DNA of 64,000 nucleotides from Elusimicrobia bacterium RIFOXYA12_FULL_51_18 (lineage in GTDB: Bacteria > Elusimicrobiota > Elusimicrobia > Elusimicrobiales > UBA9959): contig MGVA01000027.1 of NCBI GenBank assembly GCA_001800245.1, forward strand, positions 34,023 through 98,022, given 5' to 3'. The notes beneath the pieces are model-generated. The model saw only the letters and a program-made list of their open reading frames with translations. It made no database searches and was not told where the DNA came from. Positions 1-64,000 of this stretch are shown here, piece by piece. Made by a program: the position numbers and the translations under genes. Within the stretch, counting starts at the first letter, position 1; each line of letters starts with the position of its first letter.

Positions 1-488
1 CACATATTCCTCAATACCATCGGTTCCTGGCGGAACTGCATGCTGAAGTGGACAGGGTGAATTGGAAGTTTAAGGCCAAGGACTGGAAGGCGATAGTATT
101 TCTGGAAAAGCACCACGATCACAAGGAGATAACCAAGTTCTACAAGATAGCCGATGTGTGCATGGTCACTTCCCTGCACGACGGGATGAACCTGGTGGCC
201 AAGGAATTCGTAGCCGCCAGCGACGACCATCGCGGGGTACTGATACTCAGCCGCTTCGCCGGGGCGTCGCGGGAACTTAAAGACGCGCTGATAGTAAACC
301 CCTATGATATTGAGCAGATGGCCGATGCTATCTACTATTCGCTTACTATGCCGAAAGCGGAGGTGGAGGCACGGATGACCCGCATGCGGCAGGATCTGCA
401 CGAGAACAACATTTATAAATGGGCGGCGAACCTGACCGAAGAGTTGATGAAGCTGAGGATGGACGATTTTAAGCTTACGGGCGTATAA
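1..488 (+). CDS. otsA: Trehalose-6-phosphate synthase, C-terminal part (GT20), cut by window edge
   Basis: This is the last 161 codons of an OtsA-type enzyme, which makes trehalose-6-phosphate from a nucleotide sugar (usually UDP-glucose) and glucose-6-phosphate. The frame is open from base 3, so the gene starts outside the window. The piece carries the GT20 nucleotide-sugar site [12 protein letters not shown] and the [10 protein letters not shown] segment. It is nearly identical to the C-terminus of the full copy at 5399-7654, so the missing part probably also holds a membrane sensor and HAMP domain; that is inference. The stop codon lies one base before otsB, so the two genes are co-transcribed. 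Confidence 0.93.
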
Positions 489-489
489 A

Positions 490-1317
490 ATGAAGCCTTT
501 TTGGAAAAACTCGGACGAGGTCGGCAATCGTATTGCGTCCGCGCCAGGATTGCTGGTGACGTTGGATTTTGACGGCACATTGGCCGCATTGGCTGAGACC
601 CCTGGGCAGGCAATGCTCAAACCGGAGTTTAAGAAGGCCTTGCGTGCATTGGCGGCATTGCCCGGAGTTTCTGTTTTCATCCTCAGCGGGCGTGCCATTG
701 AAAGCGTGCGTAAGTTGGTTGGTTTGCGCAACTTGTACTATGGTGGAAACCATGGTATAGAAATAAAAGGGCCAGGGTTCGTTTGGCGGGACGCGTGCGC
801 GGCTAAAGCACGGAATCTTGTAGCCCGGATCTCCGTAGATATGCAGGAAAGATTTCCTCAGGGCACCGGCATATTGGTTGAGAATAAAGTGTTTTCTGCC
901 AGTGTGCATTATCGCAGCCTCAAAGCGTCATATAGACGTGGTTTCTTCAGCCGGATGAAAGCCTTGATCTCCGCGCAAGGCAAAGAGCTTTATTGGCGCA
1001 ACGGCCATAAAGTGTTCGAGCTTCTGCCAAAAGGTGCAGCCCACAAAGGCAGCGCGGTAGACAGGCTATCAAAACAGCTTGGATGTTCGCTGAATGTCGC
1101 TGTGGGTGATGACCTTACGGATGAAGATATGTTTAATGCTCTTGCGAAAAAGGGAATAACAATACGCGTGGGCCGAAAAACAGGGTCAAGCGCCGGATAT
1201 TTTCTAGCGAGGCAAGATGAAGTTTTACGTTTGCTGCGGTTTATTATTACTGCAAGGCGTTGGGATATAAAATGGAAAAAAGAACTGCGGAGCCTTTCAA
1301 ATTCTGCACGAGGCTGA
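490..1317 (+). CDS. otsB: Trehalose-6-phosphate phosphatase, copy 1
   Basis: A HAD-superfamily phosphatase of 275 aa that removes phosphate from trehalose-6-phosphate, the second step of the OtsA/OtsB route. The nucleophile motif LDFDGTLA is near residue 25, the second motif is FILSGR, the lysine motif lies in LPKGAAHKG and the Mg-binding motif is VGDDLTDEDMF. The ATG follows the otsA stop directly. The C-terminus is about 16 residues longer than in copy 2 (7656-8435), because the frame runs 46 bp into the next gene. In copy 2 a kinase gene lies at this point, so the extra tail is probably a scar of its loss. Confidence 0.95.
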   Translation: MKPFWKNSDEVGNRIASAPGLLVTLDFDGTLAALAETPGQAMLKPEFKKALRALAALPGVSVFILSGRAIESVRKLVGLRNLYYGGNHGIEIKGPGFVWRDACAAKARNLVARISVDMQERFPQGTGILVENKVFSASVHYRSLKASYRRGFFSRMKALISAQGKELYWRNGHKVFELLPKGAAHKGSAVDRLSKQLGCSLNVAVGDDLTDEDMFNALAKKGITIRVGRKTGSSAGYFLARQDEVLRLLRFIITARRWDIKWKKELRSLSNSARG

Positions 1318-1946
1318 CGCTTACCGAAGTTACGGGGCGTAAAGCCTTTAACATAGCGGAACTGCTGGAGGGCATAAAGGCGGCTGACGACGCGACCATC
1401 TACCACCACACCCATCGATTTATAAAGCAATCTCACCACCTGGTGCCGGAAGGCGCTAATGATTTCGCCTACTGGGTAACCCGCACGGTGCAGGCGGACC
1501 GTCTGGGAGAGCAGTTGACTTCCATCGATATCGTGCAGTTTAATTCCCTGGCGGACCTCAAGGCCGCTTTTGTAAAAATGCTGGAGCGGCACATCGCGGA
1601 AAACCCTGAGCAGATACGTACTGTGGCTCCGGGACGGGAATTTCATTTTATGCGCGCTATACGGTTTTCGCTTCCCACGGAGTGCGCCGCCAGTGATTAT
1701 GCGGGTTTTATTCAATGCCTGCGCAATGTCAGTGTTTCAAGCCTTTACCTGCACGTCTTTGAGGCGCGTCTGCGCCCACCCTATGGTGTGGACGACTTCT
1801 CGCACTGGTTTAAAACTAACTTTAACGACGAGATTATAGGTAAAGAGATATCCCGTCTTGATCCCTATTCCTACACGCTTGAAAGCTTAAGGCAAAGGAT
1901 AATCCGAATAGTTGAGCATCGCCTCGCGGAGGTGTCCCATGCCTAA
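1272..1946 (+). CDS. DUF5752 family protein, copy 1
   Basis: A 224-aa protein matching from memory the DUF5752 family, of unknown function, found beside trehalose/glycosyltransferase genes. It is mostly helical and soluble with no signal peptide, and has conserved-looking stretches such as YHHTHRFIKQSHHLVPEGAN near residues 40-60 and the histidine/aromatic-rich FSHWFKTNFND. The ATG at 1272 is chosen because it gives exactly the length of the copy at 9858-10532. It overlaps otsB by 46 bp and treT by 8 bp, implying translational coupling and a role in the trehalose pathway, perhaps regulatory or scaffolding (inference). Confidence 0.82.
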   Translation: MEKRTAEPFKFCTRLTLTEVTGRKAFNIAELLEGIKAADDATIYHHTHRFIKQSHHLVPEGANDFAYWVTRTVQADRLGEQLTSIDIVQFNSLADLKAAFVKMLERHIAENPEQIRTVAPGREFHFMRAIRFSLPTECAASDYAGFIQCLRNVSVSSLYLHVFEARLRPPYGVDDFSHWFKTNFNDEIIGKEISRLDPYSYTLESLRQRIIRIVEHRLAEVSHA

Positions 1947-3159
1947 AATAAACGAATATAGTGCTTCTGCCGGTCTCAGTGCCATAGAAGAATTGAAAGC
2001 AATTGCCTTCAGGCTCAAAGGTAAAACGATCCTTAATGTGAATTCCACTGCGGTAGGTGGTGGTGTGGCCGAGATATTAAGCCGTATGCTGCCGATGATG
2101 ACGGAATTGGGTATAAAACCGCGCTGGGAACTTATCAAGGGCGGGGAAGATTTCTATGCGGTAACCAAGAAGTTCCATAATGCCCTGCATGGCACCTACC
2201 AGAAACTTACCGACGCTGATTTTCAGCTTTACCGTGATACGCTCAAGGCCAATATGGAGTCTATAGATCTGGACGCCGATATAGCCCTGATACACGACCC
2301 GCAACCTGCCGGGCTTATAGACAAAAAACCGGCGAGAGCCAAATGGGTGTGGCGCTGCCATATAGACCTATCCAACCGGCAGGTGGATGTCTGGAATTTC
2401 CTGCACGGCTATGTTTCACGTTATGATGCGGCGGTGATTTCCGCTCCGTCCTTCTCACAGGAGCTGCCAATAAAACAGTTCCAGGTTCCGCCTTCCATCG
2501 ACCCACTAGCCGATAAGAACAAAGAACTGACGGATGCTGAGGTTTCAGATATAATGCGGCGGCTTGAAATCCCATTGGATAAGCCGCTGATAACGCAGGT
2601 CTCGCGTTTTGATCGGCTGAAGGATCCGCTGGGCGTGATAGAAGCATTCAAAAAAATACAGCCCTACGTTACGGCGCGGTTGCTATTAGTAGGCGGTAGT
2701 GCCGACGATGACCCTGAAGGCTCTCAGGTGCTGGCAGAAGTCCGAGCGGCAGCGGAAGGTAACCCTGATATAATAGTACTCTGCCTGCCTCCGACCAGCA
2801 ATATCGAAATAAACGCCATACAACGTGCCTCCGCGATAATAATACAGAAGTCGCTTAAGGAAGGGTTCGGGTTAACGGTTTCCGAAGCCTTATGGAAAGG
2901 GAAACCTGTAATAGCCGGAGCTGTTGGGGGGATTCCATTACAGATAACGCACAAATACTCGGGGATACTTACCCGCACCATAGAAGGCACGGCCTATTGG
3001 ATGAAACGCTTGCTGCACGAACCAGCCTATGCCAAAAAACTGGGGGAAAATGGCCGCGAGCATGTGCGCGAGAACTTCCTGCTAACCCGACATCTGCGCG
3101 ACTACTTACTGTTGGCACTTTACTTGGAAAGCGGCAGACAGGACTTCATCCATCTGTGA
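1939..3159 (+). CDS. treT: Trehalose synthase TreT-like glycosyltransferase (GT4), copy 1
   Basis: A 406-aa GT4 enzyme resembling TreT, which joins an NDP-glucose and glucose into trehalose in one step. Seen are the N-terminal loop NSTAVGGGVAEIL, the acceptor-side motif WRCHIDLSNR, the domain-linking SRFDRLKDPLG and the donor-binding E-x7-E region KEGFGLTVSEALWKGKPV. The ATG overlaps the end of DUF5752 by 8 bp, with GGAGGTG as ribosome binding site. The protein has the same length as the copy at 10525-11745 and is about 95% identical by eye. Direction of reaction (synthesis or degradation) cannot be read from sequence. Confidence 0.88.
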   Translation: MPKINEYSASAGLSAIEELKAIAFRLKGKTILNVNSTAVGGGVAEILSRMLPMMTELGIKPRWELIKGGEDFYAVTKKFHNALHGTYQKLTDADFQLYRDTLKANMESIDLDADIALIHDPQPAGLIDKKPARAKWVWRCHIDLSNRQVDVWNFLHGYVSRYDAAVISAPSFSQELPIKQFQVPPSIDPLADKNKELTDAEVSDIMRRLEIPLDKPLITQVSRFDRLKDPLGVIEAFKKIQPYVTARLLLVGGSADDDPEGSQVLAEVRAAAEGNPDIIVLCLPPTSNIEINAIQRASAIIIQKSLKEGFGLTVSEALWKGKPVIAGAVGGIPLQITHKYSGILTRTIEGTAYWMKRLLHEPAYAKKLGENGREHVRENFLLTRHLRDYLLLALYLESGRQDFIHL

Positions 3160-3181
3160 GCGTGATTTGATATTAAAATTT

Positions 3182-3496
3182 ATGGCTGAGTCAGATGAAA
3201 AAAAACGACTTGCGGAAGAAATCGCCAAAGTAGACTCTCAGATGGTTGCTTTGGCCAAGCTCAAGCAGAAGCATCTTGCCAAGCTTTCTGCTCCCGAATC
3301 TGCTGAGAGTTGTATGACTGGGGAAGAGCGGCGAGAAGCTTTAGCGAATGTTCTAGCTGAAGGCATCGCCTATCTGGGCGAAAGAGGCCTTTTGTCGCTG
3401 ACTGATGATCCTGTGAAAACTCCTGTTTCATCTAATTCCTCGGACCTTCATAGAATTAAAATCCCCAATGAAAAGAGGTCAAAAAGCGGGAAGTAG
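3182..3496 (+). CDS. Small coiled-coil hypothetical protein
   Basis: A 104-aa lysine/glutamate-rich protein with a probable N-terminal coiled coil (residues 4-40), a short helical segment around GEERREALANVLAEGIAYLGE, and a polar tail. I do not recognise it. The start at ATG 3182 is preferred over an in-frame TTG at 3167. It lies 22 bp after treT copy 1 and just before two terminators, so it may be the last gene of that operon. Copy 2 has no equivalent. The composition also resembles small helpers found next to site-specific recombinases, but no recombinase is present here. Confidence 0.55.
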   Translation: MAESDEKKRLAEEIAKVDSQMVALAKLKQKHLAKLSAPESAESCMTGEERREALANVLAEGIAYLGERGLLSLTDDPVKTPVSSNSSDLHRIKIPNEKRSKSGK

Positions 3497-3499
3497 TCG

Positions 3500-3556
3500 G
3501 TTGTTATTTGGGGGGTATTGTTTTTAGAACGATAGGGGGCAAATAACAACTTTTTC
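3500..3556 (+). terminator. Long-loop inverted repeat with T-run, possible terminator
   Basis: The arms GTTGTTATTTG (3500-3510) and CAAATAACAAC (3540-3550) are perfect inverted repeats and are followed by TTTTT. The 29-nt loop is long for a classical terminator. It sits directly after the last ORF of copy 1. Confidence 0.5.
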
Positions 3557-3564
3557 CAAAAAAA

Positions 3565-3597
3565 CACCACCGGGAGTGCCGGTGGTTGTTATTTTTA
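3565..3597 (+). terminator. Rho-independent terminator of trehalose operon copy 1
   Basis: The stem CCACCGG (3567-3573) and CCGGTGG (3579-3585) with loop GAGTG is followed by TTGTTATTTTT. This compact GC stem plus T-rich tail is the most likely end of the copy 1 transcript. Confidence 0.8.
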
Positions 3598-4009
3598 AAG
3601 TGGCGCGGTCAACGGGGGCCAAAAACTAACTTTTTAGATTCGTCCTTCATAGGGAAAACCTGCTTTATGCCTGCCTTTGAACTGCCTTTAGACCTCTTCA
3701 GAATCATCGGCTATGAGGGCGAAAGGTTCCTCTCCATGGTCCCTGAATGCCTCTAATCCCGCTTTTTAACGCAAAAGTTCGAATCCAGTTGACTTAGAGG
3801 TCAACTGGATTCGAACTCTGCCTGTTTTGCCTTAAAAATGACTATCGAATCCGCCCCGGCCTTGAACACGCCAAAGCCATCCAGGACACGGTGGAACGTG
3901 CTCTTTCGGCCAGCCCAGAAGACCTTGAAAAAATAGAAGCGGCCCTTAAAGCATTGTGAAAATATTCAATTTTGTTTGGACAGCGGTCGCAGTATTCTGG
4001 TAAACTATT
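3598..4009 (+). other. Gene-poor stretch with decayed coding fragments
   Basis: No intact gene is visible. Two short protein-like fragments remain: a 31-codon ORF at 3667-3762 (MPAFELPLDLFRIIGYEG...) and an unstarted frame ending at 3959 (...RPGLEHAKAIQDTVERALS...ALKAL) with coding-like composition. They could be remains of a toxin/antitoxin or nuclease-type gene, but too little is left to name. Just before the riboswitch candidate, TTGGAC (3976-3981) and an extended TGGTAAACT (-10 TAAACT at 4001-4006), 19 bp apart, make a weak promoter candidate. Confidence 0.4.
3776..3817. repeat. Perfect 18-bp inverted repeat
   Basis: The arms agttcgaatccagttgac (3776-3793) and gtcaactggattcgaact (3800-3817) are perfectly complementary around the 6-nt loop ttagag. 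No T-run follows on either strand, so it is not an ordinary terminator. The arm contains TTCGAAT, a tRNA T-loop-like word, but no T-stem pairs around it. It could be the footprint of a mobile element or a recombination site. Confidence 0.75.
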
Positions 4010-4104
4010 GAAAAGGGTCCGAAGCGTGTAGTAATTGCTTCGGAGGTTTGGGATGGTCGGGCCGCCATCTCCGGTTGAACTACCGGGTGGCGGATTTTTA
4101 TTTG
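4010..4104 (+). promoter_or_regulatory. Candidate Na+-I riboswitch (DUF1646 RNA motif) upstream of a DUF1646 transporter
   Basis: A structured leader lies 58 nt before the first gene of operon copy 2. It has a perfect 8-bp hairpin TCCGAAGC (4018-4025)/GCTTCGGA (4037-4044), then the purine-rich GGTTTGGGATGG, then stem GATGG (4052-4056)/CCATC (4065-4069). That stem shares CCATC bases with a terminator stem just downstream (4062-4093), so the two are mutually exclusive, as in a ligand-controlled terminator switch. Known: the DUF1646 RNA motif is the Na+-I riboswitch class and typically precedes DUF1646 genes; the second gene here is DUF1646. That this RNA belongs to that class is inferred from structure and gene context; I did not align it to the consensus. 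Confidence 0.68.
4062..4103 (+). terminator. Expression-platform terminator of the riboswitch candidate
   Basis: The stem CCGCCA (4062-4067)/TGGCGG (4088-4093) with inner CCGG (4071-4074)/CCGG (4083-4086) is followed by ATTTTTATTT. It lies upstream of the operon rather than after a gene, and it competes with the upstream GATGG/CCATC stem. Ligand binding that stabilises the upstream stem would therefore switch the operon on. Confidence 0.8.
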
Positions 4105-4161
4105 TTTCTTACGTGTCCGCTTGCCGGTAATTGGGCTTATTGCCCTTAAAACGGAGGCGAC

Positions 4162-4320
4162 ATGACACAACAAACTGATAATACTCCCGGTACAAATAAA
4201 ACTCAAGTTATAGAATATTCCTACTGGCCTTTTTTCCGCGCATGGATTCTCTCAATATCCATCGTTGCGGCTTTAGTTCTAATCCTTAGATATGTTTTTC
4301 ATATAAACCTTCTTTTCTAA
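4162..4320 (+). CDS. 52-aa single-pass membrane peptide, first gene of operon copy 2
   Basis: A short ORF with ribosome binding site ACGGAGGCGAC just before the ATG. The N-terminal 18 residues are polar (MTQQTDNTPGTNKTQVIE). After YSYWPFFRAW comes a hydrophobic helix of about 22 residues (ILSISIVAALVLILRYVFHINLLF). It lies between the riboswitch candidate and the DUF1646 gene, 11 bp before it. The likely role is a small subunit or regulator of the transporter, by analogy with other small transporter-associated peptides; this is inference. I do not recognise a family. Confidence 0.72.
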   Translation: MTQQTDNTPGTNKTQVIEYSYWPFFRAWILSISIVAALVLILRYVFHINLLF

Positions 4321-4331
4321 AGGAAGTCATT

Positions 4332-5378
4332 ATGTCTTATTGGGCTGTTGTAAGCCTGGCGCTGATAATGGCGCTGGTTCTACTGTTGCCGTTTTCTATA
4401 AAGCGTGTGGAGGAAGAGTTGGAAGTCTTCCTGCTTATCATGGGCTGCGCCGCAATGACCGTCTCGGGGTTGTGGAACTGGCATATAGTAAAGGAGTCAC
4501 TGGTTGAGCCGATAAAGATATCCGCTGCCGTGCTGGTTGCAGGTTTCCTTTTTAGGGCAGGACGAAGCCGTGTTGAGGGCATGATAGAACGGCTAGAGCG
4601 ACGTATAGGTCTCAAGCATTCTCTCTTCGCGCTTATAGTCCTCCTGGGCTTTTTGTCCAGCGTGCTTACAGCGATAATAGCGGCGCTCATACTGTGCGAG
4701 ATTATCTACCATCTGGGCCTGGACCGGCCTTCCCGCATACGTGTCGCAATTTACACCTGCTACGCCATAGGGCTTGGAGCCGCGTTAACACCAATAGGCG
4801 AGCCATTGTCCACCATAGTGACGGCCAGATTGCAGGGGCCGCCGCACAACGCCGGGTTCTTTTGGCTGGCCAATTTACTGTTCCTATGGGTTACTCCCGC
4901 CATTATCGCCGTGGCCGCGTTAGCTGCCTACTGGCGTCCATTGGGCCGGGAGGCCGTGGCGACCACAGTTAACGACACGCCTCCCGACACAAATAAGGTA
5001 TTGTTTATGCGGGCGGGGAAAGTCTATGTGTTCGTGGCAGCGCTGGTATACCTAGGTCAAGGGCTAAGTCCTGTCGCTGGAAAACTGATACCGGCGTTAA
5101 AAGGCTGGCAGCTTTACTGGCTGGGCCTTAGCTCTGCTGCGCTCGACAACGCTACGCTGGCCGCCGCGGGGATCGTGCCTTCCATGAGCAGGGCACAGAT
5201 ACTTTCGTTCGGTTTAAGCCTGCTGATTTCGGGGGGGATCCTTATACCGGGGAATATTCCCAACATTATTAGCGCCGCCAATCTGGATATCAAAAGCCGG
5301 GAGTGGGCCAGAGCGGCTATTCCCGCCGGTGTCGCGCTGCTAACCATTTACTTCCTGGCCCTCACGGCTATTTACTAA
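4332..5378 (+). CDS. DUF1646 family putative cation transporter
   Basis: A 348-aa polytopic inner-membrane protein with about 10 hydrophobic segments. From memory it matches the DUF1646 family: the duplicated signatures GAALTPIGEPLSTI (about residue 150) and DNATLAAAGIVPSMS ... GGILIPGNIPNIISA (about 265-315) resemble NhaD/ArsB-type ion transporter half-sites with G-P-G and N-P-like turns. The family is thought to be a Na+ (cation) exporter because its genes sit under Na+ riboswitches. The ATG follows AAAGGAAG. It precedes the HAMP-OtsA gene by 20 bp, tying ion export to trehalose synthesis. Confidence 0.85.
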   Translation: MSYWAVVSLALIMALVLLLPFSIKRVEEELEVFLLIMGCAAMTVSGLWNWHIVKESLVEPIKISAAVLVAGFLFRAGRSRVEGMIERLERRIGLKHSLFALIVLLGFLSSVLTAIIAALILCEIIYHLGLDRPSRIRVAIYTCYAIGLGAALTPIGEPLSTIVTARLQGPPHNAGFFWLANLLFLWVTPAIIAVAALAAYWRPLGREAVATTVNDTPPDTNKVLFMRAGKVYVFVAALVYLGQGLSPVAGKLIPALKGWQLYWLGLSSAALDNATLAAAGIVPSMSRAQILSFGLSLLISGGILIPGNIPNIISAANLDIKSREWARAAIPAGVALLTIYFLALTAIY

Positions 5379-5398
5379 GGTGCGAAGAAGGAGTTTTT

Positions 5399-7654
5399 AT
5401 GCGTATAACACTTCGGCTCATTGTTTCACTTATCGTAGTAGTGGTATTCGTGGCGATTGTCTCTGCATGGTTTAATGTCCGCCAGGAAAAGATAAAACTT
5501 TACGAAGAAGTTACATCCCGCTCTGCTCTGTTGGCGGACAGCTTTCAGGAAAGTGTCCGGAACAATCTGACGGCGAAAAACTACAGCGGAGTGCAGAGGC
5601 TGGCTGACAAATTTCAGTCCCAGAAACAACTTGAAGGCGTTGCAATCTATGACCCCGCCGGAACCCGTATCATTAGTTCATCCGCGCTGACCCCGCTGCT
5701 GGCGGTGCATAAGGAAACCGTAGAGGCGTCGCTGAAAGACGGACAGGATAAAGCGGGCACCTACGCCATGGCGAACAAAAAGATGTTTCTTTATCCGCTT
5801 TCTGTGACTCTCGACGGTGGAGAGATTGTGCGCATTGTCCTTTTCACCAATGTGTCATATATAGACTACGACCTTTTCAAGATCTGGAAGCGCACGCTTT
5901 TAAGGCTGCTGGCCCAGATGATCCTTATTTCAATCGTCACGCTGGTGGTGGTGAGGTGGACGTTCGTGGACCCCATCACCCAGATGGCAGAGTGGATGAA
6001 GAATCTCCGGATAGGCGACGCACACGGCCATGCCCCACCGATCAAGGGGGATATTTTTGCGCCTTTAGCAAAAGAGGCCACTACATTGGCAACGAACTTG
6101 CAGGCGGCCAGACGCTCCGCGCAGAACGAGGCCCGGCTACGCCAGGAGGGGGAATCCCTGTGGACACCGGAAAGGCTCAAAGAGCACATAAAAATTAAAA
6201 TGGAAGGGCGACCGCTTTTTGTTGTTTCAAACCGTGAACCCTACATGCACATTAAAGAGGGTAAGGACATCCGCACCATAGTCCCGGCAGGCGGTCTGGT
6301 TACCGCCCTAGACCCGATTATGAGAGCCGCAGGCGGCACCTGGGTCGCCCACGGCAGCGGTGAGGCAGACTTCGAGGTAACGGACGCGAAGAACCGCATA
6401 CAAGTTCCGCCGGATGAACCGGCCTATAGTTTGCGCCGTGTGCCACTCAGCAAGGAGCAGGAGGACGGCTACTATTACGGTTTCTCCAACGAAGGCATCT
6501 GGCCGCTTTGTCATATAGCGCATGTTCGGCCCATCTTCCGGAAAGAAGATTGGCAGTATTATTACGACGTGAACAAAAAGTTTGCGGAAACTGTGTTGGA
6601 AGAAATAGCAGACGTGAAGGAGCCCTGTGTGCTGATACAGGACTATCACTTCACCCTCCTGCCCGGCATGATAAAAGCGGTAAGACCAGACACGCGTGTG
6701 GCAGTTTTCTGGCATATCCCCTGGCCGAATCCGGAGACTTTCGGCATCTGCCCCTGGCAGAAGGAACTGGTAATGGGCCTCCTGGGCGCGGATCTTATAG
6801 GCTTCCAGACGCAGTTCTACTGCAATAACTTTCTGGACACCGTAGACCGGACCATAGAATCACGTATAGACTGGGAGCATTTTTCAGCGCAGAAAGAAGG
6901 CCATGTTACGATGGTGAAACCTTTCCCCATCAGCGTGGACTTTCAGCGCCCAGATAAAGAGGCCAAGGCTCTGGCAGAAAAGCCTGAATTAAAGTCGGTA
7001 CTAAAGGAAATGGGACTTAAAGCGGAATATGTGGGAGTCGGTGTGGATCGTATAGACTATACCAAGGGCATGCTCGAAAGGGTGAAAGCTGTAGAACGGT
7101 TCCTCGAAAAATACCCGGAGTACGTCAACAAATTCACCTTCATTCAGTTAGGCGCGCCTAGCCGCACGCACATTCCCCAATACCATAGGTTCCTGGCTGA
7201 ACTGCATGCTGAGGTGGATAGAGTGAATTGGAAGTTTAAAGCCAAGGACTGGAAAGCGATAGTATTCCTGGAAAAGCACCACGACCACAAGGAGATAACC
7301 AAGTTCTATAAGATCGCTGACACTTGCTTGGTGACCTCTCTGCACGACGGCATGAACCTGGTGGCCAAGGAATTTGTGGCTGCCAGAGATGATAATTCAG
7401 GGGTGCTGATACTGAGCCGCTTCGCCGGGGCCTCGCGCGAGCTTAAGGATGCGCTGATAGTCAATCCCTACGACATAGAGCAGATGGCCGACGCCATCTA
7501 CTATTCGCTTACCATGCCCAAAGTGGAGATAGAGGAACGGATGACCCGCATGCGTCATGACCTGCACGAGAACAATATTTACAAGTGGGCGGCGAACCTG
7601 ACCGACGAGCTGATGAAGCTGAGGATGGACGATTTTAAACTTACGAGCGTATAA
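5399..7654 (+). CDS. otsA: Membrane sensor-HAMP-trehalose-6-phosphate synthase fusion
   Basis: A 751-aa protein. Residues 7-25 form TM1, 26-165 an extracytoplasmic sensor-like region, 166-187 TM2, and about 188-240 a HAMP-like linker. From about 272 to the end lies a complete GT20 OtsA domain. Catalytic landmarks match E. coli OtsA: VVSNRE with PAGGLVTAL, the aspartate/histidine motif [21 protein letters not shown], the phosphate-binding [11 protein letters not shown] (Arg and Lys present) and [12 protein letters not shown]. The enzyme should make trehalose-6-phosphate at the inner membrane, with activity possibly gated by an external signal through HAMP (inference). The ATG at 5399 follows GAAGGAG; an in-frame upstream start would overlap DUF1646 heavily. 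Classical OtsA is about 470 aa with no membrane part. Confidence 0.9.
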
Positions 7655-7655
7655 A

Positions 7656-8435
7656 ATGAAGCCTTTTTGGAAAAACTCAGACGAGATTTCAAATCGCCTT
7701 GCGTCCGCACCTGGACTGTTGGTGACTTTGGATTTTGATGGTACATTGGCCGCGCTGGCGGAGACTCCCGGTCAAGCCCGGTTGCAACCGGAGTTCAAGG
7801 CTGCATTGAGGGCTTTGGCGGCATTGTATGGGGTTTCTGTGTTTATACTTAGCGGGCGGGCCTTGGAAAGTGTGCGCAAGTTGGTTGGTTTGCGGAACCT
7901 GTACTATGGTGGGAACCACGGTATAGAAATAAAGGGTCCCGGTTTCGCCTGGCGAGACGCCGGGGCGGCTAAAGCGCGTGACCAGGTGGCCGGGATAGCC
8001 GCTGATATGCAGGAGAGATTCCCTCCGGGGACCGGCGTATTTGTAGAGAATAAAGTGTTTTCTGCCAGTGTGCATTACCGTAACCTTAAGACGGCGTACA
8101 GGCGTGGCTTCTTCTGCCGGATGAAAGCTCTGATGTCCGTGCATAGTAGAGCACTTTACTGGCGCGGCGGTCATAAAGTTTACGAGTTGCTCCCCAAAGG
8201 CGCCGCCCACAAAGGCAACGCGGTTGAGCGGTTGGCCAGACGATTGGGACGCCCGCTGAGTGTGGCCGTGGGCGATGACCTTACCGACGAAGATATGTTC
8301 AAGGCGCTTGCCGGGCGCGGGATAACAATAAGTGTGGGCCGCAAGGCCGGGTCAAAAGCCGGGTATTTTCTGCCGGGTCAGGCGGAAGTCCTGCGTCTGC
8401 TGTGCTTCATTACTAATCTTAGGAGAAATAAATGA
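7656..8435 (+). CDS. otsB: Trehalose-6-phosphate phosphatase, copy 2
   Basis: A HAD phosphatase of 259 aa, close to the usual OtsB length. D26/D28 lie in TLDFDGTLA, FILSGR is near residue 65, the lysine motif is LPKGAAHKGNAV and the Mg-binding motif is VGDDLTDEDMF near 205. It hydrolyses trehalose-6-phosphate to trehalose in the cytoplasm. Its ATG is one base after the otsA stop and its end overlaps the kinase start by 4 bp (ATGA). It is about 85% identical to copy 1, and the natural C-terminus (LRRNK) shows where copy 1 was altered. Confidence 0.96.
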   Translation: MKPFWKNSDEISNRLASAPGLLVTLDFDGTLAALAETPGQARLQPEFKAALRALAALYGVSVFILSGRALESVRKLVGLRNLYYGGNHGIEIKGPGFAWRDAGAAKARDQVAGIAADMQERFPPGTGVFVENKVFSASVHYRNLKTAYRRGFFCRMKALMSVHSRALYWRGGHKVYELLPKGAAHKGNAVERLARRLGRPLSVAVGDDLTDEDMFKALAGRGITISVGRKAGSKAGYFLPGQAEVLRLLCFITNLRRNK

Positions 8436-9874
8436 CACTAAGATCTAAGTTTGTGCTTTACACTGCCGGCATCGCCGCAGTGTTCACTGTCTTTATGGTC
8501 TATGACAGGGTGCGTACGGCAAGAAGCGAGATGCTTGACCGCGCCGGCAGCAGAGCGGATTATATTATTTCTTTCGTAACCGATATAGCCGCCGACCAAC
8601 TGGCGGCGGGTTCCACTGCGGACCTTGGCAAGATCCTAAAAGGCTTTTCGCATTTTGACCGGATATCCTACCTGCGGGTTTCGGATTCACGGGGCAAGAT
8701 ACTATACCGGCTGGCACGCCCCGGCGTTAAAATAGACGGTCGACTTCCCGACGCCGATATTTTCACCTCCGCCGACGATATTTATGATGTTTCGTGCGAC
8801 ATAACGCGGGACGACCGGCGTCTGGGCACAATACAGCTTGGGATGTCGCTGGAAGGAATTAAGGAATCAACCCAAACCCTCAAGTGGCGCGGAATAGCGG
8901 TGGGAATTATCTTTTTCACCCTGCTAACTGCCGTCATCTGGCTGCTCACAGTAAAGCTGGGCCGCCATCTTGACGCGCTGCTGGCATTGGCCGGAAGCAT
9001 GAATTCTGAAAAACTGCCACAGGAACCGCAATTGGATCCCCGCACCGATATCGGAAAGATAGCTTCCGCGCTGCGTGAAACGCACTCGCGCCTTAAGGCC
9101 GAAGAAGTGTGCCGCAAGGAAGCCGAAACGCAAAAAGAAGACTTTTTTGCGATGACCGTCCACGACCTGAAACAGCCTTTGACATCACTGAAGGCGGCGA
9201 TAGATCTGTTATTTTCGGAAGAAGATGTAAAAAGCTTCAGTAAAGACCAGGTACGAAGTCTTTCAATAATTGCCGGCACCTCGCTCCGTATGCTTAATTC
9301 CATGGTCGTCGACGTACTGAATACGGCTAAAATGAAGAGCCGGGATTACACGCCGGAGAAGAACAGGTTATCTCTTAATGAATTCATGCGGGAATGCGCT
9401 GAAGAAAACGCTGTTTCAGTAAAAGCCGCCAATAAGAAGTGGCACTTTTCCCTTCCCAAAGACATTGATAGCACCTGGATGTTCGGCGATCACGACATGC
9501 TGAAGCGGGTAATCGGGAACCTTGTGCTCAACGCTATACAGTACACGCCGGAAGGCGGAGCCATAAAACTGGGCGTAAGGCTTTCGTCAGCGGATAAAGC
9601 CGCCATTTATGTCAGTGACGAAGGCGAAGGCATCCCGGATAGTTTTCGGGAAGAGATCTTTAAGAAATACCAGGGCCTGGGGAAAAGCTCCAAAAACATC
9701 GGCCTTGGCCTGGCTTTTTGCAAAATGGTGGCGGATACGCATTCCGCAAGAATAGACGTCCAATCGGAAATGGGAAAGGGCACAGAAGTAAGTTTTGTAA
9801 TACCCGTTTCACGAGCAGCCGACTCCAGCAAAGAAACCGGCGGCGTGGAGGAATCATATGACGGAAAAAAGTAA
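8432..9874 (+). CDS. Membrane sensor histidine kinase
   Basis: A 480-aa kinase. TM1 is at about residues 8-24, the extracytoplasmic sensor region at 25-152, TM2 at 153-174 and a HAMP-like linker at 175-230. The HisKA phosphoacceptor H244 lies in TVHDLKQPL, the N box is NLVLNAIQYTPEGG (about 370), the G1 box DEGEGIPD and the G2 box GLGLAF. Topology mirrors the HAMP-OtsA protein two genes upstream, so both may sense the same kind of signal. No response regulator gene is in the window, so its partner is unknown. It overlaps otsB by 4 bp and DUF5752 by 17 bp. Copy 1 of the module lacks this gene. Confidence 0.94.
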   Translation: MTLRSKFVLYTAGIAAVFTVFMVYDRVRTARSEMLDRAGSRADYIISFVTDIAADQLAAGSTADLGKILKGFSHFDRISYLRVSDSRGKILYRLARPGVKIDGRLPDADIFTSADDIYDVSCDITRDDRRLGTIQLGMSLEGIKESTQTLKWRGIAVGIIFFTLLTAVIWLLTVKLGRHLDALLALAGSMNSEKLPQEPQLDPRTDIGKIASALRETHSRLKAEEVCRKEAETQKEDFFAMTVHDLKQPLTSLKAAIDLLFSEEDVKSFSKDQVRSLSIIAGTSLRMLNSMVVDVLNTAKMKSRDYTPEKNRLSLNEFMRECAEENAVSVKAANKKWHFSLPKDIDSTWMFGDHDMLKRVIGNLVLNAIQYTPEGGAIKLGVRLSSADKAAIYVSDEGEGIPDSFREEIFKKYQGLGKSSKNIGLGLAFCKMVADTHSARIDVQSEMGKGTEVSFVIPVSRAADSSKETGGVEESYDGKK

Positions 9875-10532
9875 CGATCCGTTCAGGTTCTGCACGCGGC
9901 TCTCGCTTACCGAAGTTACCGGGCGCAAGGCCTCGAACATAACGGAACTGCTTGAGGGAATAAAGGCGGCGGATGATGCGATTATCTACCACCATACCCA
10001 CCGTTTCATAAAACAATCCCACCACTTGGTGCCGGAAGGCGCCAACGACTTCGCTTATTGGGTTGCCAATACGGTACAAGCGGACCGCTTAGGCGAGGAA
10101 CTGACCTCCATAGACATCGTGCAGTATCATTCTCTGGCGGATATCCGGGACGCGTTTGTGAAAATGCTGGAGCGGCACATAGTGGAAAACCCCGGCCCGA
10201 TGCGCACCGTGGCTCCGTGCCGCGAATTTCATTTTATGCGCGCTATAAGGTTTTCACTCCCCACGGAGTGCGCCGCCATAGATTATGCGAGTTTTATTGA
10301 GTGCCTGCGCAATGTCAGCGTTTCAAGCCTTTACTTGCACGTCTTTGAGGCACGTCTGCGCCCGCCCTACGGGGTGGACGACTTCTCGCACTGGTTTAAA
10401 ACCAACTTTAACGACGAGATAGTAGGGAAGGAAATCTCCCGCCTTGACCCGTATTCATACACGCTCGAAAGCCTGAGGCAAAGAATAATCCGCATAATAG
10501 AGCATCGCCTGCCGGAGGTGTCCCGTGGCTAA
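9858..10532 (+). CDS. DUF5752 family protein, copy 2
   Basis: A 224-aa protein with the same length and about 90% identity to 1272-1946. The start ATG at 9858 has GGAGG about 7 nt upstream. The conserved core includes YHHTHRFIKQSHH, EFHFMRAIRFSLPTECA and a C-terminal helical region SRLDPYSYTLESLRQRIIRI. It overlaps the kinase end by 17 bp and the GTG start of treT by 8 bp. Its retention next to treT in both copies, including the one that lost the kinase, ties its function to TreT rather than to the kinase (inference). Molecular function is unknown. Confidence 0.82.
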   Translation: MTEKSNDPFRFCTRLSLTEVTGRKASNITELLEGIKAADDAIIYHHTHRFIKQSHHLVPEGANDFAYWVANTVQADRLGEELTSIDIVQYHSLADIRDAFVKMLERHIVENPGPMRTVAPCREFHFMRAIRFSLPTECAAIDYASFIECLRNVSVSSLYLHVFEARLRPPYGVDDFSHWFKTNFNDEIVGKEISRLDPYSYTLESLRQRIIRIIEHRLPEVSRG

Positions 10533-11745
10533 AATAGACGAATACGCGCCTGCGGCCGGCCGCAGCGCCATAGAAGAACTGAAGATAATAGCCTCAAAAC
10601 TTAAAGGTAAAACCATCCTTAACGTCAATTCCACTGCGGTAGGCGGCGGCGTGGCAGAGATACTCAGCCGTATGCTGCCGATGATGACAGAACTGGGAAT
10701 AAAGCCGCGATGGGAACTTATTAAGGGAGGGGAGGATTTTTACGCGGTAACGAAGAAATTCCACAATGCGTTGCACGGTACGCGTCAGGAACTGACCGCC
10801 GCCGATTTTCAGCTTTACCGGGATACGCTCAAGGCCAACATGGAGTCCATAAACCTGGACGCTGACATAGCCCTGATACACGACCCGCAGCCCGCCGGGC
10901 TTATAGACAAAAAACCGTCAGGAGCCAAGTGGATATGGCGCTGTCACATAGACCTCTCCAACCGTCAGTCTGACGTATGGGATTTCCTGCACGGCTATAT
11001 CTCGCGTTACGATGCAGCGGTAATCTCCGCGCCGTCTTTCTCACAGGAATTGCCGATAAAGCAGTTCCAGGTTCCGCCGTCCATAGACCCGCTGGCCGAT
11101 AAGAACAAAGAGTTAACGGACACAGAGGTTTCAGATATAATGAGGCGGCTTGAGATTCCCATGGATAAGCCGTTGATAAGCCAGGTGTCTCGCTTCGATC
11201 GGCTGAAGGACCCGCTGGGTGTTATAGAGGCCTTCAAGAAGATACAGCCTTACGTCACGGCGCGGTTGCTGCTGGTTGGCGGCAGTGCCGACGATGATCC
11301 CGAAGGCTCCCAGGTTTTGGCAGAAGTCCGCGCGGCAGCGGAAGGCAACCCGGACATAATTGTGCTTTGTCTTCCACCGACCAGTAATATCGAAATAAAC
11401 GCTATACAACGGGCTTCCACAATAATATTGCAGAAGTCGCTTAAGGAAGGATTCGGGTTAACGGTTTCTGAAGCCTTATGGAAAGGTAAACCGGTAATAG
11501 CCGGGGCTGTAGGTGGAATACCGCTTCAAATAACACACAAATATTCGGGAATACTAACCCGCACCATCGAAGGCACTGCCTATTGGATGAAGCGCCTGCT
11601 GCACGAGCCCGCCTACGCCAAGAAACTGGGCGAAAACGGGCGTGAGCACGTCCGGGAAAATTTCCTGCTGACGCGCCATTTACGCGATTATTTGCTTCTC
11701 GCCCTGTATTTGGAAAGCGGCAGGCAGGACTTTATACACCTTTAG
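10525..11745 (+). CDS. treT: Trehalose synthase TreT-like glycosyltransferase (GT4), copy 2
   Basis: A 406-aa GT4 glycosyltransferase read from a GTG start preceded by CGGAGGTG, overlapping DUF5752 by 8 bp. It has NSTAVGGGVAEIL (about residues 34-46), WRCHIDLSNR (about 134), SQVSRFDRLKDPLG (about 224) and KEGFGLTVSEALWKGKPV (about 303-320). TreT makes trehalose directly from NDP-glucose plus glucose and can run in reverse in some organisms. Having it beside OtsA/OtsB gives the cell two independent trehalose routes in one transcript. Divergence from copy 1 is mainly at third codon positions, so both copies are under selection. Confidence 0.88.
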   Translation: MAKIDEYAPAAGRSAIEELKIIASKLKGKTILNVNSTAVGGGVAEILSRMLPMMTELGIKPRWELIKGGEDFYAVTKKFHNALHGTRQELTAADFQLYRDTLKANMESINLDADIALIHDPQPAGLIDKKPSGAKWIWRCHIDLSNRQSDVWDFLHGYISRYDAAVISAPSFSQELPIKQFQVPPSIDPLADKNKELTDTEVSDIMRRLEIPMDKPLISQVSRFDRLKDPLGVIEAFKKIQPYVTARLLLVGGSADDDPEGSQVLAEVRAAAEGNPDIIVLCLPPTSNIEINAIQRASTIILQKSLKEGFGLTVSEALWKGKPVIAGAVGGIPLQITHKYSGILTRTIEGTAYWMKRLLHEPAYAKKLGENGREHVRENFLLTRHLRDYLLLALYLESGRQDFIHL

Positions 11746-11777
11746 GCTCTTATCTATATAGTTTGAGAGGTTGAATT

Positions 11778-13679
11778 ATGGCGGGTTTGGATATAGCTAT
11801 CATACTGGCTTTTATAGTTTATTCTCTCTCTTCCGGACTGCGCAACAGAGAAATGGCGTCAAAGAATCTTGAGGAATATTTCCTGGCTGGAAGATCTCTG
11901 CCTGGGTGGAAGGCCGGTCTTAGTATGGCCGCCACTCAGTTCGCGGCGGATACCCCGCTTCTTGTCACAGGCATCATAGCTGTATCCGGCATTTTTGCCC
12001 TTTGGCAGATGTGGATATATGCCCTCTCATTCCTTGTAATGGGGTTTGTGTTGTCTTCGCATTGGCGGCGTGCCGGAGTGATTACGGATGCGGAACTTAC
12101 GGAGTTGCGGTATGGGGGTGGAAAAGCCTTGGCATTGCGCGGTTTCAAGGCTGTTTATTTCGGCACCATTTTTAATTGTGTGGTGCTTGCCTGGGTATTC
12201 TTCGCCGCTTCAAGGATAGCGGAACCGTTTTTGCCCTGGAACGAATGGCTGCCAACGTGGATATTCCAGCCTTTCATGAGTCTAGTGCAGGCAGCCGGGT
12301 TAAAGCTGACCGGAGCTTCTCTTGACGCCGCCAATGTGTGGGTGTTGTCCGCCAATAATTTCATTTCAGTATTATCAATCCTGACTGTGACCGCTTTCTA
12401 TTCCGCAACCGGTGGTCTGCGCAGCGTGGTGGACACCGATGTGGTGCAAATCTTTATCATGTTTGGCGCAACTCTTGTTTTTTCTGTGATAGTATTTTTG
12501 AAGGCCGGGGGGATAGCGGGAATCCATGAGAAACTTCAACTGATATATGCGTCCGGCAGTCTCGGCGCAATAAAACCTTCAGAAATATTGGCATTTACTC
12601 CGGACCGTGCCCATAACGCCAGCTTCGCGTTGCTGGCGCTGTTCGCGCTTCAATGGATCATACAGTTAAATTCAGACGGAACCGGCTACCTTGCGCAACG
12701 CTCAATGGCCTGCAAGGACGAAAAGCACGCCAAAACAGCCGCGCTAGTTTTCACTGGCACGCAGGTACTATTGCGCAGTCTTCTGTGGCTGCCGCTGGGG
12801 CTTGGCCTACTGGTGCTGTTCCCTCCGGTTGCAGGCCTGACAGGAGAACTTCTGCAAGCCGACAGGGAGGGGGCATATATCAGAGGAATGGCTGAATTGC
12901 TTCCAGTTGGAATCAAGGGACTGATGATAACCGGAATGCTGGCCGCATTAGCGTCCACCGTCGATACGCACATCAATTGGGGAGCTTCATACTGGGCGAA
13001 CGATATTTACAAGCGGATTATATGCCAGGCATGGCTCAAACGCGAACCCAGCGGCCGCTCTCTTGTTTGGGTGGCACGTGGTTCCAACCTGATGCTTATT
13101 TGTATAGCTCTGGTAATAATGACAAAATTGTCTTCAATTAATCAGGCATGGCAGGCAAGTCTATTGCTAGGCGCAGGAATGGGGCCGATGCTAATCATGC
13201 GCTGGCTCTGGTGGCGGGTAAGTGCCTGGGCGGAAATAGCGGCGATTGTGGTTTCATCCGCCGCCGCGCTGCCCCTTCTACTATGGGTTGATAACCCGGC
13301 CCTGCGGTTACTTATCATGGCCGCGCTTTCAGTCGCCGCCTCGTTATCGGCTATTGTGCTTTTCGGACCAGAGGATAAAGAACAGTTAGCTGTTTTTTAT
13401 AAAAAGGTGCGCCCCAAGGGATTTTGGAAACCAGTCGCATTAGAATGCGGAGATCCGGAATATGACGGTCCACGCAAGTTATTGATTTCCCTGGCAGCTG
13501 TGCTGGCCGCCGGGGTTTCCGTTTTCTGCCTCTTGATAGGCATCGGCTCCGCGATTACCGGCAGCCCGTCTCCCGCAATCTGCCCTTGGCCAGCTGTCTG
13601 GATTACCGGGAATATTATATTGGGGCTTTTCCTGTGCCCTATATGGTTCAGGCTGGGATTTCGCGGGAACACCGCCTGA
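11778..13679 (+). CDS. Sodium:solute symporter (SSS family)
   Basis: A 633-aa polytopic protein with about 13-15 membrane helices and the SSS family look: N-terminal EEYFLAGRSLPGWKAGLSMAATQFAADTP, where the unwound TM1 and the substrate/Na+ sites would be, and ATGGLRSVVDTDVVQ in the middle. It imports an unidentified small solute with Na+; in this operon a compatible solute or sugar is the reasonable guess. The ATG is 33 bp after treT, with GAGAGG upstream, and no terminator lies between, so it is probably co-transcribed. The C-terminal 100 residues carry two extra helices. Confidence 0.88.
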   Translation: MAGLDIAIILAFIVYSLSSGLRNREMASKNLEEYFLAGRSLPGWKAGLSMAATQFAADTPLLVTGIIAVSGIFALWQMWIYALSFLVMGFVLSSHWRRAGVITDAELTELRYGGGKALALRGFKAVYFGTIFNCVVLAWVFFAASRIAEPFLPWNEWLPTWIFQPFMSLVQAAGLKLTGASLDAANVWVLSANNFISVLSILTVTAFYSATGGLRSVVDTDVVQIFIMFGATLVFSVIVFLKAGGIAGIHEKLQLIYASGSLGAIKPSEILAFTPDRAHNASFALLALFALQWIIQLNSDGTGYLAQRSMACKDEKHAKTAALVFTGTQVLLRSLLWLPLGLGLLVLFPPVAGLTGELLQADREGAYIRGMAELLPVGIKGLMITGMLAALASTVDTHINWGASYWANDIYKRIICQAWLKREPSGRSLVWVARGSNLMLICIALVIMTKLSSINQAWQASLLLGAGMGPMLIMRWLWWRVSAWAEIAAIVVSSAAALPLLLWVDNPALRLLIMAALSVAASLSAIVLFGPEDKEQLAVFYKKVRPKGFWKPVALECGDPEYDGPRKLLISLAAVLAAGVSVFCLLIGIGSAITGSPSPAICPWPAVWITGNIILGLFLCPIWFRLGFRGNTA

Positions 13680-13802
13680 ATGGGCTAAACTTTCAGCTTT
13701 TTGCCAAAGATTTCAAAACGCAGTTTGTTACGATAAAATTTATAGAATAGATAACCTTATGTTTTCATTTTTGAAACCCGGATTGCGTTTAAAGCTGACA
13801 AT

Positions 13803-14447
13803 ATGAAGACTTCTAAGAACTCGAGGTTTGAGAAAGCTGCGGATTGGTACGAATTGCTGGTTTGTGCCGATAAGCCTTCCATCGACCTTGAACGGCTTAG
13901 TGGCGGCGGCAAACTTTCCACACACCCGGAGCTGTCGGCTCTGATAGGCTGCCAGCAGGACCCGGTTTGGCACCCCGAGGGGGATGCTTGGGCTCATACA
14001 TTGCTTTGTCTTGATTCTTTTGCCGCCGAGCGTGTAGGCGATGAACGTGAGGATTATATAGTGGGCTTGGCGGTGCTCTGTCACGACATGGGCAAGCCCG
14101 CCACAACGCGTCCGCATGAAGGGCGCATTACCTCAAGAGGGCACGAGGGGGCAGGGGAAGTGCCTGCGCGGGCGTTTTTAAGCCGCACCGGAGTTCTTCC
14201 GGAGATCATGGAGAGCGTTATCCCTCTTGTGCTATGCCATATGCGGCCTGAGCAGCTTTATAACGCCAAGTCCAGTGATTCAGCCGTAAGTCGCCTGGCA
14301 AGGGCCGTCGGCGGCAGGCTGGACCGGCTGGTGAGAGTTTGCAGGGCGGATAAAGGGGGGAGGGGCCTGTCGGGTCAGCCTGTTTTTCCTGCCGGAGAAT
14401 GGATTCTTGAAAAGCATCGTCAGTTGAACACCGACCTCAAAAAGTAG
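13803..14447 (+). CDS. Stand-alone HD-domain phosphohydrolase
   Basis: A 214-aa protein with an HD metal-binding fold: H65 in WAHTLL, H94-D95 in LCHDMGKP, and further histidines at RGHEGAG. The layout HPELSALIGCQQDP..HPEGD.W.H resembles the HD region of multifunctional CCA-adding/poly(A) polymerase enzymes, but the nucleotidyltransferase half is absent. Probable activity is a 2',3'-cyclic phosphodiesterase or nucleotidase; the substrate is unknown. It lies 123 bp after the symporter with AT-rich, promoter-like DNA before it, so it may be an independent gene. Confidence 0.75.
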   Translation: MKTSKNSRFEKAADWYELLVCADKPSIDLERLSGGGKLSTHPELSALIGCQQDPVWHPEGDAWAHTLLCLDSFAAERVGDEREDYIVGLAVLCHDMGKPATTRPHEGRITSRGHEGAGEVPARAFLSRTGVLPEIMESVIPLVLCHMRPEQLYNAKSSDSAVSRLARAVGGRLDRLVRVCRADKGGRGLSGQPVFPAGEWILEKHRQLNTDLKK

Positions 14448-14728
14448 GCAGTAACGACAAGTACAGACCGACGGGATTCGAAATGCCCGTGTTACCTATG
14501 TCTCTGGATGGTCATACATAAAAATGCCCTTACTTTTTGTATTATAAGCAGTAGGGGGGCCGTTCTATGCAGAAGCCTTCAATGGGATGCAAAAGACATA
14601 CAGTCCCTGTTTTTATCTTCACACTACGTGCGATTTGCTAGTAGTTGCAACATAACTCTCTATGGATAAGGTGGTAAGATCGGGTCAATTTCTGTTGCAA
14701 CTCTACAGTTTCCCATGAAGCGTTTAGA
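14448..14728. other. Intergenic region with hairpin, no gene
   Basis: No ORF with coding character is present. A hairpin ACGGG...CCCGT at about 14469-14490 with loop ATTCGAAATG, followed by GTTACCTATGTCTCTGG, resembles the worn end of an insertion sequence or a tRNA T-arm; neither can be completed. It marks the switch from the GC-rich trehalose locus to the AT-richer accessory genes and may be the left edge of that island. Confidence 0.4.
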
Positions 14729-15766
14729 ATGAGAAGAGAATATCCGAAAAATTGTCGCCAAGTTCTATATTTGTACCACTTGCCTCTTAAGGGACCGTTG
14801 TTCCTTGGGAACTTTGTTCTTTGGCCCTATTATGGATCAAGAGACACTTATGCTAAAAAGCCTCATGTAAGGAAATTTTTGGATAAGCTCTTCACGCAAA
14901 TGCATGATTTTCGTAATAGGCCACTTAAAAATATTGCGGTATTAAGCAGCGTAGCGTCTCCATTATTCCTTCCTGCCTCCAAAGAGACTTTCGCAAAGAT
15001 GAATGATGCAATAAATGCACTCTTTCTCAGTGCAGTTGCTGAGAACAATTCTCTCAATGCGGTTGCGAGTGACAATTTCCATTTGATAACACAGAATTTT
15101 ACTCCTGGTGATGATGGATGGGGGATTACAGATGGAAGTTATATTCAAATTACTGTCGGAGGCCTAAAATTAACGGATGCTGGGGTAAGGCTTCCTCCTC
15201 GAATGTCGCATTTAAACGATTTCCACTATGACGCGGAATTGCTTGATGGCTGTATAAGGTGTCTGATGAATGGGGAGGATTCTTTGCGAAAACGAATATT
15301 CTCCTCATTGCAATGGGTTGCATACTCCTATGACAATGACCCAAGATTCCCATATCATAGTCGGATTCTACTTCTGATGGTAGCATTCGAAATTCTAGGG
15401 GCATATCCGGGCTCTTTTACTGCGATGACCTTTGCAAAATGGCTTGATGAAACATGGAATACTCCCGAAGAACGAAAGACATTAAGCCTTGCAAAAAGCA
15501 AGCCGGGCTCGTACAGTCCTCTTGGTTGGTGGGGAATGGACTTTTATTCTCTCCGTAACGATATCGTGCACAATAAGAAAGACATTAATGAGCTACGAGT
15601 TTTTGATGAGCATGGGCGGGAGTATTTTAAAACGGGGTTTTTTGTTTTCACTGAATGTGTAAAGGAATTGCTTTCAAAACAAGGGCTTTATAAAAAGTCT
15701 GAAAATGCAGGTCTTTTACGTGCTTGGCGGCTCTCAGAAAGAGATAGCCAGGATAATAAGTTGTAA
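14729..15766 (+). CDS. HEPN-like protein, probable defence or RNA-targeting role
   Basis: A 345-aa soluble protein of unrecognised family. The C-terminal helical domain contains SLRNDIVHN, an R-x4-H motif (R276...H281) typical of HEPN ribonucleases, placed after two predicted long helices as in that fold. The N-terminal 200 residues are mixed alpha/beta with no motif I know. The gene is AT-richer than the trehalose genes, suggesting transfer. It is followed 32 bp later by a membrane/coiled-coil protein and then by a convergent 1264-aa defence-like gene. The nuclease role is an inference from one motif. Confidence 0.6.
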   Translation: MRREYPKNCRQVLYLYHLPLKGPLFLGNFVLWPYYGSRDTYAKKPHVRKFLDKLFTQMHDFRNRPLKNIAVLSSVASPLFLPASKETFAKMNDAINALFLSAVAENNSLNAVASDNFHLITQNFTPGDDGWGITDGSYIQITVGGLKLTDAGVRLPPRMSHLNDFHYDAELLDGCIRCLMNGEDSLRKRIFSSLQWVAYSYDNDPRFPYHSRILLLMVAFEILGAYPGSFTAMTFAKWLDETWNTPEERKTLSLAKSKPGSYSPLGWWGMDFYSLRNDIVHNKKDINELRVFDEHGREYFKTGFFVFTECVKELLSKQGLYKKSENAGLLRAWRLSERDSQDNKL

Positions 15767-15798
15767 AGCTGCAATCCAAGCTATCATATTGGTAGACT

Positions 15799-16467
15799 AT
15801 GTTACACTCACTGTTTTCTGCATTCTTCTCCCTATGCCATTGGGTTAGGTTATGGTTTTCCGAAATTTCAAGCTTTGGCCTATTGGCAGTTGGAATTATT
15901 TTGTCCTTTCCTGACATGCAGGATAAAATAATGAAGGAGAAAAGATATAAATGGAGTTTAATAGGCATATGCTTTGTATTGGCTTTTATAGGAATTGTAG
16001 GAGCAAGGGACAGTAGACAAGAAATAGCGACTCAAAAGGAAAAATTTGAAAAATTAGCGACCAAAGATGATGTGGATGCGCTTGATAAAAAATTGGGCTA
16101 TATATCGGGGGCGATTAGTAAACCCACAAACTCACAAAATGAATCACATAAGAAAAAAATTAGAGGGGATTTAGGCGAATTTATTAAAGAACTATTGGGA
16201 TGTGAGCAGAGGTTTAGGATGGGACATGGGAACGGATCAGATGAGGAGAGTAAAAAGTTGAGGAATCAATGCAGCCAACTAAATAAATCCATTAAAGATT
16301 ATCTGGAAACTAATTTAGATTTATCCTACTCCGTAAACTTTGACTATCCAGAAGTAGAGAACCTCAATCCCGATCATTACAAATACCGATTTGAAAATCA
16401 GGCGCAATCAGATTCGTACCGCGCCCAAATACGCTATCTGAAAAAAGTAATTAATGAACAGAAATAA
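15799..16467 (+). CDS. Membrane-anchored coiled-coil protein
   Basis: A 222-aa protein with two hydrophobic segments (residues about 18-36 and 52-70). A charged coiled-coil stretch follows (residues 72-100, RDSRQEIATQKEKFEKLATKDDVDALDKK), then a soluble domain with two cysteines. No family is recognised. It lies just downstream of the HEPN-like gene in the same direction, has similar low GC and no clear ribosome binding site, so it may be a membrane partner (effector or sensor) of that gene. It ends 43 bp from the end of the convergent 1264-aa gene. Confidence 0.6.
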   Translation: MLHSLFSAFFSLCHWVRLWFSEISSFGLLAVGIILSFPDMQDKIMKEKRYKWSLIGICFVLAFIGIVGARDSRQEIATQKEKFEKLATKDDVDALDKKLGYISGAISKPTNSQNESHKKKIRGDLGEFIKELLGCEQRFRMGHGNGSDEESKKLRNQCSQLNKSIKDYLETNLDLSYSVNFDYPEVENLNPDHYKYRFENQAQSDSYRAQIRYLKKVINEQK

Positions 16468-16509
16468 CGGTTTTTAATTTTTACAATAGGTCTTTCCATT
16501 GTGTAATGA

Positions 16510-19500
16510 TTAATCACAGCGAAAATCATGCAAATCCGAATCGATATCTTCGCGTTTAGCGTAACGTTCGTACGATTCACCAACTCCACGCAACATTGCT
16601 GCCGTACGTGGCCATTTTCCCTTTAAAGAGTCGCCCATTTTCATGTACTTCTCGGCCAGCTTTCTTTCTTGAACACCACCATCGCTTGGAGCGCGAGAAA
16701 CAATGCCGCGACTGTTATAGATTTCATTCTGTATATGTCTATCTATGGTCTCACTGTTTAGCTGCTCAATAAGATTCCGGACTGCTATATGCGGCCACTC
16801 CCCATTCGGCTCACTCGGTGTATGTGCAAGCATAAAGCCAATCTCTAAATCAGACCCTATCCCATGATTGGTTTCCATACATTGCTTGCGCGCAGCTATC
16901 ACCCAATCACGAAACTCTTTTTCATTAAGCACACCATCTTTATTAACACCTGGGATAAGATACCATGAATCTAATATCTTACGCGCGGCGCGCGCGCGGC
17001 GTTCGGACATTTCTGGAGTAAGGTCTCGACGTGCTGGATCTGGCGCATGGTCGTCTCGTTTATAAGTAAACGCAACAAGTTGGGCGAAGAATTGGGGGTC
17101 GTTTTGCAATGCACGGTGAAGTGCCAAAGGGGATGATGTATGTTCTTTTAGATCATCAATAATTGCGGCGAATGGCCACTCCAGTGCGGCCATTTCCGCC
17201 AATGATAGTTCGTTCTTTTCATATATTTGATTGAACACATGTCCCAGATAATAGATCTCCATCACGCCAATGCTAATTTCATTTTCATCCATGGCAACAA
17301 GTTCCTGGAGCAACCGTTGCAACAATACACAGGGGATGCAACCATGGGGATCACCAGCTATTTGGAGTGCTGCGGCTGGCCGCTTAGCATCCAACAACTT
17401 TTCTACTGCGATTGGAGCGTCTTTGTTTTTATTTATCTGTGAATAGCCACTAGAATGTTTCCAGTAAGCGGCCTCAACCTCTTTACTATGGCTACTTATT
17501 GATGCCCATGTAGACGCACCTTCAGGTAACCCGAAATACAACATTGCACACACTTCTGCGGTGTAATTGCCCTTAATTCTTATTCGTTTAATTTGTTGGT
17601 CTATCCAGCCGGCCCCAACAACCGACACTCTCCCATGCGCATAACCTCGGATTAGCGCAAGTATATCTGTAACATTCTCTATAATAGTGTCTAATACTAG
17701 TGTGTCTTCTTTTTCATCTTGCACCACTTTGGCAAGGGTATACCCAAGAACACCAGGATGCTGTATATTACCGGCGTATTTTATTATGTCCGCTATTGGA
17801 ACTTTATCCAAGACCTCGCGTGCCGCGCACTCTCGAGCGTTATTTACAGCCTTTTCATTAGCATCATGGTTTTTCGATTCTCCCTGTGGCAACCGTGGGT
17901 ATGGGCTACTTAACAACCAACCTACACGCGCAAGAACATCTGTTGGAGCGAACTTAACTAATATTTGGTTAAGTGCCGGGACATGTACGCGCCTATTTTG
18001 TTTATCATAGCTGTTAATCCAGTTCAATGCCTCGCGCGTTTTTTGAAGGAGCATTTCTCGTTCTTCTTTTGAAAATGCATCTGGAGCAGTGGCTTTTAAG
18101 GTCGCAATAAGTTTTTCACATGTTTCCGTGGGCAGTCTAATAAAATCCCCAATTGAACTAGTTAAGTTTTCTCTTGTGCACGCGAGATCTCTTAATATCG
18201 GGAGAAGGCCTCTCATGTACTCTTGATATTCCTCACTAGTTTCATGCTCTAAGCCACGTCGAGTTCCGCCTGTGTCACGCCAACGAAAACGGTGAGATTC
18301 TGTCAAACTCCCACCACTGTAATAATTTTCTGAAAACTTCCAGACCAGTTTAGGCTCCTTTGCGACGATGCTTTTCAAAGACTCTAGACGGTCGAATGCC
18401 TTTGTGTGCGTTTGCGGGAATCCAGGAAGGAATAGATGACTAAGACTGCTTATAGCTCGATTACTCCACCTACCACCTGGATCTATGCTCGCCAACTTAA
18501 CTAAAACATTTACGGCGCGTGCGAAGTATTGCGAACTCCAAGCAATGCCCTCAAGAGCCCAAAGCAAACCTGAATGTCTACATTCACCAAAAACACCAGG
18601 ATCGTCTTTCATTAAATCCTGAAAAACAGTGGGGTTCCTTAAAACCAATTGGTCTACGGCCTCCATGAAAACATCCGGCGCAGCCTCTGAAAGAAGCGCG
18701 GTTGCGTCTTTAATGGAAGCCCAGGCTTCCCATTTGTCTGCTGTGTTAAACACCTCTTTTACCACCTGGTCCGCAAATGTTTGAGTGGAGGCAACATGAG
18801 AAGAACGATCACCAAAAACGGCAAGAAGCACCAGTGATTCAACAAGACCGGTACGGAGCCATTCGGAATATGGATTTGCTTTTCCATAGATAGAAGCTGC
18901 CCAACGTTTTTCAGCATCCAATTCGTATTTGGGATCTGTCTTTGTGAGGACACCCAGCAAAGCTTGTTTAAAATGTTTTAGGAAATCCTGAATAATGTGT
19001 GGGGCAAGAAGGAACCATGCGTCTAGCGGTGACTTAATCATCCAAACATTACCAACCTTGCGGATGGGAGAATCAGCTATAGATAGAAAAGGAGTAAGTT
19101 CCTTAATAAAAGTCTCATAGTCCATTCCCGAAAGTGTTTCAATTACCTGACGATCACCATCCTTTTGTTCATCCCAAGCATTTGCAAACAAAACCGGAAT
19201 CAATGTGCATGCCGATTTGGCATTCGCCCATGGGGGGGCACTGACAGCGTTGGATTGAAACAACTGCCTGCGGAGGACTGTGATACTATGTCCGGAATCT
19301 CTTGCTATACGCTGGGAGTCGGCTTCTGACAAACCACTCTCATGCAAAATCTTTTCTATTACGCCGCGTTGCGGTCGAGTTAGCCGGAGAATCTCTCTAA
19401 GGCCAATAACGGTTGCGTCCATGCTTATAAAAACATGATGGCCTTTAGCAACGGCTGCATGAGCTGCCTTAAGACATTCACCCTGGGCGGCAATAATCAA

Positions 19501-20304
19501 TGGGTAGTTCTGAAAAGCTTGAGTTAATTGACGTAATTCACTGATATTTTCAACTACGACACATCGGGCCAATGCCTGCACCCGTTCAGTTTCGGGAAGT
19601 GTCGCTATTGATGCATAAAGAAAAGCAAACGCTTCTTCCGGAGCATCTCCCTGCACCTCAAGTATTCGTGGTTCTCCGGCGATCCATTTCTGAACAGCTT
19701 CCACATCCCTATTGCGTCCACCTATTACTAGAGCTGCTGTCATTACCGGCTTTGTCCCTATCGCCCACTCTTCCCAAAAAGCTTCGAGATCCCGGATACC
19801 ATTCGATACAACTTTGCCAATCTGACGCGCAAGCCACAAGGCAACCGCTGGGGAAGATTCAAGCCATTGTTCAAGCCCATCCGAATTAATCACACGAACA
19901 TCTTTCCATGTTGTAGTTAAGCGTTTGGCAGCTTGCCATTTTACACGACTGGGCCAAGCACGTGGGGTAACAAACACGAAAGTTGTATTTGTAGCGGCAA
20001 AGCCTAATGGGTCCGAAGACCGCTTCGCATAATCGCGTTCTGCTTTTGACTGGGCTGATTTTTCAGTTCCTATTTCCCAACCAGAAGGACCATTGGGGAA
20101 GAACGGAGAAACCACTGAAGTCTTGAGACGGCCATCCCAACCACTAGTGGCAACGCTATCGCCGCTTGGAAAATCAAACTCATCAACGGTGTTGCCTGTG
20201 TGGGCTAAAATCAGACGGCGAACTAATTCTGGCAAGGTGTCCTGGCAATGCCTTTGCTTACTGGCAACCCAATTTTTAATATCCCCCGAAGTAATCCATT
20301 TCAT
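16510..20304 (-). CDS. Large multidomain protein with restriction-endonuclease-like N-terminus, candidate defence protein
   Basis: A 1264-aa protein. Residues 1-165 look like a PD-(D/E)XK nuclease-type module: SGWDG, then GWEIGTEKSAQSKAERDYAKR, then TTFVFVTPR and a DGLEQWLE helix. Residues about 195-350 resemble a STAND/AAA-type module, but the P-loop position reads EVQGDAPEEAFAF and lacks the Walker A lysine. A winged-helix-like segment follows (IEKILHESGLSEADSQRIAR...). From about 430 to the end the protein is alpha-helical, probably TPR/HEAT-like repeats that would sense a target. The architecture (nuclease, NTPase-like, long repeat domain) is that of anti-phage sensors of the Avs/STAND kind, but I cannot assign it to a named family. 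It is a single gene, convergent with the HEPN pair. Confidence 0.65.
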   Translation of the reverse strand: MKWITSGDIKNWVASKQRHCQDTLPELVRRLILAHTGNTVDEFDFPSGDSVATSGWDGRLKTSVVSPFFPNGPSGWEIGTEKSAQSKAERDYAKRSSDPLGFAATNTTFVFVTPRAWPSRVKWQAAKRLTTTWKDVRVINSDGLEQWLESSPAVALWLARQIGKVVSNGIRDLEAFWEEWAIGTKPVMTAALVIGGRNRDVEAVQKWIAGEPRILEVQGDAPEEAFAFLYASIATLPETERVQALARCVVVENISELRQLTQAFQNYPLIIAAQGECLKAAHAAVAKGHHVFISMDATVIGLREILRLTRPQRGVIEKILHESGLSEADSQRIARDSGHSITVLRRQLFQSNAVSAPPWANAKSACTLIPVLFANAWDEQKDGDRQVIETLSGMDYETFIKELTPFLSIADSPIRKVGNVWMIKSPLDAWFLLAPHIIQDFLKHFKQALLGVLTKTDPKYELDAEKRWAASIYGKANPYSEWLRTGLVESLVLLAVFGDRSSHVASTQTFADQVVKEVFNTADKWEAWASIKDATALLSEAAPDVFMEAVDQLVLRNPTVFQDLMKDDPGVFGECRHSGLLWALEGIAWSSQYFARAVNVLVKLASIDPGGRWSNRAISSLSHLFLPGFPQTHTKAFDRLESLKSIVAKEPKLVWKFSENYYSGGSLTESHRFRWRDTGGTRRGLEHETSEEYQEYMRGLLPILRDLACTRENLTSSIGDFIRLPTETCEKLIATLKATAPDAFSKEEREMLLQKTREALNWINSYDKQNRRVHVPALNQILVKFAPTDVLARVGWLLSSPYPRLPQGESKNHDANEKAVNNARECAAREVLDKVPIADIIKYAGNIQHPGVLGYTLAKVVQDEKEDTLVLDTIIENVTDILALIRGYAHGRVSVVGAGWIDQQIKRIRIKGNYTAEVCAMLYFGLPEGASTWASISSHSKEVEAAYWKHSSGYSQINKNKDAPIAVEKLLDAKRPAAALQIAGDPHGCIPCVLLQRLLQELVAMDENEISIGVMEIYYLGHVFNQIYEKNELSLAEMAALEWPFAAIIDDLKEHTSSPLALHRALQNDPQFFAQLVAFTYKRDDHAPDPARRDLTPEMSERRARAARKILDSWYLIPGVNKDGVLNEKEFRDWVIAARKQCMETNHGIGSDLEIGFMLAHTPSEPNGEWPHIAVRNLIEQLNSETIDRHIQNEIYNSRGIVSRAPSDGGVQERKLAEKYMKMGDSLKGKWPRTAAMLRGVGESYERYAKREDIDSDLHDFRCD

Positions 20305-20505
20305 AATTTTGACTGTGTGTCGTTTGACCTTTTTGGAGACTTCGGCCTAAAAGCATTGGACACTTTTCAGGCCGCCCCAGTTAACTTTAACAATTTTGCT
20401 GCCTTGTTTCCAATTTGAGATTTATCACCATAACATACTGCCTTTACTTCCTCCTATAACGAAGGTAAATTCCTTCCTATGGCAACTTGCCCGAGGAGAA
20501 AAACC

Positions 20506-20688
20506 ATGCCTAAGAAGAAGAAATTGCTCATTAGGGAATTCGTCGTGGAAATTTATACCGATGGCACAATCCGGTGGAATGGCCTTGAACGCTTCCTATG
20601 GTGGAAGCTGAATCATAAATCCAAAGAAGGATTCCTGCCTTATGCGTGTAAAATTCAGAAGTTTGAGGAATGTGTGAAAAGCCGCTGA
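20506..20688 (+). CDS. Small basic hypothetical protein
   Basis: A 60-aa protein starting MPKKKKLLIREFVVEIYTDG with a strong GAGGAG ribosome binding site 10 nt upstream. That site decides for the ATG at 20506 over an in-frame ATG at 20479. It reads as a short beta-rich domain with a basic tail and contains IYTDGTIRW followed by aromatic residues (FLWWK). No family is recognised. It is the first of a series of small plus-strand phage-type genes. Confidence 0.55.
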   Translation: MPKKKKLLIREFVVEIYTDGTIRWNGLERFLWWKLNHKSKEGFLPYACKIQKFEECVKSR

Positions 20689-20824
20689 AACGGCTAATTG
20701 TGGCGCGGTTTGGTGTGATTTTCCCGACGAAGAAAAGCGAATAACAGGCCTTGACTTCGCTAGGAATTCCTTGTAGGGTGATCCTGTAGGATGATTCGCC
20801 GACGGAGAAAGGAGGTAAAGCACT

Positions 20825-21043
20825 ATGAAGAATACAAAGAAAATCAGGAAAGGCGACCGGGTGCGTGACGCTAAATGGGGCGGCAAATACACCGGAACGG
20901 TGGTTCGCACTGTGGGCCAGGAAGTGTTCGTGCAGTGGGACAACCTAGCGGTAGAAGATGAGCTGTTTATTGAAGATGTTACGGCCTTAGGAACGCGGGT
21001 AGAGGGCGACATCCCGACCGTGGTTAAGGCGGTCAAGTCATGA
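20825..21043 (+). CDS. Small SH3/KOW-like hypothetical protein
   Basis: A 72-aa protein with an excellent AAAGGAGGTAA ribosome binding site. The sequence GDRVRDAKWGGKYTGTVVRTVGQEVFVQWDN has the turn-rich pattern of a small SH3-like or KOW barrel (G-x-V..G.V....V.V.WD). It probably binds nucleic acid or protein; the function is unknown. The end overlaps the next ATG by 4 bp, so the two are translationally coupled. Confidence 0.65.
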   Translation: MKNTKKIRKGDRVRDAKWGGKYTGTVVRTVGQEVFVQWDNLAVEDELFIEDVTALGTRVEGDIPTVVKAVKS

Positions 21044-21252
21044 GACTCTATCAGCAGGTTATCGTTGAGGCGACGGCGGCCAGCGGGAAGGAAGCGGAAT
21101 ACATTGAGGACATTATGCGCAACGACATTTTTCACTCTACGTTGGACTGGCAGTCGCGGGCGCAGCTGGCGCGGGGCGCGCGGGAGGCGGTGAAGATGCT
21201 GAAAATATACCGCGCCGATCCATCGCTGGCAAAGCACTTCCCTGAGGCATAG
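21040..21252 (+). CDS. Small helical hypothetical protein
   Basis: A 70-aa protein that starts inside the stop of the previous gene (ATGA). It appears alpha-helical with a short acidic/amphipathic N-terminal half (EATAASGKEAEYIEDIMRN) and an arginine-rich middle (WQSRAQLARGAREAVKML). No family is recognised. It belongs to the early-gene run of the prophage. Confidence 0.6.
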   Translation: MRLYQQVIVEATAASGKEAEYIEDIMRNDIFHSTLDWQSRAQLARGAREAVKMLKIYRADPSLAKHFPEA

Positions 21253-21256
21253 CTAT

Positions 21257-21775
21257 ATGGAGATAAAAAAACGCGGTGACGAGATTCCGAAGGAGCTATA
21301 CGAGAAAGTCTGGAGCCTTCAACCGGATATGCTGGCTCACCGCTTGGATTTAACAATCAGCGCGGCGGTCCGGATACACGCGCTGGTAAAAAGGGAATTG
21401 GTCAACGCAGGGATAATGACCCCGGACAATGTCCTGATTCGCCGCAAGGAGGCAAAAATGAAAGTAACGCTGGAGGCAGACGTTCAAGTGGGCGGTAACC
21501 GCCCTCGCGGCACGGGATGCATAGGTTATATGCCGGAGGGTACGCGCTATGAGGACCTTGTGCGCGTATTCGGCAAACCACTGGCGGGACTATCACCGGA
21601 CGGCAAGGTCAAGGCGGAATGGTACGGGCGCATTAGCGGCCTGGAGTTCACCATCTACGATTATAAATCCAGCCTTGAGCCTGAACGGAACACCGATTGG
21701 CATATAGGCGGCAGGAATCAATTGGCCGCAGTCCTGCTGATCGCATATTTCAAGACCGCAGATATCGCGGTATAG
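21257..21775 (+). CDS. Hypothetical phage protein, two-part, with strong internal start
   Basis: A 172-aa ORF. Residues 1-66 are helical with a possible HTH (LDLTISAAVRIHALVKRELVNAG). Residues 68-172 form a beta-rich domain with GTGCIGYMPEGTRYEDLVRVFG and FTIYDYKS...TDWHIGGRN, which resembles small phage-encoded proteins of unknown role. An AAGGAGG site sits 6 nt before an in-frame ATG at 21458, at the domain border, so the second domain may also be made on its own. Fusion of two neighbouring genes by loss of a stop codon is a plausible origin. Confidence 0.6.
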   Translation: MEIKKRGDEIPKELYEKVWSLQPDMLAHRLDLTISAAVRIHALVKRELVNAGIMTPDNVLIRRKEAKMKVTLEADVQVGGNRPRGTGCIGYMPEGTRYEDLVRVFGKPLAGLSPDGKVKAEWYGRISGLEFTIYDYKSSLEPERNTDWHIGGRNQLAAVLLIAYFKTADIAV

Positions 21776-21784
21776 GAGGCAGTA

Positions 21785-22246
21785 ATGAAAACGCTGACTC
21801 AAGAGGACCTGGAAAAGCGTATGAAGCACTGGATATCCAATCGCGATGAGATATTGGACTTCTATGTGCAGGTCGCAGACGAGCCGACCAAGCGCATGAT
21901 TGAACAGACCATCCGGTGCTACCGCCACATTATCACCAGGAGCATAGTTTCTAAGGCCGCAGAGCGTACCCGGAAGAAGAGCATTAAATGCACGTGCGGA
22001 AGCGACCAGTTCAAAGCCCAAAAGATAACGCTGGAACTGCGGGGCGTTCCCTGCGAGATAACGGAGGACGGTCCGGAGTATGACGATAAGGCGGCCGACT
22101 ACTCCGAGGGCTGGGACTACAACAATGAAAGCCGGGTGGCTTGCGTCGCCTGCGGGAAGGAATACGACATTGCGCAGGATGAGAAGGCGAATATCTGTAT
22201 GTGGCCAGTGTGGGATGAGTCATATGAAAATAGAAAAACGAGGTAG
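21785..22246 (+). CDS. Zinc-ribbon hypothetical protein
   Basis: A 153-aa protein with an N-terminal helical region and a C-terminal zinc ribbon formed by CTCGSDQF (about residues 63-70) and CVACGKEYD (about 120-128), four cysteines in two CxxC-type knuckles. It probably binds nucleic acid or acts as a transcription/host-takeover factor; the role is inference. The ribosome binding site TAGGAGGCAGT precedes the ATG. It overlaps the next gene by 23 bp. Confidence 0.62.
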   Translation: MKTLTQEDLEKRMKHWISNRDEILDFYVQVADEPTKRMIEQTIRCYRHIITRSIVSKAAERTRKKSIKCTCGSDQFKAQKITLELRGVPCEITEDGPEYDDKAADYSEGWDYNNESRVACVACGKEYDIAQDEKANICMWPVWDESYENRKTR

Positions 22247-22553
22247 GTATTGGGCGGTTTACGCGGTCGACGGCAAACTAATCTGCGTTGCTGTTTATAA
22301 AAAAGGCGCGCAGGATGTTATGCGGAGATTGGAAAACGCGCGGAGCACTAAAACGTGCGCGGTGCCTTGCGGAAACTCCGAAAGAGGCGTTATGAAAATA
22401 GTCAAAGACTATAACGAGATGGATGCATTGGAAAAGTTCGAGGGCCGGAAAGTTATTGTGCTGTATTCCAATCTTATCCATCAGGTTGTTAACGGCCAGT
22501 GGTCGGCGGTCGGCAAAGTAGATAAAGATGGAAATATTACATACAGGAGGTGA
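22224..22553 (+). CDS. Hypothetical protein
   Basis: A 109-aa protein starting MKIEKRGRYWAVY. The N-terminal half has the beta-strand pattern RYWAVYAVDGKLICVAVYKKGAQDVMRRL, reminiscent of small phage domains. The second half, from an internal ATG at 22392 (MKIVKDYNEMDALEKFEGRK...), reads like a separate short domain and has a weak ribosome binding site. No family is recognised. It overlaps the preceding zinc-ribbon gene by 23 bp. Confidence 0.5.
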   Translation: MKIEKRGRYWAVYAVDGKLICVAVYKKGAQDVMRRLENARSTKTCAVPCGNSERGVMKIVKDYNEMDALEKFEGRKVIVLYSNLIHQVVNGQWSAVGKVDKDGNITYRR

Positions 22554-22557
22554 ACGG

Positions 22558-22788
22558 ATGAAAATGCCAAAAGACGACGTGCTCAACGCCTTACTGACCG
22601 ACTTGGTAGCGGACCAGGTCATCCGGGCGTTGCAACTGGGCTATGGCCGCAAGGAAGTCGAGGCGGCTGTAGCTCGCGGTGTATCTCATGGCGTTTATGA
22701 GTTCAACCAGTGTCAGGTGGACGGGAGAGAAACGGAAAAAATAATCGGGGCCATGCGCCCCAGGAGGCAAAACCATGAAAGCAAATGA
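22558..22788 (+). CDS. Small helical hypothetical protein
   Basis: A 76-aa protein with a strong AGGAGGTGAACGG ribosome binding site, which decides for ATG 22558 over an in-frame ATG 30 bp upstream. It is helical, with a hydrophobic core (LLTDLVADQVIRALQLGYGRKEVEAAVARGV) and a polar tail. No family is recognised. It overlaps the next gene by 14 bp. Confidence 0.6.
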   Translation: MKMPKDDVLNALLTDLVADQVIRALQLGYGRKEVEAAVARGVSHGVYEFNQCQVDGRETEKIIGAMRPRRQNHESK

Positions 22789-23236
22789 AGCCAAGGTAGG
22801 CGAGAAGTATCTGTCCAAGACGGGCATTCCGGTCACGATGACTGGTTCAAAGGCTGGCAAGGTCCTGATAAAGCTTGAGACCACCGGCACTACCATCATG
22901 GTGAACGGCGACTACGAGCTTAAGCCGTATGACGAAAAAGGAATTGGCAAAGAGTCCAAGCTTCTCCTTAAGGTCAACGGCAAGGGCAAGACGGGGGGGG
23001 GTGCCAAAGCGAAGAACGGCGGCTCACTGGCCGCTATCATTGACCCTTACCTGCTGAGTGGCGGCAAAACAACGCAGGAGATTGCCGCAGAGGTGGCAAA
23101 GAAGGCCGGTGACGCGGGCAAAGGCAAAGACCTTGAAGCGAATGTGCGGGCGCGGTGTTGGACCTTCAAGAAAAAGGGCTGGCAGGTGGTCAAGGACGAC
23201 AAGAAGCGGGTAAAAGTCTTCCAGAAGAAGGGATAA
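22775..23236 (+). CDS. Hypothetical phage protein with basic linker
   Basis: A 153-aa protein in two parts. Residues 1-68 form a beta-rich domain (VGEKYLSKTGIPVTMTGSKAGKVLIKLE). A Gly/Lys-rich linker (about 69-85, containing GGGG near a run of eight G bases) leads to a winged-helix-like domain (IDPYLLSGGKTTQEIAAEVAKKAG...RARCWTFKKKGW). The second part looks like a DNA-binding domain. The CAGGAGG site precedes the ATG. It may be a phage regulator; function is not established. Confidence 0.6.
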   Translation: MKANEAKVGEKYLSKTGIPVTMTGSKAGKVLIKLETTGTTIMVNGDYELKPYDEKGIGKESKLLLKVNGKGKTGGGAKAKNGGSLAAIIDPYLLSGGKTTQEIAAEVAKKAGDAGKGKDLEANVRARCWTFKKKGWQVVKDDKKRVKVFQKKG

Positions 23237-23240
23237 CCAC

Positions 23241-23747
23241 ATGGAGCCATACGCAGAGAAGCTCAAGGCAGGCAAGGAAAGGATGCGGCAGCTTTGTATG
23301 CAGGCGGCCCTGGCCAACACACCGGCGGCGGTCAGGGTCGTCCGCATCCGCAGAACGCTGTCAGGCAGGGCTTATAGCGCCGCAGAGATAGCAGCGCCGA
23401 GGCCGGTTACCCGGCGGGCCCTGGCCATCTTCCTACATGAATGCGCCCATGTAGCCTTGGGGCACGTTAATGCCGCCCAGTTTGCGCCCACGTTGCCCCA
23501 CGGCGGCTCCGGGCCAGCCCAGGCGGCCTCAGAACCAAGGATCAGGCGTAAACCCCGCCATGTAGAGGAATACGAGGCTGAACAGTGGGCCTTTGCCCGC
23601 ATGCGGGAGTCCGGCATCCCTATACCCCGGAAGTCGCTGAGGCGGGCCAAGAGCTATGTGGCGTATAAGATTCGCCAAGCCCGGCGGCGTGGTGCCAAGG
23701 CGGTCGACCGGGAGGCCCAACGGTGGGCCGGGGGCGGGACGCCATGA
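23241..23747 (+). CDS. HExxH metallopeptidase-like protein (ImmA/IrrE type)
   Basis: A 168-aa protein with a zinc-peptidase motif HECAH (H66-E67, H70) in a helix FLHECAHVALGHV, and a downstream glutamate-rich helix EEYEAEQWAFARMRE that could give the third ligand. ImmA/IrrE-type peptidases in mobile elements cleave repressors to trigger excision. This context, directly before and overlapping the integrase by 4 bp, fits that role. The C-terminus is strongly basic. No repressor gene is recognised next to it. Confidence 0.68.
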   Translation: MEPYAEKLKAGKERMRQLCMQAALANTPAAVRVVRIRRTLSGRAYSAAEIAAPRPVTRRALAIFLHECAHVALGHVNAAQFAPTLPHGGSGPAQAASEPRIRRKPRHVEEYEAEQWAFARMRESGIPIPRKSLRRAKSYVAYKIRQARRRGAKAVDREAQRWAGGGTP

Positions 23748-24628
23748 GCCCGGATGCTATGCTGGCTGGCTTCATACGGCACCTGCGGGTAGAGCGGGGG
23801 CTCTCTCCATGCACTTGGACCAGCTACGGTTACCAAATCCGTGGCTATCTATGCTTCCTTGTGGGCCGGGGGCAGACCCCGGCCACAGCTACGCGAGAGG
23901 ATGTTCTTACATACCTGGAGGCCAAAAGGAACGCGCATTTGGCGAGCAGTTCGCTCTTCGCGGCGGCTATCGCCATCCGCCAATTCCACCGGTTTTTGAC
24001 GGAGCGGGGGCATGCCCCGATAGATCCTACCATCGGGATGAAGCTCCCTAAATTTAAACAACGGTTGCCAGAACCTTTGAGCGTTCAGGAAATGGCAAGG
24101 CTTCTTGATGCGCCCATAGGCGATAAATTTAATCACGTTCGTAATAAGGCAATGCTGGAGACGATGTACGCCACCGGCATGCGGGTTTCGGAACTGCTGA
24201 GTCTCACGCTGGAACAGGTCAATCTGGAAAATTGCTGGGTAAAAATACAGGGCAAAGGCGGCAAGGAACGCATCGTGCCGGTTAGCCAGAAGGCCAAGGC
24301 CGCCATTCTCTGCTACTTGGAGGTAAGGAATCAGCGATTGCCTATAACACAGGCTACCCTTTTCGTGAATTCGCGTGGCCAGGCGCTAAACAGGGGCACG
24401 TTCTGGTGGGAACTAAGGCGAATGGCCGAGAGAGCCGGACTACATGGCAGGATCACTCCGCATCAGATTCGGCACACGACGGCGACGGTTATGCTTGAGG
24501 GCGGGGCGTCGCTGCGCGTTGTGCAGGAAATGCTCGGGCATGTGAGCGTGCTGACGACGCAAAAATATACGCACGTTACCGCAGAATTTATGAAAACGAC
24601 CTGCAATAAGGCACACCCTAGGTTTTAA
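23744..24628 (+). CDS. Tyrosine recombinase / integrase
   Basis: A 294-aa tyrosine recombinase of the XerC/XerD size class. The N-terminal SAM-like core-binding domain covers residues 4-90 and the catalytic domain 108-290. All catalytic residues are present: R147 (GMRVSELL), K174 (GGKERIVP), H240 and R243 (HQIRHT), H266 (LGHVSVLTT) and the nucleophile Y275. The ATG at 23744 overlaps the peptidase stop by 4 bp. Likely role is integration/excision of the prophage or dimer resolution. The size and simple architecture are closer to Xer than to lambda integrases, so a Xer-like role cannot be excluded. Confidence 0.9.
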   Translation: MSPDAMLAGFIRHLRVERGLSPCTWTSYGYQIRGYLCFLVGRGQTPATATREDVLTYLEAKRNAHLASSSLFAAAIAIRQFHRFLTERGHAPIDPTIGMKLPKFKQRLPEPLSVQEMARLLDAPIGDKFNHVRNKAMLETMYATGMRVSELLSLTLEQVNLENCWVKIQGKGGKERIVPVSQKAKAAILCYLEVRNQRLPITQATLFVNSRGQALNRGTFWWELRRMAERAGLHGRITPHQIRHTTATVMLEGGASLRVVQEMLGHVSVLTTQKYTHVTAEFMKTTCNKAHPRF

Positions 24629-24690
24629 CTTGCAAAAATCGCCATTTTCATCGCGACAAGACGCTGTCGGGATGGTCTGCTACAATATTT

Positions 24691-24753
24691 CTACAGCCGC
24701 ACTTTACCAATGACCGACTTGTTTATACCTTACGAGTGAAAGTGCGGTTGTAG
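24691..24753. repeat. 15-bp inverted repeat downstream of integrase
   Basis: Arms ctacagccgcacttt (24691-24705) and aaagtgcggttgtag (24739-24753) pair with one G-T/A mismatch around a 33-nt spacer. Position right after the integrase suggests a recombinase core/arm site; a regulatory hairpin is the alternative. Confidence 0.6.
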
Positions 24754-24948
24754 AACTATTGGATAGTAACGGGATAATTTCCCCAAAGTGTTATAATTAA
24801 AAATAGAGGCATATGATAGGACCGAAACATTCACTCATGCGTGCTTCTTGTTAGGGCTTGTGGCGGGCATACACGCTTCTCTGGGGGATTTACAGATAGG
24901 TGAGGAGAAAAGTAATAGAGTGTTATGCTCCCATTACTTAAAATGGTC

Positions 24949-24980
24949 TTGGATTTAACACGCAAAGACAGTGCTATAAT
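24949..24980 (+). promoter_or_regulatory. Promoter candidate for hsdMSR
   Basis: A perfect -10 TATAAT lies at 24975-24980, 46 bp before the hsdM start. The best -35 is TTGGAT at 24949-24954, with a long 20-bp spacer, or TTAACA at 24955 with a short one, so the -35 assignment is weak. Confidence 0.45.
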
Positions 24981-25026
24981 TAGACGGGGATACAACATCA
25001 TCAGCAAAAGATTTTGAGAGGGAACC

Positions 25027-27066
25027 ATGTCTGAACAACACAAATCGCGTGAAATTGCCAATTTTATTTGGAACAGCATTGCCAATAAAATTCTATGGAA
25101 TAAGATAAAAAAGGGGAAGTTCTCGGATGTTATATTCCCTTTTACGGTTATAAGGCGGATGGATTGTGTTTTGGAGCCTACCCATGAAAAGGTTCTCGCG
25201 GCACATGAAAAATACCACAAAGACCTCAAGAACCTTGACGGAGTTTTAACCAAAGCTTCGGGGGCGATGTTTTACAACAAATCAAAATTCACATTAAAAA
25301 TACTGCTGGACGACGCCCCCAGCATTAAAACCAATTTTGACGCCTATCTTAATGGCTTTTCCCCCAATGTGCAGGAAATTATTGAGAAGTTTAAATTCAG
25401 AAACACTATAGATACCCTGCAGGAAAAGGAGATACTGTACAGCCTGACTAAAGAGTTCTGCAAGCCTGATGTGGACTTGAGTCCCGCCTCATTATCCAAC
25501 CACGAAATGGGTTATGTTTTCGAGGAACTTATCCGTAAATACAATGAATCCACGGACGAAAACCCCGGCGAGCATTTTACGCCCAGGGAAATAATAAAGC
25601 TGATGGCGCGGATGGTTATTGCAAAAGACCATGACCACCTCAAACGCCGGGGAGCCATTGTCACGCTGCTCGACCCCTGCTGCGGCAGCGGCGGCATGCT
25701 TACCGTGGGCAAGGAAGAGATCTGCAAGGTCAACCCCACTGCCAAGGTGGAGCTTTTTGGCCAGGAGTCCGTTGACGAGACATACGCGGCCTGTAAAGCA
25801 GACATGATGGTTAAAGGCGAGGACCCGGACAAGATTAAGCCCAACTCCAGTTTCTCGCATGATGGCTTCATCGGAAAAACTTTCGACTATATGCTTATGA
25901 ACCCGCCTTACGGGTCGGATTGGACAGAGGATAAAGTTTTTATAAATACCGAGCACGATAAAGGCTCCAGCGGTCGGTTTGGGGTCGGCCTTCCTAGTAT
26001 TGACGATGGTTCCCTGTTGTTTCTTCAGCATGTAATATCAAAGATGCATAAAGACAGGAACAAGAGCCGTATCGGCATAGTTTTCAACGGCTCCCCGCTT
26101 TTTAATGGCGATGCGGGCTCCGGCGAATCTGAGATAAGGCGTTGGGCGCTGGAGAATGACTGGCTGGAGGCTATTATAGGCCTGCCCAGAGACCTTTTTT
26201 ACAATACCGGCATTTACACTTACATCTGGATGCTTACAAACAGAAAGGATGAGGCGGATAGGGGCAAAGTGAAAATGATCGACGCCCGTGAGTATTGCCG
26301 GAAAATGGGCAAGAGCCTTGGTGATAAAAGGAATGAAATAGCTGAAGAGCAAATATCCGAAATTATCAGCATGTATACCAGCGACCGGCAGAGCGAGAAA
26401 ATTAAATTCTTCAAGACAACCGACTTCGCTTACCGCAAAGTACGCATAGAGCGGCCATTGCGGCTGAATTACCGTGCTTCGGCTGACAAGATAAAGAAGC
26501 TGGACGAGGAAAGCGGGTTCATTAACCTTGCGGTCTCCAAGAAGCTTAAAAATCAGGAGACAAAGGCACAGCAGGAGAGTGAAGGCATTGAGTTGCAGAA
26601 AAAGATTAAGAAACTGCTTGCTGGTTTGCCGGACAAGCTATACAAAAACGCAGCAGATTTTGAAAGACTGCTTGACTCCGCATTTGAGAAGGCTGGGGTA
26701 AAAGTGCTGGCGCCCGCAAGGAAAGCGATCTTAAAGGCACTGTCTGAAAAAGATGAGACGGCTGAAATAGTAAAAGACGCCGCTGGCGACCCGTTGCCGG
26801 ATTCCGACCTACGGGATCATGAGTATATTCCGTACGCGGAGGACATCGAGAAGTATTTTGACCGCGAGGTTAAGCCATATGCGGCTGACGCCTGGATTGA
26901 TAAAGGTTATGTGGATGAAAAGGACGGCAAAACCGGCAAGATAGGCTATGAGATAAACTTTAACCGGTATTTCTACAAGTACCAGCCGCCGCGCCCGCTT
27001 GAAGAGATTGAAAAGAATATTGCAACAGTTGAGGCTGAAATAAAAGAAATGCTTTGGAGCAAGTGA
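25027..27066 (+). CDS. hsdM: Type I restriction-modification DNA methylase, M subunit
   Basis: A 679-aa N6-adenine methyltransferase subunit. An N-terminal HsdM helical bundle covers residues 1-150. The catalytic domain begins at HFTPREIIKLMARM; the AdoMet motif is LLDPCCGSGGML (about residue 215) and the catalytic motif IV is LMNPPYGS (about 295). A long C-terminal extension of about 180 residues follows (from about 495), partly coiled coil and longer than in the EcoKI type. It methylates host DNA with HsdS and forms the restriction complex with HsdR. The stop overlaps the hsdS ATG (TGATG). Confidence 0.96.
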   Translation: MSEQHKSREIANFIWNSIANKILWNKIKKGKFSDVIFPFTVIRRMDCVLEPTHEKVLAAHEKYHKDLKNLDGVLTKASGAMFYNKSKFTLKILLDDAPSIKTNFDAYLNGFSPNVQEIIEKFKFRNTIDTLQEKEILYSLTKEFCKPDVDLSPASLSNHEMGYVFEELIRKYNESTDENPGEHFTPREIIKLMARMVIAKDHDHLKRRGAIVTLLDPCCGSGGMLTVGKEEICKVNPTAKVELFGQESVDETYAACKADMMVKGEDPDKIKPNSSFSHDGFIGKTFDYMLMNPPYGSDWTEDKVFINTEHDKGSSGRFGVGLPSIDDGSLLFLQHVISKMHKDRNKSRIGIVFNGSPLFNGDAGSGESEIRRWALENDWLEAIIGLPRDLFYNTGIYTYIWMLTNRKDEADRGKVKMIDAREYCRKMGKSLGDKRNEIAEEQISEIISMYTSDRQSEKIKFFKTTDFAYRKVRIERPLRLNYRASADKIKKLDEESGFINLAVSKKLKNQETKAQQESEGIELQKKIKKLLAGLPDKLYKNAADFERLLDSAFEKAGVKVLAPARKAILKALSEKDETAEIVKDAAGDPLPDSDLRDHEYIPYAEDIEKYFDREVKPYAADAWIDKGYVDEKDGKTGKIGYEINFNRYFYKYQPPRPLEEIEKNIATVEAEIKEMLWSK

Positions 27067-28433
27067 TGAGAAAATATAAACAGTATCCAAAGTATAAACC
27101 CTCCGGAGTGGAGTGGATGGGAGTGATCCCGGAAGGGTGGGGGCTTAAAAGATTACGATTCTGCGCAGAAATTAACCCGAAGTGGGGTGGCGGCGTTTTA
27201 AATGGGTTAAAGGATACGGATGAAGTTTCCTTTGTGCCAATGGAAGATGTTCCTGAGAACGAAACAGATTTAATTGCTGAAAAAACCGCGCTTCTTGAAA
27301 AAGTCAAAAATGGTTACACTTTTTTTACTGAGGGGGATGTTATCGTTGCAAAAATCACACCATGTTATGAGAATGGAAAAGGGGCGATAGCGGGGAAGTT
27401 GGTAAATGGTGTTGCCTTTGGCACTACAGAGTTGCACGTAATTAAAGCTGGGAAAGAATTAACAAATAAATATCTTTTTTATTACACAAAACTTAAAGGA
27501 TTTAGAGAACATGGTGAAGCAAGTATGAAAGGCGCGGCCGGACAAAAGAGAGTCCCGGAATTGTATTTCAAGGATTGTTTGATTCCGATGCCTAAGTATG
27601 CGGCACAGAAAGAAATAACGAATTTTATAGACAAAGAAGCCGGACGCATTGATAAGGTTATCGAAAAGCAAAAACAATTTATTGAGCTTTTGAAGGAAAA
27701 GCGGGCGGCAGTTATTACCCATGCAGTCACCAAGGGCCTGGACCCCAAAGCCAAAATGAAAACGTCCGGAGTAGATTGGATCGGCGATATCCCGGAGGGA
27801 TGGGAAGCGAAAAGATTAAAATTCCTTCTGAAACCTCAAAAAGGTGCTGTTAAATCTGGGCCTTTTGGCGCACATCTTAAAATAGATGATATGAAAGGGA
27901 CAGACGTAAAAGTTTATGACCAAAAAAATGTAATCGAGCGCGATATAAATGAGGGCTCAAGTTATATTTCCAATGAAAAATTCGAAGAGCTTCAGGGGTT
28001 TGAGGTTTTTAAAGGTGATTTGCTCGTCACCACACGCGGGACTATTGGGCGTTGTTATATAGTTCCCGACAATGCGGAAAGGGGAATCCTGCACCCATGC
28101 CTCATGAGAGTTCAATTAGATGAACGCAAAATAGACCCTCTTTTGATTGAAATCTTAATTAATGATTCCAGTTTCTTTCTTGAGCAAATGCGGGCATTGA
28201 GCAATGGCACAACAATTGAGGTAATTTATACTGAAACAATTAAAAACATAATTATCATCACCCCACCCAAGAGTGAACAAGCCGAGATAATTAAATATCT
28301 AAACGAAGAAATTTATCACACCGATAAGGTCATTGAGAAAACCGAAAAATGGATCGATTTAATGCAGGAGTACAGGCAATCCTTGGTCATCGCAGCAGTT
28401 ACAGGCCAGATTGATGTCCGCGACGCAGAATAG
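27066..28433 (+). CDS. hsdS: Type I restriction-modification specificity subunit
   Basis: A 455-aa protein with two target recognition domains. Each half starts with the same signature (SGVEWMGVIPEGW at about 15 and SGVDWIGDIPEGW at about 235) and each ends in a conserved helix (RIDKVIEKQKQFIELLKEKR; TDKVIEKTEKWIDLMQEYR), the spacers that set the gap in the bipartite DNA target. The ATG at 27066 overlaps the hsdM stop. The target sequence cannot be predicted from sequence alone. No inverted partial hsdS copy or recombinase lies next to it, so phase-variable switching is not indicated. Confidence 0.95.
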   Translation: MRKYKQYPKYKPSGVEWMGVIPEGWGLKRLRFCAEINPKWGGGVLNGLKDTDEVSFVPMEDVPENETDLIAEKTALLEKVKNGYTFFTEGDVIVAKITPCYENGKGAIAGKLVNGVAFGTTELHVIKAGKELTNKYLFYYTKLKGFREHGEASMKGAAGQKRVPELYFKDCLIPMPKYAAQKEITNFIDKEAGRIDKVIEKQKQFIELLKEKRAAVITHAVTKGLDPKAKMKTSGVDWIGDIPEGWEAKRLKFLLKPQKGAVKSGPFGAHLKIDDMKGTDVKVYDQKNVIERDINEGSSYISNEKFEELQGFEVFKGDLLVTTRGTIGRCYIVPDNAERGILHPCLMRVQLDERKIDPLLIEILINDSSFFLEQMRALSNGTTIEVIYTETIKNIIIITPPKSEQAEIIKYLNEEIYHTDKVIEKTEKWIDLMQEYRQSLVIAAVTGQIDVRDAE

Positions 28434-28447
28434 CAAGGGGAAACATT

Positions 28448-31399
28448 ATGACAACCATAAGCGAAAAAGACATGGAATCCCAAATCGAGAAGGACCTGAT
28501 TAAAACCGGTTACTTTAAAAGAAACTCGGAGAAACACTACAGCAAGACCACCTGCGTGGATAAAGACCAACTGATAAATTTCCTGATCGCCACCCAGAAA
28601 GAGCGCTGGGATGCATACGCAAAACACCATGGCGCCGGCGCTGAAGACGCTTTGATAAACCGGATAAAGGATTTCATCGACAAACACGGTACATTGGAGC
28701 TGCTGCGCAAGCCGCTCGGTATATACGGAGTATATTTCGACCTGGCATATTTCAAGCCTGCAAGCGGCCTTAATGCGGAAGATAAAGTAAGGTATGAGGG
28801 GAACATCCTCAGCGTTATGCGCCAGGTGAAATACAGCGAAAAGAATGAAAACTCGCTGGACATGGTTGTTTTGTTGAACGGGCTACCCCTAATCACCTTG
28901 GAGCTTAAAGATAAGATGACCGCCTCCGGATATACGGTAAATGACGCTATAGAGCAATACCAGAAAGACCGGGACCCTAAAGAGCCGTTATTCCGCTTTA
29001 AACGCTGCCTTGTGCATTTTGCTGTAGATGAAGATAATGTGTACATGTCCACCGAATTGAAAGGCCTGGCAACATGGTTCCTGCCTTTCAATAAAGGGAA
29101 CAAGAACCAGGCTGGCAACCCGTCTACCGCCGGTTTCCCTGTGGAATACCTCTGGAAAGAGATATTCCTGCGTGACAGCCTGCTTGAAATCATCCAGTAT
29201 TTTATTCAGACTGCCCCGGTTCTGGACGAGGATGGCCGTGAAACAGGCGGGGAAATACTTATATTCCCAAGGTATCAGCAGCTGGACGCCGTAAGGCAGC
29301 TGCTTAAAGACGCAAAGAAAAATGGTGCCGGGAAGAACTACCTTATACAGCACAGCGCCGGCAGCGGCAAGTCCAATACCATCAGCTGGCTTGTGCATCA
29401 ACTGGCAAGCGCTCATGATGGTGCGGATCAAGTGGTTTTTGACTCCACAATTGTGGTCACGGATAGAAGGATATTGGACTCCCAGCTCCGGAACACCATC
29501 AAATCCTTTCAGCATGTCAGCGGCCTTGTTGTGGGCGTAGAGGACGGCTCAAAACAATTGAAAGAGGAACTGGAAAGCGGAACAAAAATAATAATAACCA
29601 CGCTGCAAAAGTTTCCAAGGATAGAGAAGCAGATAAAAATGCTGCCCGGCAAACGCTTCGCGATAATACTTGACGAGGCGCATTCGTCGTCGAGCGGGGA
29701 GATGTCAAAAAGTCTGAAAAAAGTGCTCAACCTTAATGCCGAAGATGATGCGGAGGAAAAGGAAGAGGAGACCTGGGAGGATAAAATTGAAGAGGATATA
29801 AAAGCCAGGGGCAAACAGAAAAATGTCAGTTATTTCGCCTTTACCGCAACCCCTAAACCTAAGACCCTTGAGCTTTTTGGTGTCAAACAGAAGGACGGCA
29901 GCTTCAAGCCATTTCACCTGTATTCGATGCGCCAGGCAATACAGGAAAAATTTATCAAGGACGTTCTTCCGAATTATATAACCTATACCACTTATTTTGA
30001 GCTGATTAAAAAGGTTGCAGCCGACCCCGCATACGACAAAGCCAAGGCCTCGCGCCTATTAAAGGTTTTTGTCGAACTGGCCCCGCAAACCATAGAAAAG
30101 AAAACCGAAATTATAATAACCCATTTTATGGAGCATTGCGCGGCTGAGATGAATGGCCAAGCCAAGGCAATGATGGTATGCTCCTCACGGGCACAGGCCG
30201 TTAAATACAAGCTCGCTTTTGACAAATATCTGCAGGCGAACAAGCTGCCTTACCAGGCCCTAGTTGCCTTTTCCGGCTCAATAGAGGATGGCAGCGGTAC
30301 GGATTACACCGAAGCGCGGCTGAATGGTTTCCCTGAAAGCCAAACCGCTAAAGTCTTCCGAGATAAAAAATACAAGTTCCTGATCTGCGCTAATAAATTT
30401 CAGACCGGTTATGACATGCCGCTCCTCTATGCTATGTACGTAAACAAAAAGCTGCATGGCGTTAATGCCGTGCAGACGGTAAGCCGGCTTAACCGGATCT
30501 TTAAAGACAAGAAAGATCCGATAACCATGGATTTCATCAACCCGCCCAAGGTTATACAAAAAGCCTTCCAAGACTTTTATGAGGAAGTGGAGCTGGAGAA
30601 TGAAACCGACCCCAACAGGCTGTATGACCTGAAGAAGGGGTTGGACGACGCCGGCTACTATACCTTGGCTGATGTAGATGAGTTCAACCGGATACTCCAT
30701 ACGGGTTCCTGTACTCAGAGCCAGCTTGTCCCGGTTCTGAACCGTATTGTGGATAAATTCAAGGCTGATAAAGACCAGAAACATCGTGATTTATTTAGGT
30801 CTACAATGAAAGCTTATCTGCGCCTGTATTCTTTCCTTGTGCAGATAGTGTCCTTTCCGGTTAAAGACTTACACAAGCTGTATTTGCTCTGCCGCATACT
30901 TTACCGCAAGCTGCCGCATGACAGTGTGCCGCTTCCTATTGAAGTTCTGCAGCAGGCCGACCTTAACTCGCTGAAGATTAAAAAGATTAACACCGGCCTT
31001 ACTGTAAAACCGGGGGAAGGCGGAGTTTTCAAGCCGGAAGAAGACCGGGTGTATGTTAAACCTCAGGAAGTGCTGGAGCCGCTGTCTATCATTATTAAAT
31101 GGATAAATGAGCACTTCGGGACCAACTTTACCGAGGCTGATAAGGAAGTTGTCGCAATAATAATCAGCCGCCTTAGCGGAGATGCGGAGTTTGAGGAGGA
31201 GGTGGCAAACAATCCGGAAGGCAGCGTTCTCCATGTATTCGAAAAAAGGTTTAATGGCTTACTGCAGGAAATGATAGAAACGCAGTTTGATTTCTATAAA
31301 AAGCTGAACAACAACTCAGAAGCTAAAGAGGACCTGATGAAGCGAATGTTCAAGGTCCTTTATGAGAAGCTAAAGAAAAGGGACGGCGCCAGACCCTGA
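28448..31399 (+). CDS. hsdR: Type I restriction endonuclease, R subunit
   Basis: A 983-aa restriction/translocase subunit. The N-terminal nuclease has the D...ExK site around LDMVVLLNGLPLITLELKD (about residues 137-156). The SF2 motor shows Walker A SAGSGKSN (about 305), the DEAH box LDEAHSS (about 405), motif III FTATP (about 460) and late motifs such as QTVSRLNRIF (about 675). It translocates and cuts unmodified DNA. It follows hsdS by 14 bp. All three genes are intact, so the system is probably active and would select against unmodified incoming DNA. Confidence 0.96.
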   Translation: MTTISEKDMESQIEKDLIKTGYFKRNSEKHYSKTTCVDKDQLINFLIATQKERWDAYAKHHGAGAEDALINRIKDFIDKHGTLELLRKPLGIYGVYFDLAYFKPASGLNAEDKVRYEGNILSVMRQVKYSEKNENSLDMVVLLNGLPLITLELKDKMTASGYTVNDAIEQYQKDRDPKEPLFRFKRCLVHFAVDEDNVYMSTELKGLATWFLPFNKGNKNQAGNPSTAGFPVEYLWKEIFLRDSLLEIIQYFIQTAPVLDEDGRETGGEILIFPRYQQLDAVRQLLKDAKKNGAGKNYLIQHSAGSGKSNTISWLVHQLASAHDGADQVVFDSTIVVTDRRILDSQLRNTIKSFQHVSGLVVGVEDGSKQLKEELESGTKIIITTLQKFPRIEKQIKMLPGKRFAIILDEAHSSSSGEMSKSLKKVLNLNAEDDAEEKEEETWEDKIEEDIKARGKQKNVSYFAFTATPKPKTLELFGVKQKDGSFKPFHLYSMRQAIQEKFIKDVLPNYITYTTYFELIKKVAADPAYDKAKASRLLKVFVELAPQTIEKKTEIIITHFMEHCAAEMNGQAKAMMVCSSRAQAVKYKLAFDKYLQANKLPYQALVAFSGSIEDGSGTDYTEARLNGFPESQTAKVFRDKKYKFLICANKFQTGYDMPLLYAMYVNKKLHGVNAVQTVSRLNRIFKDKKDPITMDFINPPKVIQKAFQDFYEEVELENETDPNRLYDLKKGLDDAGYYTLADVDEFNRILHTGSCTQSQLVPVLNRIVDKFKADKDQKHRDLFRSTMKAYLRLYSFLVQIVSFPVKDLHKLYLLCRILYRKLPHDSVPLPIEVLQQADLNSLKIKKINTGLTVKPGEGGVFKPEEDRVYVKPQEVLEPLSIIIKWINEHFGTNFTEADKEVVAIIISRLSGDAEFEEEVANNPEGSVLHVFEKRFNGLLQEMIETQFDFYKKLNNNSEAKEDLMKRMFKVLYEKLKKRDGARP

Positions 31400-31470
31400 T
31401 GAATAAAGAGTTTGAAAATCTTTATAAAGTAGTTGGCGGCAACATTCCCCATGTAAACCAGGTTAGTTGA
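31399..31470 (+). pseudogene. Truncated ORF after hsdR
   Basis: A 23-codon ORF (MNKEFENLYKVVGGNIPHVNQ) starts in the hsdR stop (TGATG), as a coupled fourth gene would, then ends early. Nothing similar continues in other frames. It looks like the remaining start of a lost gene at the end of the hsd operon. Confidence 0.4.
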
Positions 31471-31584
31471 GGGTTGTTGAAAGAGCCGTTGTGTGTGGGC
31501 TGATTATAGGGTGAAGGTCAGACCGAATCCAAATTTGGGAAATAGTAAACTTAAATAGGACGGTTTTTAGGGGGAATAAAAAAC

Positions 31585-31992
31585 ATGGTGATGGACGAAT
31601 TAACAATTGGTGTTGCGGCAATTGTTGTCAGTGCCCTATCGTATTTTGCGGGAGTTGTACGGACCAAACAACAACAAGCCTCTAATGATCAAGATTCCCG
31701 GATTAATAAAGTGCTTGATAAATATGTGTCCGCATCACAGGCAGGGAGATGTAATTCTTATGGTGGACTTGTTCAGGCTGGAATTGGGCTACTTAAAAAT
31801 GACAAAGAAATCAGGGAACTGCTTGATAGAATTGTTAAACATGGGGAATCATGGGACCCGCGTAGTCAACTAGCGGGGATTGACACTTACCAACTTTTCC
31901 AAAAAGCGAAAGAAAAAAGATTAAACTTCAGCTATTCAGGTGTTGCAGAATCTCTTATCGCAGAAATGCGGCAAGGCACGGTGACCTACTAA
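31585..31992 (+). CDS. Hypothetical protein with N-terminal membrane helix
   Basis: A 135-aa protein. Residues 4-24 are hydrophobic (ELTIGVAAIVVSALSYFAGVV), followed by a polar, helical cytoplasmic part. No family is recognised. The ribosome binding site is GGGGG-rich and weak. It ends 17 bp from the convergent lysis genes, so it may be a prophage-carried accessory gene (for example superinfection exclusion); this is a guess from position and topology. Confidence 0.55.
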   Translation: MVMDELTIGVAAIVVSALSYFAGVVRTKQQQASNDQDSRINKVLDKYVSASQAGRCNSYGGLVQAGIGLLKNDKEIRELLDRIVKHGESWDPRSQLAGIDTYQLFQKAKEKRLNFSYSGVAESLIAEMRQGTVTY

Positions 31993-32008
31993 TCAGAATT
32001 GCCATAAT

Positions 32009-32593
32009 CTAAAAATTAGTTCTCAATCCAATACCAAAGCTAAACTTCGCACCCCATCCAAGTCCAGCGATGCATTGGACTTCCAAATTTTGAAAAGGTG
32101 TAAAATCGTCAACGTGCCGCGAGATTCCAATCCCGCCGAACTGCGGCGTTATCCCGGCGGTAAGGCTATAACGCCCCAAATACGCCCACTTGAAGTCTAC
32201 CAGCGCCAGTAGCTTGCGCGAGTAGACTATTCCGCCGCCCAACCGACGAGTGAAGCCACGATCTTTGACCACTACTTCTGGCGGTTTCTCCGGCTGGTCC
32301 ACCTTGCTCACGACCTCAACATGCCCCTCCGGCGGTAGGTAGCGGTCCCGGTATTCAATCTTCGTAGGCCCGTCCCGCCATTTGGTAACAACGTGCTCCC
32401 GGTAAATTGTCACCGTCTGCTTCGTATCCGGCGGCAAGCCCTCAATCTTGGCCGTGAGTTGCTCTGCCCGGCCAGTCTCGTGCCTGAGTTGCCAATACAT
32501 GACCGCCAGCATTAAAGCCAGCAGGATAATGGCTGCCTCCTGTGGCCGCCGGATGATAAACCCGAAAATTTTAGTCAGAAGCGTCATTTTCAT
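32009..32593 (-). CDS. Phage membrane protein, spanin-like position
   Basis: A 194-aa protein with one membrane helix (residues 14-32) after a short basic N-terminus. A periplasmic region rich in charged and proline residues follows, then a C-terminal beta-rich part with alternating Gly/aromatic residues (FGGIGISRHV, GLGWGAKFSFGIGLRTNF) ending in Phe, like a small outer-membrane beta-strand domain. It is the last gene of the lysis cassette, after holin and amidase, so it could be a spanin or a virion/superinfection protein. It overlaps the holin gene by 23 bp. Confidence 0.55.
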   Translation of the reverse strand: MKMTLLTKIFGFIIRRPQEAAIILLALMLAVMYWQLRHETGRAEQLTAKIEGLPPDTKQTVTIYREHVVTKWRDGPTKIEYRDRYLPPEGHVEVVSKVDQPEKPPEVVVKDRGFTRRLGGGIVYSRKLLALVDFKWAYLGRYSLTAGITPQFGGIGISRHVDDFTPFQNLEVQCIAGLGWGAKFSFGIGLRTNF

Positions 32594-32891
32594 CTCCTCC
32601 GGGCGGCTTGTGGTTCCCGTTGCCGTTCCCGTTCTTAACCTTCTCGTAAGTTTTGGTCAGGACATAGCCGGTAAAAATGACTGACACAACGCCGCCGGTC
32701 ACGGTGACAACCGTTGGAATCGCGTCCGGGTGGTAAAGCACCGTCCACACGCAAATCCAGGCATAGAGGGCCATATACAGCCAATTCCACAGGGTCCTGA
32801 GCGACTTGATGTCCCGCATCAAATTCTGCGCGAGGTCGCTCTTGAAGGTGTTCCTTGCCAAGGCCAGTGTCAGTTGCTTTATTCTGTCCAT
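32571..32891 (-). CDS. Putative holin
   Basis: A 106-aa protein with two membrane helices (about residues 35-52 and 58-78) and a hydrophilic, Asn/Gly-rich C-terminus, the typical size and topology of a class II holin. It lies directly after and touches the amidase gene. Holins form holes in the inner membrane that release the endolysin. The family is not identified; assignment rests on topology and neighbours. Confidence 0.68.
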   Translation of the reverse strand: MDRIKQLTLALARNTFKSDLAQNLMRDIKSLRTLWNWLYMALYAWICVWTVLYHPDAIPTVVTVTGGVVSVIFTGYVLTKTYEKVKNGNGNGNHKPPGGDENDASD

Positions 32892-33463
32892 TAGAGTTCA
32901 CTCCTAAAAAGGCCCACGTCCCAGCATTTACCGGGACACGATTTCTGCCTTGGCACTCCGAGGCGGTCGAATACCTCCCAGTGGCCTATGACGTGGCTGG
33001 CCGGTATGTGGAAGGCTTCCATAAAGGCGCGGGTCAGCTGTAGGTTGAACTCCCAATGCTCAGGCTTGGGCGGGGCTTTATCAAAATCGCCAACAGCACA
33101 CAGGCCTAAATAGTCTGTGTTGTAAATATTTGATGCTCCTTTGACTCCTGCGTGAGCACCGATTTGGCTGAGCGGCCTGCCCCAGTTGAAAACGACCTGG
33201 CCGTTTACCCATTCCGTCCCGCCGTGGTATGCAATATCGCTCCAGGGCGGCTGGAATGATTGCCCCGCTCCGATGACCTGTCTGCGTTTGTATTCGTCTG
33301 CTGCAACAATATTCCCGTCTATGCGGTAGGATGTGTGGTACCTGCGAATGGCGTCCCAGTCCCGCGCTGCTCCATCCGGACTGGCAGAGTGATGCCAGAC
33401 GATGCCTGACCACGGTCTGGACCGGGACACATCAATGCTCAGCGTTAGTTTCGGTTTGCTCAT
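32891..33463 (-). CDS. Phage endolysin, N-acetylmuramoyl-L-alanine amidase
   Basis: A 190-aa amidase of the PGRP/Amidase_2 type that cuts the bond between N-acetylmuramic acid and L-alanine in peptidoglycan. The zinc ligands and fold landmarks are WHHSASPDG (about 23-31), DIAYHGG, GAHAG (about 113) and a C-terminal HWEVFDR...KSCPGKCWD. There is no signal peptide, so it needs the holin. The ATG follows CAGGAGGCATAT. Confidence 0.9.
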   Translation of the reverse strand: MSKPKLTLSIDVSRSRPWSGIVWHHSASPDGAARDWDAIRRYHTSYRIDGNIVAADEYKRRQVIGAGQSFQPPWSDIAYHGGTEWVNGQVVFNWGRPLSQIGAHAGVKGASNIYNTDYLGLCAVGDFDKAPPKPEHWEFNLQLTRAFMEAFHIPASHVIGHWEVFDRLGVPRQKSCPGKCWDVGLFRSEL

Positions 33464-33511
33464 ATATGCCTCCTGTAGCTATAAACGGGATTCCGTCCGG
33501 TTTTGACGCGG

Positions 33512-35914
33512 TTATATCTCCGTTACCTCGGCCTCTATGGTATACCCCGCGTTCTTGAACATATCGCTGTAAGCAAACGACAAGGCCTCTATCTTCCAAC
33601 CAACGTCAAAAAGGTCTCTTGGCCTGGCTTTAGGCTCCGGCCAAAATGTAATAAACGGATTTTGCTTAAAAATCAGTTCAACCGCGTCTTTGGAGGGGGA
33701 ATCCGTCAGTATTATTTGCCACTTGCCCGTGTATTTGTTCTTCCCTCGATAAGCTATAAGCTTGCCTCCCAGGGTTCTGAAACTGCCTGACTCAAAAAGC
33801 TCTCTTTGCGGTGTATAAGAGTCAAAATTTGGCAGCGCGACAAGTATCTGCCCGCAGTAAAGCTCACCTATTTTCTTATTCTGGTTCGCTGTCTTGGTCG
33901 TCCGGGCTTCTATCTGTATGACGGGAGTGGACTGCGGAGTGAACGGTATTATGATGTCGTCATCCAGTATCTCGCCGTCAAACAGCGTGGTTACGCCCAT
34001 GAACACCCGCAGGCTTTTCAGGTTCGTGTTCCGCAGGATAACGGCGCTTATATTTCTAAGCTCATTTCCGCCGGAAGGGCCCATGAAAGTAAGCTGCAAA
34101 GTAACCGGCGTCGAGTCCAATGCGGAAAGCGACGTCCACTGGCTGTCAGCATCGCCGTCGGTCAGCTTTTTGGTGTTTGCCGTCTCCGAAAGTCCTTCCT
34201 CGCTTGAGGTGGCTATGACAAGGCCGGGCCCGGCCTCGTCCAGTGACAGGATTATCGGCTGGTCATCTTCGACCGCGGCCATAGCCGAGATAAAATCAAA
34301 GGAGTTAAGCGTCGGCCCCGGGCTGGCTTTTACGAATTCCAGCTGTGTCTCAAAGATGTTTGCGGCCGGGAGCGTTAATTGCCCGGTTTCCTTGCTGCCA
34401 TTCGTGACTGTGGTTATGGGGTTCCCGAATGACTTCGTTTGAATCTCTTCGAGAGTGTCGCCTGCGCGAATGCGCACGTTAATCTTACTGGTTGGCGACT
34501 GTAGAGTGCGGTCTAAAGTAAAAGCTGTTACCAGATGCTTCTGATTAAAAACATGCCGCAGATTTATATGCCCGGAATCTGCCTCTACGCCCGGGCCGCA
34601 GAGCTTAAAATAATCAAAGCGAAACTTTGAGGCGTACATCTGGTCCGAATTGCCAATATCCAGGAATCTACTGCCTGGCAGGGTTCTTAGGACTGGTGAG
34701 TCCAAGGTTTCAAGAACCACTTGTGCAGGATCATCATTCTTGATGACTTTCATCTTGATAGTGCCTAACGGCCCCTGTGTAACAAAGATCGTGAACGGCA
34801 TACTCACCGTGTTTACCGGGAACAGCAGGGTGGGGGAAGCGCGGTTAAAAGTTACCCAGGCCGTGCCGTTCCACGTCCACTCCTGGCCGCCAGCGGCCAC
34901 TACAACCGGTGTAAAATACACGGTGCTGTTTCCGGGCGAGGTCGAGATAAGCAGCTCCCACAGGAGAATAGCGTTCTTGTTCGCTATAGGGACTGCTGAG
35001 GGAATCGGGTTTGCCTGCAGGATGCCGAATCCCCATTTGGCCGAGCTTGGCGGCGCACCAGCGCCATAGCGGTTAAACAGGAACCGCGTTTCGCATTCGA
35101 GCGAGCTTAACGCCGAGTTTCGCAGGGTCTCGATATTCTTGGGGCTAGTCTCCGATGGATAGTCGAACTCCAGGTATCCGCCGGTTTCGGGCGGGTCAGC
35201 CGTGCCTGGCGGGGAGGTTCCCCAAAGTTGGAAGTGGAAATCTATCAGGTCTTTCAGTTGGCCGCCTACCACCTCCCATAAATATTCCCAAGTCGAGGTG
35301 CTGGCGAGATAATATGTCGGTCGGCCAGAGCTGTAAGGGCTCAAAGGACTGCTCATCTGCGCGCCCCATTGAATGATGTTCGGATAGCTGTGTGACGCCC
35401 AGGTGGCCCGCAGAACAATGGCGTAAGGGATGTTTGCCTGAAGGGAAACGCCTGTCGAAAAAGTAAAATTCACGCCCGCTTCCGTGAGCGGAACGCTGGA
35501 GGCTGCTACCGGCTGCGAGGCACCGAGGACGGTGGTCGTGGGCGAATACATGCCGGTGGTGGTTCTTATTTCCGCGATTAAATTCTCACCGGCGACAAAC
35601 GTGCCGAATCTTCTCAAGGGCAGCGTCACTTTTGTCACTGTCTTGGCCCGCGCGTGAGAGAATGCCTGGGCATGCGAAAGGCCGTTGATCTCAGAAAAAC
35701 GATTTAACGCCGCGACATTAAAAAGCTGCTCAAAGGCTGTCTCACCTTGCGGCACTTCTTTCCAAAGCGGGTCCTTTACGCCGTCGTTAAAGTCGTCCGC
35801 CATTGCAAGCGGATAAGTCAGTCCCAGTTTGATTGGCATAGCCGAAACGTCAATATTGGCGTTTTCTGTATTGGCCTGGAACTGGCCTGCGGTATTGAAT
35901 ATTCGCTTGATCAC
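33512..35914 (-). CDS. Phage tail-tip / minor structural protein
   Basis: An 800-aa protein with beta-rich domains and no catalytic motif. Two galectin/lectin-like stretches can be guessed from repeated FDYFKLCG and NLRNISAVILRN type strands (the latter like carbohydrate-binding module folds). It overlaps the 914-aa gene by 4 bp. Position after the tape measure and before the lysis genes is that of the baseplate/tail-fibre module, so it probably contributes to host recognition. No specific family is recognised. Confidence 0.65.
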   Translation of the reverse strand: MIKRIFNTAGQFQANTENANIDVSAMPIKLGLTYPLAMADDFNDGVKDPLWKEVPQGETAFEQLFNVAALNRFSEINGLSHAQAFSHARAKTVTKVTLPLRRFGTFVAGENLIAEIRTTTGMYSPTTTVLGASQPVAASSVPLTEAGVNFTFSTGVSLQANIPYAIVLRATWASHSYPNIIQWGAQMSSPLSPYSSGRPTYYLASTSTWEYLWEVVGGQLKDLIDFHFQLWGTSPPGTADPPETGGYLEFDYPSETSPKNIETLRNSALSSLECETRFLFNRYGAGAPPSSAKWGFGILQANPIPSAVPIANKNAILLWELLISTSPGNSTVYFTPVVVAAGGQEWTWNGTAWVTFNRASPTLLFPVNTVSMPFTIFVTQGPLGTIKMKVIKNDDPAQVVLETLDSPVLRTLPGSRFLDIGNSDQMYASKFRFDYFKLCGPGVEADSGHINLRHVFNQKHLVTAFTLDRTLQSPTSKINVRIRAGDTLEEIQTKSFGNPITTVTNGSKETGQLTLPAANIFETQLEFVKASPGPTLNSFDFISAMAAVEDDQPIILSLDEAGPGLVIATSSEEGLSETANTKKLTDGDADSQWTSLSALDSTPVTLQLTFMGPSGGNELRNISAVILRNTNLKSLRVFMGVTTLFDGEILDDDIIIPFTPQSTPVIQIEARTTKTANQNKKIGELYCGQILVALPNFDSYTPQRELFESGSFRTLGGKLIAYRGKNKYTGKWQIILTDSPSKDAVELIFKQNPFITFWPEPKARPRDLFDVGWKIEALSFAYSDMFKNAGYTIEAEVTEI

Positions 35915-38655
35915 GCGACCTCCAGCAAATCCAACTCCGTCCTAAAATTCATCAAATCCTGTGCGACTCCGATAATCCTAGCGTCGAATATCTGCCCTAT
36001 CTGCCTGGGGGCGGGAATAGTGAACGTAACCCGGTCACCCAGTTCCAGCTCGGGCATAAACCGGGCGGTAAGCGTTGCCCGACGCTTGGGCTCCTTATAG
36101 CGGTTGAAATAACGCTTGGCCATGACAGTAGCCAAGTCAACGTCGGTCTGGAACAGCATTCCGCCGCCACCCACGGATAAGGGTCTCACGCCGAACCGCT
36201 GGTTTGAGGTGGGTGCGGCCTCGCCCTCGGTCTGTGAGTCCACAGTCTTAACGAACTCGCCGAAGCTGGCGCGTATGCTGTTGAAAACCCTGTCCCAGCC
36301 CGGATTTATACTTTGGACTTTTTCTATGTTGGAGCCGTCCAAAGTAAGCAGCGAAACCGCCGCTGCCGCTTTATTCCTGAAGAAGAATCTGCCCATGCCG
36401 TCCATGCCCAGTTCGAAGTCTGCTATCCGGGCCAACTCTTTGATTACGTCCAGAACGGACCGGCTGGCGAAATTCGCCATAGAGATAAGAACGTTCCGCG
36501 TGGTCAGCGTTATCACGCTGAGCCTGTGGACCGGCAGGTTTACGCCGGACGTGTTCATGAGCGTGATAAACGCCATCTTCGCGGGCATCGGGAATCCCTG
36601 TGAGACCGCGAACTCGTCTGAGATTATCGTGTCGTTCGCCCCTAACGCCCTGTGGAAGCTGAATCCGGACTGGCTGTTAGCCCCGGCCGCCGTGAAACGC
36701 TGAACGCTGCCGTTATTGTTCTCAATGGCGGCTTTCCATGCGTCCCAGGACACTGTCCCGGAGCCGCCGTCTATAAGCGGCGATTCCGCGATAGCAGGCA
36801 GCCATATCCGCTTGATGCCGTAAGGCAGGGATTCCAGCGTGTCCGTAATAGCTATCCTGAACTTGACATATCTCGGCGATTGGGCGTTTGTCCAACTGCC
36901 GATGTTACCGCCGTTTGAAACCGCTGTCTCAGCCGAGTATGTCAGGTCATCCGCGCTCCATGAATGGTAAAACTGCGCGCCAGAGGCTAATCCCTGCAAC
37001 TCCGCGAAGAATGGCCCCAGTGTGGTTATAAGCGAAAACGTGGTCAGCCCGGCCAGCTGCGGGCCGTAATCTACTTTAAGTGTCAACTGCCCGGTTGACG
37101 GAGTGGCACTTATGCCGTTATAGCGCAGGTAATCGATATAGAAAGTGTTGCTGCCGCTTGATTGTAGGCGTATGCCGGATGTCCCGCTTGGGAACGCGCC
37201 CAAGGTTCCCGAAAGGACTTGTGTGCCATCAACGAATAAAGCCCAAGTCCCGGCAGATACGCTGGTAAGCGTAAGCGCCAGCCGGAACGTATGAAACTGC
37301 GTTAGGCTGACCGAATAATTCGCGCTTGTGATTGCAGATCGCACCCGGACCTGGTTCAGGTTGAGAAATTCGATTTGAGCACCGAGAAAAGGCGACTGGC
37401 CGACCATCGTGCCGAGCGTTACAGTGCCGCTTATCGAACTGAACCGCAGTCTTGCGCAGACGCACCGTGACAGGTTGAACTCTTCGGCGGTGTTCTGAAG
37501 CACATAGTCGGCGCCTCCGGCATGCGTGACCGTTCTTACGCTGCCCGACAGGGTTGCCGTGGTGCCGGACGGCAGGAACTCGAACCACGGGAACGCGTAA
37601 TTGCCCTCAATAATGCTTTTTTCCTGTGCGGGCTCGTAATCGGCCTCGTATTGCGACGTCCACCGTGGATGTATTCCATTTTTTATGCGGTCAAAATTTA
37701 TCCGGCTTACGTTGAGGCCTGCCAGCCATTTGGCTGCGGTATCATATGCGTCTATCGTCAACTGGCCGTCCCCTGCAGGTGGTTCGTCCTCCGGGATTAT
37801 CAGAGCTCTGTAGAGGCTATACGGCGCGAAATCGCCGACACAGGTGTGTAATATCTCACGCTGTGCTGCTGGGTCGAATTGAACGGTTTCAACAGCTGCG
37901 GTCTGGACCTGCGGTACTGAGGCCAATAGATCGTTTACCACATTATGGATTTGCTGGTCGCGCTTCCAGACCACGCAGTCCGAGCGCACTTCAGCAGCCA
38001 GTTGAGGCTGGACAGTTTCAAATTTTATGACAGCCTTCTTTTGCGGGTCGTTAAGGTTTGATGCCGTCCATCTGGTGCCGGGCCGCATTACCTCGCCCGC
38101 TACCCGAACCTCTTTAACCGCGCCGACCGGGGTGTTTGCAAGTTCAAACTCAGCTCTTAAGCCGTCGCCGATGCCTAACAGCTCGTTGTTTACCGGGATA
38201 GCCGCCTTGTCGGCGTCCGCATCTTCCAGAAGTTGATCCATTGACTGGATGTCCAGCTGAAGAGTAGGCATTCCGGAATCTTCCACGGCATCTTCAATAA
38301 CGCCGGTGAATACAGGGGAAATCTCATCCGCGCCCGCAACTTTAAGCCCCAATGAAATTCTGATTTGCGAGTGAAACCGCAGGAACCCGGCGAACCGTCC
38401 CACGGAACCGTCATCCCACAGCCGTTTTGAATTATCGACTTCGATGCTGATATTGGATGCCTTGTATTCATTCAAAGCGTCAGTGTCTAGCTTCCATGAC
38501 AGCCGGTCGAGCCGGACTATCTCGGTTGTGACGTCAATGGCCGCCGCTTCCCAGCCAGAGCCGTTCGTAAGCCGTCTGAAAAGCTCAACTTTCCTGACCG
38601 GATAAATCAGGTTTGACGCCTGCGCCGCTTTATAGCCTTGGGATACTGTTTTCAT
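35911..38655 (-). CDS. Phage tail protein, distal tail / tail-hub-like
   Basis: A 914-aa protein encoded directly after the tape measure gene (4-bp overlap). The N-terminal 300 residues look like a phage hub domain (EIVRLDRLSWKLDTDALNEYKASNISIEVDN). The middle has a concanavalin/laminin-G-like region (residues about 360-500, STGQLTLKVDYG after it), and the C-terminal 200 residues include FELGMDGMGRFFFRNK and a MAKRYFNRYKEPKRRATLTARFMPELELGDRVTF stretch typical of tail-hub proteins. Role: tail-tip assembly and perhaps receptor contact. Confidence 0.7.
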   Translation of the reverse strand: MKTVSQGYKAAQASNLIYPVRKVELFRRLTNGSGWEAAAIDVTTEIVRLDRLSWKLDTDALNEYKASNISIEVDNSKRLWDDGSVGRFAGFLRFHSQIRISLGLKVAGADEISPVFTGVIEDAVEDSGMPTLQLDIQSMDQLLEDADADKAAIPVNNELLGIGDGLRAEFELANTPVGAVKEVRVAGEVMRPGTRWTASNLNDPQKKAVIKFETVQPQLAAEVRSDCVVWKRDQQIHNVVNDLLASVPQVQTAAVETVQFDPAAQREILHTCVGDFAPYSLYRALIIPEDEPPAGDGQLTIDAYDTAAKWLAGLNVSRINFDRIKNGIHPRWTSQYEADYEPAQEKSIIEGNYAFPWFEFLPSGTTATLSGSVRTVTHAGGADYVLQNTAEEFNLSRCVCARLRFSSISGTVTLGTMVGQSPFLGAQIEFLNLNQVRVRSAITSANYSVSLTQFHTFRLALTLTSVSAGTWALFVDGTQVLSGTLGAFPSGTSGIRLQSSGSNTFYIDYLRYNGISATPSTGQLTLKVDYGPQLAGLTTFSLITTLGPFFAELQGLASGAQFYHSWSADDLTYSAETAVSNGGNIGSWTNAQSPRYVKFRIAITDTLESLPYGIKRIWLPAIAESPLIDGGSGTVSWDAWKAAIENNNGSVQRFTAAGANSQSGFSFHRALGANDTIISDEFAVSQGFPMPAKMAFITLMNTSGVNLPVHRLSVITLTTRNVLISMANFASRSVLDVIKELARIADFELGMDGMGRFFFRNKAAAAVSLLTLDGSNIEKVQSINPGWDRVFNSIRASFGEFVKTVDSQTEGEAAPTSNQRFGVRPLSVGGGGMLFQTDVDLATVMAKRYFNRYKEPKRRATLTARFMPELELGDRVTFTIPAPRQIGQIFDARIIGVAQDLMNFRTELDLLEVA

Positions 38656-40598
38656 ACCGCGTCCTTAGACAAGCGCCCCTGCTTTGAAAGGATGGATTTA
38701 ACCAGCTCCGCACCCTCTGCCGCGCCCGAGCGGGTAACCTCTGACATCCGCCGCATTAATTGTCGGACCTGCTCGTCACCCAAGCCGGTGACTGTAATGG
38801 CGTTATGTTGTGTGACCGAGACGCTAATGCCGCCGCCGAACTTCCCCAACTGGTCAAGCGGTATGACCGCCTCAGGGCCTTTCTCGGCGATTGTGGCAAG
38901 CACTGGTTCCCTTACAATAGCGCCCTCGGCAAACCCGAAGATTTTGCCGATGGATTTTGTAATGGGAGTCATAAGTGACACGGCCCCCGCGAATAAACCG
39001 ACAGAGCCGAGGCCGCTAAGCGACGCGGCTTGCGTTGCGGAATTGGCCAGCGCCTGTTCTATGGCTATGCGGGTGAATGTCTCAATGGCGGTTCTTAAGA
39101 CAGTGCTCATTACTGACTTCCAGGCATCCTCAAAACTCTTGCCGTCCATGATCATATCCGCCACGGCACCGGAGAATGAAGAAGCAAAGGAATCAGACAC
39201 AGCCTTTTGAGTGTCGTGTATTGCTATCAGGTCGGCGTTTATGGCATCCCGTGCCTTCTGAGATTCCGCTATTGAGATGGCGGACGCGTTCAGCCTGGCG
39301 GCAATAAGCTCGTCCTCGGTTATTAAACCCTTGGTTCGCAAATCTTCGAACTGCTGAAACCGTTGTGTTTTCTCCTGCTCGATGAGCAGCAATCTGGATT
39401 CAAGGTTTCGGCCTTCACTGTCTAGCCGTTCAGCCTCAAGCTGTGTGAGCTTGTCATATGCGTCCTGTCCCAGGCGTTTTTTTTCGTCAGTCTCTTTTTG
39501 CGATTCTTCGATTGATTTTTGGGTTACCTTGGCTTTAATCTCAACTTCCTGTGTTATCAGCCCCTCGCGTTCGTTTGCATAGCGTCTCTGCACTTCTGCC
39601 GCCTGTTCTGTGGAGGCTTCCTCTATGGCCTGCATCTTGACATTGGCGTCCTGGACTATCTCCGGCAGGCGGTCAAACTGGCCTTTGAATATCGCGCCCC
39701 AGCCGCTGGCGGTTTGCTCTATGATGACAAGCGTTTTTGCTCCCCAATTGGCTATGACCACTCCGAGAATCTCAAAGAACTGTGTGCCTTTAAGGATCGC
39801 CTCAAGAAAAAACTTGAAAACCGGCAATACCCCGGCGCCCACTATCTCTTTAAAATCATCCAGCCTGTTTCTTAAAGACGACAACTGCATGGCAAAGCCG
39901 GACTCTTTCTCGGCAGCACCCATAAACTTCTTGGAGAGCGCGTCTATAACTTCCTGTGAGGTGGAAGCATCGCCTATAAACGCTCCAAACTCTGTTTTAA
40001 GCGCCCTCATGCGCGTGGAGTCACCGTTTAGGATAGGGCCAAGCAGCTCAAGGATGTGGTTTAAGTCCTTGCCGGATGCGGAAGCCAGCCCGAACGCCAG
40101 CTTCGTTCCCTGCATGGCCTGCCCGGCATCGCCGGTAATCCTTGTAAGCCTGCCGAGTGCGTCATAAGTTTCTGTATCTGAAAATCTGGTCAGGGCTTGC
40201 TGCTCTTGGGCGAACGCCATAATGCGCTCTTTCTCTTTGCCAAAAGAGCCGCCGGTTGATTCAACAGCAAATTGCAGCCTGCGTAATGCCTCTTCTTCGG
40301 TTACGGCCGCGTCAGCCGTGGATTTGAAGAAGGCCGCTATACCGGCAACCGTGGCAAAGCCCATCAACTGGTTCAGAAGCTGGTTGGCCGCGCCTTGGAC
40401 AGCCGCCATTGACTGTGCCGTCGCGTCTACTTTGGGAGGGAGAGTTGTGAATGCCTTATCGGCCCGCGCTGTGGATTTTTCAATCACGCCCGCGAATTTA
40501 TCGGAGCGCTGCGCGGCATCCAGCAGTTGTTGCGACAGCCGCTGAATAGCGGGCGAGGCCTGGTCAATGGCCTCGAAGATTATCTCGAAGCCGGCCAT
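38652..40598 (-). CDS. Tail tape measure protein
   Basis: A 648-aa protein with a long helical/coiled-coil body, a hydrophobic segment near residues 85-110 and another near 520-560, and a C-terminal motif EKGPEAVIPLDQLGKFG that is common at the end of tape measure proteins. It sets tail length. By the usual scale of about 0.15 nm per residue the tail would be near 100 nm. It lies after the tail tube and chaperone genes and overlaps the next gene by 4 bp. Confidence 0.9.
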   Translation of the reverse strand: MAGFEIIFEAIDQASPAIQRLSQQLLDAAQRSDKFAGVIEKSTARADKAFTTLPPKVDATAQSMAAVQGAANQLLNQLMGFATVAGIAAFFKSTADAAVTEEEALRRLQFAVESTGGSFGKEKERIMAFAQEQQALTRFSDTETYDALGRLTRITGDAGQAMQGTKLAFGLASASGKDLNHILELLGPILNGDSTRMRALKTEFGAFIGDASTSQEVIDALSKKFMGAAEKESGFAMQLSSLRNRLDDFKEIVGAGVLPVFKFFLEAILKGTQFFEILGVVIANWGAKTLVIIEQTASGWGAIFKGQFDRLPEIVQDANVKMQAIEEASTEQAAEVQRRYANEREGLITQEVEIKAKVTQKSIEESQKETDEKKRLGQDAYDKLTQLEAERLDSEGRNLESRLLLIEQEKTQRFQQFEDLRTKGLITEDELIAARLNASAISIAESQKARDAINADLIAIHDTQKAVSDSFASSFSGAVADMIMDGKSFEDAWKSVMSTVLRTAIETFTRIAIEQALANSATQAASLSGLGSVGLFAGAVSLMTPITKSIGKIFGFAEGAIVREPVLATIAEKGPEAVIPLDQLGKFGGGISVSVTQHNAITVTGLGDEQVRQLMRRMSEVTRSGAAEGAELVKSILSKQGRLSKDAV

Positions 40599-40600
40599 AA

Positions 40601-40984
40601 CTAAGTCTCCTTGGTTATGGAATCAAGCGTAAAATTTATGATCTCAACATAAAGCCCGACCGCAAGCGAATACTCGGACAGGATGGCATCTACCGGAACC
40701 GCGTCTTTGTCCTCATCGCCGACGCAAATCTTCGGCGAGATTACGCCATATAAAAGCACACGCCGGAATTGCGGCAGTTTGGGGTTTGCTATCAGCTCGT
40801 TGATTCGTTTGGCCAGCGCGTCTTTACCCTGCCGCGCAATGCTCCAGAAATCGGCGGTTTCATCGCCAAGAAACAGCAGCGGGACCCGGCGTATCCTGAA
40901 TGCCAGGCCGCAGACCTCTATGGTCTTCTCTTTTTTGAGCTTTTCCTTAAGCTCAGCCGCTGAAACAGGTGCGTTCATAATCAA
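40601..40984 (-). CDS. Tail assembly chaperone-like protein
   Basis: A 127-aa protein between the tail tube gene (4-bp overlap) and the tape measure gene (2-bp gap), the position of lambda gpG-type chaperones. It contains RIRRVPLLFLGDETADFWSIARQGKDALAKRINELI. No second frame or slippery site giving a gpGT-like fusion is evident before the tape measure start, so the usual programmed frameshift seems absent. Confidence 0.6.
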   Translation of the reverse strand: MIMNAPVSAAELKEKLKKEKTIEVCGLAFRIRRVPLLFLGDETADFWSIARQGKDALAKRINELIANPKLPQFRRVLLYGVISPKICVGDEDKDAVPVDAILSEYSLAVGLYVEIINFTLDSITKET

Positions 40985-41943
40985 TATCCCGTTACCGCGT
41001 TCGTAATGATGGCCTGCAGGCTGTAACCCAAGACCGGGTCCAGCTCGGCCTGGAAGGTTACGGCGGAGCCGAACAGCCCTTCCAACGTGCCGAATGCATA
41101 GGCGGTGTATTTCGCCTTCGGGATGCTCAGCTCCAGCTTATTTTTGAAAGCATCTTCTATAATGTCGCCTGTAAGCGCGAGATCTATCGCCTGAGGCAGG
41201 TTATCCAGGAATTTCTGGCGGTTAGCTTCGGTCTCGAAATAGATCTCGTAGCCGCCGTCGATTGCGAATTTGCCGGACGACACGATGTCTTTAGCGTCTC
41301 GGGACTGGCTTAAGGTCCTGTGTGCCACCGACGCGTTATCAATACTCAGGGTCCAACTTTTGACATCCTGGTTTATAATCCCGTCCAGCTTAAATTCGGT
41401 CTGAAAGAACATCAGCGGCTTCGGTGTGCCGAATACCGCCGAGAACGCGGAGGCTGGTTCTTCCGTCTTGAACAGCACATCGGCCGCGACCTGGCCTTTG
41501 CCGTCTACTGCACCGGTCATTGTCAACTTCTTGATCACCGTGAGCGGATAGCGCTTTGCACCCAGGCCCCGGTCCACAAAATAAGTAAATGAGGGGAACT
41601 GCACCCGATTGTCGGGCTTAAACGTATGCTTGAACACTGTCGGCGAGTTGACGGCATCCGGCTGGGTCGTGGTAACCTTGCCGAGACAGCCAAGCAATAG
41701 GTCGCCCAACGTGTCCGCTTCAAGGTCAATGGCAGGCAACTTCCCGCTGCCTTCACGTATCCCGGTGGCAGAAGGGAACGTCTCTTTTGAACCTCTGATC
41801 TTATCGTCCGCGATGAGCAGCGACTTATAATCCAGCAGCGATTCAGCCCCGACCGCTAAAAACTTCTGCGGCGCGGCCTCGGCTATTCCACGAGTGGCTT
41901 CTTTCTTGAACCCATATTTCTGATTTTCAATTGCAAAAGGCAT
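40981..41943 (-). CDS. Major tail (tube) protein
   Basis: A 320-aa beta-rich protein typical of siphovirus major tail proteins: FGFKKEATRG..-type start near residue 10, repeated strands (KLTMTGAVDGKGQVAADVLF) and a C-terminal Ig-like region. It polymerises into the tail tube. The gene is followed by the chaperone and tape measure, which fixes the assignment. The ATG is preceded by AGGAGATAAAC. Confidence 0.78.
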   Translation of the reverse strand: MPFAIENQKYGFKKEATRGIAEAAPQKFLAVGAESLLDYKSLLIADDKIRGSKETFPSATGIREGSGKLPAIDLEADTLGDLLLGCLGKVTTTQPDAVNSPTVFKHTFKPDNRVQFPSFTYFVDRGLGAKRYPLTVIKKLTMTGAVDGKGQVAADVLFKTEEPASAFSAVFGTPKPLMFFQTEFKLDGIINQDVKSWTLSIDNASVAHRTLSQSRDAKDIVSSGKFAIDGGYEIYFETEANRQKFLDNLPQAIDLALTGDIIEDAFKNKLELSIPKAKYTAYAFGTLEGLFGSAVTFQAELDPVLGYSLQAIITNAVTGY

Positions 41944-41957
41944 AGTTTATCTCCTTG

Positions 41958-42449
41958 TTATTTCCTGCTTGTGGTTTCCACTGTGAATACCAGTGCAGCC
42001 GCCGTCATACTGGCGTTTATGGTGGCGACCAGATTATCCTCTGGCGGCTCCCATTCAATCGTGTTTAGGATTGAAAACAGGACCTGTCCGTTGGGTAGTG
42101 ACAGTCCGCCCAGGTCTACATTGTCTATAAACAACTCGGCCAGTTTCTGTGTCTCCTGGGTCTTGAGTTTGACTATCTCTTCGCCCGGTCCGAACGATTT
42201 AACGAACACTATCCTAAAGTGATAGACGATTCGGTAAGTCTGGCCCGTCGTTATGCGCTCAAGATTGGTGGCCGGTGCCGGTTTAACAAAGACAGCCGGG
42301 ACATTGTCTGCCAGAGCCTCCAACGCGGGGAAGAACTCCAGCGCGCCGATGGCGACCACCTTAAGGCCCAACTGGTCGGCCAGGTTCTGGTCTATGAGCT
42401 CGACGATTCTCTCGGCGATAAGCGTTTCGTGCAGTCGTGGCGCGGGCAT
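41958..42449 (-). CDS. Tail terminator-like protein
   Basis: A 163-aa protein read from ATG 42449, which overlaps the stop of the preceding gene by one base (TAATG), so longer starts inside that gene are rejected. It contains ETLIAERIVELIDQNLADQLG and a C-terminal beta part. Between the gp10-like gene and the tail tube is where tail terminator (gpU-like) genes lie; the assignment rests on this position. Confidence 0.6.
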   Translation of the reverse strand: MPAPRLHETLIAERIVELIDQNLADQLGLKVVAIGALEFFPALEALADNVPAVFVKPAPATNLERITTGQTYRIVYHFRIVFVKSFGPGEEIVKLKTQETQKLAELFIDNVDLGGLSLPNGQVLFSILNTIEWEPPEDNLVATINASMTAAALVFTVETTSRK

Positions 42450-42937
42450 TAGAGCGTGCCTCCCGCCTGCTGCAGGGCTTCTAAGATGCGCGTCTGGAAA
42501 ATGGTCTGAATCCTGGGCGTTGCACCCAATAAGGCAGGCCTTAAATATGGCTGTGCCCTGAACCCACGCCGCTTGATGGCTCTGGCCACCACAAAGGCCA
42601 GTCGTTCGTCGCCGAGCTTGCGCCGGGCCCATGCTTTCAGGTCACCGGACGGCGGCGGCATAGCGCCGGGCCACGGGTTTCGGCCTTCTTCGACCACGGA
42701 TGCATACGCCAGGCCCGAGCCGACCTCGCCGGTTATGCGGCTGCCTTCCTCTGATACATTCTGGCTGATGGAAACGCGCAGCAATCCCCGGAAGACAGGC
42801 GCATAAAGCTTGGCGTAGCTCTGGACTAAAACAGCAGACTCCCGCATCGCCTTTACAATGGCGTTGCGCAACCGCTGCGGCAGTTGCGGCAGGGTCTTGG
42901 TTATCTCGCCCTTTTCCTTAAAGATAATGCGTATCAC
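42449..42937 (-). CDS. HK97 gp10-like head-tail joining protein
   Basis: A 162-aa protein from a GTG start at 42937 (VIRIIFKEKGE) with GGAGGAG 6 nt upstream; a longer in-frame start would overlap the previous gene. The pattern of N-terminal helix LPQRLRNAIVKAMRESAVLVQSYAK, then APVFRGLLRVSIS and GLAYASVVEEGRNPWPG, matches the HK97 gp10-like family (tail completion/neck). It belongs to the neck module with its neighbours. Confidence 0.75.
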   Translation of the reverse strand: MIRIIFKEKGEITKTLPQLPQRLRNAIVKAMRESAVLVQSYAKLYAPVFRGLLRVSISQNVSEEGSRITGEVGSGLAYASVVEEGRNPWPGAMPPPSGDLKAWARRKLGDERLAFVVARAIKRRGFRAQPYLRPALLGATPRIQTIFQTRILEALQQAGGTL

Positions 42938-43257
42938 CTCTTCTCCTCCAGAACGGCTTCCATGTGATGGCCCCAAAAATTCTTAACGTCGGTTGCTACG
43001 AATGTTTCGTTGTCTGACTCGCGTATGACCTCGTAATTCGCTTTAAGCTCGGTCTGATTTAGAAACAGCCGAAACGAGCGTTTAGGCGTTTGCCCCAGCA
43101 CATTCCGGCTTGAGGCTGTGCCGCCCGGATTGAACCGGGATTTAACGCCGGTGGCGATTACCTCATAGTCAAATACCGGCTGCTTGGTGCCGACCACAAA
43201 ACGCTGGACAGGCTTGCGGATAGTGATGCTCTCAGTTAAAAGCCGCTTTTCTATCAT
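42934..43257 (-). CDS. Head closure / head-tail adaptor protein
   Basis: A 107-aa beta-rich protein (LTESITIRKPVQ...FDYEVIATGVKSRFNPGG...NETFVATDVKNFWGHHMEAVLEEK). Length, strand pattern and position between the gp6-like connector and the gp10-like protein match head-stopper (gp16/FII-like) proteins. It overlaps neighbours by 4 bp on both sides. Confidence 0.7.
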   Translation of the reverse strand: MIEKRLLTESITIRKPVQRFVVGTKQPVFDYEVIATGVKSRFNPGGTASSRNVLGQTPKRSFRLFLNQTELKANYEVIRESDNETFVATDVKNFWGHHMEAVLEEKR

Positions 43258-43847
43258 AGGGTGAATATCCTGAATCGCTTACCAAGCCCCTCCCATGCCC
43301 TGTCCAGTTCGTCGTTTAGCTTTTTGAACGTTCTTGTCTGCGAGAAATCGCCGATATTCTCGCTATCCACCAGCGGTTCGAATCTGGCCGACAGCGCGGT
43401 CTTTGCGACTATCAGTGTGGCTATCTTCTGGACTAAGGCCGGGACTTTAGGATAGCCGTGAATGCCGCTGATGATTACATTGGCTATGCCATACGGCGTC
43501 AAGCGGTCTTTAAGCCTTATAATCCCTGTCGCTTTTTTGAGGACGTATTCTTTCGGCTGAATTACTTCGCCATCAAGCACAAGCACATCAATTTCAAGGA
43601 TCGGGAAACAGTCCAGGAAGATAGCGTCGGAGCCGTCGCCGTCTAAAACATTGGTGAACTGCTTCGTGCGGAAGCACATGCCCGAGCGCCGGTCAATCTC
43701 TTCGGTGGCGGCCTCTATCCATTCCGGGAGAACTTTTCCCTGCGGTACCTCTCCGCCGGTCATGGCGGAGACAAGCGCGGGGGACGTGTATTCAGTCGGC
43801 GCAACGTCCATGACCGCCTGTGATAGTAAAGAGGCCAGAACCGCCAT
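43254..43847 (-). CDS. Head-tail connector (gp6-like)
   Basis: A 197-aa protein. The helical core WIEAATEEIDRRSGMCFRTKQ, the central beta loop with GVIRLKDRLTPYGIANVIISGIHGYP, and a helical C-terminus (VQKIATLIVAKTALSARFE) match gp6-like connectors, which attach the neck to the portal. It overlaps the closure gene by 4 bp. Confidence 0.72.
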   Translation of the reverse strand: MAVLASLLSQAVMDVAPTEYTSPALVSAMTGGEVPQGKVLPEWIEAATEEIDRRSGMCFRTKQFTNVLDGDGSDAIFLDCFPILEIDVLVLDGEVIQPKEYVLKKATGIIRLKDRLTPYGIANVIISGIHGYPKVPALVQKIATLIVAKTALSARFEPLVDSENIGDFSQTRTFKKLNDELDRAWEGLGKRFRIFTL

Positions 43848-44171
43848 TTACGCGCCCTCCTTCAGTCGCTTGTCGTACTCGGCCAATTTCTCCTCGAGCT
43901 TTTTGCTCAGTTCCTCAATAGCGTCCTTATTGGCTTTGCGAATTGTCTCCCTGCGCTCTAATGAAAGCTCGCAGATAGCGGCGAAGTATTCAAAGAAGGC
44001 CAATGCTTCATTGAGCCTGGCATAGTTGTTCTTCAGGTTTTTGATGAACCGGGCACGTTTGGCCTCCGCCGGGGTCAAAGGGCGTTGATTCTTTTCGACA
44101 AACACGACCGCCCTGGGCGCGTGCCCGGATTGATTGACGTGCAAAACTGGGGTCTCATTATCCTTTGTCAT
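43848..44171 (-). CDS. Small coiled-coil phage protein
   Basis: A 107-aa charged helical protein (residues 40-105 heptad-rich: ERRETIRKANKDAIEELSKKLEEKLAEYDKRLKEG). The N-terminal part has RPLTPAEAKRARF. No family is recognised. It lies between the virion fibre-like block and the connector with one-base spacing, so a structural or assembly role is likely. Confidence 0.6.
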   Translation of the reverse strand: MTKDNETPVLHVNQSGHAPRAVVFVEKNQRPLTPAEAKRARFIKNLKNNYARLNEALAFFEYFAAICELSLERRETIRKANKDAIEELSKKLEEKLAEYDKRLKEGA

Positions 44172-44176
44172 GGCGA

Positions 44177-45508
44177 CTATCTGCCTCCAGTGCCGTCGCC
44201 TGCGCCAGAGGTCTTGGAAGCGCTTGTGTCTAGCGTGGGGATGTTAGACGTGCCGTCCGTCCAGTAAGTCGTGGAGTCCTCGGTTTCAATCTTATAGGCG
44301 TATGTCTGGCCATCCACCGGGTAAGGAACTTCTGTAGACGGCCTGCGGTTGGAAACATTGCCCGCGCTGTCGTCAAACGACACCCTGCCTGTGCCTTTGG
44401 GAATAAGCGTTGAATTGGCTTTAACAGCCTGAACCGGGTCAAAGGTCGCGCCGGGTGAACGGAAGATGTTGTATCCATTAGCATTAGGGTCGGACACTGC
44501 GTCCCAAGATACGTTCACCTTGTTGCTGGAAACATCGGTTGAGAGGTTCTGGACTATCGTTGGAATCAACTCCACAAAAGCCATGTGTGGGTTTTGCGTC
44601 ATAACCTCGCTGGCAAGATTGGAGGCGTTGCCCTGATCGTCCATGCTGAACAGGTAATACGTGAAGTCCTTACCGTTGTCCGGGTCTAGCGGGGTCTGGT
44701 CCTGGAACGAAGTGGCGGTTGATGGGATTGCTGAACTGACAGCGGAAACGCCGGAGGCTGCCAGTACGTTCGCTTTTGTGGGGATGGACACCGGAGCATT
44801 ACCCGGAACGCGGTAAAGCTCGTAATGGTCAAGGTCCTGCAGTGTGGCTTGGTAGCGTATGGCGATTCTATTGCCAGCAGTAAATCCGCCCGCCAGCTCG
44901 GTCAGAACGCCGGTGGATAGCTCAAGAGTATAATGTGTTGCCAGAGCCTTTGAGGACAATACCGCCTGCTTAACCACAGCTCCTGAAGCGTGTGGGTAGA
45001 ATAGCCCGTCCACGAGCGTGACGTCGCCGGTGAGCGTGTTTACCGCCTTAACTTCGATATACTCTTCTTTATTGGACACGCCGTCATCTACGACTATCTT
45101 GGCGCCGACTATGATGTCCGCTGGGACGGGTGTGCCGATATTTATAATACGCTGGCCGTGCATTGTGGAGGCTGTAAGAGTCTTGGTGTTGGACGATACT
45201 GCGGTTCTTTCATATACGGTAAAGGAGCCTGCCGCAATCGGGTCGAACTGCATCTCGTGCAAAGCGGATGCGACGCCGTCGGCCAAATCTGGCGTGCCGT
45301 CCGGGTTTTTGAGGAGTTCTCCGCCGATAAATTCGTTTCTGGTCGGAGCCGTCCAGTTGAGTGTTATGCGCGTCTTGCCTTTCGGCGTCAGGCCGTCGAT
45401 AAACTGGCTGGCTTGTATAAGCCCCAGAATAGCGGGCTCTGCCGACAGGATGTCGGCCGCCAAATTTCCAACCACCTGCTGCGATAACTGCGATTCAAGT
45501 ATTGCCAT
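44177..45508 (-). CDS. FN3-like virion protein between capsid and neck genes
   Basis: A 443-aa protein. The N-terminal 130 residues (SQQVVGNLAADILSAEPAILGLIQASQF...) are helical and may anchor to the virion. Residues about 180-430 contain two fibronectin type III-like repeats with the patterns LQDLDHYELYRVPGN and VSWDAVSDPNANGYNIFRSPG. Such domains decorate capsids or fibres and aid surface binding. Its position between capsid and connector genes suggests a head-associated decoration protein. Confidence 0.62.
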   Translation of the reverse strand: MAILESQLSQQVVGNLAADILSAEPAILGLIQASQFIDGLTPKGKTRITLNWTAPTRNEFIGGELLKNPDGTPDLADGVASALHEMQFDPIAAGSFTVYERTAVSSNTKTLTASTMHGQRIINIGTPVPADIIVGAKIVVDDGVSNKEEYIEVKAVNTLTGDVTLVDGLFYPHASGAVVKQAVLSSKALATHYTLELSTGVLTELAGGFTAGNRIAIRYQATLQDLDHYELYRVPGNAPVSIPTKANVLAASGVSAVSSAIPSTATSFQDQTPLDPDNGKDFTYYLFSMDDQGNASNLASEVMTQNPHMAFVELIPTIVQNLSTDVSSNKVNVSWDAVSDPNANGYNIFRSPGATFDPVQAVKANSTLIPKGTGRVSFDDSAGNVSNRRPSTEVPYPVDGQTYAYKIETEDSTTYWTDGTSNIPTLDTSASKTSGAGDGTGGR

Positions 45509-45518
45509 TTTAGTCTCC

Positions 45519-46799
45519 TTAAGCTTTCTTGTATAACGTCATTCTGGAACCAAGTTTCCAGGTATTCTCGATGTTTATGGAGGTGACATTCTGATTTCCT
45601 GTTACCGTCGAAAAACTGAAGCGTTCGGAGGTAAGGCCGTTAAACGTGGCGAAGGCTGCTATAGACACGAATCCTTGGACGAATCCTTCAGGGGTTATGG
45701 CAAACTGGATTTCGTCCGTATAGACTCTTTTTGCGGTGCCTAAATTTCCGGGGACTACCCCTGAATAGTCAGCCACCGGGGTTTTGACTGTTCCGACGCC
45801 ACCTACGTCAACATATAATTGTTGTTCGCTGGTCGCTGACAGGCGCAGGACAAGCAGGTAATCCCCATCCACTGATAGGTTTAGCCCGCTGAACCCCGTG
45901 AAGGCCCCTGCGGAAGCAAGGATTTCCTCTGCGACTTTGACCCATCTTCCACCACCAGATGGTGTTTGCCAGGCCGCTGCCGTCGCCGAGGTCGCGGTTA
46001 GAATTTGCCCTGCGGCTGGAGAAGCGGGGACGCTCGTCCCATTGACCTTGTTTACGGTCGGGTTGGGATAGGTTCCGCTGAGATCGCCTCCGGCCGCGCC
46101 GTTCGGGGTTCTGGCGTTGCTGTTTCTGGGGTCGTTGTCTCCGACTGCTAGTGGATTGGTTGCTATAGCTGGCGCAACCGACAGTTTGGTAATACCTTTT
46201 ACCGTATCTGAAGCGTCGGATGGCCCGGCTGCGCCTGCCGCGTTTATCGTCACATCGCCGGTGCCGTCAGTCGGGGTAACCGTTATATTGCTACCTGCGA
46301 TTATCTTAGAAACCGAGGTCCGGGCCGAATTGGAAACCGGGACCGATATCTCAGGATTGGTCGCGGTATTTCCGTCGTCTGTGAATGTGGATGATGACTC
46401 GCCGGAAACCGAAGCGATAAACTTCTCCTGCCCGGAAGCGATAGCTTTATAAATCTTGTATCCCGTCGCGCCCTTGACGGTTTCCCATTGAATGATGACA
46501 GGAAGCGGAGTCTCGGGCTGGGTGACCTGGGCTTCCACAACCGCCGGGATATTGCCTTCAGTGGTCTCGCCAGCGGCGTTGACTGCCGTTGCCTTGTAGA
46601 AATAAGCGATATTCCCTGCCAGGTTAGCGCCAACAGCGCCGCTTCCAAGGGTTGCGGCGAGAGTCCTTGGAGGTCTGAGTATAGCCCGTTGGCTATGCGC
46701 GTCAACGGCTTCCATGTTCGCGTTAGCGCCCAGCCCCCAGTTTAAATCGCCTGTGTCGCGTTTAGAAAGTTTTAATTTTTCAGTAAATGTTTCTGCCAT
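45519..46799 (-). CDS. Fibre-like virion protein, paralogue A
   Basis: A 426-aa protein. The N-terminus MAETFTEKLKLSKRDTGDLNWG is the NxxxWG-type attachment domain common in phage fibres, and it is nearly identical to the first 45 residues of the gene at 46840-48057. The next 120 residues hold FN3-like strands, then a Gly/Asn-Pro repeat region (NARTPNGAAGGDLSGTYPNPTVN) as in fibre shafts and a unique C-terminal head domain. Probably a head or tail fibre that contacts the host surface. Confidence 0.7.
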   Translation of the reverse strand: MAETFTEKLKLSKRDTGDLNWGLGANANMEAVDAHSQRAILRPPRTLAATLGSGAVGANLAGNIAYFYKATAVNAAGETTEGNIPAVVEAQVTQPETPLPVIIQWETVKGATGYKIYKAIASGQEKFIASVSGESSSTFTDDGNTATNPEISVPVSNSARTSVSKIIAGSNITVTPTDGTGDVTINAAGAAGPSDASDTVKGITKLSVAPAIATNPLAVGDNDPRNSNARTPNGAAGGDLSGTYPNPTVNKVNGTSVPASPAAGQILTATSATAAAWQTPSGGGRWVKVAEEILASAGAFTGFSGLNLSVDGDYLLVLRLSATSEQQLYVDVGGVGTVKTPVADYSGVVPGNLGTAKRVYTDEIQFAITPEGFVQGFVSIAAFATFNGLTSERFSFSTVTGNQNVTSINIENTWKLGSRMTLYKKA

Positions 46800-46839
46800 T
46801 GTATTGCCTCAAAATTGCATTGTTAAACTTCATCCTGCT

Positions 46840-48057
46840 CTACACCAGTTTGTAGAGGCGTAAACGAGACCATCCTGCCGCCTGCCCCCCGGCAGGTTTA
46901 ATCACTATGCTTTCCAAGTCGTTCACGGGGTATTGCGCCATCTGTAAAGTGTGCAGCCACTGATAGAGAATAATCTTCGGGATTGAGACGCCCAAAGGAC
47001 TGCCTTGAGGCTGCAACACACTGAATCGAACGTTCCCTGACACCGTGTCATGAGTTGGACCAAAAATCATCTCAACAAAACCTATCTGCCCTGCCAGGAA
47101 TTCCGCAATACGTGGAGAGTTGGTGCGGTCAGCGGTTATACTGGCTCCGTCAACCAGTAGTTTTTGCGAATAGTAATCGGTCAGCGTCAAGCGGCCATTG
47201 ACGAACATGTTTAGCGTTAAAGCGCCACCGTCAGCTTGGTTGACCTCCAACAGCAGCTTGAATAAATCAGCGTCGCCAGCTGGAACCGCGATGGTTCCGG
47301 AAGTGCTCCACCATTCCGAAAGATTGACTTCCGCAATTTTGGCCCATGCGCCGCCTGCCGCAGCTGCGATGCTTATTTTGTTATTCACAGCGTCCTGTGT
47401 CATGGTAATGTTTGAACCGGCCTCAAGCTTGACATCGCCGGTGAGACCGGCAGCTTCGCTAAGTCGCCGCAAGCTCGATACGCCTGACCCGCCAGCCGCG
47501 CTTATCAGCACTTCACCGGTGCCGTGAGAAGGTGTGACCAATATGCCGGAACCCGCAGTTACCTTAGAAACGGAAAGCGTCGCAGTATTGGCGGCCGGGA
47601 CTGAAATGGCCGGATTGGGGGCCGTATTGCCATCATCCGTATAAGTTGAAGTGGATTCGCCTGAAACTGAAGCCAGGAATTTCTCCTGACCTGAGGTGGT
47701 GGTTTTATAAATCTTGTAGCCTGTCGCGCCTTTAACTGTTTCCCATTGGAGAATGACCGGCAGAGGAATCGCGGGCTGCGTCACCTGTGCTTCCACAATC
47801 GCTGGGATCTTGCCTTCTGTGGTTTCGCCTGACGCATTGACCGCCACTATCTTGTAGAAATAATTGGTATTTCCGACCAGATTAGCGCCTACCGCGCCGC
47901 TGCCAAGTGTCGCGGCAAGCGTTCTTGGCGGCCTAAGTGTGGCCTGCTGGCTGTGCGCGTCAACGGCCTCCAAGTTCGCATTTGCGCCCTGGCCCCAGTT
48001 AAGATCGCCGGTATCGCGTTTTGAAAGTTTCAATTTCTCGGTAAATGTTTCTGCCAT
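46840..48057 (-). CDS. Fibre-like virion protein, paralogue B
   Basis: A 405-aa paralogue of the preceding fibre-like protein. The first 165 residues are about 85% identical (FN3-like repeats with VKGATGYKIYK), while the C-terminal 210 residues are unrelated and contain a different jelly-roll-like domain. This points to tandem duplication followed by replacement of the binding tip. The TATAGTGCCTC-type spacing keeps both in one transcript. Confidence 0.7.
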   Translation of the reverse strand: MAETFTEKLKLSKRDTGDLNWGQGANANLEAVDAHSQQATLRPPRTLAATLGSGAVGANLVGNTNYFYKIVAVNASGETTEGKIPAIVEAQVTQPAIPLPVILQWETVKGATGYKIYKTTTSGQEKFLASVSGESTSTYTDDGNTAPNPAISVPAANTATLSVSKVTAGSGILVTPSHGTGEVLISAAGGSGVSSLRRLSEAAGLTGDVKLEAGSNITMTQDAVNNKISIAAAAGGAWAKIAEVNLSEWWSTSGTIAVPAGDADLFKLLLEVNQADGGALTLNMFVNGRLTLTDYYSQKLLVDGASITADRTNSPRIAEFLAGQIGFVEMIFGPTHDTVSGNVRFSVLQPQGSPLGVSIPKIILYQWLHTLQMAQYPVNDLESIVIKPAGGQAAGWSRLRLYKLV

Positions 48058-48066
48058 TATAGTGCC

Positions 48067-48492
48067 TCAAAAGCCGAATGGTTCAAATCCGAACGGAGCC
48101 TCGCCCCAACCTTGCACCGGCGCGCCCCAGGGCCGTGAATTAAACGGCATCAGGTGAAAACCACCTGGATCAGGCTGGCCGTAGGGGCCTGTGCCGTATA
48201 ACCCATCGCCCCAGCCGGAATCCTCAACGGCCACCATGGTGTAAAACCTAGCAGGACCAGCATCAGCTTCATGGTCGTCATATTGGAACACCCCGGGGCC
48301 CAGGACTGTCTCGTCGGCTATTCTCCTGCCCAATTCATCCTTGACGGCTGATTTGTAAAGCCTGAACCCGCGCAGCCGCCGGTTTGCCTTAAATTCCAGC
48401 GGGTAATCGGACCAGGTCATCCGTATATGCGTCGGCTCCACTTGCGCCACTCTGAAATTGGGTGGTGGGGGCAGGGGGAAAGGATGTGCCAC
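48067..48492 (-). CDS. FN3-like small virion protein
   Basis: A 141-aa protein with one FN3-like domain (residues 10-95: VAQVEPTHIRMTWSDYPLEFKANRRLRGFRLYKS) and a C-terminal Gly/Pro/Phe-rich tail (LYGTGPYGQPDPGGF...PFGFEPFGF) of low complexity. It is probably another surface decoration. It lies between the capsid and the fibre genes. Confidence 0.6.
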   Translation of the reverse strand: MAHPFPLPPPPNFRVAQVEPTHIRMTWSDYPLEFKANRRLRGFRLYKSAVKDELGRRIADETVLGPGVFQYDDHEADAGPARFYTMVAVEDSGWGDGLYGTGPYGQPDPGGFHLMPFNSRPWGAPVQGWGEAPFGFEPFGF

Positions 48493-48495
48493 GGG

Positions 48496-48708
48496 TTATC
48501 TCCTTTTTTTGCCTCTCCCAGTCGGCTTTGCCGGTGGCTCTGCGGGTAATTCCGTATAGCCTGTTTTAAGCAGCCGGTCCCTCGTTTCCGGCAGTTTGAC
48601 CTCGCAGAGTCCGTCCACTACCTCAATAGTGCCTTCGGCGTAAGAGGCCTCTATAACTGGCGCGTCTTTTGTGCCGAATGGGGGATACAGTTTTTTAAGC
48701 CTGAACAT
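48496..48708 (-). CDS. Small phage protein of unknown role
   Basis: A 70-aa protein with a beta-rich core (MFRLKKLYPPFGTKDAPVIEASYAEGTIEVVDGLCEVKLPETRDRLLKTGY) and a basic tail GRGKKRR. It lies 9 bp downstream of the major capsid stop. Small genes here often encode head decoration or connector components; no family is recognised. Confidence 0.6.
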   Translation of the reverse strand: MFRLKKLYPPFGTKDAPVIEASYAEGTIEVVDGLCEVKLPETRDRLLKTGYTELPAEPPAKPTGRGKKRR

Positions 48709-48717
48709 CCGGCCTCC

Positions 48718-49620
48718 TTACAAAGTCACACCGGCCAGCCGTGACGCTTTAATGTCATTAGCCAGAACCAGCGTGATATCCTCGAAGATGTCGAACTCTG
48801 AAAACTGCGATGACTTCTGCGCCAGGCGAAGCATCTTTAGAGGCGTCAATTCACCCACCCACACTGCGCTCGTATCCACCACCAAGATGTCCGTGCAGTT
48901 GTTGGCGTTGCCTTGAACTTGAGTTTCCGAGACAAAAGTAGAGCGGAATATCGGGATGCCGTTATAGTTCTGCAGGCGGAACCCGCCCTTTACCTCCATC
49001 GTGTCCGTGAACCGCTGCTGGGCCTGGAGCAGGCCGTTTAGCTTGCGGTTGGCTTTCTTGGACATTATCAGCATGCTGGGGTTGCCCCGGTTTAGGTCTA
49101 TGGCGGCATCCAACAGCTCAAGGCTCAACGGCGCACCGTTTGTTCCTGCTATAACCACCTGTCCGGCAGGAATAATCTTGCGCATACCGTTAAACTGCTT
49201 GGGGTTGGCTACCGAATCTCCGTTGATGATGGCATCCTCCTCAGCATCTCTGACTGCCTGGAGGGCGTTATCAACTTCCTCAGTCTCGATGTCCAGAAGC
49301 GACTTCCCTACGGCCTGGAGTTTGCGGGTCACCTTGCCGCGCTGGATGATGGTCCGATATGGAAACTTCTTCTGAGCATAAGAAGCCTGAGTTTCCGTAG
49401 GTTCATCCGTGTCGTCTACAAAAGCCCCGCCCGCGCCGCGTGATGTGCGCTGGTTGAGAATCCACTCTGATCCGGAACCTGTTTTCCTGGGCAGGTTTTG
49501 CCGCAGTGGATTGTTTACTTCTATGAGTTCCTGCAGAACCGTGTCTATCATAGGCTGTTGCAACGTGCCGCCCGCGTTAGCCAGGTTCAGCGCTTTTTTC
49601 AACTGTTCTAAATCATTCAT
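48718..49620 (-). CDS. Major capsid protein, HK97 fold
   Basis: A 300-aa protein with the HK97 pattern: N-terminal arm LKKALNLANAGGTLQQPMIDTVLQELIEVNNPLRQ, E-loop-like segment SRGAGGAFVDDTDEPTETQASYAQKKFPYRTIIQRGKVTRKL, P-domain helix ETEEVDNALQAVRDAEEDAIING, and A-domain with NLNRGNPSMLIMSKKANRKLNGL and IPIFRST. It follows the prohead protease directly, as in HK97. It forms the icosahedral shell. Confidence 0.85.
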   Translation of the reverse strand: MNDLEQLKKALNLANAGGTLQQPMIDTVLQELIEVNNPLRQNLPRKTGSGSEWILNQRTSRGAGGAFVDDTDEPTETQASYAQKKFPYRTIIQRGKVTRKLQAVGKSLLDIETEEVDNALQAVRDAEEDAIINGDSVANPKQFNGMRKIIPAGQVVIAGTNGAPLSLELLDAAIDLNRGNPSMLIMSKKANRKLNGLLQAQQRFTDTMEVKGGFRLQNYNGIPIFRSTFVSETQVQGNANNCTDILVVDTSAVWVGELTPLKMLRLAQKSSQFSEFDIFEDITLVLANDIKASRLAGVTL

Positions 49621-49632
49621 TTCTTATTCCTC

Positions 49633-50730
49633 CTATTTCCTTTCCTGAATTGCCAGCGCCGCCCGGAGTTTCTTATCCGGCGGAAGGTTGTCGAACTGCT
49701 TTTTTACTTCGTCGGCCTCTGTATCCGGCTGGATGAGGCCCTTCCTTAAAGTCGGAACGGCCTTGAGAGCGGTTTCGACCTGCTTGGAGACCTCACCGGC
49801 TATCAGCTTCGCCAGGTCGTCAGTGCTGATCGTCTTGGCGGCCGCCGGAATAGGGGAAACCGGGTCCCCGGCCATCTGCTTGAGCAGAGTCTTGACCTGC
49901 TGCGCGAGAGCGCCAGCCGGTCCGCCCAGGGCGATCAGCTTGTCCAGCAATACAAACGCCGGTTCAAGCCGGGCTTTTATCATGCCCATATCGGTCTTCT
50001 GGATTTCTGCGGGCTTCTGCGCTTGTGCCTGCACTACGGCATCCGCTCCTTTTGGCTTTTCCTCTGGGGCGGGCGCATTCTGTTTGGCAGGGGCGGGAAT
50101 GGCAGCCGCAGGCTCCGGCGCAGACGGTTCGCTGGGTGGCGGCGGCGTTGGGGTTTCACTCTGAGGGGGAACTTCTTCTATGATCACTTCTTCTGGCATT
50201 GTTTTGTCTCCTTGTTCTTCGGTTTCGTTAAGGGCTTTTGCTATGTACCACCCGATGGCTTTGGCTTCTGGGTTTGCGGGGACTGACACGAGCGATACTT
50301 CAACCAGGCTCATGCGCTGGATAATATTGACCATGCGGTCGTGTTCCGTAGAAAACTTCCGTTCCCTTTCCAGCACCTGCCCGCGAATGGAAAATTTATT
50401 GAGGACGCCTTCCTTGATTTTCTGGATGATGTCCTGTTCGGTTTTTGAGATAAGCGCGTCTATCAGCAGGCCATGCTGGTCGAACTCGACCTTGGTCACC
50501 TTGCCGATGGGCAGCTTCATGTCGTGATTCAAAAGGACGGTGGAGTTTTTGAGTAAATCAAGAGAGGATGCTTTGAGAGCCTCTTCGGTTATGATGTCGC
50601 CCTGCAAATCAAAATCGGTCGTGGCGGCATAACCGACCACGTGGAACTCACCGGCTTCCTCGGCATACTTCAATACCTGTACCGGGAATGAGAATCCAAT
50701 CTTCTCCGAAAGTATCGTTTGTGTTTTCAT
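49633..50730 (-). CDS. Prohead protease with proline-rich C-terminal scaffold
   Basis: A 365-aa protein. Residues 1-170 are the HK97-type serine protease (S78/U35 family): catalytic His in LLNHDMKLPIG, Ser in NKFSIRG, Glu in LVEVSLVSVPANPEA. Residues about 180-250 form a Pro/Ala/Glu-rich linker, followed by a helical region that probably serves as scaffold. It clears the scaffold and matures the capsid. ATG 50730 is preferred over a TTG 15 bp upstream, because the latter lies on the terminator stem's T-run. Confidence 0.85.
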   Translation of the reverse strand: MKTQTILSEKIGFSFPVQVLKYAEEAGEFHVVGYAATTDFDLQGDIITEEALKASSLDLLKNSTVLLNHDMKLPIGKVTKVEFDQHGLLIDALISKTEQDIIQKIKEGVLNKFSIRGQVLERERKFSTEHDRMVNIIQRMSLVEVSLVSVPANPEAKAIGWYIAKALNETEEQGDKTMPEEVIIEEVPPQSETPTPPPPSEPSAPEPAAAIPAPAKQNAPAPEEKPKGADAVVQAQAQKPAEIQKTDMGMIKARLEPAFVLLDKLIALGGPAGALAQQVKTLLKQMAGDPVSPIPAAAKTISTDDLAKLIAGEVSKQVETALKAVPTLRKGLIQPDTEADEVKKQFDNLPPDKKLRAALAIQERK

Positions 50731-50738
50731 GTTTATCC

Positions 50739-50787
50739 AAAACAAAAAAGCGCTGCCGGTCCCTGTTACATCGGGACCAACAGCGCT
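50739..50787 (-). terminator. Strong minus-strand hairpin terminator before the prohead protease
   Basis: On the minus strand AGCGCTG/CAGCGCT (outer stem, 50781-50787 and 50749-50755) plus GGTCCC/GGGACC (inner stem, 50773-50778 and 50758-50763) is followed by TTTTTTGTT. It lies between the 59-aa gene and the protease, so transcripts from upstream would stop or be attenuated before the capsid module. Confidence 0.75.
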
Positions 50788-50814
50788 TCGACTCAGTTCG
50801 ACAGCGCTAAATGA

Positions 50815-50994
50815 TTATTCTTCCTTCAAACCGCGCATATCCTTCACAAGAAGAGTTTCATGTTTCTTAACCCGCACAAGCCGGCCGTCCTGATAATGAA
50901 CTTCCAGTGTGCCGTAGAAACGCTCACGGCGGAGCTTTGCTGTAAGCTCCTCGAATTTAGACTCCAGTGTTTCCAGTGCCTGCGTTTCTGCCAT
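50815..50994 (-). CDS. 59-aa DUF2292-like small protein
   Basis: A 59-aa protein with a helical N-terminus (AETQALETLESKFEELTAKL) and RERFYGTLEVHYQDGRLVRVKKHETLLV, which matches the G-x-V.V.V.QDG..V...... strand pair of the DUF2292 family. That family's role is not known. The ATG lies just 7 bp below the -10 of a good promoter (51001-51029), with no ribosome binding site, so it may be read from a leaderless message. The gene lies just upstream of a strong terminator. Confidence 0.7.
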   Translation of the reverse strand: MAETQALETLESKFEELTAKLRRERFYGTLEVHYQDGRLVRVKKHETLLVKDMRGLKEE

Positions 50995-51000
50995 ATCTAA

Positions 51001-51047
51001 ATTCTAATGCATCGGTTGCCGTTTGTCCATGAACTGTTTAAACAGTT
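51001..51047 (-). promoter_or_regulatory. Promoter with palindromic operator, site A
   Basis: On the minus strand -35 TGGACA (51029-51024) and -10 TAGAAT (51006-51001) are separated by 17 bp, close to the sigma-70 consensus. Just upstream of the -35 lies the 16-bp palindrome AACTGTTTAAACAGTT (51032-51047), which includes the stop codon of the methylase gene. The 19-bp block gtccatgaactgtttaaac is repeated at 58158-58176. The layout fits an activator or repressor site at a promoter driving the 59-aa gene and, if the terminator is passed, the capsid module. Confidence 0.7.
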
Positions 51048-53062
51048 TACGCAGCCGGATTGCTGCTGACAATCTCAGCATGCGTTTCGTCGGTCCCCTG
51101 TGATTTCTCAAAGTAAAGATTCAGCGGCTTGAGCGGGAAGTTTGAAACGAGGAGTTCGTATTTATGACGCACTCCTAATTGGTGCATGCCGGTCCACAAG
51201 GTTTTTACGCGATAGGTTTTGAAGCCTTTGAAAAGCCCCAGTTTTTCCAGTTCGTAGCTCAGGATGAATTTCCCTTTGATGCTTTTGAGTGCCGGGATTA
51301 AATCTTCCTCTTTGAAGAATTTGGAGCCGTGATCTCCGCCCTCTTTGGGCCAGTGAATTGGATAGGGCGGGTCAAGGTAAAAGAATGTATTGTCGGAATC
51401 ATATTCTTTGAGGATGTCCTGCCAATCCCATGAATGGAGCGTTACGTTCTTAAGCCTCTCCTGGATGTCGGGCAGCTTAAGCGGTAGTCTGATGTGATAG
51501 CCCTCGCCGTTTCTGCCAGTTCTAACGCCTTCCCATGAGTCAGTCCTGCCCCAGTAGGTCGCCTTGTTTAGATAGGCGAAGCGGTAAAACCTTTCCCGCG
51601 GCGTTTTGGGCTGGCTCTCAAACAGCTTCCGGGCCCGGATTCTGTGTATGACCCAGTCCTGTTTATTCAGCCAGTTTAAATCCTCTGGCGTCATGCTCTT
51701 GATGAAGCGATAGGCGAACATGAGGTCGGAGTTAACGTCATTGATGACTTCCGCATCCGACCGCTTCTTATGGAAGAATACCTGGGCGCCGCCGCAAAAA
51801 GCCTCCACATAATTCTTATGCTCCGGGATAAGCGCCAGGATTTTCTTGTAAAGCCGGTATTTGCCGCCGGGGCTTTTGAAAGCGCCATGAACCTTCTCCA
51901 GTTCCGGCGCGTCCTCAAGCTGCGGTAGAAATGGGGGGGCTTTATCCTCCATGCCTTCCGGCTCGGGTGTTAGGTCCTTCTCGATGTAAAGGTGAAGTGG
52001 CTTTAACGGGAAATTAGAGGCCATCATCTCTGTGACCCACTCCTGATTGCCGCCCGGGCCTCTCATCTGATTCCTGCGCTTAACTATGTAGACGTTGTAA
52101 CCCTTGAAAACTTTGACTCGTTCAGACGGATATGAGATTATCCATTTCGCCTTCAGGCCCTTAATGGCTTTCAGAAAGTCCTCTTCTTTGAACCCGAAGT
52201 CAAAGAGGTTGAATTTGCCGGGATACGGTGGGTCCATGTAGAAGAACGTCTCCGGGCTGTCATAGTCCTTTAGCACCTGCAAATAGTCTTTGTTGGTGAC
52301 CGCCACGTTGCGCAGCCGCTCTTGCGCGCGATCCACGGTGTTCGGGAAGTCTATCTTTACGCCTTCGTTGGCGGGGTTAAATGAGCCGCCTCGCATTTTG
52401 CCGTAGGAAGACCGGGTCAGATAGAATGATTTGTAGAAGCGGTCGCGGTCGGTTTCCGGCTTCAGGGCTTTAAGGCGTTCGTGGGTCTCCCTGAGGATTG
52501 TCCATTCGCGTTTTGCCAGCGCGTTGCTGTCCTCCGGGCTGTGGTCCCGTATAAATTTATGCATGAAAGCGATCTCCGCGTCGCGGTCGTTTAATGCTTC
52601 CTGCGGCGATGGGTCCTTGGCATAGAGCACAGCCGCGCCGCCCGCGAACGGCTCGACATAGGTGCGGTGGTGGGGGATGTACGAAGCTATCCGGTGAGCC
52701 AGATAGCGCTTTCCGCCGTAAGAACCGAACGCCTGGCGCACGCCTTTTTCTGCGTCGTTATCATAATCCGCCTCTGCGACATCCTCGGCGATTATCGCCA
52801 GCGTTTGCTCTTGCAAATCGTCCTGAATAGTATGCTGGAAGCCCCGGCGGGTCATCTCCAGTTGGACTACGATATGCAACGCCAGGATGTCCTGCGCGTC
52901 CCAGTTCGTGGTTTCGTCAAACACCTTGTGCCCGGCCTGCAGCATGGTCCATGCCCTGTGCAGGATGAAGTCCATGGACAGCAGCTCTTGATCTGGTAAC
53001 TTGGCCGGGTCCGAACGGAATAGCTCGCCGTAATCCGCAAAGTTAATTTTCACTGTTTCCAT
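51047..53062 (-). CDS. Double D12-class DNA adenine methyltransferase
   Basis: A 671-aa protein built of two Dam-like domains. Domain 1 (residues 112-365): SYGGKRYLAHRI, AdoMet motif VEPFAGGAAV (135-144), catalytic DPPY (277-280). Domain 2 (residues 393-660): FKSPGGKYRLYKKI, VEAFCGGAQV (419-428), DPPY (564-567). Each ends with the same FPLKPL(H/N)LY(I/F)EK tag, showing an internal duplication. The first 110 residues are an extra domain of unknown role. Both catalytic motifs are intact. It probably N6-methylates adenine in phage DNA and could protect against the host HsdR system. Confidence 0.85.
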   Translation of the reverse strand: METVKINFADYGELFRSDPAKLPDQELLSMDFILHRAWTMLQAGHKVFDETTNWDAQDILALHIVVQLEMTRRGFQHTIQDDLQEQTLAIIAEDVAEADYDNDAEKGVRQAFGSYGGKRYLAHRIASYIPHHRTYVEPFAGGAAVLYAKDPSPQEALNDRDAEIAFMHKFIRDHSPEDSNALAKREWTILRETHERLKALKPETDRDRFYKSFYLTRSSYGKMRGGSFNPANEGVKIDFPNTVDRAQERLRNVAVTNKDYLQVLKDYDSPETFFYMDPPYPGKFNLFDFGFKEEDFLKAIKGLKAKWIISYPSERVKVFKGYNVYIVKRRNQMRGPGGNQEWVTEMMASNFPLKPLHLYIEKDLTPEPEGMEDKAPPFLPQLEDAPELEKVHGAFKSPGGKYRLYKKILALIPEHKNYVEAFCGGAQVFFHKKRSDAEVINDVNSDLMFAYRFIKSMTPEDLNWLNKQDWVIHRIRARKLFESQPKTPRERFYRFAYLNKATYWGRTDSWEGVRTGRNGEGYHIRLPLKLPDIQERLKNVTLHSWDWQDILKEYDSDNTFFYLDPPYPIHWPKEGGDHGSKFFKEEDLIPALKSIKGKFILSYELEKLGLFKGFKTYRVKTLWTGMHQLGVRHKYELLVSNFPLKPLNLYFEKSQGTDETHAEIVSSNPAA

Positions 53063-53064
53063 AA

Positions 53065-55026
53065 TTATTTCTCCTCAAGCACCGAAACAAAGGTGCATCT
53101 GCAATTTGGATGTGCTGGCAGTACGCCAGACGCTTCGTCCAATGCCATGATCTTGCCGAGTTTCTCACCGGGCGCAGTCTCAGCTGCGTCCGCGCACTCA
53201 ATACACGCGTCGCCCGCCAGCAACCATTGGACTTTTTCAACTCCGGCCTGCTTAAGCGCGTCCAGATTGCCCGCATTATACGCACGGTTCGCCTCTGTGC
53301 GGGCTATAACCTCGGCCAGAACATCTTTGCCGATTACCCGACTGCTGGCTTCCCGTAAAACATTTCCTTGAGCATCTATGACCGGCTTTACTGTAATGGT
53401 CTGGCTGCCGACCCAGTTCTCAATGCGCCGCATAAGCTGTGGGATGGTTTCATTGGCCGTAATTCCAGCCGATAATTCTTCCCGGAGCCGGTCAACCATC
53501 CCACCTGCTAAATCTCCAGCCAAGGCGGAGGCCTCACTCTTGATTTTCTCCTGTATGCCTGGGCTTAAGTCCTCGACTCTTTCAAGTCCGTCTCTCTGCG
53601 CAGCCAGTGCAAGACCCTTCCGCGCGGCCTCCAAAGAGAACTTCTCTATGGTTCTGGCGATGCCGTCTTTATCAACCAGTTGGAGCAGCACCTCTAAATC
53701 ACCCTCGCGTTTGATGCCCGGCAGTTTTGCTTTGACTGCGTCGCCTATCTTGCGAAACATGGTCCGTACAGCCTCAACGAACTTGTTCTCAAGCGACACT
53801 ATCGCCCGTGTGGCGTTGACTATGGTCTCACGTGGATTCAGCGATTTCTGCATCTCCGGCATTCTGGGCGCGACTATCCTGCGCACCTCGTCCGGGCTGA
53901 ATACGCTGTTTTGCAGGTAGATATTGAAAATCTCGGCTTGGTCTTTCTCGTCTATCGCCCGCTTGTTGAACTGGAACGCCCAGTCGTTGATGCCGAAGCC
54001 CTGGCGGATGACATGCTTTGTCAGCTTCTCCGCCAGCCGCATCTGGAAGGGGGAAATAGTCTCATCGTAAAACGTGGCCGTCTGATGATCGCCAGTGCCC
54101 GCGCCGATGTTCCCGGTCTCTATAATAGACACCTTGCTCGGCGGAACGCCGTAGACTGCCAGTATCTCGTTTCTGGTGAACTCCCGGAGTTCCAGGAACT
54201 CCATGTCTTTCTGTGTCGTGCTTATCTGCTTAAACTCGATGTCGCCCTCCAGCACCAAATCCGAATGCGCCATGTCCGGATTCTTGACCCTGGCCTCCAT
54301 ATATTCGCGGTTACGCTCCACCTGCTCCGGGGTCGCGTCTTTCATAATAAATGCGCCCCTGATTTTTGCGCCATTCAGGAAGAACGCCCGGTTGTATATC
54401 TGCGCGTATTTATCAACCGTAACCGGCAGTATCAATGAAGCCAGCGGGGAAAGGCCGTAGAGGGTAGCCCCCTTGGTTCCCAGTTTGAAGTGAATAACTT
54501 CCCTGGGTGTGAATTCGACCTTTCCCGACTGGTTCCTGGGGACTTGGATGTAACCCGTAATAGTGCCGTGCTCGTCCGCTTTCACCCGCACCGTGGTCGC
54601 GTCCAGATTCCATAGTTCTCTGGGCTTACCGTCCGCGCCGTAGACCACCTCAAGAAACGCGTTGCCGAATACATAAACGTCGCGGGCGATATCGTCCAGT
54701 ATCTCCAGCAGTGTGTCGTTGGGATTGCAGTTGGCGAAGAACTCCTGCAGGACTTCGGCGTTATTGGAGTCGGCATTGGCCTTTGCCGGCGATAGCGAAT
54801 ATCCCCGGGCGGTGACCGCCTTGCAGATGACGCCGACTACCGCGCGGACCCAGGAGGTCTGCTCATACATCTGGTTAAAAATCTCAAAATCTATGTCCGG
54901 CAGGATGCCCTCGGTTGAGGACTGCAAGCCGGTCACATAGGAGATTATCTGCTTGGATGATTTCTGCATTTCCTCCCGGATAACGCCGCCGAACAGCGCC
55001 TTCACAAGTCTTTCTCTTATGCCCAT
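53065..55026 (-). CDS. Portal protein fused to a MuF-like domain
   Basis: A 653-aa protein from ATG 55026 (AAAGGAGACAGCTT upstream). Residues 1-420 are a phage portal: SWVRAVVGVICKAVTARGY, VFGNAFLEVVYG, NLDATTVRVKADEHGTITGYIQ, PREVIHFKLGTKG, YGVPPSKVSIIETGNIGAG. The C-terminal 230 residues carry a MuF/SPP1-gp7 morphogenesis domain with RTEANRAYNAGNLDALKQAG, WLLAGDACIECADAAE and HPNCRCTFV. The protein is the vertex channel for DNA and possibly a cargo carrier. It precedes the methylase by 2 bp. Confidence 0.92.
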   Translation of the reverse strand: MGIRERLVKALFGGVIREEMQKSSKQIISYVTGLQSSTEGILPDIDFEIFNQMYEQTSWVRAVVGVICKAVTARGYSLSPAKANADSNNAEVLQEFFANCNPNDTLLEILDDIARDVYVFGNAFLEVVYGADGKPRELWNLDATTVRVKADEHGTITGYIQVPRNQSGKVEFTPREVIHFKLGTKGATLYGLSPLASLILPVTVDKYAQIYNRAFFLNGAKIRGAFIMKDATPEQVERNREYMEARVKNPDMAHSDLVLEGDIEFKQISTTQKDMEFLELREFTRNEILAVYGVPPSKVSIIETGNIGAGTGDHQTATFYDETISPFQMRLAEKLTKHVIRQGFGINDWAFQFNKRAIDEKDQAEIFNIYLQNSVFSPDEVRRIVAPRMPEMQKSLNPRETIVNATRAIVSLENKFVEAVRTMFRKIGDAVKAKLPGIKREGDLEVLLQLVDKDGIARTIEKFSLEAARKGLALAAQRDGLERVEDLSPGIQEKIKSEASALAGDLAGGMVDRLREELSAGITANETIPQLMRRIENWVGSQTITVKPVIDAQGNVLREASSRVIGKDVLAEVIARTEANRAYNAGNLDALKQAGVEKVQWLLAGDACIECADAAETAPGEKLGKIMALDEASGVLPAHPNCRCTFVSVLEEK

Positions 55027-55790
55027 AAGCTGTCTCCTTTTGAAATCCCAGCGGAGTGCCGGAACCGCCCCGACCCCTTGAGTGTGGGACACTCAAAGCT
55101 CTCTCTTGAGCCCTCCTCCGCATCTATCCACCACTTTAGGTCGCACTTCTTGGGATACTCGCTGCGCCAGTTAAACGGCGATTCCTTGAGCAGCGCCTTC
55201 CGAATCTTGTGCGAGCACATGAATTTGCAGTACCTGAACTGGAAGCCCGAGATCTTGGTCAATCCAATGCTGCGGGTGAACCCGTTGGCTCTGGTCCCGT
55301 AGCGGGTTATCAAAAGCCTGGGATGGACAACCTCGCCGTCTGCTGTGCAGTAAAACTGACTCTTGATAAAACCGCCGTAAAGCCAGTTCGCCGACTGGTA
55401 AACATAACCGGGCTTGCCCCGGAGACCATCAGCCCAACTAAACAAAACGTGGACACAGGGGAAGTCCTGCTCTATATGCAGGCCGCACAATTTCAAAAAC
55501 ATACTTTCGGTATTGCGGGGCATCTCGTCCAGCACGCAGAACCTGTTCAGCTCCAGATAGTTGTTCACGCCAAGCGACGGGAATAGCCTGCGAATGGTAT
55601 GCATAGGCCGCGTACCGAAGCCCCATAGCGCAACACCGACCAGTTTCTCGCCTTTGAACAGGCCGTAGGTTATCTTCGTTATGGGCGGGCAGATGACGGC
55701 GTAATGATGCGCCGCGACAAAATCCCTCCCCGTTGTGTTGGGAATGGCGGTTATGGATAAAGTTTCGGCTGCGCCGTTCAGTTTAGACAT
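55017..55790 (-). CDS. Mom-like DNA modification protein (adenine methylcarbamoyl-type acyltransferase)
   Basis: A 257-aa protein read from ATG 55790; longer in-frame starts would lie inside terL. From memory it matches the Mu Mom family: GLFKGEKLVGVALWGFGT (about 43-60), YLELNRFCVLDEMPRNTES (about 78-96), VLFSWADGLRGKPGYVYQSANWLYGG (about 115-140). Mom turns adenine in phage DNA into N6-methylcarbamoyl-adenine, blocking restriction. The C-terminal 100 residues are less conserved. It overlaps terL by 8 bp and the portal gene by 10 bp, so it is expressed with the packaging genes. No com-like translational activator is seen. Confidence 0.7.
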   Translation of the reverse strand: MSKLNGAAETLSITAIPNTTGRDFVAAHHYAVICPPITKITYGLFKGEKLVGVALWGFGTRPMHTIRRLFPSLGVNNYLELNRFCVLDEMPRNTESMFLKLCGLHIEQDFPCVHVLFSWADGLRGKPGYVYQSANWLYGGFIKSQFYCTADGEVVHPRLLITRYGTRANGFTRSIGLTKISGFQFRYCKFMCSHKIRKALLKESPFNWRSEYPKKCDLKWWIDAEEGSRESFECPTLKGSGRFRHSAGISKGDSLWA

Positions 55791-57165
55791 AATTATCAAA
55801 CCGCCTGGAATCGCCCACGTAATATATCTTCGGCACAACGCGCTGTGTTTCCAACGCCTGGATGGCCAGCCAGAGCGCGTCCAGCATATCTTCGGTGCCA
55901 TGGGGGAAGTGGAGCAGTTCTTCTTCAAGTTGCGTTAGCCAGGCCATGCCGTTCGGCTTTGGCAGGCGTATAGCGCCGTTCTCAAAAAGCGGGGTTAAGC
56001 CGCGCAGCCTGGCATGTTTATCATCGGACGCGTTTATGGTTTTAAGCGGCATACGCTTGGTCTCTTCGTCCGTACGCAGCGACTCGGCAAAGGCCGCCTG
56101 ATAGCCATTGGATTCTACCGCCATCAGGCATGGGTGGTACTGGTGAAATACCCGTTTAGCCGCTTTGAGTTGCTCATTGAACGGAATCCTGTCGCGGTAG
56201 GCGTCAATGACGTAGACATTCCCTGCTTTATCCTTGCCGATGACGCAATAAGCAAATCGCGAACTGCCCTCCCGCCGGGAGATAGCCAGATCAATCCCCA
56301 CGTAGATCGAGAGACCATCCGGCACGTGGTCATACCTGCCGGAATCAAGCCACGCCGCCTTAAAGTCAGAGCCCTCCTGGCCGGATGGATCATTGAGATA
56401 CAGGCAATTGTAAGAGCTCGTGCCCAGTTGGGCTTTAAGTTGGGCCAGTTTTTCAGCGCTAAATTTCTCAGGGAGCAGAATGTGCTGCTTGCCGGACTCG
56501 TCCAGCCATTCCGCCGCCAAATCTATAATCTTCCAGTTTGCGAACCCGGGCTCGGATTTCAGGAACCCGGCGATATCGTCCGTATGCCAGCGGGTCATGA
56601 CCACGATTATCTGCCCGCCGTCATCCAGCCGGGGTAAGAGGTCTTTCTGGAACCACGTTATCACCTTCTGCCGCTGATTCGGCGTTTGCGTATTCCGGTT
56701 AGAGCATGGATCGTCGACAATGACCAGGTCAGGATGCTGGCTTACCACGGTGCCCAATACCGAGGCCACCGCTATGGACGGCTCTTTGCGTATTTCTGTG
56801 CGCGGTATCTGGATGCGTTCCTCAGTCCAGGTATCGGCTGTCAGATCCCAATGGCCATATTGCTCCCGGAATCGCGCGCTTTGGGTTAGGTGGCCTTTAA
56901 TCTCCCGCAGGAAGCCTTTGGCGTTGTCCAATACTTCGTTGACCAGCAGAATCCGGAGGTTATGGTTCTCTGTCAGCCTGAACAATGGGTATGCTATGGT
57001 GCAGGAACTGGTCTTAAGGTGGCCGACCGGGGCCAGCAGCAGAACGAACTGCTCCCTGAGCAAAATATCGAACCACGACAGATGCAACTCGGTCAATTGG
57101 GTGTAGCCAAGCACCTCTTTTGCGAAGAAAAACAGGTCTTCAAGCCGTTGTTCGTGGTCTTTCAT
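55783..57165 (-). CDS. terL: Terminase large subunit
   Basis: A 460-aa packaging motor/nuclease. Walker A VLLLAPVGHLKTSS (K51) is a terminase-type P-loop; Walker B LVIVDDP is near residue 140 and the coupling motif VVMTRWHTDD near 180. The C-terminal RNase H-like nuclease starts at VGIDLAISRREG (about 283) with further acidic residues at VIDAYRDR and MLDALWLA. The start at 57165 has AAGGAAA upstream; longer in-frame starts are not supported. The 249 bp between TerS and TerL hold no gene. Confidence 0.9.
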   Translation of the reverse strand: MKDHEQRLEDLFFFAKEVLGYTQLTELHLSWFDILLREQFVLLLAPVGHLKTSSCTIAYPLFRLTENHNLRILLVNEVLDNAKGFLREIKGHLTQSARFREQYGHWDLTADTWTEERIQIPRTEIRKEPSIAVASVLGTVVSQHPDLVIVDDPCSNRNTQTPNQRQKVITWFQKDLLPRLDDGGQIIVVMTRWHTDDIAGFLKSEPGFANWKIIDLAAEWLDESGKQHILLPEKFSAEKLAQLKAQLGTSSYNCLYLNDPSGQEGSDFKAAWLDSGRYDHVPDGLSIYVGIDLAISRREGSSRFAYCVIGKDKAGNVYVIDAYRDRIPFNEQLKAAKRVFHQYHPCLMAVESNGYQAAFAESLRTDEETKRMPLKTINASDDKHARLRGLTPLFENGAIRLPKPNGMAWLTQLEEELLHFPHGTEDMLDALWLAIQALETQRVVPKIYYVGDSRRFDNYV

Positions 57166-57379
57166 AGCCACGTTTTCCTTGAGCGAAGAAAATGGCTGTT
57201 TGTGCGAAGAATGGACGAAGGATTTTTCATTGAGCGGTTTCGTACAAAAAATATATGGGTAGGTCCCTTTGAAACGTGCGAAATAAAATCTTTGGGGGAG
57301 CATGTGCGGTTTGGCTTCGGATTTTCCCGCAAAAATTCCGGGCCTGCCTCTAGAGCTGTTCTCCGACGAGAAAAGTCCT

Positions 57380-57400
57380 GACATAATGTTGCATTATGTC
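57380..57400. promoter_or_regulatory. Perfect palindrome upstream of terL
   Basis: GACATAATG (57380-57388) and CATTATGTC (57392-57400) form a perfect 9-bp palindrome around TTG. It lies in the 249-bp gap between TerS and TerL, 215 bp from the TerL start. It looks like an operator or recombination site and has no T-run. Confidence 0.65.
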
Positions 57401-57414
57401 TAGTAAAATCGGCG

Positions 57415-57966
57415 TTAAGTGGCAGCATTCGCGTCCTTTTTTGGCTCTCCTGGCTCTGTCTCCGCCTCAGTTGCCTCTGCCGCTCCAGCGCGTTGGACGG
57501 CCTCGTTGCCCAGGCTTTCAGAAGCAGTTTTTTCTCCTGCTGATTTATTGTGAAGGAATTTCCGCACAGTGATGCGGAGTTCTTCCGACTTCTCAAGGAC
57601 TTGCTCCGGGACTGCGTTCCTTCCTGTGAGCATTCCGAACTGCGCCTGGCGGTCAAATAGCTCGCCCATAACGGCGACCAAGTCGCGTATCGTGGCGTCG
57701 GATAGTTTCTTTTTGATTTCTTTGAGTGCCAGGAAGATGATATCCCACGCTTCGCGGGTGAGGCGTGTTTGTATTCTGGCGGCTGTGGGGTTTGCGCCTT
57801 TTCTCTCCGGCATGAACCTGGCCGCGTTATCGAGCCAGTATTTGACAGTGGATTTTTCAACTCCAATCTCCCTTGCGATGGCGCTGAGGCGTGCGCCGCC
57901 TTCAAATTTTGTGATCGCGTTCTGAATGGTTTCATTTGAATGTTTTTGCGGCCCTTTACGTTTCAT
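57415..57966 (-). CDS. terS: Terminase small subunit-like HTH protein
   Basis: A 183-aa protein with an N-terminal helix-turn-helix (residues 8-48: ETIQNAITKFEGGARLSAIAREIGVEKSTVKYWLDNA), a middle helical oligomerisation region and an acidic/Ala-rich tail. Position directly before terL and an HTH at the N-terminus match small terminases, which recognise the packaging site. It overlaps the preceding zinc-finger gene by 11 bp. Confidence 0.75.
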   Translation of the reverse strand: MKRKGPQKHSNETIQNAITKFEGGARLSAIAREIGVEKSTVKYWLDNAARFMPERKGANPTAARIQTRLTREAWDIIFLALKEIKKKLSDATIRDLVAVMGELFDRQAQFGMLTGRNAVPEQVLEKSEELRITVRKFLHNKSAGEKTASESLGNEAVQRAGAAEATEAETEPGEPKKDANAAT

Positions 57967-58150
57967 CGTGATAGTCTCGTCTTAACTCCTGCCGGTATTT
58001 ACTCTGATACTCTCGCAGATACTTTCTCCGCCAGGAGCGTGCGCAATCTTTGTGAAGCTGCTGATTCGGGAATGCAGGCCGGAACCTTGTCCCACAGTAC
58101 TCGCATGCACGCGTTTCATAACGCCCTTGATCTATTTTGGATGGTTTCAT
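57956..58150 (-). CDS. Small zinc-finger protein
   Basis: A 64-aa protein from ATG 58150 with CEYCGTRFRPAFPNQQLHKDC, a C-x2-C...H-x3-C finger, and a basic C-terminal region (RSWRRKYLREYQSKYRQELRRDYHDE). It resembles the DNA-binding/packaging helper proteins seen with HNH-terminase modules. The start is chosen because no longer frame has a ribosome binding site. Confidence 0.6.
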   Translation of the reverse strand: MKPSKIDQGRYETRACEYCGTRFRPAFPNQQLHKDCARSWRRKYLREYQSKYRQELRRDYHDET

Positions 58151-58180
58151 ACGTAAAGTCCATGAACTGTTTAAACTGTT
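58134..58180 (-). promoter_or_regulatory. Palindromic operator-like site B, weak promoter
   Basis: The block gtccatgaactgtttaaac (58158-58176) repeats site A, and AACTGTTTAAACTGTT (58165-58180) is a near-palindrome. On the minus strand TGGACT (58162-58157) and CAAAAT (58139-58134) are 17 bp apart, a weaker promoter than site A. Transcription would begin inside the zinc-finger gene, just before TerS. Confidence 0.55.
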
Positions 58181-58288
58181 TATGCCTCCTGCCTTTTTCG
58201 ACCCCGCACTCCCCGGCCGCCCTATGCGAGCATAAAAGGCGGACCGGGGATTGACACTATTTTGCGGTAGCACCCATAAGCCGCAGCA

Positions 58289-58552
58289 TTATCCTTTATG
58301 CTTACTATTCGGCAATTCGGCTGGCTTGTTCCCGTCCTTCACGAGAGCCATCGAGATGTCCTTGGCGTTCGCTTTCTGGACGTAGCGGTGAAACTCTATG
58401 TCCAGCTTTGCGCTTGCCAGAATTTTCGCCACCAGATTACTGATTGCATTTGCCCGCGATGGGGTGGACTTGCCCGCCTTGATCATCAGAATTTCCTCGC
58501 TGAGGATATGGCGTATGTCCTCCGTGTTGCGGACTGTCGATTTCTGTTCCAT
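58289..58552 (-). CDS. Small helical phage protein
   Basis: An 87-aa protein with a strong AGGAGG ribosome binding site 9 nt before ATG 58552. Mostly helical (RHILSEEILMIKAGKSTPSRANAISNLVAKILASAKLDIEFHRYV). No family is recognised. It overlaps the preceding gene by 116 bp in another frame. Confidence 0.62.
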   Translation of the reverse strand: MEQKSTVRNTEDIRHILSEEILMIKAGKSTPSRANAISNLVAKILASAKLDIEFHRYVQKANAKDISMALVKDGNKPAELPNSKHKG

Positions 58553-59411
58553 GTGTGTTTCCTCCTATCAGCATTTTCTTGAGTTTAAGATTGAGTCGTT
58601 TGATTTCGGCAACTTCGGGGTAAAGAGAAAATGTTTTCTCGGAACATCTGGAGCAGATATTCCGGTGGTCGTTCTTGTTGACGCCGGTTCCGCACACGGT
58701 GCACGGCGTCCTGGTGACCATCTTAGGCTTCCAATCGGCGCGCCTGCGCCATTCGATGAGGCATTCGCGGCTGCATGTGATTTTATTTTTCTCACGCGTC
58801 TGAAATGGTTTGCTGCAAATTTCACATGTCCTGTCGTAGACCTTGGGATTGAGTTGATAAAATCCGGCCTTTATCTTGCAGCGGAAGCAAATGTGCGCCC
58901 CCGCCTTAAAGACTGCGCCTCCACAGCGTTCGCAAGTGCCCTTGCGCTGGTAAGAGGCGGGCGATGCGGCTATCAAACAGTCATGGGAACAGAATTGCTG
59001 CCGGCGCGAATGCTTGCGGAACGGTATTCCGCAATAACCACAGGGCGTTATGGTTATTTTCCTACCGGTTTTAACGTGTCTAAACAGCCTTCGCAGCGTC
59101 ATTGCCGCCTCCCTTGCGGCGAGAAACCAGAAGTTTGACGTTTCATCCCACCTGGGCACTGAATCGCCGAGAGCCTCAAATTCAGATTCCCACAACGCCG
59201 TAGCGAAGCGGGCGACCCGTTCTGCCTCCGGCTGAGACGATAATTTATATTTCGGCCTAGCTTGGAATGGGAAATGTTCCGAGCGCTTTACCCAGTAGTG
59301 TAGGAGGCTTTTCGATATAGCAAGCTCGCCAGCCACTTTTGCGTAGGTTTCCCCGGCCACTATTCTTCCGATAGCGGCGAGTTTTCTCTCTCGTGGGTGT
59401 CTGTAGCTCAT
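58437..59411 (-). CDS. HTH plus multiple zinc-knuckle phage protein
   Basis: A 324-aa protein. Residues 8-46 form an HTH very like that of TerS (ERKLAAIGRIVAGETYAKVAGELAISKSLLHYWVKR). From about 120 to 260 there are at least four cysteine-paired knuckles: CGYCGIPFR, CSHDC; CERCGG, CFRC; CEICSKPF, CSREC; CTVCG, CSRC. The protein looks like a DNA-binding regulator or packaging factor. It ends with a 116-bp overlap into the next gene, beyond the last recognisable domain. Confidence 0.68.
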   Translation of the reverse strand: MSYRHPRERKLAAIGRIVAGETYAKVAGELAISKSLLHYWVKRSEHFPFQARPKYKLSSQPEAERVARFATALWESEFEALGDSVPRWDETSNFWFLAAREAAMTLRRLFRHVKTGRKITITPCGYCGIPFRKHSRRQQFCSHDCLIAASPASYQRKGTCERCGGAVFKAGAHICFRCKIKAGFYQLNPKVYDRTCEICSKPFQTREKNKITCSRECLIEWRRRADWKPKMVTRTPCTVCGTGVNKNDHRNICSRCSEKTFSLYPEVAEIKRLNLKLKKMLIGGNTHGTEIDSPQHGGHTPYPQRGNSDDQGGQVHPIAGKCNQ

Positions 59412-59755
59412 GACTGGCTCTTCACGTCCAAGACAATGGACTCGCCGTTTGCTTTATGAATCCGGTAAACTCCGGCTCTAAGGTGTTCCCAGACCTCTGC
59501 CAGCGGCCAGACCGAGAATGTTTTGTTGCGCCGGACTGCCACCGCGCCCGAGGTTACCTGGACGAACCGCACTTCGTTCGGCTGCTTGATCGCGACAATA
59601 TCAAACGCGCCGAATAGGTCGCGTGCGCAAAACACGATGCCCCGGCCCGGTATCCAGCCCGGCTTGCCAAAGCTGCGCTCTACGAGATAGCCTTGCGTTT
59701 TAAGATAGTCCGCGACCTTCTTCTCATGCATGTTGCCCTTTGAACGATTGCTCAT
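59408..59755 (-). CDS. Phage Holliday junction resolvase-like nuclease
   Basis: A 115-aa protein with KGNMHEKKVADYLKTQGYLVERS (E-helix) and DLFGAFDIVAIKQPNEVRFVQVTSG, the fold pattern of PD-(D/E)XK resolvases. The usual E-x-K in the second strand reads VQVTS, with no lysine at the canonical place. Similar QVT variants occur in phage proteins of this kind. It overlaps the PrimPol and HTH genes by 4 bp each. Confidence 0.65.
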   Translation of the reverse strand: MSNRSKGNMHEKKVADYLKTQGYLVERSFGKPGWIPGRGIVFCARDLFGAFDIVAIKQPNEVRFVQVTSGAVAVRRNKTFSVWPLAEVWEHLRAGVYRIHKANGESIVLDVKSQS

Positions 59756-62700
59756 ACGATTCCTCCTGTGACGGGTGTTGGTATTTGTTTTAGCCCGGCA
59801 GCAGATGCCGAGACAAGACCTGTGGGGGAAAACTCAAACTCAAGCTCGCAGCCCATGACATCCCGGACTCTTGCCCGGAAATAGGGGGTATCTGCGGCGG
59901 CTAAGGCTCTGGACCAGTTGTGATGTCCGCCTTCCGCGCTGCTGCGAGGCCGGAACCGGATTATGACAGCTTCAGTGTTTCCAAACCGAACCAATCGCGC
60001 TTGATTTTTGGCATTTTTATCTCCTGTTTCAGATGGTTGCAAAAGGGTAATAGGATCTATTTCCTTTTTGCAACCATCTGAAACGTTGTCCTTAAGTTCT
60101 CGAAAAGTTGATGTTTTTGCTGCACTTTCTGATGGATAGAGGTCGGGCCATAGGTTTGATATACGCCCTGCTGCAAGCGGCAATCCGCAACGCCCTCTGC
60201 GGTATGCCTGCTCCAGTTTCGAACCATCGCTGTTAAGAAGCTCCGCGAAGCCGGATAAACGGTCAACATCAATATCCAGTGGCACCTTGCAGAGGATGTA
60301 AACGTCCTTCATACTGTCCGGATGGATAAGACGTATGCGGTCTATGGCTTGCAGCGACTCCCGCTCGCGCTTGAGTTCCAGCACCCGCTGAACGCGCGGG
60401 TCCGGGTGGATGTCCACCTCTACGCCCAGCTTGGTCCCGCCGCGCATTCTGTAGCCGCGCGGCGCTTTGCTGTACTCACCCGGCAGATTAAGCGGTATAG
60501 GGTCGTCATCCCAGACAGAACGCGCCATAGCCTCCACAGCCAGTGGAGGCGGTTGCTCACGGCCTATAGTAAGGCTGGCCTCATAGCCTTTCCAGTCGTC
60601 CACGCCCCGGATGCGTCCAAAATGCGAGATGGTCGCGCCCTCCCACTCGCATGAAAGCGGCAGTCGCGGTTCTTTTTCGCCCGTGATGGCCCGGCGTACC
60701 GGCAGGGGGCAGACGACAAGTAGCTTGGTGGCATTAGCGAGCTTGCGGATGATGAATTTGACGTGCTCAAGCCGCTTCGCGGCCTTAAGATTAAAGTCTG
60801 CCGCCGCGCCGTCGAAGCCAAGTAGCGATTGCCGTGAGAAGTTGGATGTGTGGCACTGTGTGACGACGGCGTTTCTCCTGACCGGGATGGCGACGTGCTC
60901 CAGCTGCCCGCCGAAAAGCCGCTTGGTTATCTCCTCGTCTGCGTCCGCGTCAATGACCAGAAGCGGCCTGGTCCGGCCTATGAGTACCTTCCGCCGCCAC
61001 CGGACGCTCACCCGGTTCTGCCGCTCGGGCTTGCCGTTCACCAAGACGGCGACGTTGCGCTGCAACTCTACGGCATGTGATGTGTCGCGGGGGAGGTTTA
61101 TCTCTTTGGCCAGTTGCCGCAGGAGCCGCGCAATCTTCTCGCGCTCGGATTCTTCCAGAGCGCTTAGGCGTTCAAGTGCCTCAGCTTCCGGCATCTCCGG
61201 CGTTATGCCGGTGTCGCCGTCTTCGCTGCCCTCCGCGATGTCGGCCGCCTTGGCGATGGTCTCGCGAGTGAGGCCCCTTGCCCTGAGCGCCGCGAGTGCG
61301 GGCCCACCAGCAGACAGCGCCGCATAGATGTCTGCCAGGCAGTGAGTGAGGATTTCAACCTCACCGCCACCTGCCCAGCCAGGTACCTCGGTCAGGCGGT
61401 CGGGTGCAAATTGCAGGCCGCCAGCCAGCACCTCCACAACGGACTCGTCGCAGATAACCATATCCGGCGGCGGGTAGTCGGACAGCATTGGCAGGTGCAG
61501 ATATTCATGCGACCATATTCTCACGCCCGGCCCGTGGCTCTCCCACTGTTTGATCCATGGGCAGTGGTAGAAGTAACTGCAGTGTTCCGCGTCCGAATTG
61601 CAAAGCGTTTTGTAGACGTTAAGCCCGAGTCGGCCGGCTACGTCCGCCGCGTCGGGTTTGCGGCACATGGTCTTGTGCTCGTGCGACCGCCGCACTTCCG
61701 TAGCCAGGGCGAGTCTGCCGCGCATAACGCGCACGTCGGGCCCGGCTTCGTAAGAAAGCTCCGCAAACTGCTCAGCTAGGTGGTCGGCGAGGTCTATGGT
61801 GGGGACCATAATCCAAACGCGCAGGTCCCAGACTTCTTTGCGAGCCATTATCTCATGAACCACCTGCATGGTTTTACCCAAGCCTGCAGCCGCTTGGACC
61901 GCCAGTCTTGGCGCATCGCGCAGGTTGTCTATGCCGTACTGTGCTTTGACCGTTGCGCGGAGTTCCTCTGCAACTGCCGGTGGCAGCTTCCTGCCGAATC
62001 TGGCCCGATGTCGGCGGGCGAGTTCCTTACGCGCCTGCGCAAGTGGCACAGCGCGGTTGAACCAACCAGAGATAACGGATTTGAGCTGTGCGGACGCATC
62101 GTCGCGGGCGAGTGGTTTAGAATCATAGCCGGGCGCGACGTTTGGGATGAGCCGCGCCGCCTTTCGGACGCTGCCGAAACCTTTCCTCCTGGCTCCGGCT
62201 ATCATTGCCAAAACTTCATCGCGGGTCTGTTCTGCGGACCAGCCGGGTAAGGTGTGTTTTTCGCTCCGCGCAAGTATATCTTGGTCCGTCCAGCCGCAGG
62301 CCACCATCCTGGCGACCGCCCGTAGCATTGGCAGATGCCAGTTGTTTGGGGATAGTTGGGCGAGCAGCGAATCAATACCGGGTGATGGTTGGCGGCTGTC
62401 AGTCGATGGCACGGTTATTGCGACCGGCTGCTCAGGCGGGAAAGCTGTCTCAAGTTCCTCAGGGGTATATCTCCGGGGCGAGAGTTCTTCAAACGTGGTA
62501 ATCTCTGCTACACGGCCTTTCTTTCGTGGCCAGGCGACTGAGCCACCCATGCGCATGACGCGACCTGTATTGAATACGGCTGTGTCGCCGCCCAACGCGA
62601 CGGCTATGGCGCGGTTTATCCTGCGGCAGGCATCAGCGTCGCGTAACTGCTCATGGATCCGCCACCATAGTTGCCCGCGTGAATAGGGATGGTGGCCGGT

Positions 62701-63081
62701 GATAACCTTGGCTGTGGGGGGAATACTTTTCTCTACACAGGTCTTTTCAGCCCGTTCCAGCGCTCCTTCATCGTCAAAATCAGCATATAAGGCCGTGAGC
62801 GCGTGAAAGTCTGCGTCCGCTGCCCGCCTGTTTCGCGGCGCGTCCAGCCGCCGCAGTGCCGCGCCGAGATACAGGTTCTGCCCTGCCACGGCGTTCCGGG
62901 CGGCCGCGAAGTCTGCTATGCTGTCCAACTCCTGCGGGCAGAAGAGCCGGGCGTGGCGCAGGCGGCCATCCGATGTGTCCGTCCAGGCCAGCTCGACCAA
63001 TGCGTCAGGCAACTGGTCAAATAAATGTCGCAGATGCGCGGCTATGGCCGTCTTGTTTGGAGTGAGAAGGAAATCACTCAT
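59752..63081 (-). CDS. PrimPol-helicase-like replication protein
   Basis: A 1109-aa protein from ATG 63081 (GGAGGA upstream, overlap of 4 bp with the helicase stop). N-terminal residues 1-330 carry an archaeo-eukaryotic primase-like (RepB/PrimPol) module: LYADFDDEG (DxD), HHPYSRGQLWWRI, GRVMRMGGSVAWPRK. From about 385 a helicase-like domain follows with Walker A AAAGLGKTMQVVHE, then VWIMVPTIDLADHLAEQF and later CDESVVEVL. It probably primes and unwinds phage DNA. The C-terminal part of the gene holds a perfect 19-bp inverted repeat (60026-60084). Confidence 0.85.
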   Translation of the reverse strand: MSDFLLTPNKTAIAAHLRHLFDQLPDALVELAWTDTSDGRLRHARLFCPQELDSIADFAAARNAVAGQNLYLGAALRRLDAPRNRRAADADFHALTALYADFDDEGALERAEKTCVEKSIPPTAKVITGHHPYSRGQLWWRIHEQLRDADACRRINRAIAVALGGDTAVFNTGRVMRMGGSVAWPRKKGRVAEITTFEELSPRRYTPEELETAFPPEQPVAITVPSTDSRQPSPGIDSLLAQLSPNNWHLPMLRAVARMVACGWTDQDILARSEKHTLPGWSAEQTRDEVLAMIAGARRKGFGSVRKAARLIPNVAPGYDSKPLARDDASAQLKSVISGWFNRAVPLAQARKELARRHRARFGRKLPPAVAEELRATVKAQYGIDNLRDAPRLAVQAAAGLGKTMQVVHEIMARKEVWDLRVWIMVPTIDLADHLAEQFAELSYEAGPDVRVMRGRLALATEVRRSHEHKTMCRKPDAADVAGRLGLNVYKTLCNSDAEHCSYFYHCPWIKQWESHGPGVRIWSHEYLHLPMLSDYPPPDMVICDESVVEVLAGGLQFAPDRLTEVPGWAGGGEVEILTHCLADIYAALSAGGPALAALRARGLTRETIAKAADIAEGSEDGDTGITPEMPEAEALERLSALEESEREKIARLLRQLAKEINLPRDTSHAVELQRNVAVLVNGKPERQNRVSVRWRRKVLIGRTRPLLVIDADADEEITKRLFGGQLEHVAIPVRRNAVVTQCHTSNFSRQSLLGFDGAAADFNLKAAKRLEHVKFIIRKLANATKLLVVCPLPVRRAITGEKEPRLPLSCEWEGATISHFGRIRGVDDWKGYEASLTIGREQPPPLAVEAMARSVWDDDPIPLNLPGEYSKAPRGYRMRGGTKLGVEVDIHPDPRVQRVLELKRERESLQAIDRIRLIHPDSMKDVYILCKVPLDIDVDRLSGFAELLNSDGSKLEQAYRRGRCGLPLAAGRISNLWPDLYPSESAAKTSTFRELKDNVSDGCKKEIDPITLLQPSETGDKNAKNQARLVRFGNTEAVIIRFRPRSSAEGGHHNWSRALAAADTPYFRARVRDVMGCELEFEFSPTGLVSASAAGLKQIPTPVTGGIV
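60026..60084. repeat. Perfect 19-bp inverted repeat inside the PrimPol gene
   Basis: Arms gtttcagatggttgcaaaa (60026-60044) and ttttgcaaccatctgaaac (60066-60084) are perfectly complementary with a 21-bp spacer. It lies in coding sequence and encodes DNVSDGCKK and ITLLQPSETGD on the two arms. Such a long perfect repeat is unlikely by chance in coding DNA. Confidence 0.85.
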
Positions 63082-64000
63082 TGCTTCCTCCGCCACAGCC
63101 AGGCTCTTGCGATAGCCACGGTTAAGAGGTCTGACGCTTCACCAGCGCGTATCCCTTCCGGCGCGGGGATGCGCCATTTGGCCAGAGCGCCCAGCAATTT
63201 ATCTGATGCGGGTTTGCGCCGCCAAAACGCGTTCTCGGCCGCCAGTTGTGTGGCCGCTGCGCGTCGGATATAGTCCTCGCCGATGCCCTGCGCCATCTCA
63301 AGGTCCACAGGGCGGGCCTCAAGGGTTGTCGCCCCTGCGTAACGGTCTTTTGGCGACACTTCAACAATCCAGCCGTCGCCTGAGCGGATAAGCAGCACTG
63401 TGCCTCGGTCACCGGCTGAGGCGGCGTAGAATGCGTTTGAGGCGGTTATCCAATGGAACCGTCGTGGCCCGTGAACTGAGCGGTTAGCTGTGATTAACGA
63501 CGAAACCAGCGCGTCCTCGCGATCCTTTACCTCAAGCGCTTCGGTTACTGTGCTATCGCCGGCTGCCTCCGGGTCCAGGCCGAATAACGCGGGCGCTTGG
63601 ATGAGTTTGTGTTTCTCTGATGCGCCCGCAAGGTCGATTATGAGGCAATCTTCCTTCGCGGGAAAGATTCTGGTGCCGCGCCCTATCATCTGGAGATAAA
63701 GCGTCTTGGACTGCGTGGGGCGGGCGATTATGATGGCATCAATGGACGGCTCATCAAATCCCTCAGTCAGAACCGCGCAGTTGGCCACGACCATAGTCTC
63801 GCCGGTCTTTAGGCGCGTCAAAATTGCCCTGCGTTCTTCGATAGGCGTCTCACCGCATAGCCACTCGGCCGCCTCACCACGATTTTTAAGCGTCTCGGCT
63901 GTGCGCCGCGACTGGTCTACAGTAACTGTGAAAATCAGAGCCTTTCGGCCTTTTGCATGGTCTTGATAGGCGTTGGCGGTTGCCTCAGCCGCACCGGCGC
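63078..64000 (-). CDS. SF2 DEAD/DEAH-type helicase, C-terminal part, cut by window edge
   Basis: The frame is open to the right edge (307 codons seen). Motifs seen are KALIFTVTVDQSRRTAETLKNRG (motif IV region), VANCAVLTEGFDEPSIDAIIIARPT (motif V-like) and LYLQMIGRGTR (motif VI with Q..GRGTR), as in type III restriction/helicase-family SF2 motors. The C-terminal 200 residues are specific to this phage. It overlaps the PrimPol gene by 4 bp (ATGA), so they act in one replication unit. Confidence 0.88.
   Translation of the reverse strand, partial: AGAAEATANAYQDHAKGRKALIFTVTVDQSRRTAETLKNRGEAAEWLCGETPIEERRAILTRLKTGETMVVANCAVLTEGFDEPSIDAIIIARPTQSKTLYLQMIGRGTRIFPAKEDCLIIDLAGASEKHKLIQAPALFGLDPEAAGDSTVTEALEVKDREDALVSSLITANRSVHGPRRFHWITASNAFYAASAGDRGTVLLIRSGDGWIVEVSPKDRYAGATTLEARPVDLEMAQGIGEDYIRRAAATQLAAENAFWRRKPASDKLLGALAKWRIPAPEGIRAGEASDLLTVAIARAWLWRRKQ

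Follow-up and report, generated by a model that had tools for sequence, protein, structure and literature searches.

In a 64,000-nucleotide stretch of DNA from an Elusimicrobia bacterium (hereafter the window), a structured leader RNA stands before genes for a cation transporter and for trehalose synthesis, which raises the question of what class of riboswitch the leader represents and which ion it senses. The nhaA-I RNAs were named Li+-I riboswitches and shown to sense Li+, and a terminator-bearing nhaA-I variant from D. propionicus was validated as Na+-activated and named Na+-II; whether the trehalose-linked members sense Li+ or Na+ was left undecided in the same study (White et al., 2022; PMC9646797). 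The analysis reported here indicates that the leader is probably a terminating ON riboswitch of the nhaA-I family, with Na+ as its most likely ligand, acting as a salt-stress switch for efflux and trehalose.

The single Rfam match of the 64-kb window at curated thresholds is the nhaA-I RNA (RF03057) at 4015-4070 on the forward (+) strand, which also carries the promoter, terminator and genes given below. The match spans the full model (1-55) and scores 50.1 bits (cut-off 37; E=6.5e-7, with the whole window as search space), and GGGU, the AGG linker and the P2 loop GGUCGGGCCGCC of the model are all present in the alignment of the leader. Across 131 nhaA-I copies, model positions 41, 44-48 and 50 are invariant. 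The 8-bp hairpin, the purine strand and the GATGG/CCATC stem shared with a terminator that the original prediction named are present, and its expectation of a cation-type riboswitch whose terminator shares aptamer bases before a DUF1646 and trehalose operon was borne out. However, its class, the Na+-I or DUF1646 RNA (RF03071), was wrong. The check set beforehand, a scan of the leader with the Na+-I covariance model, gave no match in 3500-4400 even at E<=10, and the family was found neither in this genome nor in 40 relatives, with a control genome detected; the Na+-I assignment was thus rejected at family level. Na+ may still be the ligand despite the nhaA-I class, because some nhaA-I variants sense Na+ (White et al., 2022; PMC9646797). 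As judged from its sequence, the leader adds a new member to the nhaA-I family, one that uses a terminator as its platform and stands before a salt-stress operon.

The aptamer (4015..4070), supported by the RF03057 score and by covariation, is composed of P1, in which 4018-4025 (TCCGAAGC) pairs with 4037-4044 (GCTTCGGA), a GGAGG..GGG purine strand that follows P1, and P2, in which 4052-4057 (GATGGT) pairs with 4064-4069 (GCCATC) around the conserved loop CGGGCC (4058-4063). Folding yields an intrinsic terminator at 4062..4099 (-20.6 kcal/mol), with a 5' arm formed by 4062-4068 and 4071-4075, a loop at 4076-4081, a 3' arm at 4082-4093 and a T-run (U-run in the RNA) at 4095-4099. Most of the segment 4062-4068 belongs to the P2 3' strand, and since this segment serves both structures the aptamer P2 and the terminator are mutually exclusive. 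The P2 3' strand lies inside the terminator in all 34 nhaA-I copies of the window's bacterial family, where median energies are about -24 kcal/mol for the terminator and about -7 for the isolated P2.

In 31 aligned relatives the P1 and P2 pairs are kept in 96.2% of cells, and two-sided compensatory cells in these stems number 27 versus 5.4 in shuffles; the leader structure is far above chance. The terminator itself shows only weak covariation, since the aptamer dictates the sequence of its lower half and the alignment is wrong in its upper half. The automatic terminator test was permissive, with 20-25% of shuffled leaders passing in the Elusimicrobiota and Desulfobacterota sets, and for this reason reliance was placed on the P2 strand-sharing count and on reading of the alignments. 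A probable sigma-70 promoter, TGGACA-N18-TAAACT (3977..4006), was recognised by its consensus match, and TGGACA-N18-TATAAT occurs at about the same distance from the aptamer in the upstream paralogue. If such a sigma-70-like promoter is used, transcription would start directly 5' of the aptamer.

Downstream of the leader, a 52-aa ORF for a small membrane protein (4162..4320), for which no Pfam match was obtained, is conserved in several relatives, where it stands ahead of DUF1646 or otsA. It is followed by the DUF1646 transporter (4332..5378; PF07854, E=3.4e-98), a weakly NhaD/CitMHS-like protein (TIGR00775 NhaD, E=9.7e-5) and a probable Na+/H+ antiporter. Trehalose synthesis by two routes comes next, with the trehalose-6-phosphate synthase OtsA (GT20; 5396..7654; PF00982, E=1.7e-116), the trehalose-6-phosphate phosphatase OtsB (7656..8435; PF02358, with TIGR00685 above cut-off), a membrane histidine kinase (8432..9874; PF00512, PF02518), a DUF5752 protein (9858..10532; PF19027, E=3.3e-57) of the kind that adjoins treT in such operons, and a TreT-type trehalose glycosyltransferring synthase (10525..11745; PF21269; NF041139, E=7e-106). 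A sodium:solute symporter (SSF; 11778..13679; PF00474) follows, and its gene stands directly after riboswitch-DUF1646 in another locus (L030) and one gene later in a further one (L024). DUF1646, OtsA, OtsB, TreT and the symporter had thus been placed correctly by the original prediction. The nine reading frames are predicted to form a single unit, with the membership of the HD-domain protein (13803..14447; PF01966) uncertain given the 124-bp gap before its gene. Separately, the N-terminal transmembrane, sensor-like region of OtsA (window 5396-6200) resembles the input part of WalK over residues 4-247, a feature that might point to direct membrane sensing by this synthase.

The window opens inside a paralogous operon, of which the 3' part (the end of otsA, otsB, DUF5752 and treT) occupies 1..3159. 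A second nhaA-I RNA with a terminator, at contig C27:30987-31041, lies before the window start and 7 kb upstream, and it heads this DUF1646-otsA-otsB-DUF5752-treT operon, the proteins of which are 80-94% identical to the window copy. As such, two riboswitch-trehalose operons stand in tandem. Between both operons, window 3775-3818 holds a long near-perfect inverted repeat (AGTTCGAATCCAGTTGAC/GTCAACTGGATTCGAACT), and a similar but degenerate repeat precedes the upstream riboswitch.

RF03057 is carried by 67 of the 341 genomes of Elusimicrobiota that were scanned, and this phylum scan together with family-level matches gave 81 copies, the window copy and its twin included. For 58 of these, otsA lies <=3 kb downstream, where about 0.05 would be expected by chance; within 6 kb downstream, DUF1646 was found for 15 and TreT for 28, and nhaA for none of the 81. 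The breadth of the unit, described as unusual by the original prediction, is not unique, as nhaA-I RNAs commonly head otsA/otsB/DUF5752/treT operons in the phylum. Other targets there include CPA2 Na+/H+ exchangers, Na+/Ca2+ exchangers, CitMHS/NhaD-like transporters, MscS channels, SPFH proteins and sugar ABC transporters. Several Elusimicrobiota from other families have 7-17 bases between the end of the aptamer and the otsA start codon, a proximity that suggests translational control in these lineages. In one genome of a sister genus (L246 of G016, ~1180-1470), the otsA leader holds a decayed-looking nhaA-I aptamer (GGTCTGGCC) and inserted DNA in the terminator loop, and no aptamer was seen in another genome (L253 of G005); in sequence, these cases look like a natural loss of the switch.

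The association extends to other phyla. In Desulfobacterota, the targets include NhaD-like transporters, glucosyl-3-phosphoglycerate synthase, mannosyl-3-phosphoglycerate phosphatase-like proteins and pentapeptide-repeat proteins. The glucosyl- and mannosyl-3-phosphoglycerate genes, which follow nhaA-I RNAs at L363 (348-2545), L337 (451-1656) and L356 as glucosylglycerate/mannosylglycerate-type synthesis genes, are another compatible-solute route, and one genome of this phylum (G539) has the otsA-otsB-DUF5752-treT operon itself under an nhaA-I RNA. Tandem and triple aptamers were also observed in Desulfobacterota (L358, L341, L348, L351, L354 and L357), most with their own terminators; these arrays stand before small uncharacterised proteins or pentapeptide-repeat proteins. 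Two nhaA-I RNAs (L154, 937-989 and 3969-4020) occur in a MAG labelled Akkermansia muciniphila, and MAGs of Omnitrophica, Nitrospirae, Verrucomicrobia and Hydrogenedentota gave further matches; all of these lie beyond the Proteobacteria that the 2022 paper lists (PMC9646797). In a small sample of eight gamma- and betaproteobacterial copies, nhaA follows six, and none of the eight, most of them before nhaA, passed the terminator test.

As for the ligand, the foot of P1 is C4019-G4043 in the window, and the G-C pair of the Li+-I consensus is absent. A pyrimidine-purine pair closes the base of P1 in 81/81 Elusimicrobiota and 39/40 Desulfobacterota copies, whereas all 6 nhaA copies have G-C or G-U there. 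The gene nhaA lies downstream of six of eight G-type copies versus none of 123 others (Fisher p=4e-9, kinship ignored, with the pair type largely confounded with phylum), and one betaproteobacterial pyrimidine-purine copy is followed by an Mrp Na+/H+ antiporter instead of nhaA. The window RNA has U at 4057 (model position 42), the putative equivalent of D. propionicus nucleotide 54 as deduced from construct length and column counts, with position 53 as the other U/C column; Li+-I RNAs also have U here and the validated Na+-II RNA has C, which counts against the Na+ reading. Of the 131 copies, 122 carry U and 9 carry C in this column. Either base can be found ahead of the same genes, namely a branched-chain-type ABC operon (U in L349; C in L346, L362 and L365), NhaD-like genes (U in L340 and L352; C in L353 and L359) and trehalose operons (C in L366 and L316; U in most others), and therefore U at this position is by itself no mark of a Li+ sensor in this group. 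Na+ is favoured because the targets are salt-stress genes without nhaA, a gene context that is indirect evidence, because the P1-foot pair is inverted, because of the interchange at position 42, and also because the expression platform is a terminator. Searches in Desulfobacterota did not identify the Na+-II sequence of D. propionicus, scanning named genomes with a pattern gave, among the matches listed, chiefly chance occurrences in genomes rich in GC, and an RF03071 example for comparing the P1 foot was not found, with no DUF1646 relative on plasmids.

Three other readings have to be weighed against this. The leader could be a true Li+-I riboswitch, through which Li+ would induce DUF1646 efflux and trehalose would be raised within a lithium response. 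The family with the best score is nhaA-I, in which the validated members sense Li+, the loop and U4057 fit the Li+-I consensus, and the possibility was raised for trehalose-6-phosphate synthase by White et al. (PMC9646797); however, the absence of nhaA from all 81 Elusimicrobiota contexts, targets that are osmolyte and Na+ genes, the inverted P1-foot pair and a terminator platform as in Na+-II make it improbable. A better but still unlikely candidate is a broad sensor of Na+, Li+ and NH4+, similar to the D. propionicus Na+-II RNA with the C54U mutation, in which the response was widened to these three ions in vitro and that to Na+ was not abolished (PMC9646797). The window RNA has U at the putative position 54, but its natural sequence background differs and one nucleotide cannot give specificity; in the cell the switch would normally still be triggered by Na+, so that this reading overlaps the main explanation. 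The Na+-I riboswitch first proposed has a similar overall architecture and the expected DUF1646 gene next to it, yet the scans with RF03071, blank at every level apart from the control genome, leave it with hardly any probability.

Under the preferred explanation, a Na+-responsive nhaA-I switch, transcription would begin just before GGGU. When the ion is scarce, the P2 3' strand (CCGCCAU) would pair downstream into the terminator and the transcript would end at the U-run. When it is high, the ion would bind in a pocket formed by the P1 base, the linker and the P2 loop, so that P2 is retained and the terminator blocked. As the P2 3' strand doubles as the terminator 5' arm, ligand binding would prevent termination, and an ON direction is expected by analogy with White et al. 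(2022). DUF1646, OtsA, OtsB and TreT would then be made, and probably the Na+:solute symporter too. The trigger would be a rise of Na+ inside the cell, and the outcome Na+ expelled and trehalose built.

A wider proposal, held with only slightly more belief than doubt, is that nhaA-I RNAs with a pyrimidine-purine P1 foot are a Na+-sensing group of their own. This group would be the master salt switch of Elusimicrobiota, and in part also of Desulfobacterota and other phyla, for compatible-solute synthesis (OtsAB/TreT trehalose, glucosyl/mannosylglycerate) and Na+ efflux, with terminator or start-codon-proximal platforms, and U or C at nucleotide 54 would not be what separates Na+ from Li+ sensors within it. 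The Li+ or Na+ question of White et al. (2022) becomes testable with the window locus, the twin upstream of it and another 79 copies from the phylum, and these point to Na+. If this is true, osmolyte synthesis in much of Elusimicrobiota is under the direct control of an RNA that senses a simple ion, and a large Na+-sensing branch is contained in what is currently filed as Li+-I.

Compared with known systems, the leader has in common with Na+-I (DUF1646 motif, RF03071; PMC9337991) a similar two-stem layout and some target genes (DUF1646, nhaD), but the RF03071 model does not match it. With Li+-I / nhaA-I (RF03057; PMC9646797) it shares the GGGU start, P1, the AGG linker, P2 with the loop CGGGCC and a full-length model match above cut-off. 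It differs in having C-G in place of the consensus G-C at the P1 foot, in its linkage to DUF1646 and trehalose synthesis instead of nhaA, in its terminator platform and in its Elusimicrobia host. With Na+-II of D. propionicus (PMC9646797) it shares an intrinsic terminator platform, non-nhaA genes and, by analogy, a presumed antitermination mechanism; Na+-II has C at the specificity position where the window RNA has U at the putative equivalent, and has been reported only from Deltaproteobacteria. The leader is filed neither as Na+-II nor as Li+-I, because for either subclass one feature is missing or ambiguous here and the ligand assignment is predicted. In operation, the element most likely works like a Na+-II switch.
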